Assembly (NCBI RefSeq): GCF_030161095.1
Contig: NZ_BSPP01000004.1
Location: 248,001 to 312,000, forward strand
DNA: 64,000 nucleotides
Direction: 5' to 3'
Source of the DNA: Cypionkella aquatica
GTDB taxonomy: Bacteria; Pseudomonadota; Alphaproteobacteria; Rhodobacterales; Rhodobacteraceae
Shown here: piece by piece, positions 1 to 64,000 of the stretch
How the letters are laid out: every line of letters starts with the position of its first letter
Numbering within the stretch: the stretch's first letter is position 1
Program-made: the position numbers and the translations under genes
The notes under the pieces: generated by a model
Seen by the model: only the letters and a program-made list of their open reading frames with translations
What the model was told of the DNA's origin: nothing
Databases searched by the model: none

Positions 1-418
1 GAAAATCCACCTGCGCCTCGGCGGCCTCAACGGCGGCATTGATCGCATCGACCCCAGCCTGCGCCGAACGCACGTCGGTCTCGGCAGCCGCAACCGCCGC
101 CTTGGCTGCCAGCATCGCGGGATCTTTCGTCTCATCCCGCGGGGGCAGCCGGTCGGTGCGCAATGAGAAAGCGCCCAAAGTCACGCCCTCGGCCTGCAAC
201 CGGATCAGCTCTGCCGGGGTCTGCGCGGGCAGATCTGGGATCAGCACATCATGCGCCCCCACTGCGGCGTCAAAATCGACCACCCGCGTCACTTGCGCGC
301 CGTAAGGATAGACCGTCACCGCCGTGATATGGCTGGCCGCCACGATCTGATCGGCAAAGGCCGGGCCCATCACGGCAGCACTCGATAACAGCGTGGCAAA
401 CAGGGTAAAATGACGCAT
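1..418 (-). CDS. MuiA-like (DUF4140/DUF4139) secreted protein, N-terminal part
   Basis: The reading frame opens at an ATG at 418 and runs off the left edge, so only about 139 N-terminal residues are seen. AAGGAGG stands 5-6 bases before the ATG and supports this start. Residues 1-22 form a signal peptide (MRHFTLFATLL..., cleavage likely after AFA), so the protein is exported. The next part (ITAVTVYPYGAQVTR) has the look of the DUF4140 N-terminal domain of the mucoidy-inhibitor MuiA family, followed by an Ala/Glu-rich coiled-coil-like stretch as in that family. The C-terminal DUF4139 domain would lie outside the window. The biochemical role of the family is not established. It is divergent from the aminotransferase at 537. 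Confidence 0.7.
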   Translation of the reverse strand, partial: MRHFTLFATLLSSAAVMGPAFADQIVAASHITAVTVYPYGAQVTRVVDFDAAVGAHDVLIPDLPAQTPAELIRLQAEGVTLGAFSLRTDRLPPRDETKDPAMLAAKAAVAAAETDVRSAQAGVDAINAAVEAAEAQVDF

Positions 419-536
419 GGAATCCTCCTTGGGTTTACCAGAGTCTACGGCCCCCATACGTCAACAGGCAAGCCCGTTGCCCCCTTGCCCGACCATCCCT
501 GCGCTGCCATGCTGCCGCAAAATCAAAGGGCCAACC

Positions 537-1871
537 ATGACCAAAGCCGAGACTCTGACTATCACAGCCATCTTGCCGAAGGTCACTCATGGCCGTGGCA
601 GCTATCTTTGGGATACGACGGGCAAGCAGTATATCGACGGCTCGGGCGGCCCTGCGGTCTATTGCCTTGGCCACGCACACCCCGAGGTGAACGCCGCCAT
701 CACCGCCCAGCTTGGCCAGATCGCGCACGGCTACCGCTATAACTTTTCCACCGACGCGCTAGAGGAATTGACCGAGATCATCCGCGCCCATACCGGCGGC
801 AGCTTGCGTGAAATGGTCTATGTAACGGGCGGATCAGAGGCAGTCGAAAGCTGCCTGAAGATCGCCCTGCAATATCAAACCGCCATCGGCCAGAAATCCC
901 GCCGCCGCTTCATCAGCCGCGAGCGGTCATGGCATGGCAACACTTTGGGGGCGCTGGGGGTTTCCGGCTTTGCCGAGCGCACGACAGCCTATGAGGGTGC
1001 GTTCATCCCCTCGATCAAACTCTCGCCCGCCAATGCCTATCGCCCTATCGAAGGGGCGACGCCCGAAACCGCAGGCCAGGCCTGCGCGGCAGAGTTAGAG
1101 ACCGCCATCCTGCACCACGGTGCCGATACCATCGCCGCATTTATTTTTGAACCCGTTGTGGGCGCGGCTGGTGGCTGCGTCCCTGCCCCCGACGGCTATG
1201 CCAAGCGCATCCGCGAGATTTGCGACCGTCACGGCGTGTTGATGATCGCGGATGAGGTGATGTGTGGTGCGGGTCGTACCGGGCCGTGGCGCGCGCTGGC
1301 CCGCGACGGTGTGGAGCCTGACATCATGTCGGTCGCCAAGGGTCTTGCTGGCGGCTACATGCCCTTGGGTGCCGCGATCTGCACCACCAGAATCTGGGAT
1401 GCCATCCGTACCAAAGATGGCGCTTTCGGCACTGGCCACACTTTCACCGGCCACACTGCCGCCTGCGCTGCGGGGGTCGCGGTGCAAAACATCATCGCCC
1501 GCGAAGGTTTGCTGGCCCGCGTTACCGCCAACGAGTCCCGGCTGAAATCATGGTTGGCAGAGGCTCTCCATGGCGTCGAAGCGGTCGGCGATATTCGCGG
1601 GCGCGGCCATTTCATCTGCACAGAACTGGTCGCGGATCGTGACAGCAAGCAGCCCTTTCCCGCCGCACGGCAATTGGCGCTGAAAATCCGCGCCGCCGCG
1701 ATGCAGAATGGCTTGATCTGTTATCCGGTCAGCGGCAATGTCGACGGCACCAACGGCGATATCGTCATTCTGGCACCGCCCTATAATTGCACCGATGCCG
1801 AGTTGACCGAAATCACCGACAAAACCGCAGTTTCGATCCGCCAAGTGCTGCAATCTGAAGGTCTGGCATAG
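537..1871 (+). CDS. Class III PLP-dependent aminotransferase
   Basis: A 444-residue fold-type I aminotransferase of class III (omega-amino acid:pyruvate/GABA/ornithine type). It would move an amino group from an amine or omega-amino acid to a 2-oxo acid in the cytoplasm. The pyridine-nitrogen aspartate is D239 (IADEVMCGAGRTG) and the PLP lysine is K268 (SVAKGLAGGYMPLGA). The glycine-rich cofactor loop TGGSEAVES lies near residue 98. Upstream in-frame codons exist back to 417 but would run into the divergent MuiA promoter region and lack family similarity, so the ATG at 537 (MTKAETL) is chosen; its ribosome site is weak. The substrate cannot be read from the sequence. The neighbours do not form an obvious pathway with it. 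Confidence 0.85.
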   Translation: MTKAETLTITAILPKVTHGRGSYLWDTTGKQYIDGSGGPAVYCLGHAHPEVNAAITAQLGQIAHGYRYNFSTDALEELTEIIRAHTGGSLREMVYVTGGSEAVESCLKIALQYQTAIGQKSRRRFISRERSWHGNTLGALGVSGFAERTTAYEGAFIPSIKLSPANAYRPIEGATPETAGQACAAELETAILHHGADTIAAFIFEPVVGAAGGCVPAPDGYAKRIREICDRHGVLMIADEVMCGAGRTGPWRALARDGVEPDIMSVAKGLAGGYMPLGAAICTTRIWDAIRTKDGAFGTGHTFTGHTAACAAGVAVQNIIAREGLLARVTANESRLKSWLAEALHGVEAVGDIRGRGHFICTELVADRDSKQPFPAARQLALKIRAAAMQNGLICYPVSGNVDGTNGDIVILAPPYNCTDAELTEITDKTAVSIRQVLQSEGLA

Positions 1872-1975
1872 TTTTGCCATCACACGCAGGCTTGATGCGG
1901 CAAAATAAACGAATCGGCTAGCGTGCCTGCACGCGCAGGGATGCCACTCAGACGTCACCAAAGGGAGAAGCAAAA

Positions 1976-2425
1976 ATGCCCCATATCTTCGCTTACATGC
2001 TGTTCGGCCTGCTTGGTCTGGTGTCGATGGCACTTGATCCGGCGATGGCCGCTGGCACAGAAGAGGCCACCGAAGTTGACGCCGATTATACCAAAGCCAA
2101 GGCCAAGATTGCTGCCGAAGATTACGCAGGTGCTTTGCCGCTGCTGGATCAATTGACCGCGTCACAACCAGAAAACGCCGATGCGTGGAACTTGCGCGGC
2201 TATGCCAACCGCAAGCTGGGCAATATGGATGTGGCAGCGGCATCCTACACCACCGCGCTGACCCTCAACCCCGGCCATCTTGGCGCGCTGGAATATCAGG
2301 GCGAGATGTTCGTTGAACTGGGTCAAACCGATGCGGCCAAAGCCAATCTGAAAAAGCTGCAAGATCTGTGTGGCGATTGCGAACAGGCCGAGGATCTGGC
2401 CGAAGCCATCGGCGTCAGCGGTTAA
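1976..2425 (+). CDS. Small secreted TPR protein
   Basis: A 149-residue protein with an N-terminal signal peptide (hydrophobic MLFGLLGLVSMAL, cleavage near AMAA at about residue 25), so probably periplasmic. The mature part holds about three tetratricopeptide repeats: YTKAKAKIAAEDYAGALPLL, AWNLRGYANRKLGNMDVAAASY and ALEYQGEMFVELGQTDAAKA. Two cysteines near the end (LCGDCEQ, CxxC) could form a disulfide. AAGGGAGAAG precedes the ATG. TPR proteins are scaffolds; no enzyme motif is visible. The next gene (97 bases away, same strand) encodes an ATP-grasp protein, and the two may be co-transcribed. Confidence 0.75.
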   Translation: MPHIFAYMLFGLLGLVSMALDPAMAAGTEEATEVDADYTKAKAKIAAEDYAGALPLLDQLTASQPENADAWNLRGYANRKLGNMDVAAASYTTALTLNPGHLGALEYQGEMFVELGQTDAAKANLKKLQDLCGDCEQAEDLAEAIGVSG

Positions 2426-2522
2426 AGCGGGGCGGCGCAAAATCCACTGCCGGAAACGGTTTCTTTAGAAACAAGCTTTACGCCTGAACGCACGCCAGAA
2501 CGGCGCGTGTGAAGGAGAGTTT

Positions 2523-3755
2523 ATGCAGCTTGCGACCTCAGCTCGGCACCAGAATTTGGTGATCGGCCCTACCCCCGAACCACCCAGCATCGGCTATGGT
2601 GCCATCGTGCGGATGGCCTATGCCGGTGCCAGTCAATCCGCCTTGACCCGCGCACTGGTGGCCCGCGTGCAAGGCCCTGTCGCCGATCCGGGGGCTTTGC
2701 TGGATCTGGCGACGTTGCTGATGCTGCAAGGCGGCGATCTTGCGGTGGAAGGCGCGCAGATGCAGCGCCACGCGATTGCGCTGCAGAAAAGCTATCAGAT
2801 CACCCATGGCTCCGGTCTTGGGTTGCGGATTCTGGCTTTTGTGACGGCGGGCGACTTCATGGCAAACACGCCACTGGATTTTCTGCTGCACGGATCAGAT
2901 GCGGTGCTGATCCTGCATTTCGTCGACACGGATACCCAGCTTGCCGACCTGCCAGTGCATGATGTGGCCTTCATGGCTATCGGCGAATCCCCAGAAAACG
3001 CCGCGGTTCTGCGCCATTTGCACGCCCAACTGCAGCATTGGCCCACCGCCATCGCCAACCGGGATGCTGCCACCATCGCCAATCTGTCGCGCGACCGCGT
3101 GACGCGCACCTTGGCTGATGCGCCCGGCCTTTACACCCCGCCCACTCTGCGGCAATCCCGCTCTGATCTGATCCATCTGCTGATGACAACCCCGATCGCA
3201 GCACCGCTGATCCTGCGCCCGGTCGGCACCCATGCCGGGGCTGGCATGGCGCGGATCAACGGTGCTGGCGATCTTGCCGAATGGCTGCGCGCCCATGATG
3301 CGCCCGAAGTCTATACAGCGCCATTCATTGATTATCGTGGCAGCAACGGCCTCTATACCAAGCAGCGCATCGTTCTGATCAAGGGGAAACCCTTTGCCGG
3401 ACATATGGCCAGCTCTGCGCATTGGATGGTGCATTACCTGAACGCAGATATGGCCAATCAGCCCGCCCGTCGCGCAGATGAGGCTGCTTGGATGGCGCAA
3501 TTCGATCAGGACTTCGCCCAACGCCACGCGCAAGCCTTCACCGCGCTTTACCACCGCATCGGCCTTGATTACTTTGGACTTGATTGTGCCGAACTTCCCG
3601 ACGGCCGCTTGCTGGTCTTCGAGCTGGACGTGGCGATGATCGTGCATGACATGGATTGCCCGCAGATCTTTCCCTATAAACAGCCCGCCATGCGCAAACT
3701 GTTCGCGGGTTTTCTGGCAGCACTGAAAGCCATGGCTAAAAACTCGGCGGACTGA
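2523..3755 (+). CDS. ATP-grasp-like protein of unknown substrate
   Basis: A 410-residue cytoplasmic protein. The N-terminal third (to about 170) is unrecognised, with a predicted helical part (LTRALVARVQG..., LLDLATLLMLQGG) followed by an alternating segment (SDAVLILHFVD). The C-terminal half resembles a RimK-like ATP-grasp fold: a lid/lysine-type strand LILRPVGTHAGAGM, a substrate part with YRGSNGLYTKQRIVLIKGKPFAGHMA, and a metal-binding end segment GLDYFGLDCAELPDGRLLVFELDVAM. Members of this superfamily form amide or peptide-like bonds with ATP. AAGGAGAG lies before the ATG. No peptide substrate gene or partner enzyme is next to it, apart from the small TPR protein upstream. Function is unassigned. 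Confidence 0.6.
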   Translation: MQLATSARHQNLVIGPTPEPPSIGYGAIVRMAYAGASQSALTRALVARVQGPVADPGALLDLATLLMLQGGDLAVEGAQMQRHAIALQKSYQITHGSGLGLRILAFVTAGDFMANTPLDFLLHGSDAVLILHFVDTDTQLADLPVHDVAFMAIGESPENAAVLRHLHAQLQHWPTAIANRDAATIANLSRDRVTRTLADAPGLYTPPTLRQSRSDLIHLLMTTPIAAPLILRPVGTHAGAGMARINGAGDLAEWLRAHDAPEVYTAPFIDYRGSNGLYTKQRIVLIKGKPFAGHMASSAHWMVHYLNADMANQPARRADEAAWMAQFDQDFAQRHAQAFTALYHRIGLDYFGLDCAELPDGRLLVFELDVAMIVHDMDCPQIFPYKQPAMRKLFAGFLAALKAMAKNSAD

Positions 3756-4308
3756 TCGCCCACAGCACCACCGCCTCTTCCGGGCCGGGATTGCGATAGC
3801 GATGCGGCTCGGACGAGGCATAGCTGCAGGTATCGCCCGCGTTCAGCAGAAAGTGCCGATCACCGATCCAGATTTCCAACTGGCCCTGCAGCACAAAGCC
3901 CACCTCATCGCCCTCATGCGTGTAGGATTTCTCGCTTTCCGTCCCGGCGGGCATCCGGCTGTAGATCATCTCAACCTGCAAACTCAGCTTGGGCGTGAGC
4001 AATTCATCAACGATACCGCCCGCATAGCGCAGGCTCAGCCGGTTATCGCGCCGGATGACATAGCCACGCTCGGCGTCTGGAACCGGCGATTCGCCTGCGA
4101 AAAACCATTGCACCGTGACGCCCAAGCCTTTGGCAATGCTAACCAAAGCCGGGATGGACGGCGAGGCAAGGTTACGCTCCAGCTGGCTGATATATCCAAT
4201 AGACAACCCCGCCGCCCCGGCCAGATCAGCTAAAGTCAGCCCACGGCGCTTGCGCAAACCGCGCATCCGCTCACCCAAAAAACCTGCGGGATCAGTCACA
4301 TCATCCAT
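3736..4308 (-). CDS. XRE family transcriptional regulator with cupin domain
   Basis: A 190-residue repressor or activator with two domains. Residues about 9-65 form a lambda-repressor-type helix-turn-helix (MRGLRKRRGLTLADLAGAAGLSIGYISQLER). Residues about 115-185 form a cupin (THEGDEVGFVLQGQLEIWIGDRHFLLNAGDTC, then SSEPHRYRNPG), the effector-binding part in this family. Homologues often control amine, betaine or amino acid catabolism. It starts 114 bases from the divergent flavoenzyme gene at 4423, which is its most likely target. Its last codons overlap the end of the convergent ATP-grasp gene by 20 bases. The start at 4308 is the only nearby in-frame ATG before the helix-turn-helix; the ribosome site is weak. 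Confidence 0.85.
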   Translation of the reverse strand: MDDVTDPAGFLGERMRGLRKRRGLTLADLAGAAGLSIGYISQLERNLASPSIPALVSIAKGLGVTVQWFFAGESPVPDAERGYVIRRDNRLSLRYAGGIVDELLTPKLSLQVEMIYSRMPAGTESEKSYTHEGDEVGFVLQGQLEIWIGDRHFLLNAGDTCSYASSEPHRYRNPGPEEAVVLWAISPPSF

Positions 4309-4422
4309 GCCGCAAACATGCCGCAGCTGCACAATAATCGCAAGTTTATTTGCCAATAGTAAAAATATCTTCCATTTTTTTACTGACCTGTTAGCTAAGA
4401 CGCAGCAACCAACAGGCCCGCC
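4309..4422. promoter_or_regulatory. Divergent promoter region, XRE-cupin regulator / flavoenzyme
   Basis: The 114 bases between the two divergent starts are clearly more AT-rich than the genes around them, mainly in 4330-4400, which fits promoters and an operator for the XRE-cupin regulator. No certain -35/-10 pair or palindrome was fixed by eye. Confidence 0.4.
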
Positions 4423-6375
4423 ATGACCAGCTTTCCGCATCTGTTCGCACCGATCACCCTGCGCCGTACCCAGATCAGGAACCGCATCCTGTCCACCGGG
4501 CACGACACCACCATGCCCACCGATGGCACCGTTAATCCCGCGCTGATCGCGTATCATCAGGCGCGGGCGAAGGGCGGGGTGGGCTTGATCATCACCCAGG
4601 TGGCGGGGGTGCATGAAACGGCGCGCTATACGTCGCACCTTTTGATGGCGACCACGGATGCTTGTATCCCCGGTTATACCGAACTGGCAAAAGCGGTTCA
4701 TGCGGAGGGGGCGGTGATCTTTAGCCAGTTGTTCCATCCGGGGCGCGAAATCATGGAAAGCGCTGATGGCTTGCTGGCTGTCGCCTACGCCCCTTCTGCC
4801 GTGCCGAACGAACGCTTTCATGTGATGCCGCGCGTGCTATCCCTTGCGATGATTGAGGAAATCATCGCGGGCTATGCCTCTGCTGCCAAGCGCCTGCACA
4901 TCGCGGGCTTTGATGGGGTCGAGGTTGTCGCCTCGCATGGCTATCTGCCCGCACAGTTTCTGAATCCCCGGGTCAATCTGCGCAACGATGATTTCGGCGG
5001 CTCTGACACCGCGCGCCTGCACTTCCTGACCCGCGTTTTGGCCGCGATCCGGGCGGCAACCGATCAGGATTTCGTCATCGGTCTGCGCATTTCCGCAGGC
5101 GAGCGTGACGAAGACGGCTTGACCCAGCCCGAGGCGCTTGCTGCCTGTATCGCCCTCGAATCCAGCCTCGATTTCGTCAATATCACCACGGGCACTTCGG
5201 CCAGCATCGGTGGTGCTGTGCATATTGCAGCCCCCATGGCCTTTGCTGCGGGCTATTTCGCCGCAGATGCCGGGGCCTATCGCAAAGCCCTGAAAATTCC
5301 GGTGTTTGTCGCGGGCCGGATCAATCAGCCGCAAGAAGCCGAGGCGATTATCGCGGCGGGTCATGCGGATATGTGCGGCATGACGCGGGCGTTGATATGT
5401 GACCCCAAGATGCCCGCCAAGGCCGAAGCAGGTGCTGTCGATGACATCCGCGCCTGCATCGCTTGCAATCAGGCTTGTATTGGCCATTTCCATCGCGGCC
5501 TGCCGATTTCCTGTATCCAGCATCCGGAATCCGGGCGCGAATTGGCCTTTGGCACGCTGAGCCCCACGGACAGGCGCAAGAAGGTCATGGTGGTGGGCGG
5601 CGGTCCGGCGGGGATGAAAGCCGCGATTACGGCCGCCAAGCGCGGCCATGATGTGACGGTGTATGAGGCTGCAAGCCAGCTTGGCGGGCAGGCCTTGCTG
5701 GCGCAATTGCTGCCGAAGCGCGCGGAGTTTGGCGGCATTATCACCAATCTTGCGCGTGAAATGGAACGTGCGCAGGTGAAGGTGCGGCGGGGCGTGACGG
5801 TGACTGCCGCGCTGGTGCAGGCCGAAGCGCCCGATACCGTGATCATTGCCACCGGGGCGCGGCCGCATGTGCCCGACCTGCCGACCGATGGCCAGATTCA
5901 GATCGTGACGGCATGGCAGGTGCTGCGGCGCGAGGTCAAACTGGGCGCGCGGGTTGTGGTTGCGGATTGGCGCTGCGACTGGATCGCGCCGGGGATCGCC
6001 GAGATGGCCGCCCGCGATGGCGCGCGTGTCACCTTGGCGGTGAACGGTTTGCACCCCGGCGAAAGCCTGCCGCTGTATGTGCGCGATACGATGGCGGCTG
6101 ATTTGCACCGCTTGCAGATCGAGGTGCGCCCCTATGCCCGGCTGTTCGGCACCGCCGAGGATACGGTCTATTTGCAGCACACCCCGAGCGGTGAGGCGAT
6201 GGAGATTTCGGGCGTGGATACTTTGGTGCTCAGCCTTGGGCATGTGCCCGTCGATGGCTTGGCAGCCGAGTTGGGCGCATTGGGAATTGCCTTCACCCAG
6301 ATTGGCGATTGCCTTGCGCCGCGCACCGCAGAAGAAGCGGTTTATGACGGGCTGAAAGCGGGCGTTGCGGCCTGA
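4423..6375 (+). CDS. FMN/FAD/4Fe-4S oxidoreductase (TMADH / dienoyl-CoA reductase / N-demethylase family)
   Basis: A 650-residue two-part flavoenzyme. Residues 1 to about 335 are an Old Yellow Enzyme TIM barrel that binds FMN. Four cysteines C345, C348, C352 and C364 (spacing C-x2-C-x3-C-x11-C) match the single [4Fe-4S] cluster of this family. From about 388 a Rossmann motif (VMVVGGGPAGMKAA) begins the FAD/NAD(P)-binding half. The family includes trimethylamine dehydrogenase, 2,4-dienoyl-CoA reductase and N-methylproline/stachydrine demethylases. The adjacent divergent XRE-cupin regulator makes an N-methylated amine or amino acid substrate more likely than a fatty acyl-CoA, but this is inference. 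A hairpin with a T-rich tail follows the stop. Confidence 0.85.
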   Translation: MTSFPHLFAPITLRRTQIRNRILSTGHDTTMPTDGTVNPALIAYHQARAKGGVGLIITQVAGVHETARYTSHLLMATTDACIPGYTELAKAVHAEGAVIFSQLFHPGREIMESADGLLAVAYAPSAVPNERFHVMPRVLSLAMIEEIIAGYASAAKRLHIAGFDGVEVVASHGYLPAQFLNPRVNLRNDDFGGSDTARLHFLTRVLAAIRAATDQDFVIGLRISAGERDEDGLTQPEALAACIALESSLDFVNITTGTSASIGGAVHIAAPMAFAAGYFAADAGAYRKALKIPVFVAGRINQPQEAEAIIAAGHADMCGMTRALICDPKMPAKAEAGAVDDIRACIACNQACIGHFHRGLPISCIQHPESGRELAFGTLSPTDRRKKVMVVGGGPAGMKAAITAAKRGHDVTVYEAASQLGGQALLAQLLPKRAEFGGIITNLAREMERAQVKVRRGVTVTAALVQAEAPDTVIIATGARPHVPDLPTDGQIQIVTAWQVLRREVKLGARVVVADWRCDWIAPGIAEMAARDGARVTLAVNGLHPGESLPLYVRDTMAADLHRLQIEVRPYARLFGTAEDTVYLQHTPSGEAMEISGVDTLVLSLGHVPVDGLAAELGALGIAFTQIGDCLAPRTAEEAVYDGLKAGVAA

Positions 6376-6412
6376 GGAAGGCCAGCTACGGATGCGATTT
6401 ATCACAGAAAAA

Positions 6413-6443
6413 TCTGTCCCAGCGGGGACAGACTTGTGTTTTT
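6413..6443 (+). terminator. Rho-independent terminator after the flavoenzyme gene
   Basis: Perfect 8-bp inverted repeat TCTGTCCC / GGGACAGA (6413-6420 and 6425-6432) with a 4-base loop, followed by CTTGTGTTTTTAT. It lies 38 bases after the stop codon. Confidence 0.65.
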
Positions 6444-6463
6444 ATGCCGATTTTTCGGAATTT

Positions 6464-6481
6464 TACACAAGATGTTGTGTA
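6464..6481. repeat. Short perfect inverted repeat
   Basis: TACACAA / TTGTGTA with a GATG loop, followed by TTTTAG. It could be a second, weaker terminator for the plus strand gene, or a protein site. It lies in a 254-base gap (6376-6629) between two converging genes in which no gene was found. Confidence 0.35.
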
Positions 6482-6577
6482 TTTTAGCCAGTTTCGCGCA
6501 TCGGCGGTTGATCGGGTGGCTTGGTTCACATCTGCCGCATGGTCTGCTCGGCTGTAGGGCGCGCAGCAATCGGGGCA

Positions 6578-6611
6578 TAAAAAAAGCCCCGCCAAATGGC
6601 AGGGCTTTTCC
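6578..6611 (-). terminator. Rho-independent terminator of asd
   Basis: On the minus strand an AAAAGCCCTGCC-ATTT-GGCGGGGCTTTTTTT hairpin ends in seven T residues, 19 bases past the asd stop codon. The A run on the opposite side means it could also act on plus strand transcripts. Confidence 0.85.
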
Positions 6612-6629
6612 AATTTAACGCGGGCCAGA

Positions 6630-7652
6630 TCAGCCCTTTTTCAGGTGACGACTGCCCAGCAGTTCTGCGATCTGCACGGCGTTCAGGGCGGCACCCTTGC
6701 GCAGGTTGTCAGACACACACCACAGGTTGATGCCGTTATCAATCGTGCTGTCTTGACGGATGCGGCTGATATAGGTGGCGTAATCGCCCACACATTCGAT
6801 CGGGGTGATGTAGCCACCGTTTTCGCGCTTGTCGATCACCATGATACCGGGGGATTCGCGCAGAATATCGCGGGCCTCGTGTTCATCAAGGAAGTCTTCA
6901 AACTCGATATTGATCGATTCCGAATGGCCGACGAACACCGGCACGCGCACGCAAGTCGCGGTGACTTTGATGTTCTTGTCGAGGATTTTCTTGGTTTCCG
7001 CGACCATCTTCCATTCTTCTTTGGTCGAGCCATCATCCAAGAACACGTCGATATGCGGGATCACATTGAAGGCGATCTGCTTGGTGAATTTCGACGGGGC
7101 GACTTCCTGACCGGGAACGTAAAGGCCCTTGGTCTGATCCCAAAGCTCGTCAATGCCTTCTTTGCCGGCACCCGACACCGATTGATAGGTGCTGACAACC
7201 ACACGCTTGATGCGGGCGCGGTCGTGCAAAGGCTTCAGCGCCACAACCATTTGTGCGGTCGAGCAGTTCGGGTTGGCGATGATCATTTTGTTGGTATAGC
7301 CCGCAATCGCATCGGCGTTCACCTCCGGCACGATCAGCGGCACGGCGGGGTCGTAGCGGTAGAGCGACGAATTGTCGATCACCACGCAGCCAGCCGCGGC
7401 GGCCTTGGGCGCGTAGATTTTGGTGGCATCCGAGCCCACGGCGAACAAAGCGATGTCCCAGCCTGTGAAGTCGAAGGTGTCGAGATCCTTGGTCTTTACG
7501 GTCTTGTCGCCAAAGCTGATTTCAGTGCCCAGCGATTTGCGCGAAGCCAGTGCGGCAATCTCGTCAATCGGGAACTCGCGCTCGGCGAGGATGTTCAGCA
7601 TTTCGCGGCCCACGTTACCCGTGGCACCCGCGACGACGACTTTATAGCCCAT
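6630..7652 (-). CDS. asd: Aspartate-semialdehyde dehydrogenase
   Basis: A 340-residue cytoplasmic enzyme that reduces aspartyl phosphate with NADPH to aspartate semialdehyde, the branch point to lysine, diaminopimelate, threonine and methionine. The N-terminus has the NADP Rossmann motif VAGATGNVGREML (residues 7-19). The catalytic cysteine is C130 in IIANPNCSTAQ, and QSVSGAGKEG is the substrate loop. Length is normal for the bacterial family. The gene stands alone: the upstream gap holds no partner, and a strong terminator follows. An unrelated MFS gene lies upstream on the same strand. Confidence 0.97.
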   Translation of the reverse strand: MGYKVVVAGATGNVGREMLNILAEREFPIDEIAALASRKSLGTEISFGDKTVKTKDLDTFDFTGWDIALFAVGSDATKIYAPKAAAAGCVVIDNSSLYRYDPAVPLIVPEVNADAIAGYTNKMIIANPNCSTAQMVVALKPLHDRARIKRVVVSTYQSVSGAGKEGIDELWDQTKGLYVPGQEVAPSKFTKQIAFNVIPHIDVFLDDGSTKEEWKMVAETKKILDKNIKVTATCVRVPVFVGHSESINIEFEDFLDEHEARDILRESPGIMVIDKRENGGYITPIECVGDYATYISRIRQDSTIDNGINLWCVSDNLRKGAALNAVQIAELLGSRHLKKG

Positions 7653-7742
7653 CGGGGTCTCCTAGAATTTTGTCTGTGACCATCAAAGACGTGGCCTGTT
7701 AGCGCATGGGGCGGCGCGGGGAAAGCGTAAAACGAAGGCGGG

Positions 7743-8933
7743 TCAGTCGGTGCGGTCTTTTGAGACAAGGTAAACCAGCAGGCCAAGTGTCAGCAGGGCG
7801 GCGTAGAAGGCGAACAGCGCAGCATAGGGGGTGCTGGGCGGGGCGCTGTTGATCGCGGTGGCGCTGGGGGTCAGGGCGTGGTGCAAGCGCCCGGTCAGCA
7901 TCTGCATGATGCCTGCAGCACCGATGCCGAACAGGTTGATCAGGGTGACGCCGCGCCCGACCAGATGCGGCGGCAGGAAGGCGCGGCCATGCGCCATCAC
8001 CATCGGGAAGGATGCGCCGAAAAAGCCAACGCCTGCGAGCAAAGCGATGGGCAGGGGGCCGGGGGTGGCGGGATGGGTGTAAAGTCCCAGCAGGCAGGCA
8101 ACCCCCAAGGCGTTGCCGCCAAAGATCAACCATTTGCGGGTGCCCAGCAGGCGATCCAGCGGGCCATAGGCGAAATTGCCCGCAACCATGGCCAGCCCCA
8201 TGATCAGCGTGACCATGCCAATCCGGGTGGCGTCGGCTTGGAACACATCCGCGAAATAGGGGCCCACCCACAGCCCGCGCAAGCCCGCCGAGGGCGCGTA
8301 ACAGGCGGCCATCATGATCAGAATTGGCCAAAGTGCTGGCATCCGCAGCAGATCAAAGATCGAGCCTTTGCTGGTGTGCTGGACCCGGGCGGGATCGCGG
8401 ACCAGCAGCCAAAGCGCGGCGGCGGTGATCAGGGTCAGCCCACACAGGCCCCACATCGCACCGCGCCAGCCAATCGCCTCGACCGCCAGCGACAACGGCA
8501 GCGAGGCCGCAAGATTGCCCAGCGAGCCAATACCGATCACCACCCCCGCCAACGTGCCAAACACCGCAGGCGAGAAGGTGCGCGCGAAGATGTAGTATGC
8601 GGCCATCAGCACTGGCGCGCAGCCCATGCCGATCAGCACCATCGCCAGATTGATCGCGCCCGGCCCGGTTGCTGTGGCAAAAATCGCAGCGCCAAGGCCG
8701 CCTACCGCCAGCAATCCGGCGGAGGTTATGCGGGGACCGATCCGGTCCAGCGCGATACCGACCGGAATTTGCATCAGCGCGAAGGCGAGAAACCACAGCC
8801 CCGAGGCCGAGGCGAGGTCTTCGGCTGTTGCGCCAATTTCTGCTTTCAGCACAGGTGACAGGACCGCAAGAAACGCGCGGTAGAATTGGCTGAGCACATA
8901 GGCCAGAACAAGGGCCGCGATACCGATGCGCAT
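7743..8933 (-). CDS. MFS transporter
   Basis: A 396-residue inner-membrane protein with about twelve hydrophobic segments in two halves, as in major facilitator superfamily carriers. The signature loop between segments 2 and 3 is seen as IPVGIALDRIGPR. The substrate cannot be told. Its ATG at 8933 follows the stop of a second MFS gene by only 16 bases, so the two form a tandem operon read from 10197 to 7743. The two proteins are not close copies. Tandem MFS genes may be independent carriers or the trace of an old duplication. Confidence 0.85.
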   Translation of the reverse strand: MRIGIAALVLAYVLSQFYRAFLAVLSPVLKAEIGATAEDLASASGLWFLAFALMQIPVGIALDRIGPRITSAGLLAVGGLGAAIFATATGPGAINLAMVLIGMGCAPVLMAAYYIFARTFSPAVFGTLAGVVIGIGSLGNLAASLPLSLAVEAIGWRGAMWGLCGLTLITAAALWLLVRDPARVQHTSKGSIFDLLRMPALWPILIMMAACYAPSAGLRGLWVGPYFADVFQADATRIGMVTLIMGLAMVAGNFAYGPLDRLLGTRKWLIFGGNALGVACLLGLYTHPATPGPLPIALLAGVGFFGASFPMVMAHGRAFLPPHLVGRGVTLINLFGIGAAGIMQMLTGRLHHALTPSATAINSAPPSTPYAALFAFYAALLTLGLLVYLVSKDRTD

Positions 8934-8949
8934 TGTGGCTCCTATCGGG

Positions 8950-10197
8950 TCAAGCGGGCTGGGCCAGAAGCGGTTTCTCGCGGATGGGCAGATGCACGAT
9001 GGCCGAGAACGCGCCCACGCCCACGCCGATCCACCACACGAGGCTGTAATCGCCCGTCATGTCGTAGAACTTGCCGCCGAGCCAGACGCCCAGAAAGCTG
9101 CCAAGCTGGTGCGAGAAGAACACCACTCCATACAAAGTGCCCATGTAGCGCAGGCCGTAGATATGGGCGACAAGGCCAGAGGTCAGCGGCACGGTCGCCA
9201 GCCACAGGCTGCCCATCACCAGCGAGAAGATCAGCACAGATGCAGGCGTCATCGGCAGCAGGATGAACAAGGCTGAGGCCACGGTGCGGGCGACGTAGAT
9301 GCCCGACAGCAGGTATTTCTTGGTGTAGCGTTTGCCAAGCCAGCCGGACATGATGCTGCCTGCGATGTTGGCAAGGCCAATCACCGAGATAGCGATTGCG
9401 CCCAGGATTGAGGTGGTGGTGATGCCGATATCCGCCAGCAAGCCCGAGGGGTCAATCGCGCCACATTTCTCGGTGATGAAGGCGGGGAAGTGGGCGGTGA
9501 TGAAGCCAAGCTGATAGCCGCAGGAAAAGAAGCCGACGAAGATCATGGTGAAGGACGGGTCTTTGAAGGCGCGTTTCAGCACTGTGCCCAGCGACTCGTC
9601 CAGCTCGGCCTTGGTGGCGACGGTGGGCGAGCGCAGGAAGGGCAGCGCGAACAAAGCGCACAGGATCACCACGGCGAATATGATGAACACCACTTGCCAG
9701 TGATAGTAGTTCAGCAGGATTTGTGCGGCGGGGGCGCCAAAGACTTGGCCCGCAGACCCTGCAGCGGTGGCGATCCCCAACGCGAGCGAGCGGTTTTCCG
9801 GTTTGGCGGCGCGGCCCACGATGGCAAGGATGACGCCAAAGCCGGTACCTGCGATGCCGAAACCGACCAGAATTTCCAAGAATTGCATCTGGCCGGGGGT
9901 CACAGCAAAGCTGGAAAGCACCAGCCCCAACGCATAGAGGATCGCGCCTGCGATGATGGCGCGGCGGTCGCCGAAGCGTTCGGCAATCGCGCCAAAGATC
10001 GGCTGACCAACGCCCCAAGCCAGGTTCTGAATGGCAATAGCCATGGAAAACTCGGCCCGTGGCCAGTTGAACTCGGCTGCAATCGGGATCTGGAACACCC
10101 CGAAACTGGCGCGGATGGCAAAGCCAAGCATCAGGATCACGCAGCCGGAAATCAGAACGGGGGTGAAAATGCCGGATTTCGGCGGGGTTTGGATCAT
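8950..10197 (-). CDS. MFS transporter (oxalate/formate or monocarboxylate type)
   Basis: A 415-residue inner-membrane carrier with about twelve hydrophobic segments. The loop after segment 2 reads GQPIFGAIAERFGDRR, a normal MFS signature, and the first segments (LGFAIRASFGVFQIPIAAEFNWPRAEFSMA) resemble the oxalate:formate antiporter / monocarboxylate subgroup. The substrate is not known. AGGAGCC precedes the ATG. It is the first gene of the two-gene MFS operon and is divergent from the alpha-glucosidase gene, with 145 bases between them. Confidence 0.85.
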   Translation of the reverse strand: MIQTPPKSGIFTPVLISGCVILMLGFAIRASFGVFQIPIAAEFNWPRAEFSMAIAIQNLAWGVGQPIFGAIAERFGDRRAIIAGAILYALGLVLSSFAVTPGQMQFLEILVGFGIAGTGFGVILAIVGRAAKPENRSLALGIATAAGSAGQVFGAPAAQILLNYYHWQVVFIIFAVVILCALFALPFLRSPTVATKAELDESLGTVLKRAFKDPSFTMIFVGFFSCGYQLGFITAHFPAFITEKCGAIDPSGLLADIGITTTSILGAIAISVIGLANIAGSIMSGWLGKRYTKKYLLSGIYVARTVASALFILLPMTPASVLIFSLVMGSLWLATVPLTSGLVAHIYGLRYMGTLYGVVFFSHQLGSFLGVWLGGKFYDMTGDYSLVWWIGVGVGAFSAIVHLPIREKPLLAQPA

Positions 10198-10342
10198 GGC
10201 AAGGCTCCTGCTTGGGCGTCACGGTTAGCCGATGGGCAAGCCGCGTCAACGGAAGAATTGTGCGGACACAAGGGCGGGGCGGATTGTGCAGCGTGTTCAA
10301 AGCGGTTTAGGCTTGGGCAACACAGATATTCGGAGGCGGGGT

Positions 10343-11947
10343 ATGGCGGAATGGTGGCGCGGTTCGGTGACCTATCAGGTCTATCCGCGGTCGTTTCAGG
10401 ATGACAACGGCGACGGGGTTGGCGATCTGAAGGGCATCACGCGGCGGCTGGATCATATCGCGGATCTGGGCTGCGATGCGGTGTGGCTGTCGCCGTTTTT
10501 CACCTCGCCCATGTTGGATATGGGCTATGATGTGTCCGATTATACCGACGTTGACCCGGTGTTTGGCACATTGGCCGATTTCGATGCGCTGGTTGCGCGG
10601 GCGCATGATCTGGGTCTGAAGGTGATCATTGATCAGGTGCTGAACCATTCATCCGACAAGCACACCTTCTTTGCCGAAAGTCGCAAAAGCCGCGATAACG
10701 ACAAATCTGATTGGTATATCTGGGTTGATCCCAAGCCCGATGGCACGCCGCCCTGCAACTGGCTGTCGGTGTTCGGTGGCCCGGCATTCACTTGGGATGC
10801 GCGGCGCAAGCAGTATTACATGCACAGCTTTCTGTCGCAGCAGCCGGACTTCAACTACCGCAATCCGGCGGTGGTGGATTACATGGAATCTGTGCTGCGG
10901 TTCTGGTTGGATCGCGGGGTGGATGGCTTCCGGTTTGATACGGTGAATTATTTCTACAAAGATGCGTTGTTCCGCAATGATGCCGCCGATTTCCGGGTGA
11001 AAACCAAGCCCGATGGCAACCCGTATGAGATGCAATATCATTTGTTCTCAAAGGGGCAGCCTGAAAATCTGGGCTGGATGGAGCGTATCCGGCGCGTGAT
11101 GGATGAATATACCGACCGCGCGACTGTGGGCGAAATGGGCGAGGCGCATCATGCCATTCGGATGATGGGCGAATACACCGCCCCCGGTCGGCTGCATCAA
11201 TGCTATTCGTTCGAGATGATGGGCTACGATTATTCCGCCGCGTTCTTTCGCGGCAAGATCGAGGAATTCTTCGCCGGCGCGCCGAATGGCTGGCCGATGT
11301 GGGCGTTTTCCAACCATGATGTGGTGCGGCAGGCGTCGCGGTGGGCCAAGCATGGGGTGTCGCAAGATGCGTTGGCGCGGCAAGCGGGGGCGCTGTTGCT
11401 ATCATTCCAAGGCTCTATCTGCTTGTGGCAGGGCGAAGAGCTGGGACAGACCGATACCGTCTTGGGGTTTGAGGAATTGACCGATCCTCAGGGGATCAAT
11501 TTCTGGCCAGAGCCTGTGGGGCGCGACAACACCCGGACGCCGATGGTGTGGGATGCGTCTGAAAACGCTGGATTTTCGGCGGGCAAGCCGTGGCTTCCAG
11601 TGAAAGCGCCGCAATTGGCGCGGAACGTGGCATCTCAGGCAGGGGTCGCGGGGTCGGTGCTGGAGACCTATCGCGCCATGTTGCAGTATCGGCGCGGGTC
11701 AGAGGCGTTGACGGCAGGGGCGACGGTGTTCTTCCGTGTGCCCGAGCCGATCTTGGCGTTTACCCGCGGCGATGCGTTGCTGTGCGTGTTCAACCTGTCA
11801 CCTACCGAGGTTTCTGTGGCGGTTGAAGGGGTTGCGGGGCTGGAAGGGCCGTCTCAGAGTGCGGCTCTGGATGGCGCGCAACTGGTACTGGGGCCGAATG
11901 GGTTTGCGTTTTTGCCGGTGGCCGGGCGGGTATCGGTGCGGGCCTGA
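10343..11947 (+). CDS. GH13 alpha-glucosidase
   Basis: A 534-residue cytoplasmic glycoside hydrolase of family 13, oligo-1,6/alpha-1,4-glucosidase type (like AglA of Rhizobiales and Rhodobacterales), which frees glucose from short alpha-glucosides such as sucrose, maltose or trehalose. The barrel residues are present: nucleophile D199 (GFRFDTVN), acid/base E264 (VGEMGEAHH) and the transition-state aspartate D326 (FSNHDVVR). The ATG at 10343 has GGAGG seven bases upstream, so longer in-frame starts are rejected. In related bacteria aglA sits beside an ABC transporter (aglEFGK). No such genes are here; the neighbour is an MFS pair. Confidence 0.9.
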   Translation: MAEWWRGSVTYQVYPRSFQDDNGDGVGDLKGITRRLDHIADLGCDAVWLSPFFTSPMLDMGYDVSDYTDVDPVFGTLADFDALVARAHDLGLKVIIDQVLNHSSDKHTFFAESRKSRDNDKSDWYIWVDPKPDGTPPCNWLSVFGGPAFTWDARRKQYYMHSFLSQQPDFNYRNPAVVDYMESVLRFWLDRGVDGFRFDTVNYFYKDALFRNDAADFRVKTKPDGNPYEMQYHLFSKGQPENLGWMERIRRVMDEYTDRATVGEMGEAHHAIRMMGEYTAPGRLHQCYSFEMMGYDYSAAFFRGKIEEFFAGAPNGWPMWAFSNHDVVRQASRWAKHGVSQDALARQAGALLLSFQGSICLWQGEELGQTDTVLGFEELTDPQGINFWPEPVGRDNTRTPMVWDASENAGFSAGKPWLPVKAPQLARNVASQAGVAGSVLETYRAMLQYRRGSEALTAGATVFFRVPEPILAFTRGDALLCVFNLSPTEVSVAVEGVAGLEGPSQSAALDGAQLVLGPNGFAFLPVAGRVSVRA

Positions 11948-11958
11948 GGATTTTTCAG

Positions 11959-12030
11959 CACGGCGCCCCGGACTTGATCCGGGGCCTCTGATCACAGCAT
12001 GAGGTCCCGGATCAAACCCGGGGCGCCGTG
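11959..12030. repeat. REP-like 72-base palindrome between converging genes
   Basis: Two 30-base arms, 11959-11988 and 12001-12030, are inverted copies of each other with about four mismatches; each begins CACGGCGCCCCGG when read inward. The loop is 12 bases. It fills almost the whole space between the alpha-glucosidase stop and the end of the lactonase gene. It resembles the repetitive extragenic palindromes common in Rhodobacterales genomes and could act as a two-way transcription stop. Only one copy was found in this window. Confidence 0.7.
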
Positions 12031-12038
12031 GTTCTTGC

Positions 12039-12899
12039 TTAGGGTTCGCCCAATATAACCTGATGTTCACGTTGCCCTTTTGCGACCCCTTCGATCACAA
12101 AGGTCGCACCGGACAGCGGGGCGATTTGCAGCGCGGCGGCATCAAGGTTCTTGCGCGCAGATGTGACGATCATTGCTGACAGCTGCGGGCCCGCGAAGGC
12201 CGGGCAGGTGGTTTGCGGCGCATCGACGGCAACGGCGCGCAGGAAGCGGCCTTGCGGATCATAGGCGGCAACGCGCGACGCACCCCATTGTGCAAGCCAC
12301 ATCACACCATCGGCATCGATCACCGCGCCATCGGGGTAAAGCCCCTCGGCGGTCAGATCCAGAAACACTTCGGGCGTGGCATTGGGCCAGCCTTCGGCAT
12401 CCAGCGCCACTTTCATCACCTTTTGCGTGACAGTATCGGTGAAATGCGCAAACGCCCCGGCGGGGGGGAAGCAGATCGCGTTCGGGATGGATATGTCGCT
12501 GTAAAGCTTGCGCAATTCACCCTTGTAAAAGCGGTAGATTGCGCCTGCGCCGATGGCTTCATCTTTCGCCATCGTGCCGATCCAGAAGCCACCAAGCGGG
12601 TCGGCGCGGCCATCGTTGGGGCGGTTCTTTGGCTTGTCTTGTTCCAGCAGGCAAAGCGGTTCGACCTCTTCGGTTTCAAGGTCGAACAGGAAGAGATCGC
12701 GCTCTCCGGCGATCAGCAGCACATCGTCACTGACCCAGCCCGCGGCGGAAACGATCTCGGGGAAGCGCCATTCGCGGGGGCCGTCGCGGTCTTGCGACAG
12801 CAGTTTCTGGTTGTTGATGTCAAACCAGAACATTTGCTGACGCGCGGGATGCCAGAGCGGGCCTTCGCCCAGATCACACAGGCGGGGATCGAAGATCAT
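12039..12899 (-). CDS. SMP-30/gluconolactonase family sugar lactonase
   Basis: A 286-residue six-bladed beta-propeller lactonase. It hydrolyses a sugar acid lactone (here probably galactono- or arabinonolactone) to the free acid with a bound divalent metal. Family motifs: GEGPLWH at residues 11-17 with a metal glutamate, [19 protein letters not shown] in the middle with the metal asparagine, and a late aspartate in [11 protein letters not shown]. Its start overlaps the dgoA stop by 4 bases (ATGA), so it is the third gene of the operon dgoK-dgoA-lactonase. This context points to the galactonate branch. No signal peptide is seen. Confidence 0.9.
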
Positions 12900-13501
12900 G
12901 CGCGGGCCTCGTCATAAGCGGTGACAATGGTGCGGGCTTTGGCGGTGACTTCGGCGACCGACAGACCGGGGGTGTAGAGTGCGGTGCCGATGCCAAAACC
13001 GTCGGCACCCGCCTTGATCCACTCGCCAAAGTTTGACGCGCCAGCGCCGCCGACCGCATAGACTTGCGTGGCTTTCGGCAGCACGGCGCGGATGGCTTTC
13101 AAACCGTCTGGGCCGATCAGATTGGCGGGGAAGATCTTGAGCCCGTCTGCCCCGGCGGCGAGGGCGGCGAAACATTCGGTGGGGGTCATCACGCCGGGCC
13201 AGCTGGCCATGCCTGCGGCCTTGGTGGCGCGGATGACCTCCGGGTTACAATTGGGCGAGACGATCAGCTTGCCGCCAGCAGCGGCTACGGCGGCCACATC
13301 TGCGGTCGTAAGCACCGTGCCTGCGCCGATTTCTGCCTGCGCGCCAAATGCCTTGGCCATTGCCGCGATCGAGTCGAAGGGTTGTGGCGAGTTCAGCGGC
13401 ACTTCGATCCGGGTGATGCCTGCGGCGATCAAAGCCTCGGCGACGGTTGTGGCCTCGGCGGGGGTGATGCCGCGCAGAATGGCGATCAAAGGGCGTGTCA
13501 T
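12896..13501 (-). CDS. dgoA: 2-dehydro-3-deoxy-6-phosphogalactonate aldolase
   Basis: A 201-residue class I aldolase that splits 2-dehydro-3-deoxy-6-phosphogalactonate into pyruvate and glyceraldehyde 3-phosphate, the last step of the De Ley-Doudoroff route. The opening [13 protein letters not shown] and the segments IGAGTVL and [17 protein letters not shown] match E. coli DgoA closely. The Schiff-base lysine is K122 ([13 protein letters not shown]) and the general base E33 ([10 protein letters not shown]). It overlaps dgoK upstream and the lactonase downstream by 4 bases each, so translation is probably coupled. Confidence 0.95.
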
Positions 13502-14400
13502 GGCATGGCTTTCTGCATAAGGCCGCGCGCTGCGGCAAGGCCTGCAAGGGTGCAGGCGGTGGCGTCCAGAGTTTCCGAGGCGGCACCCTGCGCTTGAAGG
13601 GCGTCGGCGTAGCGGGTTGAAAGCGCTGCAGCCCCGATCAGGGCGATGCGCTGACCCAGCCAGTAGGGTTTGGCGGCCGCAAGTTCCAGACCGATCAGCA
13701 GGCCCGACAACCGCGCGCGGGCGGCGGCGGGGGACAGTCCATGCAGCAGACCTTCGGCGCGCAGGGTGAACAGCCGGGCCGAGATCTTTTCTGGCCGCGC
13801 CATCGCATCCGCCAAGCCTTCGGCAAAGGCCGCATCATCTTCGCCCTCGCCGCCCATGCCATGCCGCAGAACTGAGTGTTGCGACAGCAGGGCGAACATC
13901 TCGCCAGTCATGAAGGTTTGAAACGAGACCACCTCGCCCGCCGACACATGCGCCCATTTGGAATGGGTGCCCGGCAGGCAGAACACGCCGTCAAAGTTCG
14001 ACAGCAGCGCCAGCGCTCCGGCGATCTGCGTTTCCTCACCGCGCATCACATCGGCAGGTTTGGATTGGCTGAGCCCCGGCGCGATCATCATGCGGAGACG
14101 CGGATCATCGGTTTGCACCGCCATCAGCGCCCCCGAAGCGACAGGCGCGCAGGGGGTTTGGCGATAGGGTGCCTCGCGCCAGCCTTGCCGCGCACCGACC
14201 ATGCCGCAGGCGATCACCGGGGTCTGCCCCGCACCCAGCCATGGCGCGATCAGCCGCAACAGGGCCGGTTCAAACTCGGCCTGCGTCAGCTTGCCCATAC
14301 CGTCGTCAGAGCTGCCCGAGGCCAGCACTCCATCCGGCCCCATCGCCCAAGCACGCAGGTTCGAGGTGCCCCAATCGACCGCAATCCAGTCCGAAATCAT
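13498..14400 (-). CDS. dgoK: 2-dehydro-3-deoxygalactonokinase
   Basis: A 300-residue sugar kinase that phosphorylates 2-dehydro-3-deoxygalactonate at C6 with ATP, giving the substrate of the adjacent aldolase. The N-terminal phosphate loop [15 protein letters not shown] and the motif [15 protein letters not shown] are typical of DgoK. The ATG at 14400 is taken as the start; a TTG directly before it (14403) is an alternative that adds one residue. First gene of the operon and divergent from the IclR gene with an 87-base gap. Galactonate dehydratase and galactose dehydrogenase are not in the window. Confidence 0.93.
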
Positions 14401-14405
14401 CAAAT

Positions 14406-14423
14406 GGTTCCATTATTTGAAAC
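14406..14423. promoter_or_regulatory. Possible IclR-type operator
   Basis: The bases GGTTCCATTATTTGAAAC form an imperfect palindrome in the divergent dgoK/IclR gap, directly before the dgoK start. IclR regulators often bind short palindromes of the GTTYCA...TGRAAC kind. A half-site-like TGGAA recurs at about 14438. Assignment is by context and shape only. Confidence 0.35.
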
Positions 14424-14487
14424 TAAGTCTTGCATAGTGGAAATCATGCACCTTACCATAGGTCCTGTCAATTCCACTGGAGAGCCG

Positions 14488-15264
14488 ATGCGCGACAATC
14501 AGCAAGACGGCACTGTGGGCAAGGCGCTGGACGTGCTGGAGATGGTTGCGGCACGGGCGCCGGTGCGGTTCAGCGATCTGATGGCGCAGGGTGGCTATCC
14601 CAAGGCGACGCTGTACCGGCTGCTGCAAACGCTGACGCATCAGGGCATGTTGGCCTATGACGAGGCGCGCGGCAGCTATAGTTTGGGGCTGCGGCTGGTG
14701 CGGCTGGCGCATGGAGCTTGGTCGCAAAGCGCGCTTGCACCCTTGGCGCGGCAGGTGTTGGACCGATTGGCACAAGCAACCGGCGAAACGGTGCATCTGG
14801 CGCAGATGGATCAGGGGCAGGTTCTGTATGTGGACAAGCGCAATGCGACGCGCCCGGTCGAGATGTTCTCGCAAGCGGGCAAGGTGGGGCCAGCCTATTG
14901 CACCGGTGTCGGCAAAGCGATGCTGGCGTTCATGAAGGATGCGGCGCTGACAGAGGCGCTGGCGCGACAGTCGTTCCACCGATTTACAGCGCACACGCTG
15001 GACGCCTCTGCGCTGCGGGCGGAACTGGAGACGATCCGACAGCGCGGCTATGCCTTTGACCGCGAAGAGCATGAGGCTGGCATCATCTGTGTGGCGGTGC
15101 CGATTCTGACGGGGCTGGGCCGGATGATCGGGGCTTTGTCGGTCACATCAAGCACGGCGCGCAGCAGTTTGCCGGGGTTAGAGGCGCAGGTGCCAGCATT
15201 GCAACAAGCCGCCAGCGACATTGGGGCCGAAGCCGAAAGCTGGCGGTTTCCCGAAAGCAGCTAG
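14488..15264 (+). CDS. IclR family transcriptional regulator
   Basis: A 258-residue regulator. Residues about 8-65 form the IclR winged helix-turn-helix (VGKALDVLEMVAARAPVRFSDLMAQGGYPKATLYRLLQTL), and about 80-250 the effector domain, with the family segment GPAYCTGVGKAMLAF and FDREEHEAGIICVAVPI. The ATG at 14488 has GGAGAG just upstream and gives the usual family length; an ATG at 14446 in the same frame is less likely. It is divergent from dgoK and most likely controls the dgo operon in response to a galactonate-derived sugar acid. It converges with trhO, overlapping by 4 bases. Confidence 0.92.
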   Translation: MRDNQQDGTVGKALDVLEMVAARAPVRFSDLMAQGGYPKATLYRLLQTLTHQGMLAYDEARGSYSLGLRLVRLAHGAWSQSALAPLARQVLDRLAQATGETVHLAQMDQGQVLYVDKRNATRPVEMFSQAGKVGPAYCTGVGKAMLAFMKDAALTEALARQSFHRFTAHTLDASALRAELETIRQRGYAFDREEHEAGIICVAVPILTGLGRMIGALSVTSSTARSSLPGLEAQVPALQQAASDIGAEAESWRFPESS

Positions 15265-16163
15265 TCTGAAAAATGTGCCTCGCCACGGGCTGCGGCCAAA
15301 TCAAGCTGGCGCTGGCGCTCGCGGAAGCGGTCGCGGTCGGCGTCGGTATATTCCGCAACACAGTGGTGGCAGCACGCGCCACGTTCATATTCCGGGCGCT
15401 GCTTGTCTGCAGCACTGATCGGGCGGCGGCAGGCATGGCAGCTGTCGTAATCACCCGGCACCAAGCCGTGACCAACCGAAACCCGGCCATCAAACACGTA
15501 ACATTCGCCATTCCAAGCCGAGGCTTCGGCCGGGACTTCCTCGAGATATTTCAGGATGCCACCCTTGAGGTGATAGACCTCATTCACCCCCTGCCCCAGA
15601 AGGTAATTCGTTGATTTTTCACACCGAATACCGCCTGTGCAGAACATCGCGATGCGCTTGCCCTGATATGCGTCTTTGTGGGTCTGCCACCATGCAGGGA
15701 AATCGCGGAAGGTGCGAATGTCGGGATCAACCGCGCCCTGAAAGCTGCCGATGCCGACCTCGTAATCATTGCGGGTGTCGATCAGCACGACATCAGGATC
15801 AGCGATCAGGGCGTTCCAATCCTGCGGTGCGACGTAAGAGCCCACGCGCGCCACCGGGTCGATGTCGGGCTGACCCATCGTGACGATTTCCCGCTTTAGT
15901 TTGATCTTCAAGCGGCGAAATGGCATCTTGGCGGCATAGCTTTGCTTATGCTCTAGCCCCGCGCAGCCGGGCAGCGCGCGCAGATGTGCCAGAACGGCGG
16001 CGATACTGGCATCAGGGCCTGCAATCGTGCCGTTGATGCCTTCGGCGGCAAGCAACAGCGAGCCTTTCACGCCTTGGCTTTCGCAAAGCTTTACCAGCGG
16101 CCCGCGCAGGGCTGCGGGGTCGGGAAAGCGGGTGAAGTGATAAAGCGCGGCTACGGTCAGCAT
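15261..16163 (-). CDS. trhO: tRNA uridine(34) hydroxylase (rhodanese-fold TrhO/YceA)
   Basis: A 300-residue cytoplasmic protein that makes 5-hydroxyuridine at the tRNA wobble position with O2, the first step toward cmo5U/mcmo5U. The N-terminal domain reads ALYHFTRFPDP and SLLLAAEGINGTIAGP; the rhodanese domain has IDTRNDYEVGIGSFQGA and the active cysteine loop MFCTGGIRCEKSTNYLL. The C-terminal part carries a zinc-finger-like cysteine set (CHACRRPIS, GACCHHC) as in the longer TrhO proteins. Length is normal. It stands as a single gene, convergent with the IclR gene and divergent from pncA. Confidence 0.93.
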   Translation of the reverse strand: MLTVAALYHFTRFPDPAALRGPLVKLCESQGVKGSLLLAAEGINGTIAGPDASIAAVLAHLRALPGCAGLEHKQSYAAKMPFRRLKIKLKREIVTMGQPDIDPVARVGSYVAPQDWNALIADPDVVLIDTRNDYEVGIGSFQGAVDPDIRTFRDFPAWWQTHKDAYQGKRIAMFCTGGIRCEKSTNYLLGQGVNEVYHLKGGILKYLEEVPAEASAWNGECYVFDGRVSVGHGLVPGDYDSCHACRRPISAADKQRPEYERGACCHHCVAEYTDADRDRFRERQRQLDLAAARGEAHFSD

Positions 16164-16265
16164 GGCCGCGATTTACGCCTTGCAGCGGCGCAGGGCAAGT
16201 TTAGGTTTTGATTGACCGGGCATATGCTGCCGCATAGCCGACGGAAAACCGCACAGGAGACCGCC

Positions 16266-16874
16266 ATGCGCCGCAGCGATGAAGCTTTGATCGTGATCGA
16301 CATCCAGAATGACTTCTGCCCCGGTGGGGCTTTGGCGGTGACGGACGGCGCGGCGATCATTCCACAGGTCAATGCGTTGATGGATGAGTTCGCTTGCGTG
16401 GTGCTGACGCAGGATTGGCACCCGGCCGACCATACGTCGTTCGCCGCAAATCATCCGGGGGCCGAGGCGTTTTCGGTGATAGAAATGCCCTATGGCCCGC
16501 AGGTTCTGTGGCCCGTGCATTGCGTGCAAGGGGGCTCGGGGGCGGCGTTTCACAGCGATCTGCGCAGTGATCCGGCGCAGCTGGTGGTGCGCAAAGGCTT
16601 TCGCAGCGGCATCGACAGCTATTCGGCGTTTTTCGAGAATGACCACAGCACGCCAACCGGGCTGGAGGGCTATCTTCGGGCACGCGGGATCACTTCAGTG
16701 ACTTTGGTGGGATTGGCCTTGGATTTTTGCGTGGCCTATTCGGCGATAGATGCGGCGCGGCTGGGCTTTTCGGTGACACTGCTGGCAGGTGCCTGCCGCG
16801 CGATTGACCTGAACGGCACGCTTGCCGAGGCCAAGGCGAATTGTCTGGCTGCGGGGGTGAATTGGGTTGCCTGA
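16266..16874 (+). CDS. pncA: Nicotinamidase
   Basis: A 202-residue isochorismatase-fold amidase that converts nicotinamide to nicotinate for NAD salvage. The catalytic triad is visible: D12 (VIDIQNDF), K110 (VVRKGF) and C155 (GLALDFCV). The metal site residues are D50, H52 and H56 (DWHPADH). The start at 16266 has AGGAGA six bases upstream. An ATG at 16212 in the same frame adds an unrelated basic stretch and is rejected. The next gene is pncB on the same strand, 86 bases on, so the two form a nicotinamide salvage pair. Confidence 0.95.
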   Translation: MRRSDEALIVIDIQNDFCPGGALAVTDGAAIIPQVNALMDEFACVVLTQDWHPADHTSFAANHPGAEAFSVIEMPYGPQVLWPVHCVQGGSGAAFHSDLRSDPAQLVVRKGFRSGIDSYSAFFENDHSTPTGLEGYLRARGITSVTLVGLALDFCVAYSAIDAARLGFSVTLLAGACRAIDLNGTLAEAKANCLAAGVNWVA

Positions 16875-16960
16875 CCGCAGGGATGCCGAAATCTCGGCAG
16901 GGATCGTTTTGACGTTGCCTGCGTTCCTGTCGTAGACACTGTCGCAAAGGGAGGGCCACT

Positions 16961-18253
16961 ATGGTTGATATCGCCGCACGCGTCTGGAACCACAAGTGGA
17001 AGATCGACCCGATCGTTCGCTCTTTGATCGACACGGATTTTTACAAGCTGCTGATGTGTCAGTCTATTTTCCGTAACAGGCCGGATACGACCGTGACCTT
17101 CAGTTTGATCAACCGCTCTCATTCCGTGCGGCTGGCGGATCTGATCGACGAGGGTGAGCTGCGCGAGCAGTTGGATCATGTACGCTCGCTGAGCTTGACG
17201 CGGGGCGAAAGCACTTGGCTGCGCGGCAATACGTTTTACGGCAAAAGGCAAATGTTCCGGTCGGACTTCATGGAATGGTTCGAGGGCATGCGGCTGCCCG
17301 CCTATCATCTGGAAAAGCGCGATGGTCAGTATGAATTGACCTTTGAGGGCAGCTGGCCCGAGGTGATGCTGTGGGAAATCCCGGCGCTTTCGGTGCTGAT
17401 GGAGCTGCGCAGCCGTGCGGTGCTGCAAAAACAGGGGCGGTTTGAATTGCAGGTGCTTTATGCCCGCGCGATGACCAAGCTATGGGAAAAGATCGCCCTG
17501 TTGCGCGAGATTGACGGCCTGAAGATCGCCGACTTCGGCACAAGGCGCAGACATTCTTTCCTGTGGCAGGATTGGGCGGTGCAAGCCATGCAAGAGGGGC
17601 TGGAGGGCAAATTCACCGGCACCTCAAACTGTCTGATCGCGATGCGGCGCGAGATGGAGGCAATCGGCACCAACGCACATGAATTGCCGATGGTTTATGC
17701 GGCGCTGGCGAACTCGGATGCCGAACTGGCGCAGGCGCCTTATCAGGTTCTGGCCGATTGGCAGGAGGAACATGACGGCAATCTGCGCGTCATTTTGCCC
17801 GACACTTTTGGCACTGCAGGCTTTCTGAAAAATGCGCCGGATTGGCTGGCATCCTGGACAGGGATGCGGATTGACAGCGGTGATCCGGCGACGGCGGCAG
17901 AGCTGGCGATCCAATGGTGGAAGGAACGCGGCGAAGACCCAAAGCAAAAGCTGGTGATTTTCTCGGATGGTCTGGACGTCGAAAAGATCGTCGAATTGCA
18001 CAATCAGTTCCGGGGTCGGGTCAAGGTTTCATTCGGTTGGGGCACTATGCTGACCAATGATTTCAGAGGCTTGGCACCTGATGATGGGCTGGCTCCGTTC
18101 AGCGTGGTGTGCAAGGCGATTGCCGCCAATGGCCGCCCCACGGTCAAGCTGTCTGACAATCCAAGCAAGGCGATGGGCCCGGCGGATCAGATCGAGCGCT
18201 ACAAGCGGGTGTTCGGTGTCGGCGACCAAGTGGCGCAGCCGCTGGTGGTTTAG
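16961..18253 (+). CDS. pncB: Nicotinate phosphoribosyltransferase
   Basis: A 430-residue enzyme that joins nicotinate and PRPP, with ATP, into nicotinate mononucleotide. The N-terminus LIDTDFYKLLMCQSIF and the phosphorylated histidine H198 in FGTRRRHSFLWQ are hallmark segments, as are GTSNCLIA and the phosphate-binding part near KVSFGWGTMLTNDF. Length matches the family. AAGGGAGGG stands before the ATG. The short gap from pncA holds a possible TTGACG -35, so it may have its own promoter besides read-through. The last codon overlaps the convergent phosphotransferase gene by 4 bases. Confidence 0.96.
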   Translation: MVDIAARVWNHKWKIDPIVRSLIDTDFYKLLMCQSIFRNRPDTTVTFSLINRSHSVRLADLIDEGELREQLDHVRSLSLTRGESTWLRGNTFYGKRQMFRSDFMEWFEGMRLPAYHLEKRDGQYELTFEGSWPEVMLWEIPALSVLMELRSRAVLQKQGRFELQVLYARAMTKLWEKIALLREIDGLKIADFGTRRRHSFLWQDWAVQAMQEGLEGKFTGTSNCLIAMRREMEAIGTNAHELPMVYAALANSDAELAQAPYQVLADWQEEHDGNLRVILPDTFGTAGFLKNAPDWLASWTGMRIDSGDPATAAELAIQWWKERGEDPKQKLVIFSDGLDVEKIVELHNQFRGRVKVSFGWGTMLTNDFRGLAPDDGLAPFSVVCKAIAANGRPTVKLSDNPSKAMGPADQIERYKRVFGVGDQVAQPLVV

Positions 18254-19188
18254 GCCATCACCCGCACCGCACAACGGACCGCGCGGGCGATGTGGGATGC
18301 GTGAACCGGATCATCAGGCGCAAGTCTTGGCGCCGCCCAACCGACCGAAGCGCAGCAGCGCGCAAGTGTGAACAGATCCGCCAAAGCAGCGGTGGCGGGC
18401 CGGGTTTGCGCATAGCCTGCCACCAAAGCATCGCGGATTTGGGAGTAATCGGGCTCGTGCAGGTTCTGGCTAAGGGCGGTGCCAAGATCATAGAGCCGAA
18501 AGCCAAAGCCGGAATCGTCAAAGTCGATCAGTGACAACGCGCCGTTGTGAACAAGGATATTCTCGCGCAGCACATCGGCATGGATCGGGCCGAAATCGCC
18601 GCCCGATTGCTGATGCTCGCGCAGGTTTTGGTGCAAAAACGCCCGCGCGGCATGCAGGATTTCAACCTGCGCGGGGCTGGCCGAGGGATGCTCCCAGAAC
18701 CGGCCCCAGAACGGGGTCGCGCCCACAAGACCGTCAATATCCCAGCGGGGGCGGGTGAAATCGGGCGGCAAGGTCAGTCGATCCGTCTCGGCATGCACGC
18801 GGGCAAGCAAAGCGCCCAAGGCATGGTGCCGCGGCAAGCGGTCTTCGGGCGCGCAGGGCAGCGGTTTTCCGGCCTCGCCAAAGGCTTCACCCTCCATCCA
18901 CGCGATGATCGAGGCGTTGCGGCCATTGGACAGTTTCACCAGAAACGCGCCGGTGCGGCTGGGCAAAGCGGCGGGCACGGCGACCCCGGCCTTGGCCAAA
19001 GCGGCGCACCACCAAAGTTCTGATCTGATCGCAGCATCGTCCTGATAGCCGACACGGTGCAGACGTAGCGCCGCGCGCCCGATGGGCAAAGCCACCTCGA
19101 ACACCGCGTTTTCGCGGTTGCGCAGAAGGCGCGTTACCTTGCCATTCCAATGGCTTACGGCCTCGGCTGCCAAAGCTTCAATGGTCAT
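18250..19188 (-). CDS. Aminoglycoside-phosphotransferase/homoserine-kinase-like protein
   Basis: A 312-residue protein-kinase-like small-molecule kinase of the APH family (Pfam APH type). The ATP lysine strand may be in RAALRLHRVG; the catalytic loop is PIHADVLRENILVHNG, with H-x-D and N, and the metal aspartate lies in SLIDFDDSGFGFRLYDLGTAL. Members phosphorylate small alcohols such as homoserine, choline or sugars; the substrate here is unknown. Its start overlaps the arfB stop by 4 bases, so it follows arfB in one operon. No resistance phenotype should be inferred. Confidence 0.8.
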   Translation of the reverse strand: MTIEALAAEAVSHWNGKVTRLLRNRENAVFEVALPIGRAALRLHRVGYQDDAAIRSELWWCAALAKAGVAVPAALPSRTGAFLVKLSNGRNASIIAWMEGEAFGEAGKPLPCAPEDRLPRHHALGALLARVHAETDRLTLPPDFTRPRWDIDGLVGATPFWGRFWEHPSASPAQVEILHAARAFLHQNLREHQQSGGDFGPIHADVLRENILVHNGALSLIDFDDSGFGFRLYDLGTALSQNLHEPDYSQIRDALVAGYAQTRPATAALADLFTLARCCASVGWAAPRLAPDDPVHASHIARAVRCAVRVMA

Positions 19189-19607
19189 TCGTCATCGCCC
19201 GGTTTGCCACGCAGGGCCTTTACCTCGCCCCGTTGCACTTTGGCGGCGACACGGCGCAACTGGCTGCCGTAGCTGGGCTTGGTAGCGATGCGGCGTTTCG
19301 GGGCAACCAACGCGGCGCGGATCAGATCGGCCAGACGTTCACGCGCGATTTCGCGATTGCGGGCCTGGCTGCGGGTGTCTTCCACTTGCAAGATCAGCGC
19401 GCCTTCCAGCGTCCAGCGCCGCCCAGCGAGTTTTTTCAACCGCGCCTTTACCCCCGGTGCCAGATTGGGCGAGCGTTCGGCCTCAAAACGCAATTCAACA
19501 GCCGTGGATACTTTGTTGACGTTCTGGCCACCCGGCCCCGAGGCGCGCATGAAGCTTTCGCTCAGCTCCCAATCCGCAATTGAAATGGTGTCGGTGATCC
19601 ACAACAT
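19185..19607 (-). CDS. arfB: Alternative ribosome-rescue factor (peptidyl-tRNA hydrolase) ArfB
   Basis: A 140-residue protein that frees stalled ribosomes by hydrolysing peptidyl-tRNA. The catalytic motif GGQNVNK stands at residues 26-32, with Q28 the key residue. The C-terminus is a basic, likely disordered tail (SYGSQLRRVAAKVQRGEVKALRGKPG), which inserts into the mRNA channel in characterised homologues. Length matches E. coli YaeJ. Upstream on the same strand is the small RNA/short ORF unit at 19630-19866, which ends in a terminator before arfB and may be linked to its control. Downstream it overlaps the phosphotransferase gene. Confidence 0.95.
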   Translation of the reverse strand: MLWITDTISIADWELSESFMRASGPGGQNVNKVSTAVELRFEAERSPNLAPGVKARLKKLAGRRWTLEGALILQVEDTRSQARNREIARERLADLIRAALVAPKRRIATKPSYGSQLRRVAAKVQRGEVKALRGKPGDDE

Positions 19608-19630
19608 AAGCGCAAACTAGCGGGGGTTCT

Positions 19631-19672
19631 GGAAAAGAGAAAGGGCTGCCGGCCTGTATGCGGCAACCCTTT
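19631..19672 (-). terminator. Terminator hairpin of the small RNA unit upstream of arfB
   Basis: On the minus strand the arms AAAGGG-TTGCCG and CGGCA-GCCCTTT (19640-19672) pair over a 9-base loop, then CTCTTTTCC follows. One unpaired base lies in each arm. The arfB ATG is 24 bases after the T run, so this hairpin decides whether transcription reaches arfB. Confidence 0.6.
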
Positions 19673-19745
19673 CCGAGATCTAAGGAGATGGGCCAGTTAG
19701 GTATCAAAAGCCCAATCTGTGGTCTGTTTCGCTAGAGGGCTGCCC

Positions 19746-19802
19746 CTAGAAAACACCCCCCATGACTGTCCCGACACCGCTCTCCAATATCACTCTAGAC
19801 AC
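19746..19802 (-). CDS. 18-residue leader peptide candidate
   Basis: A short frame starting GTG at 19802 and ending TAG at 19746-19748, encoding MSRVILESGVGTVMGGVF. The ribosome site AAAGGAGGT (19809-19817) is an almost complete complement to the 16S rRNA tail and stands at ideal spacing, far stronger than that of most genes here. The stop codon lies within a hairpin. The peptide has no signal or recognised motif. The region is too short for ordinary gene finders. It could be a regulatory uORF for arfB or a small protein in its own right. Confidence 0.5.
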   Translation of the reverse strand: MSRVILESGVGTVMGGVF

Positions 19803-19837
19803 TGGGTCACCTCCTTTCAAAATGTTGCCGATAAGGA

Positions 19838-19866
19838 AAGCCTGACACAGATTTTCGGTTTGTCAA
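19838..19866 (-). promoter_or_regulatory. Promoter of the small RNA unit
   Basis: A perfect TTGACA -35 hexamer (19861-19866 on minus) is followed at a 17-base spacing by AGGCTT (19838-19843) as a weak -10. Transcription would start near 19831, about 14 bases before the strong ribosome site. Confidence 0.45.
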
Positions 19867-19872
19867 AAGGTT

Positions 19873-20493
19873 TTACGCAGCGCGGCTTGCGTATTTTGCA
19901 ATGGCCAGGCGGAACGGCATCAGGGCGATTAAATCGACGGCAACTTTTACACAAAAGTCAGCCAAGGCCAGCGATTGCCATAGCGGAACCTCGGGGCCAA
20001 AGCCCAAAAGCGGCACCAGACCGGTCGCCCAAGACACATCATTTGCAGGCTCTAACCAGATGAAATCAGCCGAGAAAGCCAGAGTGAAGAAGATCATCGT
20101 ATCTACCGACGACCCCATCAGCGAGCCTAGGAACGGCGCGCGCCACCACTCGGCCCGGCGGAGTTTGTCAAAGATCGTCACATCCAGCAATTGGCCGATC
20201 AGAAACGCCAGACCAGACGCGACCGCCACCCGAAAGGTGACAAGCGGACCAAATTCGCCAATGATCTGCGTGCCAATCGCCGAGCAGACCAGACCAACTG
20301 CAAAGCCAGCATAAACCACCCGGCGGGCGGCGCGGGCACCGTGGAAACGGTTGACGAGTTCAGAGACCAGAAAGGCGAAGGGATAGGTGAAGGCGCCCCA
20401 GGTCAGCCATTGGCCAATCGGATATTGCACCAGAATATTCGAGGCCACCACGATGATGGCCATGGCGATCACGCCAAGCAGCAGTTTGTTCAT
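19873..20493 (-). CDS. yhhQ: Queuosine precursor transporter (YhhQ/VUT family)
   Basis: A 206-residue inner-membrane protein with about six hydrophobic segments, of the vitamin uptake transporter family that imports preQ0/preQ1 for queuosine in tRNA. Typical parts are SNILVQYPIG, TYPFAFLVSELVNRFHG and LGSLMGSSVDTMIFFTLAF. The ATG at 20493 (MNKLLLGV) is chosen; an in-frame start at 20550 would add a polar stretch. The ribosome site is weak (CGGAAT). Other queuosine genes are not nearby. A small RNA promoter starts just past its stop codon. Confidence 0.88.
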   Translation of the reverse strand: MNKLLLGVIAMAIIVVASNILVQYPIGQWLTWGAFTYPFAFLVSELVNRFHGARAARRVVYAGFAVGLVCSAIGTQIIGEFGPLVTFRVAVASGLAFLIGQLLDVTIFDKLRRAEWWRAPFLGSLMGSSVDTMIFFTLAFSADFIWLEPANDVSWATGLVPLLGFGPEVPLWQSLALADFCVKVAVDLIALMPFRLAIAKYASRAA

Positions 20494-20589
20494 GTTTATT
20501 CCGTTTTTTACAAGGTCGCGGAGACTTGGTTGGGGGGTAGGTTCGCCCATTGCGGGACGCGGCGGAGTAGCGCGGCCTTGGGGGCGGTG

Positions 20590-21486
20590 TCAATCGGGCA
20601 GTTGATATTCCACAATCTGACTGCGCAGGAAGAATTTGAAATTGTCGTCCGATACCATCGTGGCCGTCAAATGCCCTGCCGCATCGCGCCAGATTGAGAC
20701 ACCTTCGAGGTTGTCATACAATCCAACCGGGGTCTGCAACAAAACCTCGCCCTGATCAAAGCCCTTTGGCCCCAGAGTAAAGCGGCGCAGACGGCTGGAA
20801 AATCCGGCAAGGCCGCGAAAATCCCGTTCCAGCAGATAGAATTTGCCATCGGGGCCGAAATCAGCCCCAACCGCAAGGTAGCGGCCCAGCCGTGGGATTT
20901 GCAGCTTTTTGTCCCATTTGCCGCCTTTGAAACGGTAAACCGGGAATGGTTTTTGTTCGGCACCAGAACGCTCTGGCAAGGTGTAAAGCGTGCCTGCCGC
21001 ATCGACGGCAAGCGCCTCTAGCGCCGAGTTTGCTTGCAGCGCCTTGAAACCGGGTGGCGAGGGCAGGTTTTTCGCGGGGCCATCCAGCGTTGCATAATGC
21101 AGGACGCGGGCATGGCCCTCGAATGAGACATAGATCGTGCCATCGGGCGCAAGCGCGATACCCTCGCTGTCAGAAAAGCCGGGCTGTAGTGCCGCACCTT
21201 CGGCATCTTGCAGGGTTCGCATCGGATTGGTTGCAATCGAGATGATCCGCCCGGCTTCATCGCGGGTGATCTGGGCTGTGGTATAGGCACCCCGATCCGA
21301 CAACACAGTGATGTCGCGGCCATTCTTGGCGACTTCAATCCCAGAAAACCCGCCAAAGCGCGGGGTGTCCACTTTCCAGGTAAATGCATCAAGAAAGCCC
21401 GGCGGCGGGGTTGGGCTGGCGCTGCCTTCAGGGCCTGCGACCAGCACCAAGGCCGCCGTTACGGCGAGGAAAGCACGTCTGCGCAT
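20590..21486 (-). CDS. Secreted esterase-like/phytase-like beta-propeller protein
   Basis: A 298-residue exported protein of the phytase-like esterase domain family (Pfam 13449). A twin-arginine-like start (MRRRAFLAVTAALVLVAG) forms the signal peptide. Repeated blade-like segments carry family marks: FGGFSGIEVAKNGRDITVLSDRG, DSEGIALAPDGTIYVSFEG, NSALEALAVDAAGTLYTLPER and NLEGVSIWRDAAGHLTATMVSDDN. The substrate is not known; phytase activity should not be assumed. Its start lies inside the last codons of mepA (28-base overlap), so the two are translated from one transcript. Confidence 0.85.
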   Translation of the reverse strand: MRRRAFLAVTAALVLVAGPEGSASPTPPPGFLDAFTWKVDTPRFGGFSGIEVAKNGRDITVLSDRGAYTTAQITRDEAGRIISIATNPMRTLQDAEGAALQPGFSDSEGIALAPDGTIYVSFEGHARVLHYATLDGPAKNLPSPPGFKALQANSALEALAVDAAGTLYTLPERSGAEQKPFPVYRFKGGKWDKKLQIPRLGRYLAVGADFGPDGKFYLLERDFRGLAGFSSRLRRFTLGPKGFDQGEVLLQTPVGLYDNLEGVSIWRDAAGHLTATMVSDDNFKFFLRSQIVEYQLPD

Positions 21487-22352
21487 TGGCGGGGCAAATC
21501 GGCCATGGTGAATTCACGCGGGCCTTTCTTGTGCGGCACGGGTTTGGTGGGCTTGGTCGGCTTGACCGGTTTGGGGTTGAGATAAGCGTCAGACACCCAC
21601 CATGCGAGGGTTTCATCGCAGCCATCGCCACCATTGGACAGTTCGGAAACCGTCGGGCTTTGGGTTTCACACAGCCGCGCGCCTTTCGGGCATTTCAGGC
21701 GCACATGGAAATGCGTGTCATGGCCCGCAATTGGGCGGATCTTTTGCAGCCATTTCTTGTCGGATCGCTTGGCGGTCTTGCACATCTCGATCTTCACCGC
21801 AGCGGCCACAAAAATCCGGTCGATCCGCGGATCAGACGCAGCAGCCTGCAACAGGGCCGCATGGCGCGGTGTCCAATTTGCAGTCACCGAGCGCTGATCG
21901 GCCGAACGCACTGGGATCGAGCTGATATTCTCGCGGTCCTTGCGCGACAGGTTCAGGCTTTTGGGCGGCAGCATCCAGATATCGGCATCCAGACCGATCT
22001 GATGGCTGGCATGGCCAGAGGTCATTGGCCCGCCGCGCGGTTGGCCCATATCGCCGATGTAAAGCCCGCGCCAGCCGATCTGAGTGGCGGTTTGCGACAG
22101 ATCTTCCAGATATTGCACCAGCACCGGATGGCCAAAGTTGCGGTGCCGTGACAAGCGCATCGCTTGCCAGGTCGGCCCCGTTTCCGGCAACTCCACCAGA
22201 CCAGCCGCACAGCCGCGCGCGTAAGACCCGATGGGCATGGGCGCCTGTTGGCTTGGATTATCTGCCGCGCCAAACAGTTTGTTCGCCAGCTTTTCGGCAT
22301 GGGCAGGCATGGCTGCAAGCAGTGCCATGCACAGGATTAAAGATCGCATCAT
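21459..22352 (-). CDS. mepA: Penicillin-insensitive murein endopeptidase
   Basis: A 297-residue periplasmic LAS metallopeptidase that cuts the D-Ala-meso-Dap cross-links of peptidoglycan. The signal peptide covers residues 1-19 (cleavage after AHA). Zinc and catalytic residues lie in SGHASHQIGLDADIW (H114, H117, D122, D124) and GHDTHFHVR (H211, H214, H216). Six or more cysteines suggest disulfides as in E. coli MepA. The C-terminal linker PKPVKPTKPTKPVPHKK is rich in Lys and Pro. The start at 22352 overlaps the MFS stop by 4 bases (ATGA); a neighbouring ATG at 22349 is possible. It may be co-regulated with the MFS and phytase-like genes. Confidence 0.92.
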   Translation of the reverse strand: MMRSLILCMALLAAMPAHAEKLANKLFGAADNPSQQAPMPIGSYARGCAAGLVELPETGPTWQAMRLSRHRNFGHPVLVQYLEDLSQTATQIGWRGLYIGDMGQPRGGPMTSGHASHQIGLDADIWMLPPKSLNLSRKDRENISSIPVRSADQRSVTANWTPRHAALLQAAASDPRIDRIFVAAAVKIEMCKTAKRSDKKWLQKIRPIAGHDTHFHVRLKCPKGARLCETQSPTVSELSNGGDGCDETLAWWVSDAYLNPKPVKPTKPTKPVPHKKGPREFTMADLPRQCADVLSSP

Positions 22353-23719
22353 GCCTGTTCGCCTTTCGGATTGACCCAGATCAGCAGGATAAGCCCGATG
22401 ATAAACAGCACGACAATCGGAGAAATCCCCAAACGTGCGTTTTGGGTGAGCGCTGTCGCAATCGTGATCAGTGCCGGGGCGATAAAGCTGGTGACCTTGC
22501 CCGACAGCGCAAACAGGCCAAAGGCCTCTGTCGCGCGGTCGGGGGTTGTGTGGCGCAGAACCATGGTGCGGCTTGCGGCTTGCAGGGGGCCACCTGCGGC
22601 ACCGATCAGACCGCCGCAGATGTAGAAGATGATGTCGGGGGTGGTGGAGGCCGGGTCCATCGCTATGCCCCACAGGCTGTCACGCTCCATCCCGACGATG
22701 ACAAGGCAGACCACGATCAGCACCACGATTGAGCCGACAATCACCGGCTTGGGGCCAAAGCGGCTGTCGAGCTTTCCGCCCAGCCAGCTTGCAATCATCG
22801 CGGTGATGCCGCCGAGGATACCGAAGACGCCAATTTTGCCAATGTCCCAGCCCAGCACGTTGGAGGCATAGACACCGCCAAAAGCATAAATCCCGGTCAG
22901 CGCATCGCTATAGGCAAGGGTAGAGCCAAGATAGGCGGCAAGGCTGCGGCGGAAGCGCAGGCTTTTCAGCGTTTCCCAAAGGCTGGCGAGTGCCGCGCCG
23001 ATGTGAAAGGAACCAGCCCCGCCCTTCGGCTCTTTCACCCACAGCGCGAAGGGGATCATGAAGATAAGATACCAAACAGCGCTGAGTGGCCCGACAATGC
23101 GGGTTTCCTGACGTGCTTCTGGATCAAGTCCGAATATGGTCGGGTCGATGCCTGCGCGCGTCACCTCGGAATCACCGTTCAACACGAACAGCGACAGCAT
23201 GATGCCAAGCGCAATCAATCCACCCAGATAGCCAAAGGCAAAGCCGCTGCCCGAGATTTTGCCCATATTCGCGCCGTCGTCCAAGGTCGGCATCAGCGCA
23301 TTGGTGAAAATCGCGGTGAACTCCATGCCGATCAGACCGATCCCGAACAAGATCGCGGCCCAGCGCAAGGCCCCCAACTCGGCCCCCGGCGCAAGCTGCC
23401 ATAGGCTGAATGCGCCAAACACATAGAGCACCGAGAAGCCCCAAACCCAGATCAACCGCCGCCCGGTGCCTTGGGCCACCGCACCCAAGATCGGGGCCAT
23501 GCAAGCGATGATCAGCGAGAATATCGCATACCAAAAGCCCCAATAGGCTTGGGCGGCAGCTTTGGCGGCTTCTTCCTCCATGCCCGTGCCCATGAAATAG
23601 CCGCGCGCGACTTCGGCAAAATATGGGCCGAAAATGAAGGTAAGCAACAAGGTGTTGTAGGGTTGGCTGGCCCAATCGTAAAACCACCAGCCCCAGATGC
23701 GCTGCCGCTGCGTTGCCAT
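22349..23719 (-). CDS. UMF1-type MFS transporter (Atg22-like)
   Basis: A 456-residue inner-membrane carrier with about twelve hydrophobic segments, of the UMF1 subgroup of the major facilitator superfamily (similar to the yeast vacuole effluxer Atg22). The start WGWWFYDWASQPYNTLLLTFIFGPYF and ALMPTLDDGANMGKISGSGFAFGYLGG are marks of this subgroup. Yeast Atg22 exports amino acids from the vacuole; bacterial substrates are not settled. First gene of a probable operon with mepA and the phytase-like gene. Confidence 0.88.
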   Translation of the reverse strand: MATQRQRIWGWWFYDWASQPYNTLLLTFIFGPYFAEVARGYFMGTGMEEEAAKAAAQAYWGFWYAIFSLIIACMAPILGAVAQGTGRRLIWVWGFSVLYVFGAFSLWQLAPGAELGALRWAAILFGIGLIGMEFTAIFTNALMPTLDDGANMGKISGSGFAFGYLGGLIALGIMLSLFVLNGDSEVTRAGIDPTIFGLDPEARQETRIVGPLSAVWYLIFMIPFALWVKEPKGGAGSFHIGAALASLWETLKSLRFRRSLAAYLGSTLAYSDALTGIYAFGGVYASNVLGWDIGKIGVFGILGGITAMIASWLGGKLDSRFGPKPVIVGSIVVLIVVCLVIVGMERDSLWGIAMDPASTTPDIIFYICGGLIGAAGGPLQAASRTMVLRHTTPDRATEAFGLFALSGKVTSFIAPALITIATALTQNARLGISPIVVLFIIGLILLIWVNPKGEQA

Positions 23720-23792
23720 GCCCTGCCCCTCCGTGCACCTTCGTGCGGTTTTTCGCGATCAAGCCTGAAAAAGCGCGTCCGCGCAAGCGCCG

Positions 23793-24326
23793 TTAGCTGC
23801 GTAGCGGAGGCCAAGGCCGCATCGCATCCGCCGCGATCCAAGCCGTGATCCAATCTGGCATCACCGGGCATTGCGCCGGGTGCCCAAGGGCTGCGATCAC
23901 CTCGGCAGGTTTGACCATGCCGCGTTTGGAAATGAACGCATAGCGCAACAACATATGGCTGGTACATTCATCACCGCGCCAGAAGCTTTGCTCGATATAG
24001 CCGAAGCGATCATCCCAACCGACCACCCGGCTGATCTGCGTCACCTTTTGAAACACCGTCAGCCGTTTGCGATAGCGCGTGGTATTGCCCGCGACAGTGA
24101 TGCCCCAGCCGTTGGCTTTGGCGACCTTTTCAAAGCCCATCCGCACCGACATCGGGATGCGGCCGAGATCAAACAGGGTCAGGGTGCGGCCATTGTTCAA
24201 CTCGCGCCACGGATCCAGATCCCACGGCCAGATACGATGCGTGCTGATATGCGGATCAAACAGGCCCAAGGGCGGCGCGCTTCGAAAATTCCAAAGCTCT
24301 TTCGCCATGCGAATATACGGATACAT
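23793..24326 (-). CDS. Hotdog-fold thioesterase family protein
   Basis: A 177-residue protein like the THEM6/acyl-CoA thioesterase group: MYPYIRMAKELW at the start, then HRIWPWDLDPWRELNNGRTLTLFDLGR (hotdog helix and likely catalytic aspartate region) and RFGYIEQSFWRGDECTSHMLLRYAFISKRG. It is cytoplasmic or loosely membrane-bound and would hydrolyse an acyl thioester; the substrate is not known. GGAGGTG stands seven bases before the ATG at 24326 and rules out a longer start. It is divergent from yggT with 149 bases between. Confidence 0.85.
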   Translation of the reverse strand: MYPYIRMAKELWNFRSAPPLGLFDPHISTHRIWPWDLDPWRELNNGRTLTLFDLGRIPMSVRMGFEKVAKANGWGITVAGNTTRYRKRLTVFQKVTQISRVVGWDDRFGYIEQSFWRGDECTSHMLLRYAFISKRGMVKPAEVIAALGHPAQCPVMPDWITAWIAADAMRPWPPLRS

Positions 24327-24475
24327 TGGGCACCTCCGCTGCCTCACCTGCCTTTTGTCGCAGCCTTCGTCAACCAAAACGCTGCGGAAAGCATTGCCCT
24401 TTTGGGGGTGTCGCGTTACCTCTGCCACTATCTGTAGTAGGGCCATTGCGTTTGCCCTTGTGGTTGGAGCCGCCG

Positions 24476-24763
24476 ATGACCTCTGTGTTTCAGATTCTGC
24501 TGATGATCCTTGATATCGCCAAGTGGATCATCCTGATCCATATCATCATGAGCTGGCTGATCAATTTTCAGGTGCTGAACCTGCGGCAGTCTTTGGTCGC
24601 GCAAATCTGGTATGGGCTGATCCGCCTGCTTGATCCGATTTACAGCCGGGTGCGCGCGGTTTTGCCGAACACGCCGGGTCTGGATCTGGCACCGCTGATC
24701 GTGCTGCTGGCGATTTATGCGCTGCGGATCGTGGTCTATAACAATATGTACAGCTTTTCCTGA
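24476..24763 (+). CDS. YggT family membrane protein
   Basis: A 95-residue protein with two strongly hydrophobic segments (ILLMILDIAKWIILIHIIMSWL and LAPLIVLLAIYALRIVVY) joined by the conserved loop LLDPIYSRVRAVLPNTPGLDLAP. YggT proteins are linked to membrane or osmotic homeostasis and to division in some bacteria; the exact role is not settled. The ATG at 24476 is preceded by GGAG. recQ follows 39 bases on and may be read from the same transcript. Confidence 0.9.
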   Translation: MTSVFQILLMILDIAKWIILIHIIMSWLINFQVLNLRQSLVAQIWYGLIRLLDPIYSRVRAVLPNTPGLDLAPLIVLLAIYALRIVVYNNMYSFS

Positions 24764-24802
24764 TCTGATCGCGTCAGCGCCGATTTGGCGCGAAGAAAGC
24801 CC

Positions 24803-26848
24803 ATGCCCGCACCGCAAGACCTTCTACATTCGATCTTCGGCTTCCCCGGCTTTCGCCCGGGGCAGGAAGAGATTGTCGATGCGGTCATGGCGGGGCGTAA
24901 CACGTTGGCGATCATGCCGACGGGCGGCGGCAAATCCTTGTGTTTTCAACTGCCTGCGCTTTGCCGTGATGGGGTGACGGTGGTGATCTCGCCGCTGATT
25001 GCGCTGATGCGGGATCAAGTGCGGGCGTTGCGCGAAGCGGGGGTAGAGGCGGGCGCGCTGACTTCGGGCAACACCGAGGAAGAAACCGAAGATGTCTTTG
25101 CCGCGCTGGACGATGGCCGCCTGAAGCTGCTGTATATGGCACCCGAACGGTTGGCATCGGCGGCCACGCTGACACTGTTGCGGCGGATCAACTGCACGCT
25201 GATCGCGGTGGATGAGGCGCATTGCGTCAGCCAGTGGGGCCATGATTTCCGCCCGGATTACCTGCGCATTGGCGAATTGCGGCGCGCGCTGAACGTGCCG
25301 CTGGCGGCGTTTACTGCCACCGCAGACGAGGAAACCCGCGCCGAAATCATCACGCGGCTGTTCGACGGCAAAGCGCCGGAAAGCTTTCTGCGCGGCTTTG
25401 ACCGGCCGAATATCCATCTGGCTTTTGCCGTCAAGGACAGCCCGCGTGAGCAGATCTTGCGGTTTGCGGGGGCGCGGCGCGGTCAGTCCGGCATCGTCTA
25501 TTGTGCGACGCGGGCGAAAACTGAAACCTTGGCGCAGGCATTGAAGGCCGACGCCCACTCTGCCTGCTTTTACCACGGCGGCATGGATGCCGAGGACCGC
25601 CGCCGCGTCGAGATCCGCTTTCAGCAGGAAGACGGGCTGATCGTCGTCGCCACGGTGGCCTTTGGCATGGGCATCGACAAGCCCGATATCCGCTGGGTCG
25701 CGCATGCCGATCTGCCGAAATCCATCGAGGGCTATTATCAGGAAATCGGTCGCGCTGGCCGCGACAGCGCTCCGGCCGAGACGATGACGCTATATGGCCC
25801 CGATGATATTCGCCTGCGCCGCACCCAGATCGACGAAGGTGCTGCGCCTGCGGATCGCAAAGCCGCCGATCATGGCCGCCTGAACGCGCTGCTGGGTCTG
25901 GCCGAGGCGATGGCTTGTCGGCGGCAGGTCTTGCTGGGCTATTTTGGTGAAAGCGCCGAACCCTGCGGCAACTGCGATCTGTGCCAGCGCCCGGCGTTGC
26001 TGTTCGATGCGACCGATGCTGTGCGCAAGGCGTTGTCCGCGATGCTGCGCACCGGTGAGTGGTTCGGCGCGGGCCATCTGATTGATATTCTGACCGGCAA
26101 TGCCACACCCAAAGTGCGCGAGAAAGGCCATGACAGCCTGCCGACCTTTGCGGTTGGCCGCGATCTGTCCAAACCGGCTTGGGGTGCGGTGTTCCGGCAA
26201 ATGATGGGCCGCGATCTGGTTCGGCCTGACCCGGATCGGTTTGGCGCGCTGCGGATGACCGATGCCGCGCGCCCGATCCTGCGCGGCGAAGCCTCTATCA
26301 CGTTGCGGCGCGATACTGTGGACAAAGCCGTGCCGCGTGTTGCGATCAAAACCCAAGTGTCCGAGGAAAATAGCAGCCTGCTGTCGGCGCTGAAAGCCAA
26401 GCGCCGGGCCTTGGCCGAGGCTGCAGGCGTGCCCGCCTATGTGATCTTTGCTGATAAGACCCTGATTGAAATGGCAGAAATCCGCCCGGGCAATCTAGAC
26501 GCGATGATGGGTATTTCGGGGGTCGGGGCAAAAAAGCTGGAAAGCTATGGCGCTGCGTTTTTGCAGATTATCACCGGTGCCGCTGCCGCTCCGATGCATC
26601 CAGCGCGGCGTGCTTTGGCGGGGCGCGATGCGGGGGCGGTCTATGATCGGCTGTGCGAGGTGCAACTGCAACTTGCGCGCGGGCCGGATGGCATCGGCAA
26701 GCTGCTGTCCTGCACGCAATCCACCCTGCGACAGATTGCCGAACGCAGGCCCTCGACCCTTGGCGCGCTGGCCGATATTCAGGGCATGGGCGATTTGAAA
26801 GCTGACCGCTTTGGCGCGGCCTTTCTTGCGGTTCTGCAAGAGGGCTAG
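24803..26848 (+). CDS. recQ: ATP-dependent DNA helicase RecQ
   Basis: A 681-residue 3'-5' helicase that acts in recombination and repair of stalled forks. The Walker A motif MPTGGGKS has K44; the DEAH box appears as VDEAHCVSQWGHDFRPDY, and helicase motif VI as QEIGRAGRD. The RQC zinc cysteines are in CRRQVLLGYFG...CGNCDLC, followed by a winged-helix region. The C-terminal end has an HRDC-type helical domain (LKAKRRALAEAAGVPAYVIFADKTLIEMA) and a further similar segment near 650 (LSCTQSTLRQIAERRPSTLGALADIQGMG). The ATG at 24803 is taken; an in-frame TTG at 24785 is an alternative. Confidence 0.96.
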   Translation: MPAPQDLLHSIFGFPGFRPGQEEIVDAVMAGRNTLAIMPTGGGKSLCFQLPALCRDGVTVVISPLIALMRDQVRALREAGVEAGALTSGNTEEETEDVFAALDDGRLKLLYMAPERLASAATLTLLRRINCTLIAVDEAHCVSQWGHDFRPDYLRIGELRRALNVPLAAFTATADEETRAEIITRLFDGKAPESFLRGFDRPNIHLAFAVKDSPREQILRFAGARRGQSGIVYCATRAKTETLAQALKADAHSACFYHGGMDAEDRRRVEIRFQQEDGLIVVATVAFGMGIDKPDIRWVAHADLPKSIEGYYQEIGRAGRDSAPAETMTLYGPDDIRLRRTQIDEGAAPADRKAADHGRLNALLGLAEAMACRRQVLLGYFGESAEPCGNCDLCQRPALLFDATDAVRKALSAMLRTGEWFGAGHLIDILTGNATPKVREKGHDSLPTFAVGRDLSKPAWGAVFRQMMGRDLVRPDPDRFGALRMTDAARPILRGEASITLRRDTVDKAVPRVAIKTQVSEENSSLLSALKAKRRALAEAAGVPAYVIFADKTLIEMAEIRPGNLDAMMGISGVGAKKLESYGAAFLQIITGAAAAPMHPARRALAGRDAGAVYDRLCEVQLQLARGPDGIGKLLSCTQSTLRQIAERRPSTLGALADIQGMGDLKADRFGAAFLAVLQEG

Positions 26849-26884
26849 CGCCCATCCCAACCGAACATCGCGAAGGAACGCGCC

Positions 26885-27661
26885 TTGCTGACTGTCATTT
26901 CTCCGGCAAAACGCCTGAACGAAACTGCCCACAGCAGTGATTTTGCGCCAACGGTGCCGGATTTTGCCACAGATGCGCTGCGTCTGGCAAAAGTGGCGCG
27001 CGGGCTCAGCGTGCAGGACCTTTCCGCGCTGATGGATATTTCGCCGAGTTTGGCGCAGTTGAACCATGCCCGATTCAAAAGCTTTCGCGCGGATGCGGCG
27101 GGGCAGCCTGCTGCCTTTACCTTTGACGGCGATACCTATGCCGGGCTTGAAGCCCGCACGATGGGCCCCGATACGCTGATCTGGGCGCAGGGGCATTTGC
27201 GGATTTTGTCCGGGCTTTACGGGCTGTTGCGCCCATTGGATGTGATCCAGCCCTATCGCCTTGAAATGGGCAGCAAGCTTGCCAACCCCAAAGGCGCTGA
27301 TCTGTATGCCTATTGGGGCAGTAAAATTGCAAAGGCTTTGAACAATTTGGCCAGCGATCAGCAGACGCCGTTTCTGATCAACTGCGCCTCGGCAGAGTAT
27401 TTCGGGGCTGTGGATCTGCAGGCGCTGAAACTGACGGTGGTGACCCCGGTGTTTCTGGAGGAGCGCGACGGCGCGGCCAAGGTTGTCAGCTTTTGGGCCA
27501 AAAAGGCCCGCGGCGCGATGGCGCGGTTTATCAGCCAGCATCACCTGACCAACCCCGCCGATCTGCGCGGCTTTGATCTGGGGGGCTATACGTTCCGTGC
27601 CGCGCAATCTGACGCGACACGGCTGTTTTTCGCGCGCCAAGTGGCACAAGCGGCGGCTTAG
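26885..27661 (+). CDS. yaaA: Peroxide stress protein YaaA
   Basis: A 258-residue protein of the DUF328/UPF0246 family. E. coli YaaA lowers free iron under H2O2 stress and protects DNA. Family segments present: VISPAKRLNE at the start, HARFKSFRADAAGQPAAFTFDGDTYAGL, LRILSGLYGLLRPLDVIQPYRLEMGSKLANPKG, and FWAKKARGAMARF. It begins with TTG at 26885, with AAGGA about eight bases before. recQ ends 36 bases upstream on the same strand; recQ and yaaA both fit a DNA-damage setting. The gene ends against the convergent hybrid kinase (4-base overlap). Confidence 0.93.
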   Translation: MLTVISPAKRLNETAHSSDFAPTVPDFATDALRLAKVARGLSVQDLSALMDISPSLAQLNHARFKSFRADAAGQPAAFTFDGDTYAGLEARTMGPDTLIWAQGHLRILSGLYGLLRPLDVIQPYRLEMGSKLANPKGADLYAYWGSKIAKALNNLASDQQTPFLINCASAEYFGAVDLQALKLTVVTPVFLEERDGAAKVVSFWAKKARGAMARFISQHHLTNPADLRGFDLGGYTFRAAQSDATRLFFARQVAQAAA

Positions 27662-30201
27662 GCCGCTTGCTCGTCCGCCAGAATGGGGCGGGCAAAGACG
27701 GGGCAAAAGCCTGCCAAAGTCTGCGTGATCTCTGCCTTGCGCAGGGGTTTGGTCATGTAGCGGTCAATACCTGCGGCCAAGATGCCTTCTGAATCGCCGT
27801 CCAAAGCATGCGCGGTCAGCGCTACGATCGGAACATGGGTTTTGCCAGCTTCAAGCGCGCGAATGGCTTTTGCGGCGTCGCGGCCATCCATTTGGGGCAT
27901 GGAGATATCCATGAAGATCAGATCGGGCTTGAAGCTTTGGAACAGCGCCACGGCTTCAACGCCATTGTTGGCGAAGACGAGATCAATGTCGATGTGGCGG
28001 ACCATTTTCTGAAACACCAACTGGTTGGTCCGATTGTCCTCGGCCGCCAGCACACGCATTTGCCGCAGCGCGCCTTCCGGCAAGATTTCCACCGCCAAGG
28101 CCGGCTCGACAGCTTGAACAGCCAGCGATTGCAACCGCCGATACAGGTCGGCCCGCAAGATCGGCTTTTGCAGCGTTGCGGCCAGATGCTGCGCCCCCTC
28201 GCCTTCGCGCGCATTGGCGACGCTGGACGACAGCAGCAGGATCGGCGTTTCGATGCCCTTGGCGCGAATATGGCTGGCCAAAATCAGGCCATCCATCTCT
28301 GGCATTTCATGGTCGGTGATGATCGCATCAAAGCTGCTTTCGCCCAGCGCCAGCAACGCTTCGGCACCCGAGCGGCACAGCCGGACCTCGATGCCACAGG
28401 GCACGAGTTGACGTTCCAGAATGGTGCGGTTGATGAATTGATCATCGACCACCAGCACCCGCTTTACATTGATCGGCAAGCGCGGCTGCTCGGCGTCTTC
28501 GGCGATTGGCAGCGGGATACGGAAGCCAAAACACGCGCCTTTGCCAAGTTCACTGTCAACCCAGACCTCACCCTCCATCCGTTCGACCAAGCGCTTGGTG
28601 ATCGCGAGACCCAGACCCGTGCCTTCAAACTTGCGGTTCGACTGGCTTTCAACCTGATTGAACTCGCCAAAGATATGCGCCAGATTTTCGGCAGAGATGC
28701 CGATGCCGGTATCCTCGACCGTGACGTGCAGATCCTGACGCCCGTCTTCGCCATCAAGCCCGACGACACGGATCAGCACATGGCCTTTGTCGGTAAACTT
28801 GACCGCATTGCCAATCAGGTTGGTCAGAATCTGCCGCAAACGTCCTGGATCACCGATGTAGCGGGTGGGCAGGAACATATCGAAGTCGATCATCAGATCG
28901 AGCCCTTTTTCACGGGCGCGCGGTTGCAACAGCATGGTGATTTCGTGGATCGTGCGTTCCATATCAAAGGGTTCTGGATGCAGCGTCAATCGTTCTGCCT
29001 CGATCTTAGAGAAGTCGAGAATATCGTTGATGATCACCAAAAGCGCCTCACCCGACGAGCGGATGGTTTCCGCGAACAGCCGCTGTTCTTCGGACAATGC
29101 GGTGTCGCAGAGCAACTCTGCCATGCCAACAACCCCGTTCATGGGCGTGCGGATTTCGTGGCTCATGTTGGCGAGGAAGGCCGATTTGGCGCGGCTGGCG
29201 GCTTCTGCGGCGACACGCGCGGCTTCTAGCGCGACCTGCTGTTCTTTTAGATGGGTGATATCGACCCGCAACCCGACCCTGCCGCCATCTGGGGTGGCGT
29301 GATCTTGCGCTCTGATCCAGCGGCCGTCGGACAGTTGCTGTTCAACCGGCAGGCCGGGATTGCGATGCTGCGCCAAGCGGTCTGCCAGCCATTGGTCTTC
29401 CTGACCTATGGCGTCGCGGTGCTGGCCATGGCTGAGACCATAGCGCAGAATGTCTTCAAATTTCGCCCCCGGGATCATGGCGGCGGCAGAGACAGGGTAG
29501 ATGTCGCGGTAGTTCTGGTTGCAGGTCAAAAGCCGTTCCTCTCTGTCAAACAGCACGAATCCATCGGGAACCGCCTCAATCGCGGCCCAAATTCGCATTT
29601 GTTCGGTGATATCCAGCGCAAGGCTGACCATGTCGCCGTCGCGGGCGCGCTGATCGACCAAGCGAATCCAAGTGCCGTTCTTGAATTTTATCGTGATCGG
29701 GTCGATCACCTCGGTGTCCCAACGCGCCAGCATATCGGCCACCCAGACATCGGGCGTGCTGCCGCCAAGCTCGATCCTGCCACCCTCGGCCGCGATGCAA
29801 AGCAGATCGACATAGGGCAGGCCCGGCACGATTTGCGGGTCTTTGAACGCCGAAAGATAGGCGGAATTCGCGGCAACCAGCTGAAGGCCGGAATCGAACA
29901 CTGCAAAGCCGTCTTTGATGGTGTTGATGCTGTCCCACAACCGCCGCTCTGCCATCACGGCGACGGTATGGGCGCGGTCAAGGTCTTCGACAAAGCGCGA
30001 CTGCTGGCCCTTCAACTGCTCGGCCTCGGTCAAGGCGGATTTCACCACCTGACGCTGCTCGACAATCTGATCTGACAACGCGCGGGCATGCAGGCCAAGC
30101 TTGGCATTGGCCGCAAACAATTCGCGGCTTTTCTGTTCCAGCAGGCGTTCCGCCGCAAGCCGCGCGCGCCTTTCCTTTGCCAGCCTTTCCGCAAATTCCA
30201 T
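27658..30201 (-). CDS. PAS hybrid histidine kinase with two receiver domains
   Basis: An 847-residue cytoplasmic hybrid kinase without membrane segments. The order is an N-terminal coiled coil (AERLAKERRARLAAERLLEQKSREL), two PAS-like domains (near 100-200 and 215-320), HisKA with H348 ([15 protein letters not shown]), and an ATPase domain (NLIGNAVKFTDKG, VEDTGIGIS, GTGLGLAITKRLVE). A first receiver (VLVVDDQ, aspartate in ITDHEMPEMDG) and a second (VLAAEDN, aspartate in IFMDISMPQMDG, TAHA, TKP) follow. It lacks its own Hpt domain, so a separate phosphotransfer protein such as the one at 51611 would be needed. The start at 30201 precedes the coiled coil; an in-frame codon at 30261 is possible. 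The input is unknown. Confidence 0.9.
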   Translation of the reverse strand: MEFAERLAKERRARLAAERLLEQKSRELFAANAKLGLHARALSDQIVEQRQVVKSALTEAEQLKGQQSRFVEDLDRAHTVAVMAERRLWDSINTIKDGFAVFDSGLQLVAANSAYLSAFKDPQIVPGLPYVDLLCIAAEGGRIELGGSTPDVWVADMLARWDTEVIDPITIKFKNGTWIRLVDQRARDGDMVSLALDITEQMRIWAAIEAVPDGFVLFDREERLLTCNQNYRDIYPVSAAAMIPGAKFEDILRYGLSHGQHRDAIGQEDQWLADRLAQHRNPGLPVEQQLSDGRWIRAQDHATPDGGRVGLRVDITHLKEQQVALEAARVAAEAASRAKSAFLANMSHEIRTPMNGVVGMAELLCDTALSEEQRLFAETIRSSGEALLVIINDILDFSKIEAERLTLHPEPFDMERTIHEITMLLQPRAREKGLDLMIDFDMFLPTRYIGDPGRLRQILTNLIGNAVKFTDKGHVLIRVVGLDGEDGRQDLHVTVEDTGIGISAENLAHIFGEFNQVESQSNRKFEGTGLGLAITKRLVERMEGEVWVDSELGKGACFGFRIPLPIAEDAEQPRLPINVKRVLVVDDQFINRTILERQLVPCGIEVRLCRSGAEALLALGESSFDAIITDHEMPEMDGLILASHIRAKGIETPILLLSSSVANAREGEGAQHLAATLQKPILRADLYRRLQSLAVQAVEPALAVEILPEGALRQMRVLAAEDNRTNQLVFQKMVRHIDIDLVFANNGVEAVALFQSFKPDLIFMDISMPQMDGRDAAKAIRALEAGKTHVPIVALTAHALDGDSEGILAAGIDRYMTKPLRKAEITQTLAGFCPVFARPILADEQAA

Positions 30202-30383
30202 AGTTGATCCGATCCGCCACATTCTGCGCGTCAGGGTCTTGCTGCCCCGAGTCTTGAGCAATTTGGCGCAACAAAATGAATCCCTGATTAAGATGACAAG
30301 TTTCGTTGCCCAGATCAGATGGCTTGCCGAATCCGCACCACGCGCCCTACAGTCGTGGCACTGATTTCAGGAGGATTTTGCTT

Positions 30384-33300
30384 ATGTCGTTTGGATATGG
30401 TCGTTTTGTGCTGAACGCGGTTGCTGGTCTGTTCATGCTGGCGTCGATGCCCGTCATGGCGCAGGATCTGGTGCCCGCCAAGCGATTGGTGCTGAGTGAA
30501 AACACCGATATGCCGGGCGGTGACATTGCCTCGATCTTCGACACAACGCTTGAGGCCTGCCAGCGTGCCTGCCTGACAAACAAGCAATGCAAGGCCTTTA
30601 CCTTCAACACCCGCAACGGCTCGTGCTTTCCGAAATCAGCTGTTGGAGAGGCCGCTTCCTTTGCCGGGGCCTATTCCGGGGTGGTGCTGCAGTCTGAAGC
30701 CGGCGCTGAAGACCGTGCCAAGGCCCGCCGTGCAGAGCTGAACTTTGTGCAGGACTGGGAGTTGTCTGGTATCACCAGCCAAGCCGAGCAACTGGCCAAC
30801 ACCCACACCACCAACGGCTATTCCGCCGAAGATCATCTGAGCGCCGCCGCCGATGCAGAGGCAAATGGCGATGCAGCTTTGGCCAGCAATTACGCGGGCG
30901 CTGCGGTCAATCTGACCGATTCCGCCGCTGATTGGGCCGAATACGCGCGGCTGTTGCTGGTGGCTGGGCAGAATTCTGCCGACCAACAGCGCACATACCG
31001 CGAGCGCGCCTATTACGCCGCGGCCAATGCCTATCTGCGCGCCGACAACAAGGCGCAGCAACATTCGATCCTGCTGACCATGGGCGACGCGCTAGAGCAG
31101 ATCGACCGGGGCCGCGACAAAGTGCAGGCGTTGCGTCTGGCGCAAGCTTTGCAACCGCGCGATGACACTGGGCTGGCCTTGGATGATGCGATTGGCAAAT
31201 ACGGCTTTCGGATCGTCGATAATGTGGTGCAAACCGACACCGCCCGCCCGCGCATCTGCGTGAATTTCTCGGAAAATCTGGCGAAATCGGGCGTTGACTA
31301 TGCAAGCTATGTGCAGCTTGCCGATGCGGGTCTGACCGTCACCACGGACGGCTGGCAGCAGCTTTGCGTTGAAGGCGTTACCTTTGGCTCGCGCAATACC
31401 ATCACCTTCCGCGAGGGTCTGCCCGCCGCCGATGGTCAAACCTTGGCGAAATCCATCGACATCACCGCTTATGTCCGCGACCGCAATCCGGGCGTGCGCT
31501 TTGCGGGGCGCGGCTATGTGCTGCCGCGCTCGGGTACAGCATCGATTCCGGTCGAGACTGTGAACACCGAAAAGCTGGCGCTGTCGCTTTACCGCGTGAC
31601 GGATCGTAACCTTATGCGGTCGTTGCAGAATGGCTATCTGAGCGCGCCGCTGGCGGATTATCAGGAATACGATTTCTCGGATCAGATCGGCTCGGAAATC
31701 TGGAAAGGCGAAGGGGCGGTCAAGCAAGAGATCAACGTCGATGTCACCACCCGCCTGCCGCTGGATGAGGCGCTGAAGGGCCAGCCTCCGGGCGTCTATG
31801 CGTTGCGGGCCTCGGTGCCGGGCGTTGATCCCTACGTGGTGCCTGCGGGCTGGCAGTGGTTTGTGGTGTCTGATCTGGGCCTGACCACGATGTCGGGCGT
31901 GGATGGCTTGCATGTCTTCGTGCGCAGCCTTGGCACGGCGGCCGCAAAGGATGGCGTTTCGGTCGATCTTTTGTCCATCACCAATGAGATTTTGGCCTCG
32001 GCCAAGACCGATGCGCAGGGCTACGCCAAATTTGATGCGGGCTTGGCTTTGGGCACCGGTGGGCAAGCGCCCGCAATGATTGTGGTACGTGATGGCGACA
32101 CCGACCTTGCCTTCCTGTCGCTGACCGACCCCGAATTTGATCTTTCTGATCGCGGTGTGGCGGGGCGTGAAGCGGCCCCTCCGGTTGATGTGTTCCTGAC
32201 CACTGATCGCGGGGCCTACCGTGCCGGAGAAACCATCTATGCGACCGCCCTTAGTCGCGATGCGGAAACCTCGGCGATTGAAGGTCTGCCGCTGACCGCG
32301 ATCCTCAAGCGCCCGGATGGGGTGGAATATAGCCGCGCCCAGATGGCGGATGCAGGCGCAGGCGGCCATGTCTTTGCGCTGCCCGTTGGCGGAACTGCGC
32401 CGCGTGGGGTCTGGACGCTGGAGGTTTATGCCGATCTTGAAGCGGCGGCTTTGACCTCGCAAACCGTTCTGGTCGAAGACTTTTTGCCAGAACGTATCGA
32501 CTTTACCTTGGCACTGCCGGATCAACCGATCCGTTTGGGCGATGTGCCGCAGGTGACGGTGGACGCGAAATATCTGTTTGGCGCGCCGGGGGCTGATCTG
32601 GCGATTGAGGGCGAGGTTCTGCTGCGCGCCGCCAAAGAGCTGGAGGCTTGGCCGGGTTACGCCTTTGGCCGCTATGACGCGCCGTTTGATGCGCAACTGT
32701 CGTCGTTTGGCGACATCCGCACCGATGCTGACGGCAAGGCCGTTGTCGATCTGGCCCTGCCCGACGTCGAGGACCCCGGCCGCCCGCTGGAAATGCGCGC
32801 GACGGTGCGCGTGGCCGAAGGCTCGGGTCGCCCGGTAGAGCGTAAGATCAGCAAACTGTTGGCCCCTTCGTCCGATCTTATCGGCATCAAGCCGTTGTTC
32901 GCCGACGTGGTGCCAGAAGGCGCAGAGGCTACGTTCAACCTGATTGGCATTGATGCCGCCGCAAAAGCCGCGCCGATGAAAGTCAAATGGACGATCACCC
33001 GGATTGAGACGAATTATCAATGGTATCAAAACAGCGGCTCGTGGAATTGGGAACCTGTGACCAGCCGCAGCAAGGTGGCCGAAGGGACGGCAGATCTGGG
33101 CGCAGAGCCGACCAAGATCGCAGCCCCGGTGCAATGGGGCGAATATGAGGTGTTGGTAGAGCGCACCGATGGTGCTCCGGCGGCAAGCTCGACCAGCTTT
33201 TATGCGGGTTGGTATGCGCCCGCAGATGCCAGTGAATCCCCCGATACGCTGGAATTGTCGCTGGACAAACCCGCCTACAAGCCCGGCGATACCGCGACCT

Positions 33301-35834
33301 TGCGCATCGTTCCGCGCGCGGCTGGCACGGCTTTGATCACCGTGCTGTCGAACCGTCTGGTGTCGATGCAGGCGGTTGAGGTCAAGGAAGGCGAGAATGT
33401 GATCACGCTTCCTGTCACTGATGAATGGGGCGCGGGCGTTTATGTCACCGCTTCGGTGCTGCGTCCGATGGATGTGGCGGCTGGCCGCAATCCGGCCCGG
33501 GCTTTGGGCCTGACCCATGCCACCATCGACCCCGGCGCGCGCGCACTGAAGGCGACGGTGGAAACCGCGCCCGAAGCGGCACCGCGTGGGCCGCTGGATG
33601 TGGCGGTGAAAGTCGATGGCTTGGCCGCAGGCGATACCGCCTATGTTACCATCGCAGCGGTCGATCAGGGCATCCTGAACCTGACCGGTTTCCAACCACC
33701 AAACCCGCAAGATCACTATTTTGGCCAGCGTAAACTGGGGGTTGGCATCCGCGACATCTATGGCCGCCTGATTGACGGGATGAACGGGGCCGAAGGCTCG
33801 GTGCGTTCGGGTGGCGATGCGGGCGCACAAGCGCGTCTGCAAGCGCCGCCTCCGACAGAAGAGCTGGTGGCTTATTTCACCGGCCCGGTGCAGGTGGGCG
33901 CTGACGGTTATGCGCGCACCTCGTTCACCCTGCCCTCGTTCAATGGCACGGTGAAGGTGATGGCGGTGGCGTGGTCGAAGAAGGGCATCGGCCAAGCCAG
34001 CGCAGACGTGCTGGTGCGCGATCCGGTTGTTGTCACGGCATCGCTGCCGCGCTTCCTGCAACCGGGCGACACGTCGCGCCTGCTGCTGGAAATAGTCCAC
34101 GCCACTGGGCCTTCGGGTCGGATGTCGCTGGATGTGTCGTCGGCGGGTCTGAAACTGGGTGATGTGCCGTCGGGCTTTGATCTGGGTGATAAGGCAAAGG
34201 CCACTTTCGCAATTCCAGTCACCGCAGATGCGATTGGCAACCAGACGATTGAGGTCGCCTTGACCACACCGGACGGCAAGGTTCTGAAGAAAACCCTGAC
34301 TGTTCCGGTGCAGATCAACGACCCTGCCGTGGTGCGGGTCAGCCGTCTTGATCTGAAGAAAGGTCAAGAATTTACCTTTGACGCCAATGCCTTCACTGGT
34401 CTTCTGCCGGGGTCCGGCAAGGCCACGATGGCGGTTGGCCCCATCGCCCGCCTGAACGCCCCCGGCGTTTTGGCCGCACTGGACGCCTACCCCTATGGCT
34501 GCACCGAACAGATCACCTCGAAAGCCTTGCCGCTGTTGTATTTCGACCAAGTCGCACTGGCGATGGACCTGCCCGGCGCTGACAACATCAAACTGCGGGT
34601 GGAGCAAGCCGTCGAAGAAGTGCTGACCAACCAAGCCTCGAATGGCTCTTTCGGTCTCTGGGGGCCGATGGAGAATGGCGGCGATTTCTGGCTGGATGCC
34701 TTTGTCACCGACTTCCTCAGCCGTGCCAAAGCGCGCGGTTATGCGGTGCCGGATCAGGCATTCCGCAGTGCTTTGGACAACCTGCGCAATCAGGTGAACT
34801 ACCAAGCCGATTTCGATGCGGGCGGTGAGGCTTTGGCTTATGCGCTGATGGTTCTGGCGCGTGAAGGGGCCGCAGCAGTCGGCGATCTGCGCTATTATGC
34901 GGATGTGAAGGGCGATGCGTTCAGCACACCTGCGGCGATGGCGCAGTTGGGGGCGGCTTTGGCCAGCTACGGCGATCAACCGCGTGCCGATGCGATGTTC
35001 CGTCGCGCTGGCGTGGCACTCGAGGCGCTGAAAGGCCCCGAGAAAGAGCAGATCTTCCGCGCCGACTATGGCACCAACTACCGCGATGCGGCGGCGGTTC
35101 TGGCTTTGGCGGCGGAATCCGGCTCGAAAGCGGTGGATGTCGAAGCGCTGACTTCGCGCATCGCCACCACCTCGGCGCTGTCCACTCAGGAAGCAACTTG
35201 GGCGCTTTTGGCGGCCAATGCGCTGATTGATCGCAAGGGTGCGGATGGTATTTTGATTGATGGCGCACCGGCTTCGGGCCCCTTGGTCAAGGTGCTGGAT
35301 GCCGCAAACACTGCGCCAGTCACAGTGAAAAACGCCAGCGATAGTGACACGACGCTGACCGTTACCACCTATGGTGTGCCGTCAGAGCCTGAACCGGCAG
35401 GCGGCAGCGGCTATGCCATCACGCGCAACTACTACAACATGGACGGCACCGCGACGACGTTGGACAATGTGAAAGTCGGCGCGCGGCTGATCACGGTGCT
35501 GGAAGTGACGCCATTTGGTCGTGGCGAAGCCCGTCTGATGGTCAGCGATCCGCTGGCGGCCGGTTTTGAGATCGACAATCCCAACCTGATCTCTTCGGGC
35601 GCGGATGCTTTGTCGGAACTGGGATTGGAGACCGAAGTGGCGCATAGCGAGTTCCGGCAGGACCGTTTCCTGACAGCGATTGACCGTTACAACAACGAGA
35701 CCTTCCGGCTGGCCTATGTTGTCCGGGCAATCTCGCCGGGGGTTTTCCATCAACCTGCGGCCTCGGTCGAAGACATGTATCGCCCCGACCTGACGGGCCG
35801 GACCGATACAGGCACCATCACGATTTCTGAGTGA
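30384..35834 (+). CDS. Alpha-2-macroglobulin family protein with N-terminal PAN domain
   Basis: A giant 1816-residue periplasmic protein, in characterised homologues a protease trap that defends the envelope. The signal peptide ends near residue 26 (VMA-QD). Residues about 27-105 form a PAN/apple-like module with C59, C63, C69 and C81. Then follow bacterial macroglobulin-type beta domains and the thioester motif YPYGCTEQ (C1373, Q1376) with the surrounding alpha-alpha barrel and a C-terminal bait-receptor-like part. CAGGAGGA stands before the ATG. The stop codon overlaps the pbpC start by one base (TGATG), the usual pairing of a bacterial alpha-2-macroglobulin with PBP1C. No lipobox is seen. 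Confidence 0.93.
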   Translation: MSFGYGRFVLNAVAGLFMLASMPVMAQDLVPAKRLVLSENTDMPGGDIASIFDTTLEACQRACLTNKQCKAFTFNTRNGSCFPKSAVGEAASFAGAYSGVVLQSEAGAEDRAKARRAELNFVQDWELSGITSQAEQLANTHTTNGYSAEDHLSAAADAEANGDAALASNYAGAAVNLTDSAADWAEYARLLLVAGQNSADQQRTYRERAYYAAANAYLRADNKAQQHSILLTMGDALEQIDRGRDKVQALRLAQALQPRDDTGLALDDAIGKYGFRIVDNVVQTDTARPRICVNFSENLAKSGVDYASYVQLADAGLTVTTDGWQQLCVEGVTFGSRNTITFREGLPAADGQTLAKSIDITAYVRDRNPGVRFAGRGYVLPRSGTASIPVETVNTEKLALSLYRVTDRNLMRSLQNGYLSAPLADYQEYDFSDQIGSEIWKGEGAVKQEINVDVTTRLPLDEALKGQPPGVYALRASVPGVDPYVVPAGWQWFVVSDLGLTTMSGVDGLHVFVRSLGTAAAKDGVSVDLLSITNEILASAKTDAQGYAKFDAGLALGTGGQAPAMIVVRDGDTDLAFLSLTDPEFDLSDRGVAGREAAPPVDVFLTTDRGAYRAGETIYATALSRDAETSAIEGLPLTAILKRPDGVEYSRAQMADAGAGGHVFALPVGGTAPRGVWTLEVYADLEAAALTSQTVLVEDFLPERIDFTLALPDQPIRLGDVPQVTVDAKYLFGAPGADLAIEGEVLLRAAKELEAWPGYAFGRYDAPFDAQLSSFGDIRTDADGKAVVDLALPDVEDPGRPLEMRATVRVAEGSGRPVERKISKLLAPSSDLIGIKPLFADVVPEGAEATFNLIGIDAAAKAAPMKVKWTITRIETNYQWYQNSGSWNWEPVTSRSKVAEGTADLGAEPTKIAAPVQWGEYEVLVERTDGAPAASSTSFYAGWYAPADASESPDTLELSLDKPAYKPGDTATLRIVPRAAGTALITVLSNRLVSMQAVEVKEGENVITLPVTDEWGAGVYVTASVLRPMDVAAGRNPARALGLTHATIDPGARALKATVETAPEAAPRGPLDVAVKVDGLAAGDTAYVTIAAVDQGILNLTGFQPPNPQDHYFGQRKLGVGIRDIYGRLIDGMNGAEGSVRSGGDAGAQARLQAPPPTEELVAYFTGPVQVGADGYARTSFTLPSFNGTVKVMAVAWSKKGIGQASADVLVRDPVVVTASLPRFLQPGDTSRLLLEIVHATGPSGRMSLDVSSAGLKLGDVPSGFDLGDKAKATFAIPVTADAIGNQTIEVALTTPDGKVLKKTLTVPVQINDPAVVRVSRLDLKKGQEFTFDANAFTGLLPGSGKATMAVGPIARLNAPGVLAALDAYPYGCTEQITSKALPLLYFDQVALAMDLPGADNIKLRVEQAVEEVLTNQASNGSFGLWGPMENGGDFWLDAFVTDFLSRAKARGYAVPDQAFRSALDNLRNQVNYQADFDAGGEALAYALMVLAREGAAAVGDLRYYADVKGDAFSTPAAMAQLGAALASYGDQPRADAMFRRAGVALEALKGPEKEQIFRADYGTNYRDAAAVLALAAESGSKAVDVEALTSRIATTSALSTQEATWALLAANALIDRKGADGILIDGAPASGPLVKVLDAANTAPVTVKNASDSDTTLTVTTYGVPSEPEPAGGSGYAITRNYYNMDGTATTLDNVKVGARLITVLEVTPFGRGEARLMVSDPLAAGFEIDNPNLISSGADALSELGLETEVAHSEFRQDRFLTAIDRYNNETFRLAYVVRAISPGVFHQPAASVEDMYRPDLTGRTDTGTITISE

Positions 35835-37873
35835 TGAAGCCACGCCTACTCTTTGTTCTGGCGGCGGGCCTTTGGCTCGCCGCCTTTTCAAATGACAAGC
35901 TGGATCAATGGGTTGATGCGACGATCCTGCCGCCGTTGCAGGTAGAAACCTCGGTCGAGGTGCTGGATCGCAACGGCGCATTGCTGCGTGCTTATACGGT
36001 GGCGGATGGCCGCTGGCGGCTGGAGGTGGCGCTGAGCGATGTAGACCCGGACTATATCGCGGCGCTGTTGGCCTATGAAGACAAACGGTTTTTTCAGCAT
36101 GGCGGCGTTGATCTGCAAGCTTTGGCGCGTGCGGCTTTGCAGGCGGTTTGGAATCGGCATGTGGTTTCGGGCGGTTCGACTCTGACGATGCAGGTGGCGC
36201 GGCTGTTGGAAGAAGGCACCACCGGGCAGGTCGACGGCAAGCTGCGGCAGATGCGGGTGGCGATGGCGCTGGAGCGGCGGCTGTCAAAGCAGGAAATTCT
36301 CTCGCTTTATCTGCACCTTGCGCCTTTTGGCGGCAATCTGGAGGGCGTCAGGGCCGCGACCTTATCCTATTTCGGCAAAGAGCCTTTGCGGCTCACCTCG
36401 GCGGAAGCGGCTTTGTTGGTGGCCATTCCGCAAAGCCCGGAGACGCGCAGGCCGGATCGGTTTGTGGCGCGGGCCACCGACGCCAGAGATAGGGTTTTGG
36501 CGCGGGCTTTGCGCGATGGCTTGATTGATGCCGAGCAGATGGCGGCGGCGCGGACCGAGATTGTGCCTGCGGTCAGGCGGGCATTTCCGGCACTGGCACC
36601 GCATATGTCTGACCGGATTATTGCAGAAGAACAGGGGCTTAAGCGCCACCAACTGACGCTGGACAAGGGCTTGCAAACCAAGTTGGAGCGGTTGGCTTCA
36701 GATGTGGTCGCCAGCCGGGGGGATCGGTTGCAGGTGGCGATTGTGGTGGCGGATCATGGCTCGGGTGAGGTGTTGGCCTCGGTCGGGTCGGCGGCGTTCA
36801 AGGCGGATCGCCGCGCGGGTTTTGTCGATATGACGCGGGCGATCAGAAGCCCCGGTTCGACCCTTAAGCCCTTGATATATGGGCTGGCTTTCGATGAAGG
36901 TCTGGCACATCCCGAGACTTTGATTGACGATAAACCCACTGATTTCAACGGCTATAAACCGCAAAACTTTGATCGCCAATTTCGGGGAACGATCAGAATC
37001 CGAGAGGCCTTGCAAGAGTCTTTGAACATTCCCGTGGTGGCGCTGACCGATGCGTTGGGGGCTGCTAAGCTATTGGCATCACTGGATAAAGCTGGCGTCA
37101 AATACGATCTGCCGGGGGGGCAGGCCGGGTTGGCGATTGCTTTGGGCGGGATCGGGGTGAGCCTTGAAGATATGGTGCAGCTTTACGCCGCTATCGCTAG
37201 GGGTGGTGTTGCCCTGCCGCTGACCCACCAAATGAAGGGGGATCGCGCTGAAGGGCAACGGGTGTTGTCGGCCTCTGCTGCTTGGCAGGTGGGCGATATT
37301 CTGGCGGGGTTAGCGCCGCCGCCCGGAGCGCCGGAAAACCGCTTGGCGTATAAGACTGGCACCAGCTATGGCCACCGCGATGCCTGGGCGATTGGCTTTG
37401 ACGGACGCCATGTCATCGGTGTCTGGATGGGGCGGCCGGATGGCACGCCGGTGCCGGGGGCATTTGGCGCGGATCTGGCAGCCCCGATTTTGTTTCAGGC
37501 CTTTGCGCGACTGAAGCGCAATCTGGATGCGCAGCCAGAGGCTCCGCCTGCTACCTTGTTGGTTTCAAACGCAGAACTGCCACAGCCCCTGCGCAAATTC
37601 CGCAACCGAAACGCCGCGTTTCAGCCCGAAAAGGATGCGCCCACAGTGGCTTTTCCCCCCGATGGTGCCGAGGTTGAAATGCTGCCAGAGGGGCTTTTGG
37701 TGCGGGTTTCGGGCGGTAAAGCGCCCTATACTTGGCTGGCGAATGGGGTGCCTGTGGCGATCTCTTTGGCTGGGCGCGAGGTGATGCTGGGCAGTTTGGG
37801 ACAGGGATTCATCACGCTTTCGGTGATTGACGCCAACGGCAGATCGGCCAGATCCAAGGTCCGGCTGCGCTGA
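35834..37873 (+). CDS. pbpC: Penicillin-binding protein 1C
   Basis: A 679-residue bifunctional peptidoglycan synthase anchored in the inner membrane by residues about 3-18. The glycosyltransferase domain holds E82 in AYEDKRFFQHGG and later GGSTLTMQVARLL. The transpeptidase domain has the active S342 in SPGSTLKP (K345), SLN of the SxN motif, and K507-T-G-T. The end carries the BiPBP_C domain (about 590-679) typical of PBP1C. The ATG at 35834 is chosen; a GTG directly before it is possible. Translation is coupled to the alpha-2-macroglobulin gene, and together they are thought to repair the wall where foreign proteases attack. Confidence 0.95.
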   Translation: MKPRLLFVLAAGLWLAAFSNDKLDQWVDATILPPLQVETSVEVLDRNGALLRAYTVADGRWRLEVALSDVDPDYIAALLAYEDKRFFQHGGVDLQALARAALQAVWNRHVVSGGSTLTMQVARLLEEGTTGQVDGKLRQMRVAMALERRLSKQEILSLYLHLAPFGGNLEGVRAATLSYFGKEPLRLTSAEAALLVAIPQSPETRRPDRFVARATDARDRVLARALRDGLIDAEQMAAARTEIVPAVRRAFPALAPHMSDRIIAEEQGLKRHQLTLDKGLQTKLERLASDVVASRGDRLQVAIVVADHGSGEVLASVGSAAFKADRRAGFVDMTRAIRSPGSTLKPLIYGLAFDEGLAHPETLIDDKPTDFNGYKPQNFDRQFRGTIRIREALQESLNIPVVALTDALGAAKLLASLDKAGVKYDLPGGQAGLAIALGGIGVSLEDMVQLYAAIARGGVALPLTHQMKGDRAEGQRVLSASAAWQVGDILAGLAPPPGAPENRLAYKTGTSYGHRDAWAIGFDGRHVIGVWMGRPDGTPVPGAFGADLAAPILFQAFARLKRNLDAQPEAPPATLLVSNAELPQPLRKFRNRNAAFQPEKDAPTVAFPPDGAEVEMLPEGLLVRVSGGKAPYTWLANGVPVAISLAGREVMLGSLGQGFITLSVIDANGRSARSKVRLR

Positions 37874-37937
37874 GTGTTAACGAGATATGAAGCGCCCAGA
37901 AAACGGCCATATTCCGTATGGAAAGCGGCCATATGTT

Positions 37938-39098
37938 TTACGCGCGCTCTATCGCCAAGGCGATGCCCTGTCCGCCGCCGATGCACATGGTGATCAGCGC
38001 GGTTTTGCCGCCCGTGCGCTCTAGCTCTGCCAGTGCTTTGGCGACCAGAATTGCGCCCGTCGCACCGACGGGATGGCCCAAGGCAATCGCGCCGCCATTC
38101 GGGTTGACGCGGGCCGGATCAAGGCCAAGCGCTTGACTGACGGCAAGAGCCTGCGCGGCAAAAGCCTCGTTCGATTCCACCACGTCGAAGCTGTCAGGTT
38201 TGACACCAAGCTTGGCACAAAGCGCCTGTACGGCGGGGATCGGGCCAAGACCCATCACCTTTGGGTCCACCCCCGCCACGGCATAGCCCATGATGCGGGC
38301 GCGGGCGCGATCCGCGTGACCGCGCGACAGGATCAGCGCCGCCGCGCCGTCGTTGATGCCAGAGGCATTGCCCGCCGTCACCGTGCCGTCTTTCGCAAAG
38401 GCCGGGCGCAGGTTGGCCAAAGCCGCCAGCGTCGAGGCTTTCGGATGTTCGTCCTGCGCAAAGATGGTGTGGCCCTTGCGGCCAGAAAGCTCGATCGGCG
38501 CGATCTGGTCGATGAAGCGGCCTTCGGCGATGGCGTGGGCGGCGCGGGTTTGCGATTGCAAGGCAAAGGCGTCTTGCGCCTCGCGGGTGATGCCAAACTG
38601 GGCCGCGACATTTTCGGCGGTGATGCCCATGTGGCCGGTGCCAAACGGGCAGGTCAAAGCGCCCGTCATCATATCGAGCATTTTGGTGTCACCCATCTTT
38701 TGACCAAAGCGGGCAGATTGCACGGCGTAAGGCGCGCGGCTCATACATTCGGCGCCGCCTGCAAGCGCGATTTCGGCATCGCCCAGAGCCAGCATTTGCA
38801 GCGCCGACACCACCGCCTGCGCGCCCGAGCCGCACAAACGGTTGACGTTCATCGCGGGCGTGGTTTCCGGCACCCCGGCCTGCATCGCAGCAACGCGGGA
38901 CAGATACATATCGCGCGGCTCGGTGTTGATGACATGGCCGAAGACGACCGTGCCGACGGCTGCGGCCTCTATCCCGGCGCGGTCAATGGCGGCCTTGGCG
39001 ACATGCGCGGCCAAGTCGATTGGTGGCATTGCCGAAAGCGATCCGCCAAAGCCGCCGATGGCGGTGCGGGCGGTCGAGAGGATGAAGATATCGGTCAT
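37938..39098 (-). CDS. Acetyl-CoA acetyltransferase (thiolase)
   Basis: A 386-residue thiolase that condenses or cleaves acetyl-CoA units. The catalytic residues are C89 (NRLCGSGAQ), H342 (LGHPVGATG) and C372 (CIGGGQG). It fits either the biosynthetic PhaA type (PHB route) or a degradative BktB-like role. The ATG at 39098 begins the conserved [19 protein letters not shown]; in-frame codons farther upstream add an unrelated stretch. No other PHB genes are adjacent. It is divergent from an MFS gene and convergent with pbpC. Confidence 0.93.
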
Positions 39099-39321
39099 GG
39101 CGCGGCTTTCTTCTAAGGCGGGACGGGTGGCACTGGCCCAGCTTTGCCACGATGCAGCGCGCTTGCCATCAGGACGTTGCGTCACGGCGTTGATGGCGCG
39201 AAACAGGGTGCGGGCGGGCCGATTGTGCCAACCTGCCAGCGGTGCGCGATTTTCGCAAGCGCGCGCTGTTGACAGTGGCGTTTGGCCGGGGGACACCGGG
39301 CGCGTGAAACCGGAGAGTGTT

Positions 39322-40425
39322 GTGCAAGACCTGATCAGAACCAATGCCGCCCTGCTGTTGATCAGCATTGCCAGCTTTATCCTGATGGGGGCCGCGACGG
39401 CGCTGTATGGCCCGGCGCTGCCCGTGTTTTCGCGCGATTATGACATCCAGATCGGCACGGCGGGATTGATGATCTCGGCGCATTGGATCGGCTGTTCGCT
39501 GGGGGTGGCGGCGATGTTTTTCGCGGGCCAGCGGGCGACGCCAAGGATGGTGGTGGCGGCGATGACGCTTGGGGCCGGGCTGATGGCCTTGGGCTTGGCT
39601 TGGCCGCTGACGCTGCTGGGTGCGGTGATTTTGGGCATGGGCTATGGCTGTGCGACCGTGGTGTTCAACCCGCGCATGCTGCGGGCCTTCGGGGCGCGCG
39701 GGCCTGCGATGCTAAGCCTGCTGAACGCCACCTTTGGCATTGGCGCGATTGGCGCGCCGTTGGTGTTTGTGGCCTTGGGCAATGATCCGGTGCTGAGTTT
39801 CGGGATTTGTGCGCTGATGGGTGTGGTGATCACCGCCTGCGCCGGGCCTGCGGGGCGCGATGCGACGGTGGTGGCCAATGCGCCAAGCACGCCGTTCAGG
39901 TTTAACCTGCCGATCCTGATTTTTGGTGCGGTGGCGATCAGTGTCGAGGCCTGTTTGACCGGGCTGGGGCCAGCGGCTTTGATCAATGCCGGGCTGTCTG
40001 AAACGGCGGCGGCGCAGCTGTTATCGGCGTTCTTCCTTGCGTTTCTGGCGGCGCGGATCGGGCTGATGTTCGTCGCAGGGCTGCTCGCGTCGTTCAGTCT
40101 GTTCACGCTGTCGTTGATCGGGGCGTTTCTGGCTGCGCTGGTGGCGGCTTTGTGGGCTCCGGGGCCGGGGTTTGTGGCTTTGGGCTTTTGTGCGGGCATG
40201 TTCTTTCCGACCGAATATGTCACCGCGACCCGCAAGATGGGGGATAACGTCAAGGTCGCGCCGACGATCATCGGGGCCGGGCTGGTGGGCGGGGTGTTTG
40301 CACCGCTGGTCCTGTCGCCGTTCCTGAGCTCGATGGGCGCGCGCGGCTTTTTCTGGGTGGTGGCTGGTGTCACCGGGCTGCTGGCGTTGGCGGCTTTGGC
40401 CAATCTGCGGTCGATGAATCGCTAA
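39322..40425 (+). CDS. MFS transporter
   Basis: A 367-residue inner-membrane carrier with about eleven or twelve hydrophobic segments. The start GTG at 39322 follows CGGAGAG by a few bases; in-frame starts farther upstream run antisense into the thiolase gene and are rejected. The protein is short for the superfamily, and the loop after segment 2 (FAGQRATPRMVV) is only a weak MFS signature. It ends 11 bases before fahA, so the two are probably co-transcribed; a role in aromatic or dicarboxylate transport is possible but not shown. Confidence 0.8.
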   Translation: MQDLIRTNAALLLISIASFILMGAATALYGPALPVFSRDYDIQIGTAGLMISAHWIGCSLGVAAMFFAGQRATPRMVVAAMTLGAGLMALGLAWPLTLLGAVILGMGYGCATVVFNPRMLRAFGARGPAMLSLLNATFGIGAIGAPLVFVALGNDPVLSFGICALMGVVITACAGPAGRDATVVANAPSTPFRFNLPILIFGAVAISVEACLTGLGPAALINAGLSETAAAQLLSAFFLAFLAARIGLMFVAGLLASFSLFTLSLIGAFLAALVAALWAPGPGFVALGFCAGMFFPTEYVTATRKMGDNVKVAPTIIGAGLVGGVFAPLVLSPFLSSMGARGFFWVVAGVTGLLALAALANLRSMNR

Positions 40426-40436
40426 GGGAGCATGCG

Positions 40437-41690
40437 ATGAAACTGCTGAGATCCTGGGTGGACAGTGCCAATGCTGCAGCGACGGATTTTCCGCTGAACA
40501 ACCTGCCCTGTGGCGTGTTCAGTATCGGCGATGAGGCTGGCCGCTGCGGGGTGGCAATTGGCGATTTCATCTTGGACATCAGCGCGTTAGAGGCGGAGGG
40601 GCTTTTGAAGCTGGCCGATCAGCCGCTGTTCGACGTGCCGTTCTGGAATGAGTTCATGGAGGCCGGGCCAGCGGTTTGGGCCGAGTTTCGCGCTCAGGTC
40701 ACGGCGATGCTGCGGGAAGGGGCCAGCAAGCGCTGGGTGATCGAGGATCATCTGGTGCCGATTGCGGATGCGGTGCTGCATCTGCCATTTATCGTGGCGG
40801 AATATACCGATTTCTACGCGGGGCGGCACCATGCCGAGAATGTCGCCGCTTTGCTGCAAACCGAGATGCCGCCCGCGTGGCCGCATATGCCGCTGGGCTA
40901 TAACGGGCGGGCGTCTTCGGTGGTGGTGTCGGGCAGCGCGGTGCGCAGGCCTTGGGGGCAGCTGAAGGGCGCGGGGTTCGAGGCGCCGATTTTCGCACCG
41001 TCACGGCGGTTTGATTTCGAGCTGGAGCTGGGCGCGATTGTCGGGCAGGCCTCGGCGCATGGTTATCCGGTGACGGTGGCAGAGGCGGATGTGATGATCT
41101 TTGGCTATGTTTTGCTGAACGATTGGTCAGCGCGCGATATTCAAGCGTGGGAAAGCCAGCCGTTGGGGCCGTTTCAGGGCAAGGCAACTGCCACCAGCCT
41201 GTCGCCGTGGATCGTGATGAAGGCGGCGTTGCAACCGTTCCGTATCGCGACGCAGCCGCGCGCGGTGGCGCTGTTGCCGCATTTGGCAGAGCCGGGGCCG
41301 CTGCTTTACACCATCGAGCTTGAGGTTGCTTTGACGCCGCAGAATGGGGTCGAGACAGTGATCAGCCGCACCAATGCAGCCGCGCTTTCCTATGCCGCCG
41401 CCCAGCAATTGGCGCATCATACCACCTCGGGCTGCGCGATGAATGTGGGCGATTTGCTGGGGTCGGGGACGATCTCGGGTGCGACCGCAGACAGCTGGGG
41501 CAGTCTGTTAGAGCTATCGCACGGCGGCAAAGCGCCGGTGGCGATTGCAGGCGGCGCGCGACGTTTCCTGGAGGATGGCGACACTATCAGCTTGCGCGGT
41601 GCGGCGAGCGGCGACGGCTATCGCATCGGCTTTGGCGCGTGTTCGGGCACGGTTGGCGCCGCACTCGCCGACCCCTATGCGCGCGATTAA
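40437..41690 (+). CDS. fahA: Fumarylacetoacetase
   Basis: A 417-residue enzyme for the last step of tyrosine/homogentisate breakdown, splitting fumarylacetoacetate into fumarate and acetoacetate. The N-terminal SH3-like domain has LPCGVFS; the core has EYTDFYAGRHHAENVAAL (catalytic H and metal D), LGYNGRASSVVVSGSAVRRPWGQ, FDFELELGAIVGQ, LLNDWSARDIQAWE and GDLLGSGTISG. Length and order match bacterial FahA. Homogentisate dioxygenase and maleylacetoacetate isomerase are not beside it, which is unusual. The end overlaps the convergent phosphoesterase by 4 bases. Confidence 0.94.
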   Translation: MKLLRSWVDSANAAATDFPLNNLPCGVFSIGDEAGRCGVAIGDFILDISALEAEGLLKLADQPLFDVPFWNEFMEAGPAVWAEFRAQVTAMLREGASKRWVIEDHLVPIADAVLHLPFIVAEYTDFYAGRHHAENVAALLQTEMPPAWPHMPLGYNGRASSVVVSGSAVRRPWGQLKGAGFEAPIFAPSRRFDFELELGAIVGQASAHGYPVTVAEADVMIFGYVLLNDWSARDIQAWESQPLGPFQGKATATSLSPWIVMKAALQPFRIATQPRAVALLPHLAEPGPLLYTIELEVALTPQNGVETVISRTNAAALSYAAAQQLAHHTTSGCAMNVGDLLGSGTISGATADSWGSLLELSHGGKAPVAIAGGARRFLEDGDTISLRGAASGDGYRIGFGACSGTVGAALADPYARD

Positions 41691-42421
41691 ATCGGCGGCA
41701 ACAGCGGGATGCGACCGGCTGCGGTGAGTTTGAACACGTCGCGGCCTTCCAGCACCACCCCTGTCAGCGGGCCGCCATAGGCCGCGCTCGAGTCAATATT
41801 CACCCGGTTGCCGTAATGCGTCGGGCCATCCAAGGCGGTATGGCCATGCACGATCAGCATGCCATGATCGCTGGTATCGTCCAGCCAGCCTTTGCGGATC
41901 CAGACCAGATCATCCTCGGTCTGGCTGCCCATCGGGACACCGGGGCGGATGCCGGCGTGGACATAAATCACCTCGCCGCGCTGGAAATAGCTGGGGCGGG
42001 AGTTGAGGAAATCGAGATGCGATTGCGGCACGCCTGCGACCGCCTCGGCATGCACCGGGGCAAGCGGGCGGTCGGCTGCGTTCTTTACGCCGTAGGAAGC
42101 GAGGGTCGCGGCCCCGCCGATCTTGGGGTGCAGATAGCCATAATCAGGGCGCAGGCAGGGGTCGTGATAGGCAATGTCGGCGATGTAATTGGTGAACATC
42201 CGGTCATGGTTGCCTTTCAGCACCACCCAATCCTGACCCGAGGCGATGCCCGCGCGCAGATATTCCACCACCCCCCGGCAATCGGGACCGCGATCCACCA
42301 GATCACCGACATGCACGATCGGGGCGGGGCCATGTTTGGCTTGATCGGCGGCGATCCAGGCGTGGACCTCACGCAAAAGCTCGATATGACCGTGGATATC
42401 GCCGATGGCGTAGGTTCTCAT
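41687..42421 (-). CDS. Metallophosphoesterase (PP1/PrpA-like)
   Basis: A 244-residue calcineurin-like phosphatase. The metal-binding motifs are GDIHGH (residues 7-12), GDLVDRG and GNHD, followed by two later histidines (VIYVHAG, IVHGHTALDG). This is the pattern of bacterial PP1-like protein phosphatases and diadenosine tetraphosphatase relatives; the substrate is not certain. It lies downstream of serA on the same strand; a GC-rich hairpin occurs between them. Confidence 0.88.
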   Translation of the reverse strand: MRTYAIGDIHGHIELLREVHAWIAADQAKHGPAPIVHVGDLVDRGPDCRGVVEYLRAGIASGQDWVVLKGNHDRMFTNYIADIAYHDPCLRPDYGYLHPKIGGAATLASYGVKNAADRPLAPVHAEAVAGVPQSHLDFLNSRPSYFQRGEVIYVHAGIRPGVPMGSQTEDDLVWIRKGWLDDTSDHGMLIVHGHTALDGPTHYGNRVNIDSSAAYGGPLTGVVLEGRDVFKLTAAGRIPLLPPI

Positions 42422-42442
42422 GGTGTTCTCTCAATGCGAAGG

Positions 42443-42480
42443 CCGGGGGGCTTCACGCCCCCCGGACCCCCCGTGGAATA
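42443..42480 (-). repeat. GC-rich hairpin motif downstream of serA
   Basis: A perfect 8-bp stem CCGGGGGG / CCCCCCGG with a 7-base loop (42443-42465), next to ACCCCCCGTGGAATATTT. On the minus strand it lies between the serA stop and the phosphoesterase start. There is no T run directly after the stem, so it is not a classical terminator. It looks like a Rhodobacterales intergenic repeat, which I infer from memory. Confidence 0.45.
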
Positions 42481-42510
42481 TTTCTACCAGTGCGAATTGG
42501 CAAGTCAGCT

Positions 42511-44106
42511 TCAGGCGACCTCGAACTGCAGCGCCTTGACCTGCTGGAACATGCCGGTGGATTCGAGGGTTTCGAGCACCTTCGGGTCAATGGCTTGATC
42601 CAGATAGAGAATCGCGATGGCTTGTTTGCCAATGCCTTCGCGGCCAAGCGTAAAGTTGGCGATGTTGACGTTGTTTTTCGACATCGTCATGCCGAGAAGG
42701 CCGATGATGCCGGGCACATCTTCGTTGGTGGTATACAGCATATGCGCGCCGATTTCGGCGTCGATATTGATGCCTTTGATCTGAATGAAACGCGGTTTGC
42801 CATCGCTGAAGCAGGTGCCTGCGACCGAACGCTCGCGCGATTCTGTCACCATCGTCACTTTGATATAGGCATCAAAGGTGCCGGTCTTGTCTTGGCGGGT
42901 GGTCGAGATCTGGATGCCTTTGTCTTTGGCCACGATCGGGGCCGAGACGAGGTTCACATCAGGGTTCTGGGTTTTCAGCACGCCTGCGATGACAGCAGAA
43001 TTGAGCGCGGCCAAGTTCATGCCAGCGACGGTGCCATCATAGAGAATGTTGATCGCCTTGATCGGCTCTTCGGTCATCTGGCCGATGAAGGCGCCCAGAT
43101 GGCTGGCGAGTTTGATCCACGGCCCCATCACGGCGGCCTCTTCGGCGGTGACATTGGGCATGTTCAGCGCGTTGGAAACCGCACCCGTCAGCAAGTAATC
43201 CGACATTTGTTCTGCCACTTGCAGCGCGACGTTTTCTTGCGCTTCGGTGGTGGCCGCGCCCAGATGTGGGGTGCAGACGACATTCGGCAGGTTGAACAGC
43301 GGGGAATCTGTGGCGGGTTCAACCTCGAACACGTCCAGCGCCGCGCCTGCGACATGGCCGGATTTCAGCGCGGCGGCAAGCGCCGCCTCGTCGATCAGAC
43401 CGCCACGGGCGCAGTTGATGATGCGCACGCCTTTTTTGGTTTTGGCAAGGTTTTCTGCCGACAGGATGTTGCGGGTTTTATCGGTCAGCGGCACATGCAG
43501 GGTGATGAAATCGGCGCGGGCGAGCAGTTCTTCCAACTCGACCTTCTGCACGCCAAGGGTTTTCGCGCGTTCGTCCGACAGGAAGGGATCGTAGGCCACG
43601 ACCTTCATATGCAGGCCCACGGCGCGGTTGCAGACGATGCCGCCGATGTTGCCCGCCCCGATCACGCCGAGGGTTTTGTTGAACAATTCCACGCCCATGA
43701 AGCGGGATTTCTCCCATTTGCCGGCTTGGGTCGATGCGTTGGCTTCGGGCAATTGCCGCGCCACGGCGAACATCATTGCGATGGCGTGTTCGGCGGTGGT
43801 GATCGAGTTGCCGAACGGCGTGTTCATCACGATCACGCCTTTTTTCGACGCCGCCGGAATGTCGACGTTATCGACGCCGATGCCTGCGCGGCCGATCACT
43901 TTCAGCTTGGTGGCGACGCTGAGCAGTTTCTCGGTGGCTTTGGTGGCGGAACGGATGGCAAGGCCATCATATTGGTCGATGATCGCGGCAAGCGCGTCTT
44001 TGTCTTTGCCGAGTTTCGGCATGTAATCCACCTCGACCCCACGGTCGCGGAAGATTTGAACAGCAGTTTCAGAGAGTTCGTCGGATACGAGAACGCGGGG
44101 GGCCAT
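42511..44106 (-). CDS. serA: D-3-phosphoglycerate dehydrogenase
   Basis: A 531-residue enzyme that oxidises 3-phosphoglycerate with NAD, the first committed step of serine synthesis. The NAD site is GVIGAGNIGG, the arginine motif is NCARGGLIDEAAL, and the catalytic histidine lies in CTPHLGAATTEAQ. The long C-terminus carries the allosteric substrate-binding domain and an ACT domain (DVPGIIGLLGMTMSKNNVNIANFTLGR), so serine feedback is likely. The ATG at 44106 follows GGAG by six bases; a start at 44118 is an alternative. serC lies 53 bases upstream on the same strand. Confidence 0.97.
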   Translation of the reverse strand: MAPRVLVSDELSETAVQIFRDRGVEVDYMPKLGKDKDALAAIIDQYDGLAIRSATKATEKLLSVATKLKVIGRAGIGVDNVDIPAASKKGVIVMNTPFGNSITTAEHAIAMMFAVARQLPEANASTQAGKWEKSRFMGVELFNKTLGVIGAGNIGGIVCNRAVGLHMKVVAYDPFLSDERAKTLGVQKVELEELLARADFITLHVPLTDKTRNILSAENLAKTKKGVRIINCARGGLIDEAALAAALKSGHVAGAALDVFEVEPATDSPLFNLPNVVCTPHLGAATTEAQENVALQVAEQMSDYLLTGAVSNALNMPNVTAEEAAVMGPWIKLASHLGAFIGQMTEEPIKAINILYDGTVAGMNLAALNSAVIAGVLKTQNPDVNLVSAPIVAKDKGIQISTTRQDKTGTFDAYIKVTMVTESRERSVAGTCFSDGKPRFIQIKGINIDAEIGAHMLYTTNEDVPGIIGLLGMTMSKNNVNIANFTLGREGIGKQAIAILYLDQAIDPKVLETLESTGMFQQVKALQFEVA

Positions 44107-44159
44107 GGTGGACTCCATATGAAATGAGGGGGTGGGTGGGCCTGATGCCCACCGCGATT

Positions 44160-45308
44160 TCAAGCTTGAGCAGCGATTTCCGCGTGGAAAGCATGTGCGA
44201 GCCACGGCATCAGCGCGGCGACATCCGCGGTTTCCACGGTGGAGCCGCACCAGATCCGCAGGCCAGCAGGGGCATCGCGGTAAGCGCCAATGTCATAGGC
44301 CACTTTTGCCTGCTCCAGCCGTTTTGCGACAGCTTTGGCGAAAGCCTCGCCATCCTTGATGCGGGGATCGTTGAATTTCAGGCAGACGCTGGTGGTCGAG
44401 GCAATCGCCGGGGTTTCGGCAAGGTTTTGCAGCCACGGGTTTTCCGCGCAGAAATCCCACACCACTTTGGCATTGGCGGTTGCGCGCTTCACAAGCCCGT
44501 TCAGACCGCCGACCGATTGCGCCCATTTCAGCGACACGAGGTAATCTTCCACCGCCAGCATCGAGGGGGTGTTGATGGTTTCACCCACAAAGATGCCTTC
44601 GGTGATTTTACCTTTTGAGGTCATGCGAAAAATCTTCGGCAGCGGCCATGCGGGGGTGTAGGTTTCCAACCGCTCCACCGCGCGGGGCGACAGGATGATC
44701 ATGCCATGCGCGCCTTCGCCGCCCAGCACTTTCTGCCAAGAGAAGGTGGTCACATCCAGCTTTGCCCAATCAAGATCCATCGCGAAGGCCGCCGAGGTGG
44801 CGTCGCAGATGGTCAGACCCTGACGGTCAGCCGGGATCGCATCGGCATTGGGCAGACGGCAGCCCGAGGTGGTGCCGTTCCACGTGAAAACAACATCAGA
44901 ATTGAAATCGACGGTGGCGAGGTCAACGATCTGGCCGTAGGGCGCGATTTTAACTTTCGCATCCAGCTTCAACTGCTTGACCACATCGGTCACCCAGCCT
45001 TCACCGAAGCTCTCCCACGCCAACATCTCGACCGGGCGGGCGCCCAGCAGCGACCACATCGCCATCTCAACCGCGCCAGTATCCGAGCCTGGGACGATGC
45101 CGATGCGGTAGTCAGCGGGGACGTTCAGAATTTCGCGGGTCAGCTCAATCGCCTGTTTCAGCTTGGCCTTGCCAACAGAGGCACGGTGCGAGCGGCCCAA
45201 GGGCGCATCGTTAAGCATATCAAGGGAATAGCCGGGGATTTTGGCACAGGGGCCAGAAGAAAAACGCGGGTTAGCCGGGCGCGTTGCCGGGGCGGATAGA
45301 TCAGCCAT
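44160..45308 (-). CDS. serC: Phosphoserine aminotransferase
   Basis: A 382-residue class V aminotransferase that makes phosphoserine from 3-phosphohydroxypyruvate and glutamate. The PLP lysine is in [13 protein letters not shown]; the start [18 protein letters not shown] and [17 protein letters not shown] are typical of the alphaproteobacterial subgroup. The ATG at 45308 has GAGGA at the right distance; longer frames upstream are antisense to serB. It is first in the serC-serA operon, and its leader holds a strong hairpin. It is divergent from serB, so the whole serine pathway clusters here. Confidence 0.97.
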
Positions 45309-45346
45309 AGTATCCTCGCAGATATAAGCCCTTCGTTGGGGAAGGG
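45309..45346 (-). promoter_or_regulatory. serC leader hairpin (serC-motif-like)
   Basis: Read on minus, CCCTTC / GAAGGG (45329-45346) pair around a six-base loop, then GCTTATATCTGCGAGGATACT leads into the serC ATG. Alphaproteobacteria carry a described serC RNA motif just upstream of serC-serA operons, and this hairpin plus the ribosome site looks like it. I judged this by eye, not with a covariance model. Confidence 0.55.
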
Positions 45347-45458
45347 TGTCCCGCCGCCGTGCATATTGCCCGCGCCGGGGTGGCGCAAGCCGGAAAATCG
45401 CGCTATTCCGGCGCATCATCTGCAAAAACCGACACAAATCTCCACTATCGGAAACATC

Positions 45459-46334
45459 ATGTTTGTAGCCACCTTGCTGACCAATCCCGCCCGCCCGGTG
45501 CTTGACCGTGTCACCGTTGAATCCTTGCGCAATGCTTGGGGCGGTGGCGATGCGGTTTGGCTTGACCCCGGTGTGGCGGCGGAATTTGGTCTTGAGGCGA
45601 TGCCCGCGAACCGTTGGGATGTGTGGCAGGGCTTGCAGGGCATGGGGATTGATCTGGTGGTGCAACCTGCCGAGGGGCGGCGCAAAAAGCTGCTGATCGC
45701 GGATATGGACAGCACGATGATCGAGCAGGAATGTATCGACGAGTTGGCCGATGAAGCAGGGGTTGGCGCGCATGTGGCAGGCATCACTGCGCGGGCGATG
45801 AATGGCGAGTTGGATTTTGAAGCGGCTCTGCGGGAAAGGGTGGGCCTGTTGGCGGGGCTGCCTGCATCGGTGATCGCGCAGGTGATCCGCGACCGGATCA
45901 CGCTGATGCCGGGGGGGCAAGTGTTGCTGGCGACGATGAAGGCGAACGGAGCCCATGCGGCGCTGGTCTCGGGTGGGTTCACGGCGTTTACTGCGGCAAT
46001 TGCGGGTGTGCTTGGGTTTGATGAAAATCGGGCGAATACGTTGCTGATCGCCGAGAACAAGCTGACGGGCAAGGTGGCGGAGCCTATCCTTGGCCGTGCT
46101 GCGAAGGTTGCGGCGCTGGAAGAGATTTCGGCGCGGCTGGGGATCTCGGTCGCAGAGGCGATGGCAGTGGGCGATGGCGCGAATGATCTGGGGATGTTGG
46201 CGCTGGCGGGGGCTGGCGTCGCGTTGCACGCCAAACCGAGCGTTGCGGCGCAGTGCGATTTGCGGGTAAACCACGGCGATCTGACGGCTTTGCTGTATAT
46301 GCAGGGCTACACGCGTGAGGAATTTGCCCAATGA
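45459..46334 (+). CDS. serB: Phosphoserine phosphatase
   Basis: A 291-residue HAD phosphatase that makes serine from phosphoserine. The catalytic motif [17 protein letters not shown] has the nucleophile and acid aspartates; later HAD motifs are VSGGFTAFT and [11 protein letters not shown]. An N-terminal ACT-like part of about 75 residues precedes them. The start at 45459 (MFVATLL) is chosen; a frame beginning at 45336 would overlap the serC leader. It is divergent from serC and overlaps the following acetyltransferase gene by 4 bases. Confidence 0.97.
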
Positions 46335-46819
46335 TCATCCGCCCTGCCCTGCCAACGGATGCAGCCGCAATGTCGGATTTGCAGAACCGGATCATCCGCA
46401 TCGGCGGCACCACGGCGCATGAGGTTGAGCATGATGCGGGTTATGTAGAGGCGCATTATATCACGGGGCCGGGGGTGATTTGTTGCCATCTGGCCGAGGA
46501 TGACAGCGGGCTGATCGGGTTTCAGTCCTTGGGGCGCAATGCAGCGCTCGCCGATGATTGGGGCGATATTGGCAGCTATGTGAACCCGGATCGGCAGCGG
46601 ACGGGCGCGGGGGCTGCGCTGTTTGCGGCGACTTTGGCGGTGGCGCGGGCCAAGGGCTTGGTGGCGATCAATGCAACCATTCGCGGCGATAATGTGCCGG
46701 GTTTGGGCTATTACAGCCGCCGGGGGTTTGTCGATTACGCCCATGATGCCGCGTATCGGTTGAAAGATGGTCGTGTGGTCGGGCGGGTTTCCAAGCGGTT
46801 CGAGGTGAGCGGTGTTTGA
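46331..46819 (+). CDS. GNAT family N-acetyltransferase
   Basis: A 162-residue acetyltransferase of the GNAT fold. The acetyl-CoA loop is in [27 protein letters not shown] (Q/R-x-x-G-x-G/A motif), and the C-terminal part [16 protein letters not shown] is typical. The substrate is unknown. Its ATG overlaps the serB stop by 4 bases, and its own end overlaps the next permease gene by 8 bases, so the three form one operon. Confidence 0.87.
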
Positions 46820-47573
46820 GATTGCCAGCCATCTGGTGCTGTTGCTGGTGTTGGCGGCGTTCTTTGCGGGCTTTGTCGATGCGATTGCGGGCGGGGGCGG
46901 GCTGATCTCGGTTCCGGCGCTGTTGTTGGCGGGGGCGTCACCGATTGAGGCTTTGGCCACCAACAAACTTCAGGGCAGTTTTGGCGCGGGGACGGCGGCG
47001 CTGGCCTATGCGCGGGCGGGGCATGTGCGGCCGCTGGATCAGTTGGGGATGGCTGCGGTGTCGGCGTTGGGCGGCGGGATGGGCGCGCTGGTGGCGCATC
47101 TGATGCCTGCCGAGGTGCTGCGGATCATCATGCCGGTTATTCTGGTTGCGGTGGCGCTGTTCTTTGCCCTGAAGCCGGGGCTGACGGATGCGGACAGGGT
47201 GGAACGGATCAAGCCTGCAGTGTTCGCCTTTACCGCCGTGCCGATGATTGCGGCCTATGATGGCTTCTTTGGGCCGGGCACGGGCAGCTTCTTTATGCTG
47301 GCCTTTGTGATGCTGGCGGGGTTCGGCGTTTTGAAGGCGACGGCCCACACCAAGATGCTGAACTTTGCCTCGAACCTTGGGTCACTTTCGGTGTTTGTCT
47401 GGAGCGGGGCAATGTGGTGGGGGGTTGGCCTTGCGATGGCTGTGGGTCAGGTGGCGGGCGCGGCTTTGGGGGCCAAACTTGCGATGCGGATCGGGGCGCG
47501 GCTGATCAAACCTTTGCTGGTGGTGACATCGACGGGCATGGCCTTGCGGTTGCTTTGGCAGGCGTTTGGCTGA
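46812..47573 (+). CDS. TSUP family permease (TauE/SafE-like)
   Basis: A 253-residue inner-membrane protein with about eight hydrophobic segments. The family repeats are FAGFVDAIAGGGGLISVPALLL near the start and FGPGTGSFFMLAFVMLAGFGVLKATAHTKMLNFASNLGSL in the second half. Members export or import sulfite, sulfonates or other organic anions; the substrate here is unknown. It begins with GTG at 46812 inside the GNAT gene end. A 7-bp inverted repeat follows the stop. Confidence 0.88.
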   Translation: MFEIASHLVLLLVLAAFFAGFVDAIAGGGGLISVPALLLAGASPIEALATNKLQGSFGAGTAALAYARAGHVRPLDQLGMAAVSALGGGMGALVAHLMPAEVLRIIMPVILVAVALFFALKPGLTDADRVERIKPAVFAFTAVPMIAAYDGFFGPGTGSFFMLAFVMLAGFGVLKATAHTKMLNFASNLGSLSVFVWSGAMWWGVGLAMAVGQVAGAALGAKLAMRIGARLIKPLLVVTSTGMALRLLWQAFG

Positions 47574-47592
47574 TGGTCCCAACTCGGGACCA
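47574..47592. repeat. Inverted repeat after the TSUP gene
   Basis: Perfect TGGTCCC / GGGACCA with an AACTC loop directly after the stop codon, followed by six A residues. On plus it lacks a T tail, so it is a weak terminator candidate at best. Confidence 0.4.
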
Positions 47593-47654
47593 AAAAATAC
47601 TGTTTTATATCAGCATCTTGACTGTGCCGCATTAACGAATTTTTAACGATTGCA

Positions 47655-47680
47655 GGCTTTTGAAGGATATTGCAAAAGCC
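47655..47680. repeat. Hairpin in the SulP upstream region
   Basis: Perfect 8-bp GGCTTTTG / CAAAAGCC with a 10-base loop, in an AT-richer stretch ahead of the SulP gene. The rest of the 248-base gap (47574-47821) shows no gene. It could be a leader element or protein site. Confidence 0.35.
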
Positions 47681-47821
47681 AGCGCAACGCGGTTGCAGCT
47701 TGGCATTCGCACGATGATCGCCTAAGCCCGTGCAAGACTCACTTGGACCCGGTGCAATCCCGGGTGGCTATTCCAGCCGCCGATCCGCTGGACAACGCAT
47801 CAATCGCGTAACATCAAAATC

Positions 47822-49243
47822 ATGAGCACTTTACCCCATTATCTGCGCCAATGGCGCGAAAACCCTGTGCGGGAAATACTGGCCGGGGCGGTCGCAACCT
47901 TTGCCCTGATCCCCGAAGTGATCGCGTTTTCGGTCACGGCGGGGGTGGACCCGTCGGTGGGGCTGTATTCGTCTTTCGTGATCAGCATTGTGATCGCGCT
48001 GTTTGGCGGGCGGCCTGCGATGATCTCGGCGGCGGCAGGGTCGGTGGCGCTGGTGGTGGCACCGTTGGTGCGCGAGCATGGCATTGAGTATTTGTTCGCG
48101 GCGGGGTTGCTGGGGGGCGCGTTTCAGGTGCTGTTCGGCTTTGCCCGGCTGTCTTCGCTGATGCGCTATGTGTCGAACTCGGTCCGCACCGGGTTTGTCA
48201 ACGCGCTGGCGGTGCTGATCTTTGCCGCACAACTGCCGCATATCGTGAACGCCGGGGCTTTGGGCTATGGCGTGATCGCAGCGGGGCTGGCGATCATCTA
48301 CCTTGCGCCACGGCTGATCACGGCAATTCCGGCACCGCTGATTTGCGTCATCGTGCTGACCGGGCTTTGCGCGGTGTTGGGCATTGATGTGCCACGGATC
48401 AGCGATCTGGGCCAATTGCCAGAGGGATTGCCGATCTTTGCGCTGCCGCAGGTGCCGTTTGATCTGGAGTTGCTGAACATCATCTTCCTGCCCGCCTTGG
48501 CGATTGCGATGGTGGGGCTGCTGGAATCGCTGATGACGGCGGGGGTGGTCGATGATCAAACCGGCACTCCGTCGAACAAAGACGCCGAGGCGCGCGGGCT
48601 GGGGCTGGCAAATATGGCGACCAGTCTGTTTGGCGGCATCGCGGGCTGCGGGATGATCGGGCAGACCGTGTCAAACGTGAAATACGGCGGGCGCGGGCGG
48701 CTTTCAACGATGGCGGCGGGGGGGATTTTGCTGATCTTGATGGTGGCGCTGAAGGATGTTGTCGGGCAAGTGCCGGTGGCGGCGCTGGTGGCCATCATGA
48801 TCATGGTGTCGATTGATACGTTTGATTGGGGATCGCTGCGGCGGTTGCGCGGCACGCCGCTGCTGTCAAATCTGGTGATGCTGGTGACGGTTGCGGTCAC
48901 GATCATCAGTCACAACCTGTCGCTGGGCGTGCTGGTTGGCGTGCTGATGAGCGGGGTGTTCTTTGCCGCCAAGGTGGCGCGGATGCAGCAGGTGCGGCGC
49001 GACGGCGATCTTTATGTGGTCGAAGGTCAGATCTTTTTCGCCTCGGCTGATGCGTTTATCGAGGCGTTTGACCCGATTGACCATGACGGCCCGGTGACGA
49101 TTGATCTGACGCGGGCGCAGCTGTGGGACATCACGGCTTTGGCGGCGGTGGACAAGGTGCGCGAGCGGTTCGCGCGGCACGGGCTGGCGGTTGAGATCAT
49201 CGGGCAGAAAACCGGGGCCGATCTGCTGGTGCGCGGGGTCTAA
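47822..49243 (+). CDS. SulP family anion permease with STAS domain
   Basis: A 473-residue inner-membrane transporter of the SulP/SLC26 family, which moves sulfate, bicarbonate or dicarboxylates. The start REILAGAVATFALIPEVIAFSVTAGVDPSVGLYSSF, and the stretch GNxxAGLFGG-like GLANMATSLFGGIAGCGMIGQTVSN, are family marks; 10-14 hydrophobic segments follow each other up to about residue 380. The C-terminal end (about 390-473) is a short STAS domain (VEGQIFFASADAFIEAFD, VTIDLTRAQLWDITALAAVDKV). The substrate is not known. Confidence 0.92.
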   Translation: MSTLPHYLRQWRENPVREILAGAVATFALIPEVIAFSVTAGVDPSVGLYSSFVISIVIALFGGRPAMISAAAGSVALVVAPLVREHGIEYLFAAGLLGGAFQVLFGFARLSSLMRYVSNSVRTGFVNALAVLIFAAQLPHIVNAGALGYGVIAAGLAIIYLAPRLITAIPAPLICVIVLTGLCAVLGIDVPRISDLGQLPEGLPIFALPQVPFDLELLNIIFLPALAIAMVGLLESLMTAGVVDDQTGTPSNKDAEARGLGLANMATSLFGGIAGCGMIGQTVSNVKYGGRGRLSTMAAGGILLILMVALKDVVGQVPVAALVAIMIMVSIDTFDWGSLRRLRGTPLLSNLVMLVTVAVTIISHNLSLGVLVGVLMSGVFFAAKVARMQQVRRDGDLYVVEGQIFFASADAFIEAFDPIDHDGPVTIDLTRAQLWDITALAAVDKVRERFARHGLAVEIIGQKTGADLLVRGV

Positions 49244-49325
49244 GCTGCCTTGCTTTGCAGCGCAGATGCCCCAACTATAGCAGGAGAGGCCACGCTATGC
49301 CTGCCCGCCATGCAAGGACATTGGG

Positions 49326-50453
49326 ATGAAACGCCCCTTCGCTGCGGCCATGCGCCGGGCCAATAGGTTGATGCGGCCCGCCAAGCTGGGCAAGGCTGCC
49401 AAATCACTGCAAAAGATGATGACAGGGATGGCGCTTGCACCGCTGGCGGCGCTGGTGCCCAAGGCGAAGGTGGCGCGCAAGGCTAAGGTGGCACGCAAGC
49501 CAAAGGTGGGGCAGACCTTGGGCACAGTGTTGCAGCAGTTACGCAAGGTGCAAGGGTTGACGCCGGAAGTGGCGGCGGATGATCCGCCACGCTTGGCTGC
49601 GGGCGCGCAATATCTGACGCGGACGCATCGGACAGCGGCGGGGGCGCGCGGTTACAAGCTGTATCTGCCCGCGCATCCGCCCAAGGGGCTGATCGTGATG
49701 CTGCATGGCTGCAAGCAGAACCCGGATGATTTCGCGCGGGGCACCGATATGAACCGGCTGGCAGAAAAGCATGATCTGGCGGTTGCCTATCCGGCCCAAA
49801 CCACGCGGCACAATCCGGCGGCCTGTTGGAACTGGTTCGCCCCCAGCAATCAACGGCGCAGCAGTGGCGAGCCTGCAATTCTGGCCTCATTGACCCGCAA
49901 GCTGATGCAGGAATTTGGCCTGAAGCGCGAGGGGGTGTTTGTAGCGGGCCTGTCGGCGGGCGGGGCAATGGCTGCTATTCTGGCGGATGTTTACCCGGAT
50001 CTGTTTGCGGCGGCGGGGATTCATTCCGGGCTGGCGCGCGGTGCGGCGCATGACGTGTTTTCGGCAATGGCTGCGATGCGCAATGGTGGCGCAGGGGCAG
50101 AGACGTTGCCGGATCAGGGCGCTCATCCACCCCGGCGGATCATTTTTCAGGGTGATGCGGACAGCACGGTGCATCCCGCAAACGCCGAAATGCTGCTGAC
50201 AGCGGCGGTTGGCGCCGGTGCAGAGCCTGTCAAAACTAGCAAACGCAGCGTCAATGGCCGCGCCTATGTCCGTCGCGATTATGGTGGCGCGGGCGATGCA
50301 GCGCTGGTGCAGCTGTGGTTGCTGGAAGGCGCCGGGCATGCGTGGTCTGGCGGAAATAAGGCAGGATCTTATGCGGATTCAACCGGGCCGGATGCGTCGG
50401 CGCTGATGATGCGGTTCTTTTTGGCGGAAAAGGGTGTTGGGCAAGGCAGCTGA
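49326..50453 (+). CDS. PHB depolymerase family esterase
   Basis: A 375-residue alpha/beta hydrolase of the LpqC/PHB depolymerase type. The nucleophile is S210 in GLSAGGAM; the oxyanion strand GLIVMLHGCKQNPDDFA and the conserved NPAACWNWF precede it, and GAGHAWSGG near the end carries the catalytic histidine. A basic N-terminal region of about 65 residues includes a short tandem repeat (AKVARKAKVARKPKV), not a normal signal peptide, so the protein may bind granules or another polyanion, or be cytoplasmic. The substrate may be PHB oligomers or another ester. It stands alone. Confidence 0.87.
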   Translation: MKRPFAAAMRRANRLMRPAKLGKAAKSLQKMMTGMALAPLAALVPKAKVARKAKVARKPKVGQTLGTVLQQLRKVQGLTPEVAADDPPRLAAGAQYLTRTHRTAAGARGYKLYLPAHPPKGLIVMLHGCKQNPDDFARGTDMNRLAEKHDLAVAYPAQTTRHNPAACWNWFAPSNQRRSSGEPAILASLTRKLMQEFGLKREGVFVAGLSAGGAMAAILADVYPDLFAAAGIHSGLARGAAHDVFSAMAAMRNGGAGAETLPDQGAHPPRRIIFQGDADSTVHPANAEMLLTAAVGAGAEPVKTSKRSVNGRAYVRRDYGGAGDAALVQLWLLEGAGHAWSGGNKAGSYADSTGPDASALMMRFFLAEKGVGQGS

Positions 50454-50563
50454 TAGTCATTTATCTTGTTGATAAAGCTAGTGATTTTCAAAAGATCGGA
50501 CGCGTTGCGGTTTTCAGGACGATATTTTTTAATATTTAAGTAATTTTTCTCTTCGCCAGACAT

Positions 50564-50592
50564 TTGACAAAATTGCCTCCTAGCTTGCTCTC
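50564..50592 (+). promoter_or_regulatory. Possible promoter of the regulator-Hpt operon
   Basis: A perfect TTGACA (50564-50569) lies in a 207-base, clearly AT-rich gap (50454-50660). A weak -10 such as GCTCTC follows at 17-18 bases. The upstream AT-rich part (TTTTTTAATATTT) could help as an UP-like element. Confidence 0.35.
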
Positions 50593-50660
50593 ATAGATTG
50601 TATTGGCTGGCACTTAAGACCAGCGATTCAATCTTAAGGCATCGTTCAAGAGGGATAATC

Positions 50661-51614
50661 ATGAAGCTGTTGGCTGTTGACGACGATCCGGTTTTTCTTG
50701 GTGTTCTGGTTCTGATGCTCAACACTCTGGGTCAGGATGAGGTGACTGTTGCGCCGTCGGGGATGAAAGCCCTTGAGATCTTGCACCTGACGCCCGAGCC
50801 GTTTGACTGCATCTTGCTGGATATTCAAATGCCGGGGATGACTGGGGTAGAGCTGTGTCAGCGTATTCGCAGCATTTCGGCCTATCGCCGCACGCCCATC
50901 GTGATGATCACCGCGATGACGGGAAAGCGGTTTATTGACGATGCTTTCGCCGCAGGGGCGACCGATTATGTCACCAAGCCGCTGGATGCGGTTGATCTGA
51001 AAGCCCGTCTGGGCATGGTCACGCGGCTGTTGAACGAACGCCGTATTACCGCAACGCTGGAGCAGAAATTTGACCAGCGCCACGATGCGGTGACAATCGA
51101 CGTTGATTTCGACTCGCCGTTTCCTGTGCCGGGTTTTGCGCGTGGCATCGACTATCTGGCGCTGGAAAACTATCTGCTGATGCTTGGCAACAAGCGGATG
51201 TACAACACAGCGGCACTGGGGATTTCGGTGCAGAACGCGGGCGCGTTTTACAGGAAGGCGTCGGCCTCGGCTTTCGTGAATATGCTGGGCGATGTCGGCT
51301 CGGCGATCACCGATGCGACCAAGGCGGATCAGATGATGATTGCCTATGCAGGTGCCGGCAATTTTGTGGCCGTGTTGTCGGGCAATTCTGCAATCGACCG
51401 CGAGGATTTGCAGATGGCTTTGCAAGCGGGCATTGAGGATTTCGCTAGCTTTTACGCGGCGGATCGCTTGCCTTTGCCACAGATCAAAGTCGGCAAATTG
51501 GTGCGCGCCTCGTTCTTTGGCTTGTTCAATCCGACAAATATTCTGGAAAATGCGGTGGCTTTGGCGCAATCTGATCTGGATGGGAAAGCCAAAGCGTGGT
51601 GGAGTGCTGCATGA
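50661..51614 (+). CDS. Response regulator with degenerate GGDEF-like output domain
   Basis: A 317-residue regulator. The receiver (1-125) has D7/D8, the phospho-acceptor D54 (ILLDIQMPGM), T85-like ITAMTG and K107 (TKPLD). The C-terminal domain (about 140-300) has the secondary-structure order of a nucleotide cyclase: a first strand ALGISVQNAGAFYRKAS, then helix, and MMIAYAGAGNFVAVL. In that last segment GAGNF (231-235) stands where GGDEF would be, so c-di-GMP synthesis is unlikely. A ribosome site GAGGGA precedes the ATG. Its stop overlaps the Hpt gene by 4 bases. Confidence 0.8.
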   Translation: MKLLAVDDDPVFLGVLVLMLNTLGQDEVTVAPSGMKALEILHLTPEPFDCILLDIQMPGMTGVELCQRIRSISAYRRTPIVMITAMTGKRFIDDAFAAGATDYVTKPLDAVDLKARLGMVTRLLNERRITATLEQKFDQRHDAVTIDVDFDSPFPVPGFARGIDYLALENYLLMLGNKRMYNTAALGISVQNAGAFYRKASASAFVNMLGDVGSAITDATKADQMMIAYAGAGNFVAVLSGNSAIDREDLQMALQAGIEDFASFYAADRLPLPQIKVGKLVRASFFGLFNPTNILENAVALAQSDLDGKAKAWWSAA

Positions 51615-51985
51615 TCAGACAGCCGTTCAACGACATATCGCCCGATGAGGCCGACGCGGATCTAAGTCAGGCACTTGGCCTTGCGCAAGCGATGTTTGTT
51701 GAACTGATTGTCGAACGTATCATGGCGTTTGAAGCATACCGCAAGCTTGCCAGCCTAAGCGATCAGCCGCAGCTTGAAATGGCGAAGATCGCCGATATTG
51801 CCCATAAAATCTCGGGTGTCGGGGCAACTTTGGGCTTTGGCAAGGCCGGGGCATTGGCGGCGGAACTGGATCGCGCGATCAGCGACAACCCTGCGCGGCT
51901 TGCCAACCCCGATTATCTGAAGCAAGTGGTCGACCCGCGGCTTGAAGCGCTGCTGGACGAGTTGGAAAGCCTGTTGGACGCCTAG
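51611..51985 (+). CDS. Hpt phosphotransfer protein
   Basis: A 124-residue helical protein with a histidine phosphotransfer motif: IADIAHKISGVGATLGFGKAGALAAELD, in which H65 is the phosphorylated residue. It would carry phosphate between the receiver of a hybrid kinase and a response regulator. It overlaps the upstream regulator by 4 bases (ATGA) and converges on the PAS hybrid kinase at 52055-54478 with 69 bases between. It is the only Hpt protein seen in the window, although two hybrid kinases lack one. Confidence 0.88.
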   Translation: MIRQPFNDISPDEADADLSQALGLAQAMFVELIVERIMAFEAYRKLASLSDQPQLEMAKIADIAHKISGVGATLGFGKAGALAAELDRAISDNPARLANPDYLKQVVDPRLEALLDELESLLDA

Positions 51986-52054
51986 ACCGCGCCACTGATC
52001 CTTGGTGGCAGCTCGGGGCCGCAGATCGGGGGCGGCAGATCGGCGCTGGCCAGA

Positions 52055-54478
52055 TCAGCGCCGGTTTCCATGTGGTTCGGGTGCCGAAATCACCAATGCG
52101 CCAATCGCCAGCGACAGATCAATCGAGCTGATCGGCTTTGCGATGCAGCTGTCAAATCCCCATGAAATATACTCGGCGACCTGATGCGCCATCACATTCG
52201 CGGTCACGGCGATGATCGGAACCGGGCAGCTGCCGGATTTCTCCTCGATCTCGCGGATTTTGCGCAGTGCGGTGGGGCCGTCCATCACTGGCATCGCGAT
52301 ATCCAGCAAAACGGCGTCGAAACCACCAGCCTGCCAAGCCTGCACCGCCTGCGCGCCATCGGTCACTATGGTGACTTTCGCGCCCAGCCGGGTCAGCATC
52401 ATTTCCAGCACCGCGCAGTTGGTCTGATTGTCGTCCGCGGCCAGCAAGTTCAAACCGGCAAGATCAACCGCCTGCACCGCCGTCGGCTTCGCACGTCTGG
52501 CGGCAACCGTGCTGATCGGCAGCGGCAGCGTCACGGTTATCTTGGTGCCCTTGCCGCGTTCAGATTCGACATTGATCGTGCCCGACATCCGCTCGACCAG
52601 CGATTGAGTGATTGCCATACCCAGCCCGGTGCCGCCAAACCGCCGCGTCACAGAGCTGTCGGCCTGACTGAATTCATCATGCAGACGCAGCACTTGCTCG
52701 GGCGTCATCCCGATGCCGTTGTCGCGCACCTCGATGATAAGCGGCATGTTGGCGCGACCGGCGATCTTGACGCTGACCTCGCCCTTGTCGGTGAATTTGA
52801 TCGCATTGCTGACCAGATTGTGCAGCACTTGCTGAACACGGTGCGGATCGCCGACCCGCAAAAGTTCGGCACCCGAGCCGATCAGCACCTCGAACGCCAA
52901 GCCCTTTTCATTGGCGCGCAGCTCGTATTGATCTTCGATGCGCTTGGCCAGATCCATCGGACTGAACGGCAGCTCTTCAAACTCGATCTTGCCAGCCTCG
53001 ATCTTGGACATATCCAGAATGTCGTTCAGGATGTTGAGCAAAGCCTCGCCCGAGCGGCGGATGGTGCCGATCATCCGCTTTTGATCGGGATGTTCGAGGG
53101 TTGATTCCAGCAGTTCGGCCATGCCCAGCACGCCGTTCAGCGGGGTGCGGATTTCATGGCTCATGTTGGCCAGAAACTTTGATTTGGTGCGGCTGGCGGC
53201 TTCGGCATCGGCTTTGGCCATATAGAGTTGTGTGACATCAGAGCCGACACCGCGAAAGCCGGTAAACGTGCCATTCGCATCAAACACGGGAGAGCCGCTC
53301 ATCCTGCGCCAGCGGATCATGCCATCACCAGATTGCGGCGCGCGATAGACAAAGTCGCGGAACGGTTGGTTGTTGGCCAGCGCATCAAGCACGATGCTCC
53401 AGTCGATGCCCGGCAGCATATCGGGATGTGTGGCCAGCCATTCTTCTTGGGTCTTGTTCAACAGACCCTCTTTCGGCACGCCGCCATCATCAAAATAATC
53501 GCCATCAAGCACAAAGATAAAGCGGCGGTCGCTGTCCATTTCCCACAGCCAGCCGTCCGAGACCTGCGCAATATCAATCAGGCGCTGCTCGACCTTGGCG
53601 CGCTCGGACATCACCCTTTCAAGTTCGGATGTCACCTCTGTCAGGGCGGTTTCGCGGGCGCGCTGTGCGCTGATGTCAAACTGCACGCCGGTGATCAGCT
53701 CTGGTGCGCCGTCTGCATCCCAATGCAGGGTTCGGCCCTTGTCCAGCACCCAGATCCAGTGACCGTTTCTATGGCGCAACCGATACTCGGCCTTGTAAAG
53801 CGCATGCGGGTCGGTGAGCAAATTGTTGAACAGCGCTTCGGTCTTTTCCAGATCATCCGGGTGGACCTTGTCGCGCCATGTGTTGAAGGTGATCGGGGTC
53901 AGATCTTCCAGCCGATAGCCCAGCAGGGCCGCCCAATGTTCATTGACACGGTGATCTTGGGTTTTGACGTTCCATTCCCAAGTGCAAATCTCGGCTCCGG
54001 CAATCACGTTGCGCAGCTTTTGCTCGGCCAGAAATTGGCGGGTGATGTCGGTGTGAACCTCCATCAGATTGCCGTTTTCCAGCAGTTTACCGACGACACT
54101 CAGCACACGGCCATCCAGCAGCATCCGCTCGAACTGGTGGCCGTCTTTGCGACGGTTGGCCAGCCGGTTGCTGACCCATTCATCGGCGCTGTCTTCGACT
54201 TCGACAAGTTGGCCATGTGCGATGGCGTAAAGCAGGATATCGTGAAACGAAGTGCCCGGAACCAGTATCGGGGCGATCAACGGATAGAATTCGCGCATCT
54301 TCTGATTGCAATACAGAAAGCAATCTTGCGGATCATAGACGACAACGCCTTGTTGCAGGCCGCTAAGGACTTCTATTTCCACAGAAAATTTTTGCTCGGG
54401 GGCATCGGCTTTTTGGCGGCCAGTGGCGTCATGATCTGCGGTATTCACGTGCGGCCTTTTGGTTAACGGTTTCGGCAT
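52055..54478 (-). CDS. PAS hybrid histidine kinase with one receiver
   Basis: An 807-residue cytoplasmic kinase. Three PAS-like domains come first (about 35-150, 155-280, 300-420; the second is PAS-PAC-like: [27 protein letters not shown]). Then HisKA with H441 ([15 protein letters not shown]), the ATPase domain ([36 protein letters not shown]) and one receiver ([28 protein letters not shown]) follow. There is no Hpt. It lies 41 bases after a single-domain regulator on the same strand and faces the regulator-Hpt operon, so a local phosphorelay is likely. The signal is unknown. Confidence 0.9.
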
Positions 54479-54519
54479 AGGTCCACACGACGGGCCGCCC
54501 CTGTCAAGTCATAGTTGCC

Positions 54520-54936
54520 TCAGGTTGTATGGTCTTCCGGATGATCGCCAAGAAGTGCGGCAATCGTGGCCAGCAAGTCGCGCTTGCTCAGCGGTTTGGG
54601 AAGGGTCACTTCCAGCGCCTGAGAAATCGTCGCAAGATCGTATGGCTGAAAATCCGCGCTGGCGGTGAAGCGGATCGCCGGGGTGGCCGCGTTGAGCGAA
54701 CGCCCGGCGCGCAGATGACGGATCACGCGATCGCCGGTGATGAAGGGCATGTTCTGGTCAACGATCATCACATCAAAGCGATTGGTCAGCGCCGCTTCCA
54801 GTGCGGCGCGGCCATCCGAGGTGATGGTCAGCTCGATATCGGGGCTGGACAGGTAGGCCTGAACGATCGCCTGATTGACCACATCATCTTCGGCCAGCAA
54901 AATCTGGATTTTGGTTTCTGCTGGCGCTTCTGTCAT
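54520..54936 (-). CDS. Single-domain response regulator
   Basis: A 138-residue receiver with no output domain. The acidic pair is in ILLAEDDVVNQ, the phospho-acceptor D60 in IVDQNMP, the T/S switch in RFTASAD and K114 in LPKPLS. It could act as a phosphate sink or a connector, or bind a partner protein. It is first in the two-gene operon with the PAS hybrid kinase. Confidence 0.88.
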   Translation of the reverse strand: MTEAPAETKIQILLAEDDVVNQAIVQAYLSSPDIELTITSDGRAALEAALTNRFDVMIVDQNMPFITGDRVIRHLRAGRSLNAATPAIRFTASADFQPYDLATISQALEVTLPKPLSKRDLLATIAALLGDHPEDHTT

Positions 54937-55158
54937 TTTGATAAACCCGGTCGCTTGGAACTGTCACTGCCTCTATGGTTTAATCTATCGCATAGCGACA
55001 AGATCGCAAGATGGCGAAAAGCTGACGCAAATGCGACCAATTGCAACCCAAGATTGCGCTTCTGCCAGATTTTCGCGTCGACTAAAGGTGAGGCCGCGCC
55101 TGACCCTTCCTTGCATCCCAAGGCGCGGCTTTGCCTGCGCGGCGCGGACGGCCAAATG
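54937..55158. other. Region without a gene between the regulator and HU genes
   Basis: No gene was found in this part of the 290-base gap 54937-55226. It must hold the promoter of the regulator-kinase operon. Near 55090-55135 an imperfect GC-rich inverted repeat (AGGCCGCGCC / AAGGCGCGGCTTT) could be a stop signal. Confidence 0.4.
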
Positions 55159-55189
55159 CAAAAGGGCCGCCACTGGGGCGACCCTTTGT
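55159..55189 (-). terminator. Terminator of the HU gene
   Basis: On minus, AAAGGGTCGCC and GGCGGCCCTTTT pair (55161-55187) over a short loop with a mismatch near the middle. The stem ends in TTTTGCATTT. It lies about 40 bases past the HU stop. Confidence 0.55.
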
Positions 55190-55199
55190 TGATCCTGGC

Positions 55200-55217
55200 G
55201 TCCGGGACACCCCGGAC
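55200..55217. repeat. Inverted repeat next to the HU stop
   Basis: Perfect GTCCGGG / CCCGGAC around ACAC. Ten bases from the HU stop codon, ahead of the terminator. Confidence 0.45.
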
Positions 55218-55226
55218 TGCGACCAT

Positions 55227-55514
55227 TCAAGCGTTAACGCTGTCTTTCAGCGCCTTGGCAATCGCGAATTTCACCTGCTTGTCAGCCGCTTTGGTGACGG
55301 TTTCGCCGGTTGCCGGGTTGCGCACTTGACGCTCTGGGCGCTCGCGGCAGACCATCTTGCCCAGACCGGGCAGCATCACCGAGCCACCAGCGGCCACTTC
55401 GCGCGAAACAACTGCAGCGACAGCATCCAGCGCAGCCGAAGCGGTTTTCTTGTCAGCGCCCATCGCATCTGCAATGGCGGCAACAAGCTGCGTCTTGGTC
55501 ATGGCTTTGATCAT
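55227..55514 (-). CDS. hup: HU family DNA-binding protein
   Basis: A 95-residue nucleoid protein that bends DNA. The N-terminal helices MTKTQLVAAIADAMGADKKTASAALDAVAAVV and the arm motif GKMVCRERPERQVRNPATGE are typical, with the NPATG turn, followed by KFAIAKALKDSVN. The start at 55514 (MIKAMTKTQ) is chosen with AGGAAC upstream; 55502 is an alternative. A hairpin and a terminator follow. Confidence 0.92.
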   Translation of the reverse strand: MIKAMTKTQLVAAIADAMGADKKTASAALDAVAAVVSREVAAGGSVMLPGLGKMVCRERPERQVRNPATGETVTKAADKQVKFAIAKALKDSVNA

Positions 55515-55601
55515 CGTTTCGTTCCTCATTCCGGCCCCATTGAACGAGGGGCCCTGTTTTGCCTGCTACGGCGGATGCAGCGGCTTCTCATGGTTTAGCG
55601 G

Positions 55602-55646
55602 CCCAAGGCAAGCCCTTTTTGGCTTAAAATAAGGGTTTTCCTTGGG
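55602..55646 (-). terminator. Hairpin terminator after amn
   Basis: CCCAAGG / CCTTGGG (55602-55608 and 55640-55646) enclose an inner CCCTT / AAGGG pair, directly after the AMP nucleosidase stop. No long T run follows on minus, so termination may be partial; the HU promoter must lie between this hairpin and 55515. Confidence 0.5.
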
Positions 55647-57125
55647 TCAAAGGAACGCAGTCTCTTCAAAACTGCGCAACTTCCGGCTGTGAATCCGCTC
55701 GATCGGCATATCGCGCAGGCGCTCCATCGCGCGGATGCCGATTTGCAGATGGCGGCTGACCTGGGTCTTGTAGAACTCGCTGGCCATGCCGGGCAGCTTT
55801 AATTCGCCGTGCAGGGGTTTGTCAGATACACACAGCAGGGTGCCGTAGGGCACACGAAAGCGGAAGCCGTTGGCGGCGATGGTGGCGCTTTCCATATCCA
55901 GCGCAATGGCGCGGGATTGCGACAGACGCTGCACCGGGCCAGATTTGTCGCGCAGCTCCCAGTTGCGGTTGTCGATGGTGGCGACGGTGCCAGTGCGCAT
56001 GATGCGTTTCAGCTCGTAGCCTTCCAGCTGGGTGACTTCGGCGACGGCCTCTTGCAGGGCGATCTGGATTTCAGCCAGCGCCGGGATCGGCACCCAGACC
56101 GGCAGATCGTCGTCCAGAACGTGATCTTCGCGCAGGTAAGCGTGGGCGAGGCAGAAATCGCCCAAGGACTGGCTGTTGCGCAGGCCGGCGCAGTGGCCGA
56201 CCATCAGCCAAGCATGCGGGCGCAGCACGGCGATGTGGTCGGTGGCGGTCTTTGCGTTCGACGGGCCGACGCCGATGTTGACCAAGGTGATGCCGTTGCC
56301 GTCGGCGCGTTTAAGGTGATAGGTCGGCATCTGCGGCGTCTTGGTCGAAGGCATGATCACCCCATCCGGCGTGGTGATTTCCTGATTTCCGGTGGCGACA
56401 AAGCTGGTGTAGCCCGAGTCTTCATCGGCCAACGTGGTGCGGGCATAGGCCTCAAATTCATCCACATAGAACTGGTAGTTGGTGAACAGCACATGGTTCT
56501 GAAAGTGCGTCGCATCTGTAGCCGTGTAATGCGACAGCCGCGCAAGGCTGTAATCCACCCGCTGTGCGGTGAACGGTGCCAAGGGCTGCGAGCCGTCGGC
56601 ATTGTGGGTGCGGGTGCCGTTGACGATGTCATCATTGGTGGTGGCCAGATCAGGCACATCGAACACGTCGCGCAGACTGAACTCTAGCACACCTTCTTGC
56701 GGGACAGACACCATCGGATTGCCTGCCACCGCGAAATGCACAGGAATCGGCGTATCGGAATAGCCGATCTGCACCGATACACTATGGTTCTGCATAAGCA
56801 GGCTGATCTGCTGGATCAGGTAGTTGCGGAACAGATCGGGGCGGGTGACAGAGGTGGCATAGGTGCCGGGGCTGGCGACATGGCCAAAGGCAAGGCGGCT
56901 GTCGGTCTTGATGTGGCTGCTGACCGTCAGGCGGATTTCGGGGTAGAACGCGCGCAGGCGGGTGGCGGGTTTGGCCCCGGTGACCGCAGCACTGAAATGC
57001 TGAGAAAGGAAGGCTGTCGCGTCGAAATAAAGCTTCTCCAGCCGATCCACCGCCGTTGCGGCATCGGTAAAGGACTCGGGCGCGGCGAAATCAGGGGTCT
57101 GGATCAAAACGGACTCGTCGTTCAT
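55647..57125 (-). CDS. amn: AMP nucleosidase
   Basis: A 492-residue enzyme that splits AMP to adenine and ribose 5-phosphate. The catalytic domain is the phosphorylase/nucleosidase fold in the C-terminal half (GNGITLVNIGVGPSNAKTATDHIAVLRPHAWLMVGHCAGLR, then ALDMESATIAANGFRFRVPYGTLLCVSDKPLHGELKLPGM). The N-terminal half is the regulatory AMP nucleosidase domain. Length is close to the E. coli enzyme. The ATG at 57125 has AAGAAG in front; an ATG at 57155 in frame is possible. It is divergent from the next gene. Confidence 0.94.
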   Translation of the reverse strand: MNDESVLIQTPDFAAPESFTDAATAVDRLEKLYFDATAFLSQHFSAAVTGAKPATRLRAFYPEIRLTVSSHIKTDSRLAFGHVASPGTYATSVTRPDLFRNYLIQQISLLMQNHSVSVQIGYSDTPIPVHFAVAGNPMVSVPQEGVLEFSLRDVFDVPDLATTNDDIVNGTRTHNADGSQPLAPFTAQRVDYSLARLSHYTATDATHFQNHVLFTNYQFYVDEFEAYARTTLADEDSGYTSFVATGNQEITTPDGVIMPSTKTPQMPTYHLKRADGNGITLVNIGVGPSNAKTATDHIAVLRPHAWLMVGHCAGLRNSQSLGDFCLAHAYLREDHVLDDDLPVWVPIPALAEIQIALQEAVAEVTQLEGYELKRIMRTGTVATIDNRNWELRDKSGPVQRLSQSRAIALDMESATIAANGFRFRVPYGTLLCVSDKPLHGELKLPGMASEFYKTQVSRHLQIGIRAMERLRDMPIERIHSRKLRSFEETAFL

Positions 57126-57257
57126 TGCATCATCTTCTTGTTTTTGATCGGGCATCTAAGGCCGAAGCGGCAAGTTTCGCAAGTGAAGTCTTGATGACGT
57201 CAGGCTGCGGCCATCTGGGGTCTTGCGAAGCGAGGGGCGCGCAGGAATAAAGGCGGG

Positions 57258-58097
57258 ATGAAAACCTTGCTTTCTCTTGGCCATGGCTATTCCGCCTCGG
57301 CACTGGCTGCGCTGCTGATCCCGTTGGGTTGGCGGGTGATCGGCACCACGCGCGAGCCTGACCGGATCGAGGCGTTGCGCCAGCAGGGGGTCGAGCCGTT
57401 GCTGTGGCCCTGCGATCTGGGGCCTGCTTTGGCGGATGCGAGCCATATTCTGGCCTCGGCCGCCCCCGATGGCTCGGGCGATCCGTTCCTGCATGCGGCG
57501 CGCGATCAGATCATGGCGGCGCGGCCAGAGTGGGTGGGCTATCTTTCGACCACCGCCGTCTATGGCGACCATCAGGGCGGCTGGGTGGATGAGGAAACGC
57601 CAGTCAAGCCGCAGTCGGGTCGGGCGGTGGCGCGGGTGCTGGCGGAGCGGCAGTGGCTGGCCACCGGGTTGCCGGTGCAAGTGTTCCGGCTGGCGGGGAT
57701 TTATGGCCCCGGACGTGGGCCGTTTGAAAAGGTGCGCGATGGCTCGGCGCGGCGGGTGATCAAGGCGAACCAAGTGTTCAGCCGGATTCATGTGGCCGAT
57801 ATTGCGGCCACTCTGCATGGGTCGATCCTGCATCCCGATTCCGGCACGATCTATAATGTCTGCGATGACAACCCGGCCCCGCCCGAGGATGTGCTGTCTT
57901 ACGCGGCGGCATTGCTTGGCTACCCCGAGCCGCCCACCGTGCTGTTTGAAGAGGCCGACATGTCGCCGATGCAGATCAGTTTCTATTCGGAATCAAAGCG
58001 GGTGCGGAATGATCGGATCAAGCGTGATCTGGCGGTGCAGTTGAAATATCCGACCTATCAGGCGGGTTTGCAGGGGCTTTTGGACGAGAGCTTGTAG
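57258..58097 (+). CDS. NAD-dependent epimerase/dehydratase-like SDR (YeeZ-like)
   Basis: A 279-residue Rossmann protein of the extended SDR group. The dinucleotide loop LSLGHGYSASALAALL (residues 5-20) is a GxGYxxxAL variant like E. coli YeeZ; TTAVYGDHQGGW holds the catalytic Y, and FRLAGIYGPGRGPFEKVRDG, FSRIHVADIAATL and IYNVCDDNPAPPEDVLSYAAALLGYP are typical. The substrate is unknown. The gene ends with a clear terminator. Confidence 0.85.
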   Translation: MKTLLSLGHGYSASALAALLIPLGWRVIGTTREPDRIEALRQQGVEPLLWPCDLGPALADASHILASAAPDGSGDPFLHAARDQIMAARPEWVGYLSTTAVYGDHQGGWVDEETPVKPQSGRAVARVLAERQWLATGLPVQVFRLAGIYGPGRGPFEKVRDGSARRVIKANQVFSRIHVADIAATLHGSILHPDSGTIYNVCDDNPAPPEDVLSYAAALLGYPEPPTVLFEEADMSPMQISFYSESKRVRNDRIKRDLAVQLKYPTYQAGLQGLLDESL

Positions 58098-58116
58098 ATC
58101 AGGGCCGCTGAAAGAG

Positions 58117-58146
58117 TGTCCACGCGCGGACAGAATTTTTTCTTTT
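58117..58146 (+). terminator. Rho-independent terminator of the SDR gene
   Basis: TGTCC / GGACA (58117-58132) with a GC-rich loop, followed by GAATTTTTTCTTTT. It lies 20 bases after the stop. Confidence 0.8.
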
Positions 58147-58210
58147 AACGTTTCAATGGGTTATCGAAATCCATTTACCAATTTTTAACACTTGCGCCGC
58201 GGAGGCCACA

Positions 58211-58777
58211 ATGAACTGGCAGGATATGAACTGGCTGAACCCTCCCGCTGCGGTGGCACAGGAGGCGGGTGGCTTGCTTGTCACAACCGGTGAGAATACC
58301 GATTTCTGGCATGGCACTTACTATGGCTTTCATCACCACAACGGCCACTTCCTGCATGCGCCGGCACAGGGTGATTTCAGTCTCGAAACGGCGTTTAGAG
58401 CCGGTTTTTCAGCGCAATACGATCAAGCCGGGCTGATGATCCGCGCCGATGAGTCGCATTGGGTGAAATGCGGTATCGAATATGTCGGCGGCACCGCATT
58501 TCTGGCGGTTGTGGTGACGAATGGCATGTCGGATTGGTCACAACTTCCGATGCCAGACTATGCGGGGCAGTTGCGATTGCGGCTGACGCGGGTGGGCGAT
58601 GCGGTTTGGGTGCAATATCTGGCAGGGGACGCGTGGCGGATGCTGCGGCTGGCCTATTTCCCCCCTGAGCTGGCGGTAGAGGCCGGGGTGATGTGTTGCT
58701 CGCCCTCGCGCGCTGGATTGCAGGTTTTGTTTGAAAATGTGGCTCTAACATCGCCGTTTTCGACGAAAGCCTATTGA
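58211..58777 (+). CDS. DUF1349 protein
   Basis: A 188-residue protein of the DUF1349 (concanavalin-like) family. Typical parts are NPPAAVAQEAGGLLVTTGENTDFWHGTYYGF, GDFSLETAFRAGFSAQYDQAGLMIRADESHWVKCGIEYVGG and FPPELAVEAGVMCCSPSRAGLQVLFENV. No signal peptide is seen. The beta-jelly fold suggests carbohydrate binding, but the role is unknown. The next gene starts directly after its stop codon. Confidence 0.87.
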   Translation: MNWQDMNWLNPPAAVAQEAGGLLVTTGENTDFWHGTYYGFHHHNGHFLHAPAQGDFSLETAFRAGFSAQYDQAGLMIRADESHWVKCGIEYVGGTAFLAVVVTNGMSDWSQLPMPDYAGQLRLRLTRVGDAVWVQYLAGDAWRMLRLAYFPPELAVEAGVMCCSPSRAGLQVLFENVALTSPFSTKAY

Positions 58778-59416
58778 ATGGCCGAGGTAAAGCCCCCCAG
58801 AAAACTGTCGCGTGAGGCGCGGCGGGTGCAGTTGATCGAAGCCACAATCGAGGTGCTGGCGATCAAAGGCTATGCCCGCGTTACAATGAGCGATGTCGCC
58901 AATCAGGCCGGGCTGTCGCATGGGCTGGTGAACTTTCATTTCCAGTCGAAAGAGCTGCTGCTGGCCGAAACCCTGACCTATCTCGCCGATGAATATGTGC
59001 AGAACTGGCAAGCCGCTCTGGCGGCGGCAGACCCCGATCCAGCGGAGCAGTTGCAAGCGCTGATGCGGGCCGATTTCACCGCTGCACTCTGCACGCCACA
59101 ACGGTTGGCGGCATGGTGCGCATTCTGGGGCGAAGCGCAAAGCAGACCTCTGTATCAAGAGAAATGCGGCTCTAACAACGCGGAATACGTCACCAAGCTA
59201 GAGGTTTTATGCGCGGCCTTGCTGGGGCCAAACGGCAATGCCGAACGTGTTGCGCGGGCGATTAGGGTCACAAGCGAAGGCTTGTGGATGGATCTGGTGA
59301 CGCAAACCGAGCCCTACAGCGTCGACGAGGCGCTGGCGACCTTGTTGGAAGTGGCGGCGGCGTTCTTCCCACAGGCTTTCACGCGCGGCATCGCGGGCGG
59401 CTTCACGGGCGCGTGA
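58778..59416 (+). CDS. TetR family regulator (BetI-like)
   Basis: A 212-residue regulator with an N-terminal TetR helix-turn-helix (RRVQLIEATIEVLAIKGYARVTMSDVANQAGLSHGLVNFHFQSKELLLAETL). The C-terminal ligand domain reads WCAFWGEAQSRPLYQEKCGSNNAEY and is like BetI, which senses choline. No bet genes are nearby, so the ligand is open. It begins one base after the DUF1349 stop and is probably co-transcribed with it. Confidence 0.85.
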   Translation: MAEVKPPRKLSREARRVQLIEATIEVLAIKGYARVTMSDVANQAGLSHGLVNFHFQSKELLLAETLTYLADEYVQNWQAALAAADPDPAEQLQALMRADFTAALCTPQRLAAWCAFWGEAQSRPLYQEKCGSNNAEYVTKLEVLCAALLGPNGNAERVARAIRVTSEGLWMDLVTQTEPYSVDEALATLLEVAAAFFPQAFTRGIAGGFTGA

Positions 59417-59514
59417 GAATTTTTGGCCAAAAGGGGTTGATCGCCGCCAATGCCGCCCTATCTGTGGATTGCGAGACGGGCCCCTCTGACGATACAAATC
59501 GTGATGTCGGATCG

Positions 59515-59532
59515 CATCGAGTGCGCTCGATG
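59515..59532. repeat. Inverted repeat upstream of terC
   Basis: Perfect CATCGAG / CTCGATG around TGCG, 54 bases before the terC start, between the BetI-like gene and terC. Could be a regulator site or hairpin. No yybP-ykoY (Mn2+) riboswitch pattern was seen. Confidence 0.4.
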
Positions 59533-59585
59533 TCATGCCCGTTTTCTTGGCTGACCTTTGGCGTGAAAGCAAAACAGAGGACAGT

Positions 59586-60545
59586 ATGGACATTCTAACT
59601 TCACTATTTTTGGGCACGCCGCTGTGGATGTGGTTTACCTTTATCGGCATCGTTCTGGTGCTGTTGGCGGCCGATCTGGGGCTGGTCAACAACGGCGATC
59701 AAGAGATCGGCGTCAGCAAAAGCCTGCGGCTGTCGGCGGTTTACATCGCGCTTGGCGTGGCGTTTTCGGGCTTTGTCTACTGGCAGATGGGGTCTGAGGC
59801 GACGGCGCAGTATCTGACGGCGTTTGTGGTGGAAAAGACGCTGGCGATGGACAACGTGTTTGTCATCGCGCTGATTTTCAGCAGCTTTGCCATCCCGCGG
59901 ATGTACCAGCACCGGGTGCTGTTCTGGGGTATTCTGGGCGTGATCGTGCTGCGCGGCATCATGATTGGTCTGGGCGCTACGTTGGTGGCTGAATATGCGT
60001 GGCTTTTGTACGTCTTTGCCGCCTTCCTGATCTTTACCGGCATAAAGATGCTGTTCACCGATGAAAGCAACCATTCAGTCGATGGCCCGGTGCTGCGGTT
60101 TCTGAAGCGTCGCCTGCGGGTGACGGAAGAGCTTGAAGGCAACGCCTTTTTCGTGAAACGCGACGGGTTGCGCTATATCACGCCGTTGTTTCTGGCGCTG
60201 GTGTTGATTGAAATTGCGGATCTGGTGTTCGCGGTGGATTCGGTGCCTGCGGTGTTCGCGATCACCACAAACCCGTTCATCGTCTATACATCGAACATCT
60301 TCGCTATTCTGGGCCTGCGGGCGCTGTATTTTGCGCTGTCGGCGATCTTGCACCGCTTTGCCTATCTGAAATACGCGCTGTCGCTGTTGTTGGTGTTCAT
60401 CGGCTCGAAAGTGTTTGTGGCCGACTGGATGGGGCTGGAGAAGTTCCCGCCAAGCTGGTCGCTGGGCGTGACCTTTGCGATCTTGGCCGCTGGCGTGGGG
60501 TTCAGCCTGTATAAGACGCGCGGCGCTGCGCAACAGCAGCACTAA
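59586..60545 (+). CDS. TerC family membrane protein
   Basis: A 319-residue inner-membrane protein with about nine hydrophobic segments, in the TerC/Alx group that handles Mn2+ or protects against metal stress. Conserved acid residues in membrane parts: LLAADLGLVN, EKTLAMDNVFVIALIFSSF and LIEIADLVFAVDSVPAVFAIT. The ATG at 59586 (MDILTS) follows GAGGA. It ends in a strong hairpin with the convergent transglutaminase gene. Confidence 0.9.
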   Translation: MDILTSLFLGTPLWMWFTFIGIVLVLLAADLGLVNNGDQEIGVSKSLRLSAVYIALGVAFSGFVYWQMGSEATAQYLTAFVVEKTLAMDNVFVIALIFSSFAIPRMYQHRVLFWGILGVIVLRGIMIGLGATLVAEYAWLLYVFAAFLIFTGIKMLFTDESNHSVDGPVLRFLKRRLRVTEELEGNAFFVKRDGLRYITPLFLALVLIEIADLVFAVDSVPAVFAITTNPFIVYTSNIFAILGLRALYFALSAILHRFAYLKYALSLLLVFIGSKVFVADWMGLEKFPPSWSLGVTFAILAAGVGFSLYKTRGAAQQQH

Positions 60546-60551
60546 GCAATC

Positions 60552-60577
60552 GCTGGCGCGCCTTCGGGCGCGCTAGC
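60552..60577. terminator. Two-way hairpin between terC and the transglutaminase gene
   Basis: An 11-bp stem GCTGGCGCGCC / GGCGCGCTAGC with a UUCG tetraloop, which includes the transglutaminase stop codon (60573-60575). Without a T run it may act as a Rho-assisted or structural stop for both strands. Confidence 0.6.
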
Positions 60578-61451
60578 TTGCAAGCGGGATCACATCGACG
60601 GCTTGCTCGCTTTTCTGTCCCCCAGAAATCCGCATCGTGCCTTTGATCGGCGAGACATCGCTGTAATCGCGGCCATAGGCGACGACGATGTGATCCTCGC
60701 TGGCGAGTTTGTTGTTGGTGGGGTCGAACTCGATCCAGCCTGCATCGGGGCCGCACCACGCCCGCACCCAAGCATGCATCGCATCGGCACCTTCCAGACG
60801 GGGTTTTCCGGGCGGCGGCAGGGTGCGCAGAAAGCCGCTGACATAGCCCGCAGGCAGGCCAATGCCGCGCAGGCAGGCGATCATGATATGGCTGAAATCC
60901 TGGCAGACCCCTTGGCGCTTGGCGAAAGCCTCGGTCGCGGGGGTATCAACGGTCGTGGCTTTGGCGTCAAAGCGCATGTGGCGGTAGAGCGCAGAGCCTA
61001 CGGCGACGACGGCTTCGGCCACAGTCATATCGGGGTGCAAAGCACCCAGCGCAAAGGCGGTCATGGTGCGGTCACGCGGCACGCGGGTCGAAGGGGACAG
61101 GAAGTGCAGCGGCGAAGCCGGGCCAAGATCACGGCACGCTGCCAGCGCTGCGGGCATCGCGGTCAGCAGGGTGGCATGGGCGGGCATGATGGCGTCAACC
61201 AAACGCTCAATCCGGGCTTTCAGGGTGAAGGCCACCGCGTCATGCCCGCCACGATAGCTGAACTCTGTGATGCGGTTGCCAAAGAAATCAACCCGGTCAA
61301 GGCGTTCTTCCGGGCGCGGGGTGATGTCGACCAGCCCCGCCATCAGCCGTTGGCCCGGCATTTCCAGCGGCATCACGCAGATCACATGCCGCCCGCCGAC
61401 GGCTGGATTGGCGTATTGATAGGCGATGCGCAGTTTGATGTCGTAGATCAT
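60573..61451 (-). CDS. Transglutaminase-like cysteine peptidase
   Basis: A 292-residue protein. An N-terminal beta domain (to about 115) precedes a transglutaminase-fold core with the triad C183 (GVCQDFSH), H226 (DAMHAWVRAW) and D243 (IEFDPTNN). In this operon type it is predicted to cut or remodel peptide tags added by the ATP-grasp partner. It starts 9 bases after the ATP-grasp/alpha-E gene on the same strand. No signal peptide is seen. Confidence 0.9.
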   Translation of the reverse strand: MIYDIKLRIAYQYANPAVGGRHVICVMPLEMPGQRLMAGLVDITPRPEERLDRVDFFGNRITEFSYRGGHDAVAFTLKARIERLVDAIMPAHATLLTAMPAALAACRDLGPASPLHFLSPSTRVPRDRTMTAFALGALHPDMTVAEAVVAVGSALYRHMRFDAKATTVDTPATEAFAKRQGVCQDFSHIMIACLRGIGLPAGYVSGFLRTLPPPGKPRLEGADAMHAWVRAWCGPDAGWIEFDPTNNKLASEDHIVVAYGRDYSDVSPIKGTMRISGGQKSEQAVDVIPLAS

Positions 61452-61460
61452 GGCCCGCCC

Positions 61461-63857
61461 CTAATGCATGAAAGCGGCGTTCAGCGCCGTGGACAGATCA
61501 AAGATTTCGCCACGGGCCTTCAGCAAGGCGGCGGTATCAAGGGTTTCTACCGTATGCAGCTCGATTGAGGTTTGCAGCAGGCGGACTTGCCGTTCAAACG
61601 CGGTCATCTGGCCGTGCGGGCCGGTATGCGAAAGCTCGGCCACGCATTTGCCAATCACATCAAGATGAAAGCGGACCGAGCGCGGGTTACATTCATCAAG
61701 GCCCAGCAGATCAATCACGCTTTCGCGGCTGGTGAACACGGCGTAGCGCTGGCGGTGAACCATGATGCTGTCGCCGACCTCGATCGCCATATCGAGACCA
61801 CCGAGCGGCGCATTGGGGCCTGCAACCGAGGCCAGAAGATCGGTCATCATCGCCGCGCGTTCCAAAGACCTGCCGATCGAGAGAAACTGCCAGCCCGCAG
61901 CGCGATACATGTTTTCATGCACAAGACCGGAAAAGCCCGCGATCTTGCGCAGCATCACGCTCATCACCTGCGCGGCATCGCCACCGGGTTCGGTGGTCTT
62001 GGCGATGCGGGTCATGGATTTCTCGATGTCCTGCAGTGCTGACCAGCCATCGACGCTGAAGCGGTCACGGATTTGCGCCGCACTGTTCACCGCCGAGCTG
62101 AGGGTTTGGCGCAGGCCCAGCGGCAACGCCTCGGCGGGATCGACACCATAGGCTTTCAGACGGGCGCGGATGGTGGCCAGCAGCGGGGCATTGGCGGCCT
62201 CGTTCACCCGGCTGTTATAGGCGCGGGTCAGGCGCAAAAGGCCCTCGGTGCGTTCGACATATCGGCCCAGCCAGAACAGATTGTCGGCGGCGCGGGACGG
62301 CAGCGGCCCCGGTTGCGCGCGGACAAAAGGCGCGGATTGGGGGGTGCGCAAGGTGACGGGTTCAACCGGGGCATCGCTGACCACCCAGACATCGGCAACC
62401 GAGCCGCCGTTGCGCATGGAAATCGCGGTGGTGTCGGTGCCCGCGCCAATGCGGGCGAAACCGCCCGGCATCACCTGCCAACCTGCCGGGGTGCGGGCAA
62501 GGAACACCCGCAGCGACATCGGGCGCGGCACCAAAGCGCCGTTTTCATAGAAGGGTGTGGTCGACAGCGTCACCAACTCTTTGCCGACCAGACCGTTTGC
62601 ATTGTCGGTCAGCCAATCATGCAGATCGGCGTCATCCTCGGCGCCGCGCATCTGGCCGCCAACGGCATGGGGGGCGGTGGTTTCAAAGGCGATGCGGGTC
62701 GCCATTGCCGGGCCGATCAGCATGCGGTCGGCATGAGCGCGGACATGCGCGAGTTCCGCCTTTTGACCGCACCACCATGTCGCAACATTCGGGATTTGCA
62801 GCTTTTGCCCGGTCAACACTTGCGAGATTTTCGGCAGGAAGGCCATCAGCGCCTGGGTTTCCAGCACGCCGACGCCCAAAGCGTTGACCATGGTGACGTT
62901 GCCTTGGCGAACCGCTGACATCAGACCGGGGGTGCCAAGGTGGCTGTCGCCGCGCAGTTCCAGCGGATCGGCCCAGATGCCATCCATCCGCCGCCACAAC
63001 ACATCAACCGGGGCGAGGCCCTCAACCGTGCGAACATAGAGATGGCCGTTTTCAACGGTCAGATCCTCGCCTTCCAGCAGCGCCATGCCAAGGTAGCGGG
63101 CGATATAGGCTTGTTCATAATAGGTATCGGTCAGCGGGCCGGGGGTAAGGATGCCGACGCGCGAGGTGGGATCGCTGCGCAGCTTCTCCAACGCATCGCG
63201 GAAGGATCGGAAAAAGCCCGCAAGGCGGTGGACATTGGTGTTGCGGTAAAGGTCGGGGAAAACCCGGGTGTTGGCGACGCGGTTTTCCAGCGCAAAACCC
63301 GCACCAGACGGCGCATCGGTGCGATCTGACAGCACCCACCAGCGACCATCGGGGCCACGGCCAATCTCGAACGCCATGAAATGCAGGAAATGCCCCGAGC
63401 GCGGTTTTACCCCCACCATCGGGCGCAGCCATTCGGGGTTTTCGGCGATCAAAGTGGCGGGCAGATGGCCTTCAGCGACCAAGCGGTTGTCGCCGTATAG
63501 ATCGGCGGCCAGCAACTCCATCAGATCGGCGCGCTGGATCAGGCCCGCTTCGATGCTGCGCCAATCGGCCTCGGGGAGGATGATCGGCACGGCCGAGAAC
63601 GGCCAGTCGCGGCCCGCACCGGATTTGTCGCCATATTTGCGGAAAAACACCCCGGTATCGGCCAGATGCTGTTCCCCGCGCGCGAAGGCGTCTTTCACCC
63701 CGGCGGCGGACAGCCCCGACATATGCGCAAGCAAGCCAGCCCAAACCGGACGCATCGCGCCGGAGGCATCGACCAGTTCATCCGGAACGCCGGGAAGGGG
63801 GCGATACCGGGCAAAAAGCTGGGTATCGACCGGCTTTGCTGTGGCCTTGCGTGCCAT
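61461..63857 (-). CDS. Circularly permuted ATP-grasp fused to alpha-E domain
   Basis: A 798-residue fusion. The circularly permuted ATP-grasp part (about 60-460) contains WPFSAVPIILPEADWRSIEAGLIQRADLMELLAADLYG, LSDRTDAPSGAGFALENRV, DVLWRRMDG and NALGVGVLETQALMAFLPKI. From about 490 the alpha-E helical domain follows (SRAADNLFWLGRYVERTEGLLRLTRAYNSR). In many genomes these are two genes; here they are one. The set is predicted to make peptide-like amide bonds, but no substrate is known. It starts within one base of the upstream transglutaminase stop (TGATG). Confidence 0.9.
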   Translation of the reverse strand: MARKATAKPVDTQLFARYRPLPGVPDELVDASGAMRPVWAGLLAHMSGLSAAGVKDAFARGEQHLADTGVFFRKYGDKSGAGRDWPFSAVPIILPEADWRSIEAGLIQRADLMELLAADLYGDNRLVAEGHLPATLIAENPEWLRPMVGVKPRSGHFLHFMAFEIGRGPDGRWWVLSDRTDAPSGAGFALENRVANTRVFPDLYRNTNVHRLAGFFRSFRDALEKLRSDPTSRVGILTPGPLTDTYYEQAYIARYLGMALLEGEDLTVENGHLYVRTVEGLAPVDVLWRRMDGIWADPLELRGDSHLGTPGLMSAVRQGNVTMVNALGVGVLETQALMAFLPKISQVLTGQKLQIPNVATWWCGQKAELAHVRAHADRMLIGPAMATRIAFETTAPHAVGGQMRGAEDDADLHDWLTDNANGLVGKELVTLSTTPFYENGALVPRPMSLRVFLARTPAGWQVMPGGFARIGAGTDTTAISMRNGGSVADVWVVSDAPVEPVTLRTPQSAPFVRAQPGPLPSRAADNLFWLGRYVERTEGLLRLTRAYNSRVNEAANAPLLATIRARLKAYGVDPAEALPLGLRQTLSSAVNSAAQIRDRFSVDGWSALQDIEKSMTRIAKTTEPGGDAAQVMSVMLRKIAGFSGLVHENMYRAAGWQFLSIGRSLERAAMMTDLLASVAGPNAPLGGLDMAIEVGDSIMVHRQRYAVFTSRESVIDLLGLDECNPRSVRFHLDVIGKCVAELSHTGPHGQMTAFERQVRLLQTSIELHTVETLDTAALLKARGEIFDLSTALNAAFMH

Positions 63858-64000
63858 CAGTGCCTTGGTGCGCGGCGCATATCGAGGGTCATCGGGAACT
63901 CGGGGTGCGGGGTTTCTGCTGTCGGCTGGTATTGGCCGCCAGTATGCCCGTGCGGCTCGAACCGGGCAAGCCTGCGCGCCTCGGCCTCGTTGCTGTTGAC
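63857..64000 (-). CDS. Large transglutaminase-like protein (DUF2126), C-terminal fragment
   Basis: The last 47 residues of a protein that runs off the right edge. The segment [22 protein letters not shown], then FPMTLDMRR near the end, resembles the tail of the long transglutaminase/DUF2126 proteins that partner the ATP-grasp/alpha-E genes. The stop codon overlaps the next start by one base. The catalytic core is outside the window. Confidence 0.75.

Follow-up and report, generated by a model that had tools for sequence, protein, structure and literature searches.

What is the short transcription unit that precedes an arfB-like gene on the minus strand of Cypionkella aquatica: a leader that governs its neighbor, or a gene in its own right? 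The original prediction, made from the letters of the window (the whole stretch of 64,000 nucleotides analyzed here), had proposed a translated leader that senses ribosome arrest and controls read-through into arfB, with a free small RNA as the alternative. From comparison with related loci, we find that the segment probably does not act as a switch dedicated to the neighboring arfB, and that the alternative of a free small RNA is supported.

Organization of the locus

On the minus strand, the parts follow one another in the order Vut_1 gene, TTGACA, Shine-Dalgarno (SD) sequence GAAAGGAGGTGACCC, GTG, 18-codon ORF to TAG, stop hairpin, CATCTCC, terminator and arfB. The positions originally assigned to the promoter, SD, ORF, stop hairpin, terminator and arfB ATG were all correct. 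The features, from upstream to downstream, are:

19873-20493, minus strand: Vut_1 family transporter gene, the upstream neighbor (Pfam PF02592, 87.3 bits)
19861-19866, minus strand: TTGACA, -35 element, start of the conserved TTGACAAACACAAAATCTGTGNCA block (exact in 39 of 50 aligned loci)
19633-19836, minus strand: predicted RNA, with its 5' end placed by promoter spacing and the CAACA leader, and its 3' end at the T tract
19804-19818, minus strand: extended SD GAAAGGAGGTGACCC, complementary to the 16S rRNA 3' tail with one mismatch
19808-19814, minus strand: 5' strand of the SD lock, GGAGGTG (98.3% of cells paired, changes one-sided only)
19746-19802, minus strand: 18-codon ORF, GTG at 19802 to TAG at 19748-19746 (frame and length kept, amino acids not detectably)
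19784-19805, minus strand: start-codon hairpin CCAGTGTC/GATATTGG (93.8% of cells paired, changes almost only one-sided)
19732-19749, minus strand: stop-codon hairpin with CARN loop, covarying (91.6% paired vs 75.0% in shuffles)
19684-19690, minus strand: 3' strand of the SD lock, CATCTCC (anti-SD), pairing with the SD in the fold of relatives
19639-19673, minus strand, with T-rich tail to 19633: intrinsic terminator hairpin (a strict terminator is also typical of relatives)
19614-19619, minus strand: TAGTTT, putative own -10 box of arfB, beginning 12 nt before the ATG (conserved TANNNT)
19185-19607, minus strand: arfB-like gene, a neighbor outside the RNA, ATG at 19607 (Pfam RF-1 PF00472, 73 bits)

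The perfect TTGACA reported at first is present, and lies 47-50 nt ahead of the SD motif in the aligned Rhodobacterales-type loci (exact in 39 of 50). Simple scans paired no -10 box with the TTGACA of the window and did not list the window terminator. We also note that a conserved block, TTGACAAACACAAAATCTGTGTCA (19843-19866, minus strand), is an imperfect inverted repeat in relatives and might serve as an operator in addition to a promoter.

The ribosome-binding site and its distribution

Complementarity of the SD was counted against what we take to be the exact mature 3' end of 16S rRNA. The near-complete SD match held, the complement running without interruption over 12 bases in the window and over 17 in the GTG family form. 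The duplex of the SD with the 16S tail is predicted at -23.8 kcal/mol, compared to -13.4 for the best among the 42 long ORFs of the window. Since a direct search for the 16S tail succeeded in none of 21 genomes, the tail sequence was taken from an oligonucleotide table (PMC6943124).

The commonest family form of the SD is GAAAGGAGGTGATCC; the genome of C. aquatica has no second stretch within one mismatch of it, and eight with two mismatches. The GAAAGGAGGTGAYCCAGTGTCT block (up to two mismatches) was found in 36/61 genomes, including this one and all 14 others of the genus, and a similar pattern (up to one mismatch) in 75/387 members of the class, while the exact Rhodobacterales form occurs, one copy each, in 49/120 genomes of the family. 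Nearly all genomes with a match have a single copy (the exception, G048, has two sites), and reversed patterns, used as the control for the motif searches, gave no match. One of the motif searches yielded at least 120 stretches. The search patterns contain the SD, NTG and TC, so that these letters are in part conserved by construction and only the remainder is independent evidence.

A reading frame kept without a detectably kept peptide

The 18-codon ORF is kept among relatives. All 51 readable VUT-positive loci, which were chosen by synteny alone, have exactly 18 codons, ending in TAG (26), TAA (13) or TGA (12); one more locus is truncated. In 24 further loci (after removal of 6 repeats from 30), we found 18 codons in 22, 20 in one and 24 in one, a set that is not wholly independent because its search pattern included TGGAG inside the ORF. 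The longer Rhodobacterales-type ORFs are those of L196 (24 codons) and L199 (20 codons). Across all groups, the ORF frame closes at 14-35 codons in 159/165 loci, compared to 54/164 and 44/163 for the other two frames and to 35.5% when the non-Rhodobacterales loci were shuffled (375 shuffles). The six misses are L151 (104 codons; regarded as a chance match) and five Azospirillum-type loci (56-59 codons), all excluded from the helix tests. No TGG was seen in the ORF, against about six predicted from marginals (P = 3e-5, with relatedness ignored).

The amino acids behave differently from the frame: comparing synonymous with nonsynonymous changes gave pN/pS of about 1, with no detectable amino-acid selection. 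The ratio was 0.85 in Rhodobacterales (0.63-1.19; 22 pairs) and 0.93 elsewhere (0.81-1.08; 30 pairs); because RNA structure can suppress synonymous change, a ratio near 1 could hide weak selection on the peptide. Entropy was equal across the three codon positions (0.75, 0.74, 0.73). Conservation thus covers where the ORF starts, how long it is and where it stops, but not detectably its amino acids, so that translation as such may count for more than the peptide.

Separately, the five Azospirillum and similar loci (L076, L103, L112, L154, L157) combine a perfect ribosome site with an ORF of 56-59 amino acids, whose product looks like a secreted small protein by its hydrophobic N-terminus.

Terminator and fold of the RNA

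A terminator with a T-rich tail was likewise confirmed. A strict terminator follows the motif in 145/165 testable loci, compared to 20/532 control positions, and the terminator ends at a median distance of 174 nt from the motif (5-95%: 150-205; 145 loci). An earlier criterion (164/165 loci; control 149/238) was too lax and was replaced by this stricter one. Together with the conserved ORF, ribosome site and hairpins, these results support the complete small transcription unit described at the outset.

We compared folds in 51 Rhodobacterales-type loci, chosen by peptide motif and VUT synteny; alignment A2 comprises 50 (L148, without the terminator pattern, left out) and A1 comprises 49 (L048, without the loop, also left out). 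Indels kept RNAalifold from recovering the stop hairpin on a MAFFT alignment, so fixed windows (A1) were used. The hairpin said to hold the stop codon covaries, with 6/7 pairs changed on both sides and 91.6% of cells paired (75.0% in shuffles), and the scores of this hairpin and of a third helix were reached by 0/300 partner permutations (n = 50), which ignore relatedness. In relatives, the second hairpin of the original prediction belongs to a larger fold, where CATCTCC (19690-19684) is the pairing partner of the SD.

In this larger fold, GGAGGUG:CAYCUCC pairs in 98.3% of cells, and the start codon sits in a helix, CCAGUGUC/GAUAUUGG, paired in 93.8% (50 sequences each). For the SD lock and start hairpin taken together, shuffles come close to the observed pairing (95.5% vs 95.8%); since changes are almost only one-sided as well, both elements rest on conservation. 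The 7-mer that pairs with the SD is found in 22/24 further loci, compared to 252/799 background windows.

In Rhodobacterales the start site is predicted to be occluded. The unpaired probability of the SD was 0.008, compared to 0.26 in shuffles (more occluded in 49/49), and that of the start codon 0.08, compared to 0.40 (more occluded in 46/49). When Rhodobacterales transcripts were folded as they grow (length counted from a point 10 nt ahead of the motif), the SD was unpaired at 0.35-0.69 up to 140 nt and at 0.04 at 150 nt, and the start codon was mostly paired at every length (0.07-0.15). With the ribosome-binding site blocked, opening of the CAYCUCC strand rose from 0.02 to no more than 0.25 (n = 45); the SD was not reopened by a ribosome modeled on the stop codon.

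The SD lock is not general. In other orders, neither the SD (unpaired 0.32 vs 0.26 in shuffles, n = 79) nor the start codon (0.50 vs 0.39) was occluded beyond shuffles, and a lock common to all orders was rejected, as occlusion beyond shuffles is confined to Rhodobacterales. There, instead, it is the opening 16 nt of the ORF that pair with the pre-terminator segment, beating all 300 partner permutations (n = 92). This closing-helix signal comes from the non-VSH loci (0/300 permutations reach the score, n = 52), and the VSH subgroup alone did not exceed permutation (40/300, n = 40). When the closing helix was tested by shuffling letters, the test proved weak, with P ≤ 0.05 in 11/50 Rhodobacterales and 2/92 other loci; the closing helix is thus claimed from the partner-swap test, whose results are inflated by shared ancestry since permutations ignore relatedness. 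The fold tests were made without the 20 loci that lack a strict terminator, and the occlusion test covered 128/145 loci. One record titled Pararhizobium (L121) shows the Rhodobacterales type of lock, AAGGAGGTG with CATCTCCTT, together with an ORF of 18 codons.

Relationship to arfB

Is the RNA then a leader or attenuator, in which translation of the ORF governs read-through into arfB? Proximity speaks for this idea. A same-strand arfB lies downstream in 46/171 loci, all with VUT upstream (the Rhodobacterales type); it is at most 400 nt from the motif in 42/52 VUT-positive loci (further off in 4) and in 21/24 further loci, and arfB starts 13-132 nt (median 30; 42 loci) past the terminator end. 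Moreover, in two Hyphomonadaceae records, L059 and L105, arfB lies upstream on the opposite strand, about 175 and 1030 nt away, so the arfB link is not wholly confined to Rhodobacterales.

The wider distribution argues against it. Loci without VUT have no same-strand downstream arfB in the flanks examined, which vary among these loci and in many span 1.5 kb. Within the type, 6/52 VUT-positive loci have no arfB in the flank examined, including L018 and L073 with their shortened flanks; the RNA is nonetheless kept in L007, L045, L079 and L116, without arfB in the flank examined, and in L032, L044, L049 and L096, where arfB lies 564-953 nt past the terminator. Terminator energies are at most slightly weaker beside arfB (-23.2) than elsewhere in the type (-24.5) or in other orders (-26.2). 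In addition, a TANNNT box starts 12-13 nt before the ATG in 21/40 arfB genes (background 43/2000; the other 19/40 have no box), which suggests that arfB has a promoter of its own, and the SD of arfB is weak (mean -4.3 kcal/mol); arfB may be read as a leaderless mRNA from that promoter. On these grounds the proposed arrest-sensing leader is disfavored, and we regard control of arfB by read-through as improbable. If real, the promoter of arfB would have a -35 region overlapping the terminator of the small RNA.

No constant downstream target gene was found across the loci. Outside the Rhodobacterales type, the long ORF that comes next lies on the same strand in 37/91 loci and on the other strand in 52, with 2 lacking a strand call; the calling of long ORFs is crude, giving the same strand in only 28/42 Rhodobacterales-type loci, where arfB usually follows.

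Two further neighbors may be mentioned. Beside L083 (Microvirga), the divergent upstream gene, on the minus strand, resembles by eye what we take to be release factor 3, and arfB in Rhodobacterales is likewise a release-factor relative, possibly by coincidence. In one genome the small RNA has an alphaproteobacterial tmRNA gene (L166:2723-3021) at a distance of about 1.2 kb.

Relationship to CC2171 (RF01867)

The segment had not been recognized as a known family, a view that we correct: it is related to Rfam RF01867 (CC2171), though it scores below the threshold of that family. In a permissive Rfam scan, the covariance model does match the window (26.1 bits, E = 0.0059; the score is the same in the whole genome), but the match misses the 75-bit cut-off. 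At E ≤ 1 the model also matches 6/14 control genomes, five of them outside Alphaproteobacteria, so the match in the window alone proves little and the link rests on intermediates.

The RF01867 cut-off was passed by 7/18 loci and failed by 11; those passing are L074 (Rhizobium), L060 (Methylobacterium), L041 (Bosea), L071 (Brevundimonas), L035 (Phenylobacterium), L083 (Microvirga) and L063 (Falsiroseomonas). In a second set of 20 loci, 19 matched at E ≤ 0.1 with 29-91 bits, and only L167 gave no match at that threshold. The intermediates include L007, of Rhodobacterales type, with 43.2 bits (E = 9e-6), and L008, with an SHG start in the Rhodobacterales frame. Judged by these alignments, the window RNA is a divergent relative of RF01867 and not a curated member of it, and the Rhodobacterales RNAs are a branch of a group that spans several orders of Alphaproteobacteria, CC2171 included.

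With CC2171 the window RNA shares the 5' leader CAAC..GAAAGGAGGUGAUCCAGUGUCU, the extended SD and NTG-TCT block (cmscan alignment), usually a single copy, a body closed ahead of the terminator, a length of about 160-200 nt, and a terminator hairpin after the closing helix. It differs in the sequence of the body and in that its closing helix uses the SD itself (SD:CAYCUCC), not the first codons with the pre-terminator segment. CC2171 is typed as an sRNA in Rfam, and we find a conserved ORF frame in the family. No function is stated for CC2171/RF01867 in a table of PMC11701678 or in a prediction table for Mesorhizobium huakuii (PMC5596092).

The motif also occurs with a 20-codon ORF in a Gemmatimonadetes MAG (L034) and with a 14-codon ORF in a Nitrospinota MAG (L094), possibly by contamination or chance.

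Discussion

We lean toward the view that the segment is an autonomous small RNA gene whose ORF would be translated without its peptide being the selected product, and whose fold would compete with ribosome binding. What is new is a Rhodobacterales variant of CC2171-like RNAs in which a reading frame is kept without a detectably kept peptide.

Two other readings were weighed. The RNA might be a small messenger for a functional peptide, either a small protein or a dual-function sRNA, as the maximal ribosome site, the kept frame and stop, and the recurring peptides (VSR..LE.GVGT in Rhodobacterales, VSHC in others) would suggest. Yet pN/pS is not below 1, entropy is equal at the three codon positions, peptides from different groups have little in common past the first residues, and several of the recurrent residues lie inside helices, all of which makes this reading doubtful. 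Alternatively, the RNA might be a decoy or sensor of free 30S subunits, its long complement to the 16S tail holding the subunit and the ORF merely letting ribosomes clear. The length of the uninterrupted complement in the window, and still more in the GTG family form, fits this idea, as does the one copy per genome in nearly all matching genomes; a self-locked SD in Rhodobacterales would, however, hinder binding to the finished RNA, and the search patterns themselves account in part for how little the site varies. We consider the decoy rather unlikely, to about the same degree as the peptide messenger.

Known small RNAs with short ORFs offer partial parallels. The ORF of the attenuator rnTrpL carries Trp codons, and the window ORF has none. 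As described for rnTrpL/peTrpL of Sinorhizobium meliloti (PMC10117765), this attenuator sRNA has a short translated ORF of 14 amino acids, and the window RNA would resemble it in having a short ORF inside a small RNA; rnTrpL differs in its leaderless start and fixed downstream gene, trpE (PMC10117765), neither of which is found here. Pos19 of Rhodobacter sphaeroides, described as a 219-nt coding small RNA (PMC5036791), is alike as a coding small RNA in the same order, by its description and not by sequence.

Returning to the autonomous RNA with its translated ORF, we consider competition between ribosome binding and closure of the RNA the most likely mechanism. The 5' end of the RNA would present an almost maximal ribosome-binding site, followed by the short translated ORF. 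During synthesis the SD would be partly open, allowing a 30S subunit to load; the pre-terminator segment, once made, would pair back, its partner being the SD in Rhodobacterales and, at many loci from other orders, the first codons. Occupancy of the start site by a ribosome would be incompatible with the closed fold, such that the supply of initiating ribosomes would set the form of the RNA, and either the closed or the ribosome-held form could then act in trans. That the segment is actually transcribed and translated, that closure acts as a kinetic gate, and that the RNA acts in trans is what we infer from these patterns. The full version, in which the RNA is translated without a selected product and reports the supply of initiating ribosomes in trans, with the Rhodobacterales SD serving as the lock, is put forward tentatively, as a possibility clearly less likely than not.

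These results place within an Rfam sRNA family a reading frame that is kept over several orders, with nothing detected to suggest that its amino acids are important. If translation itself is the signal, the family would act, in many lineages, as a sensor of translation initiation.
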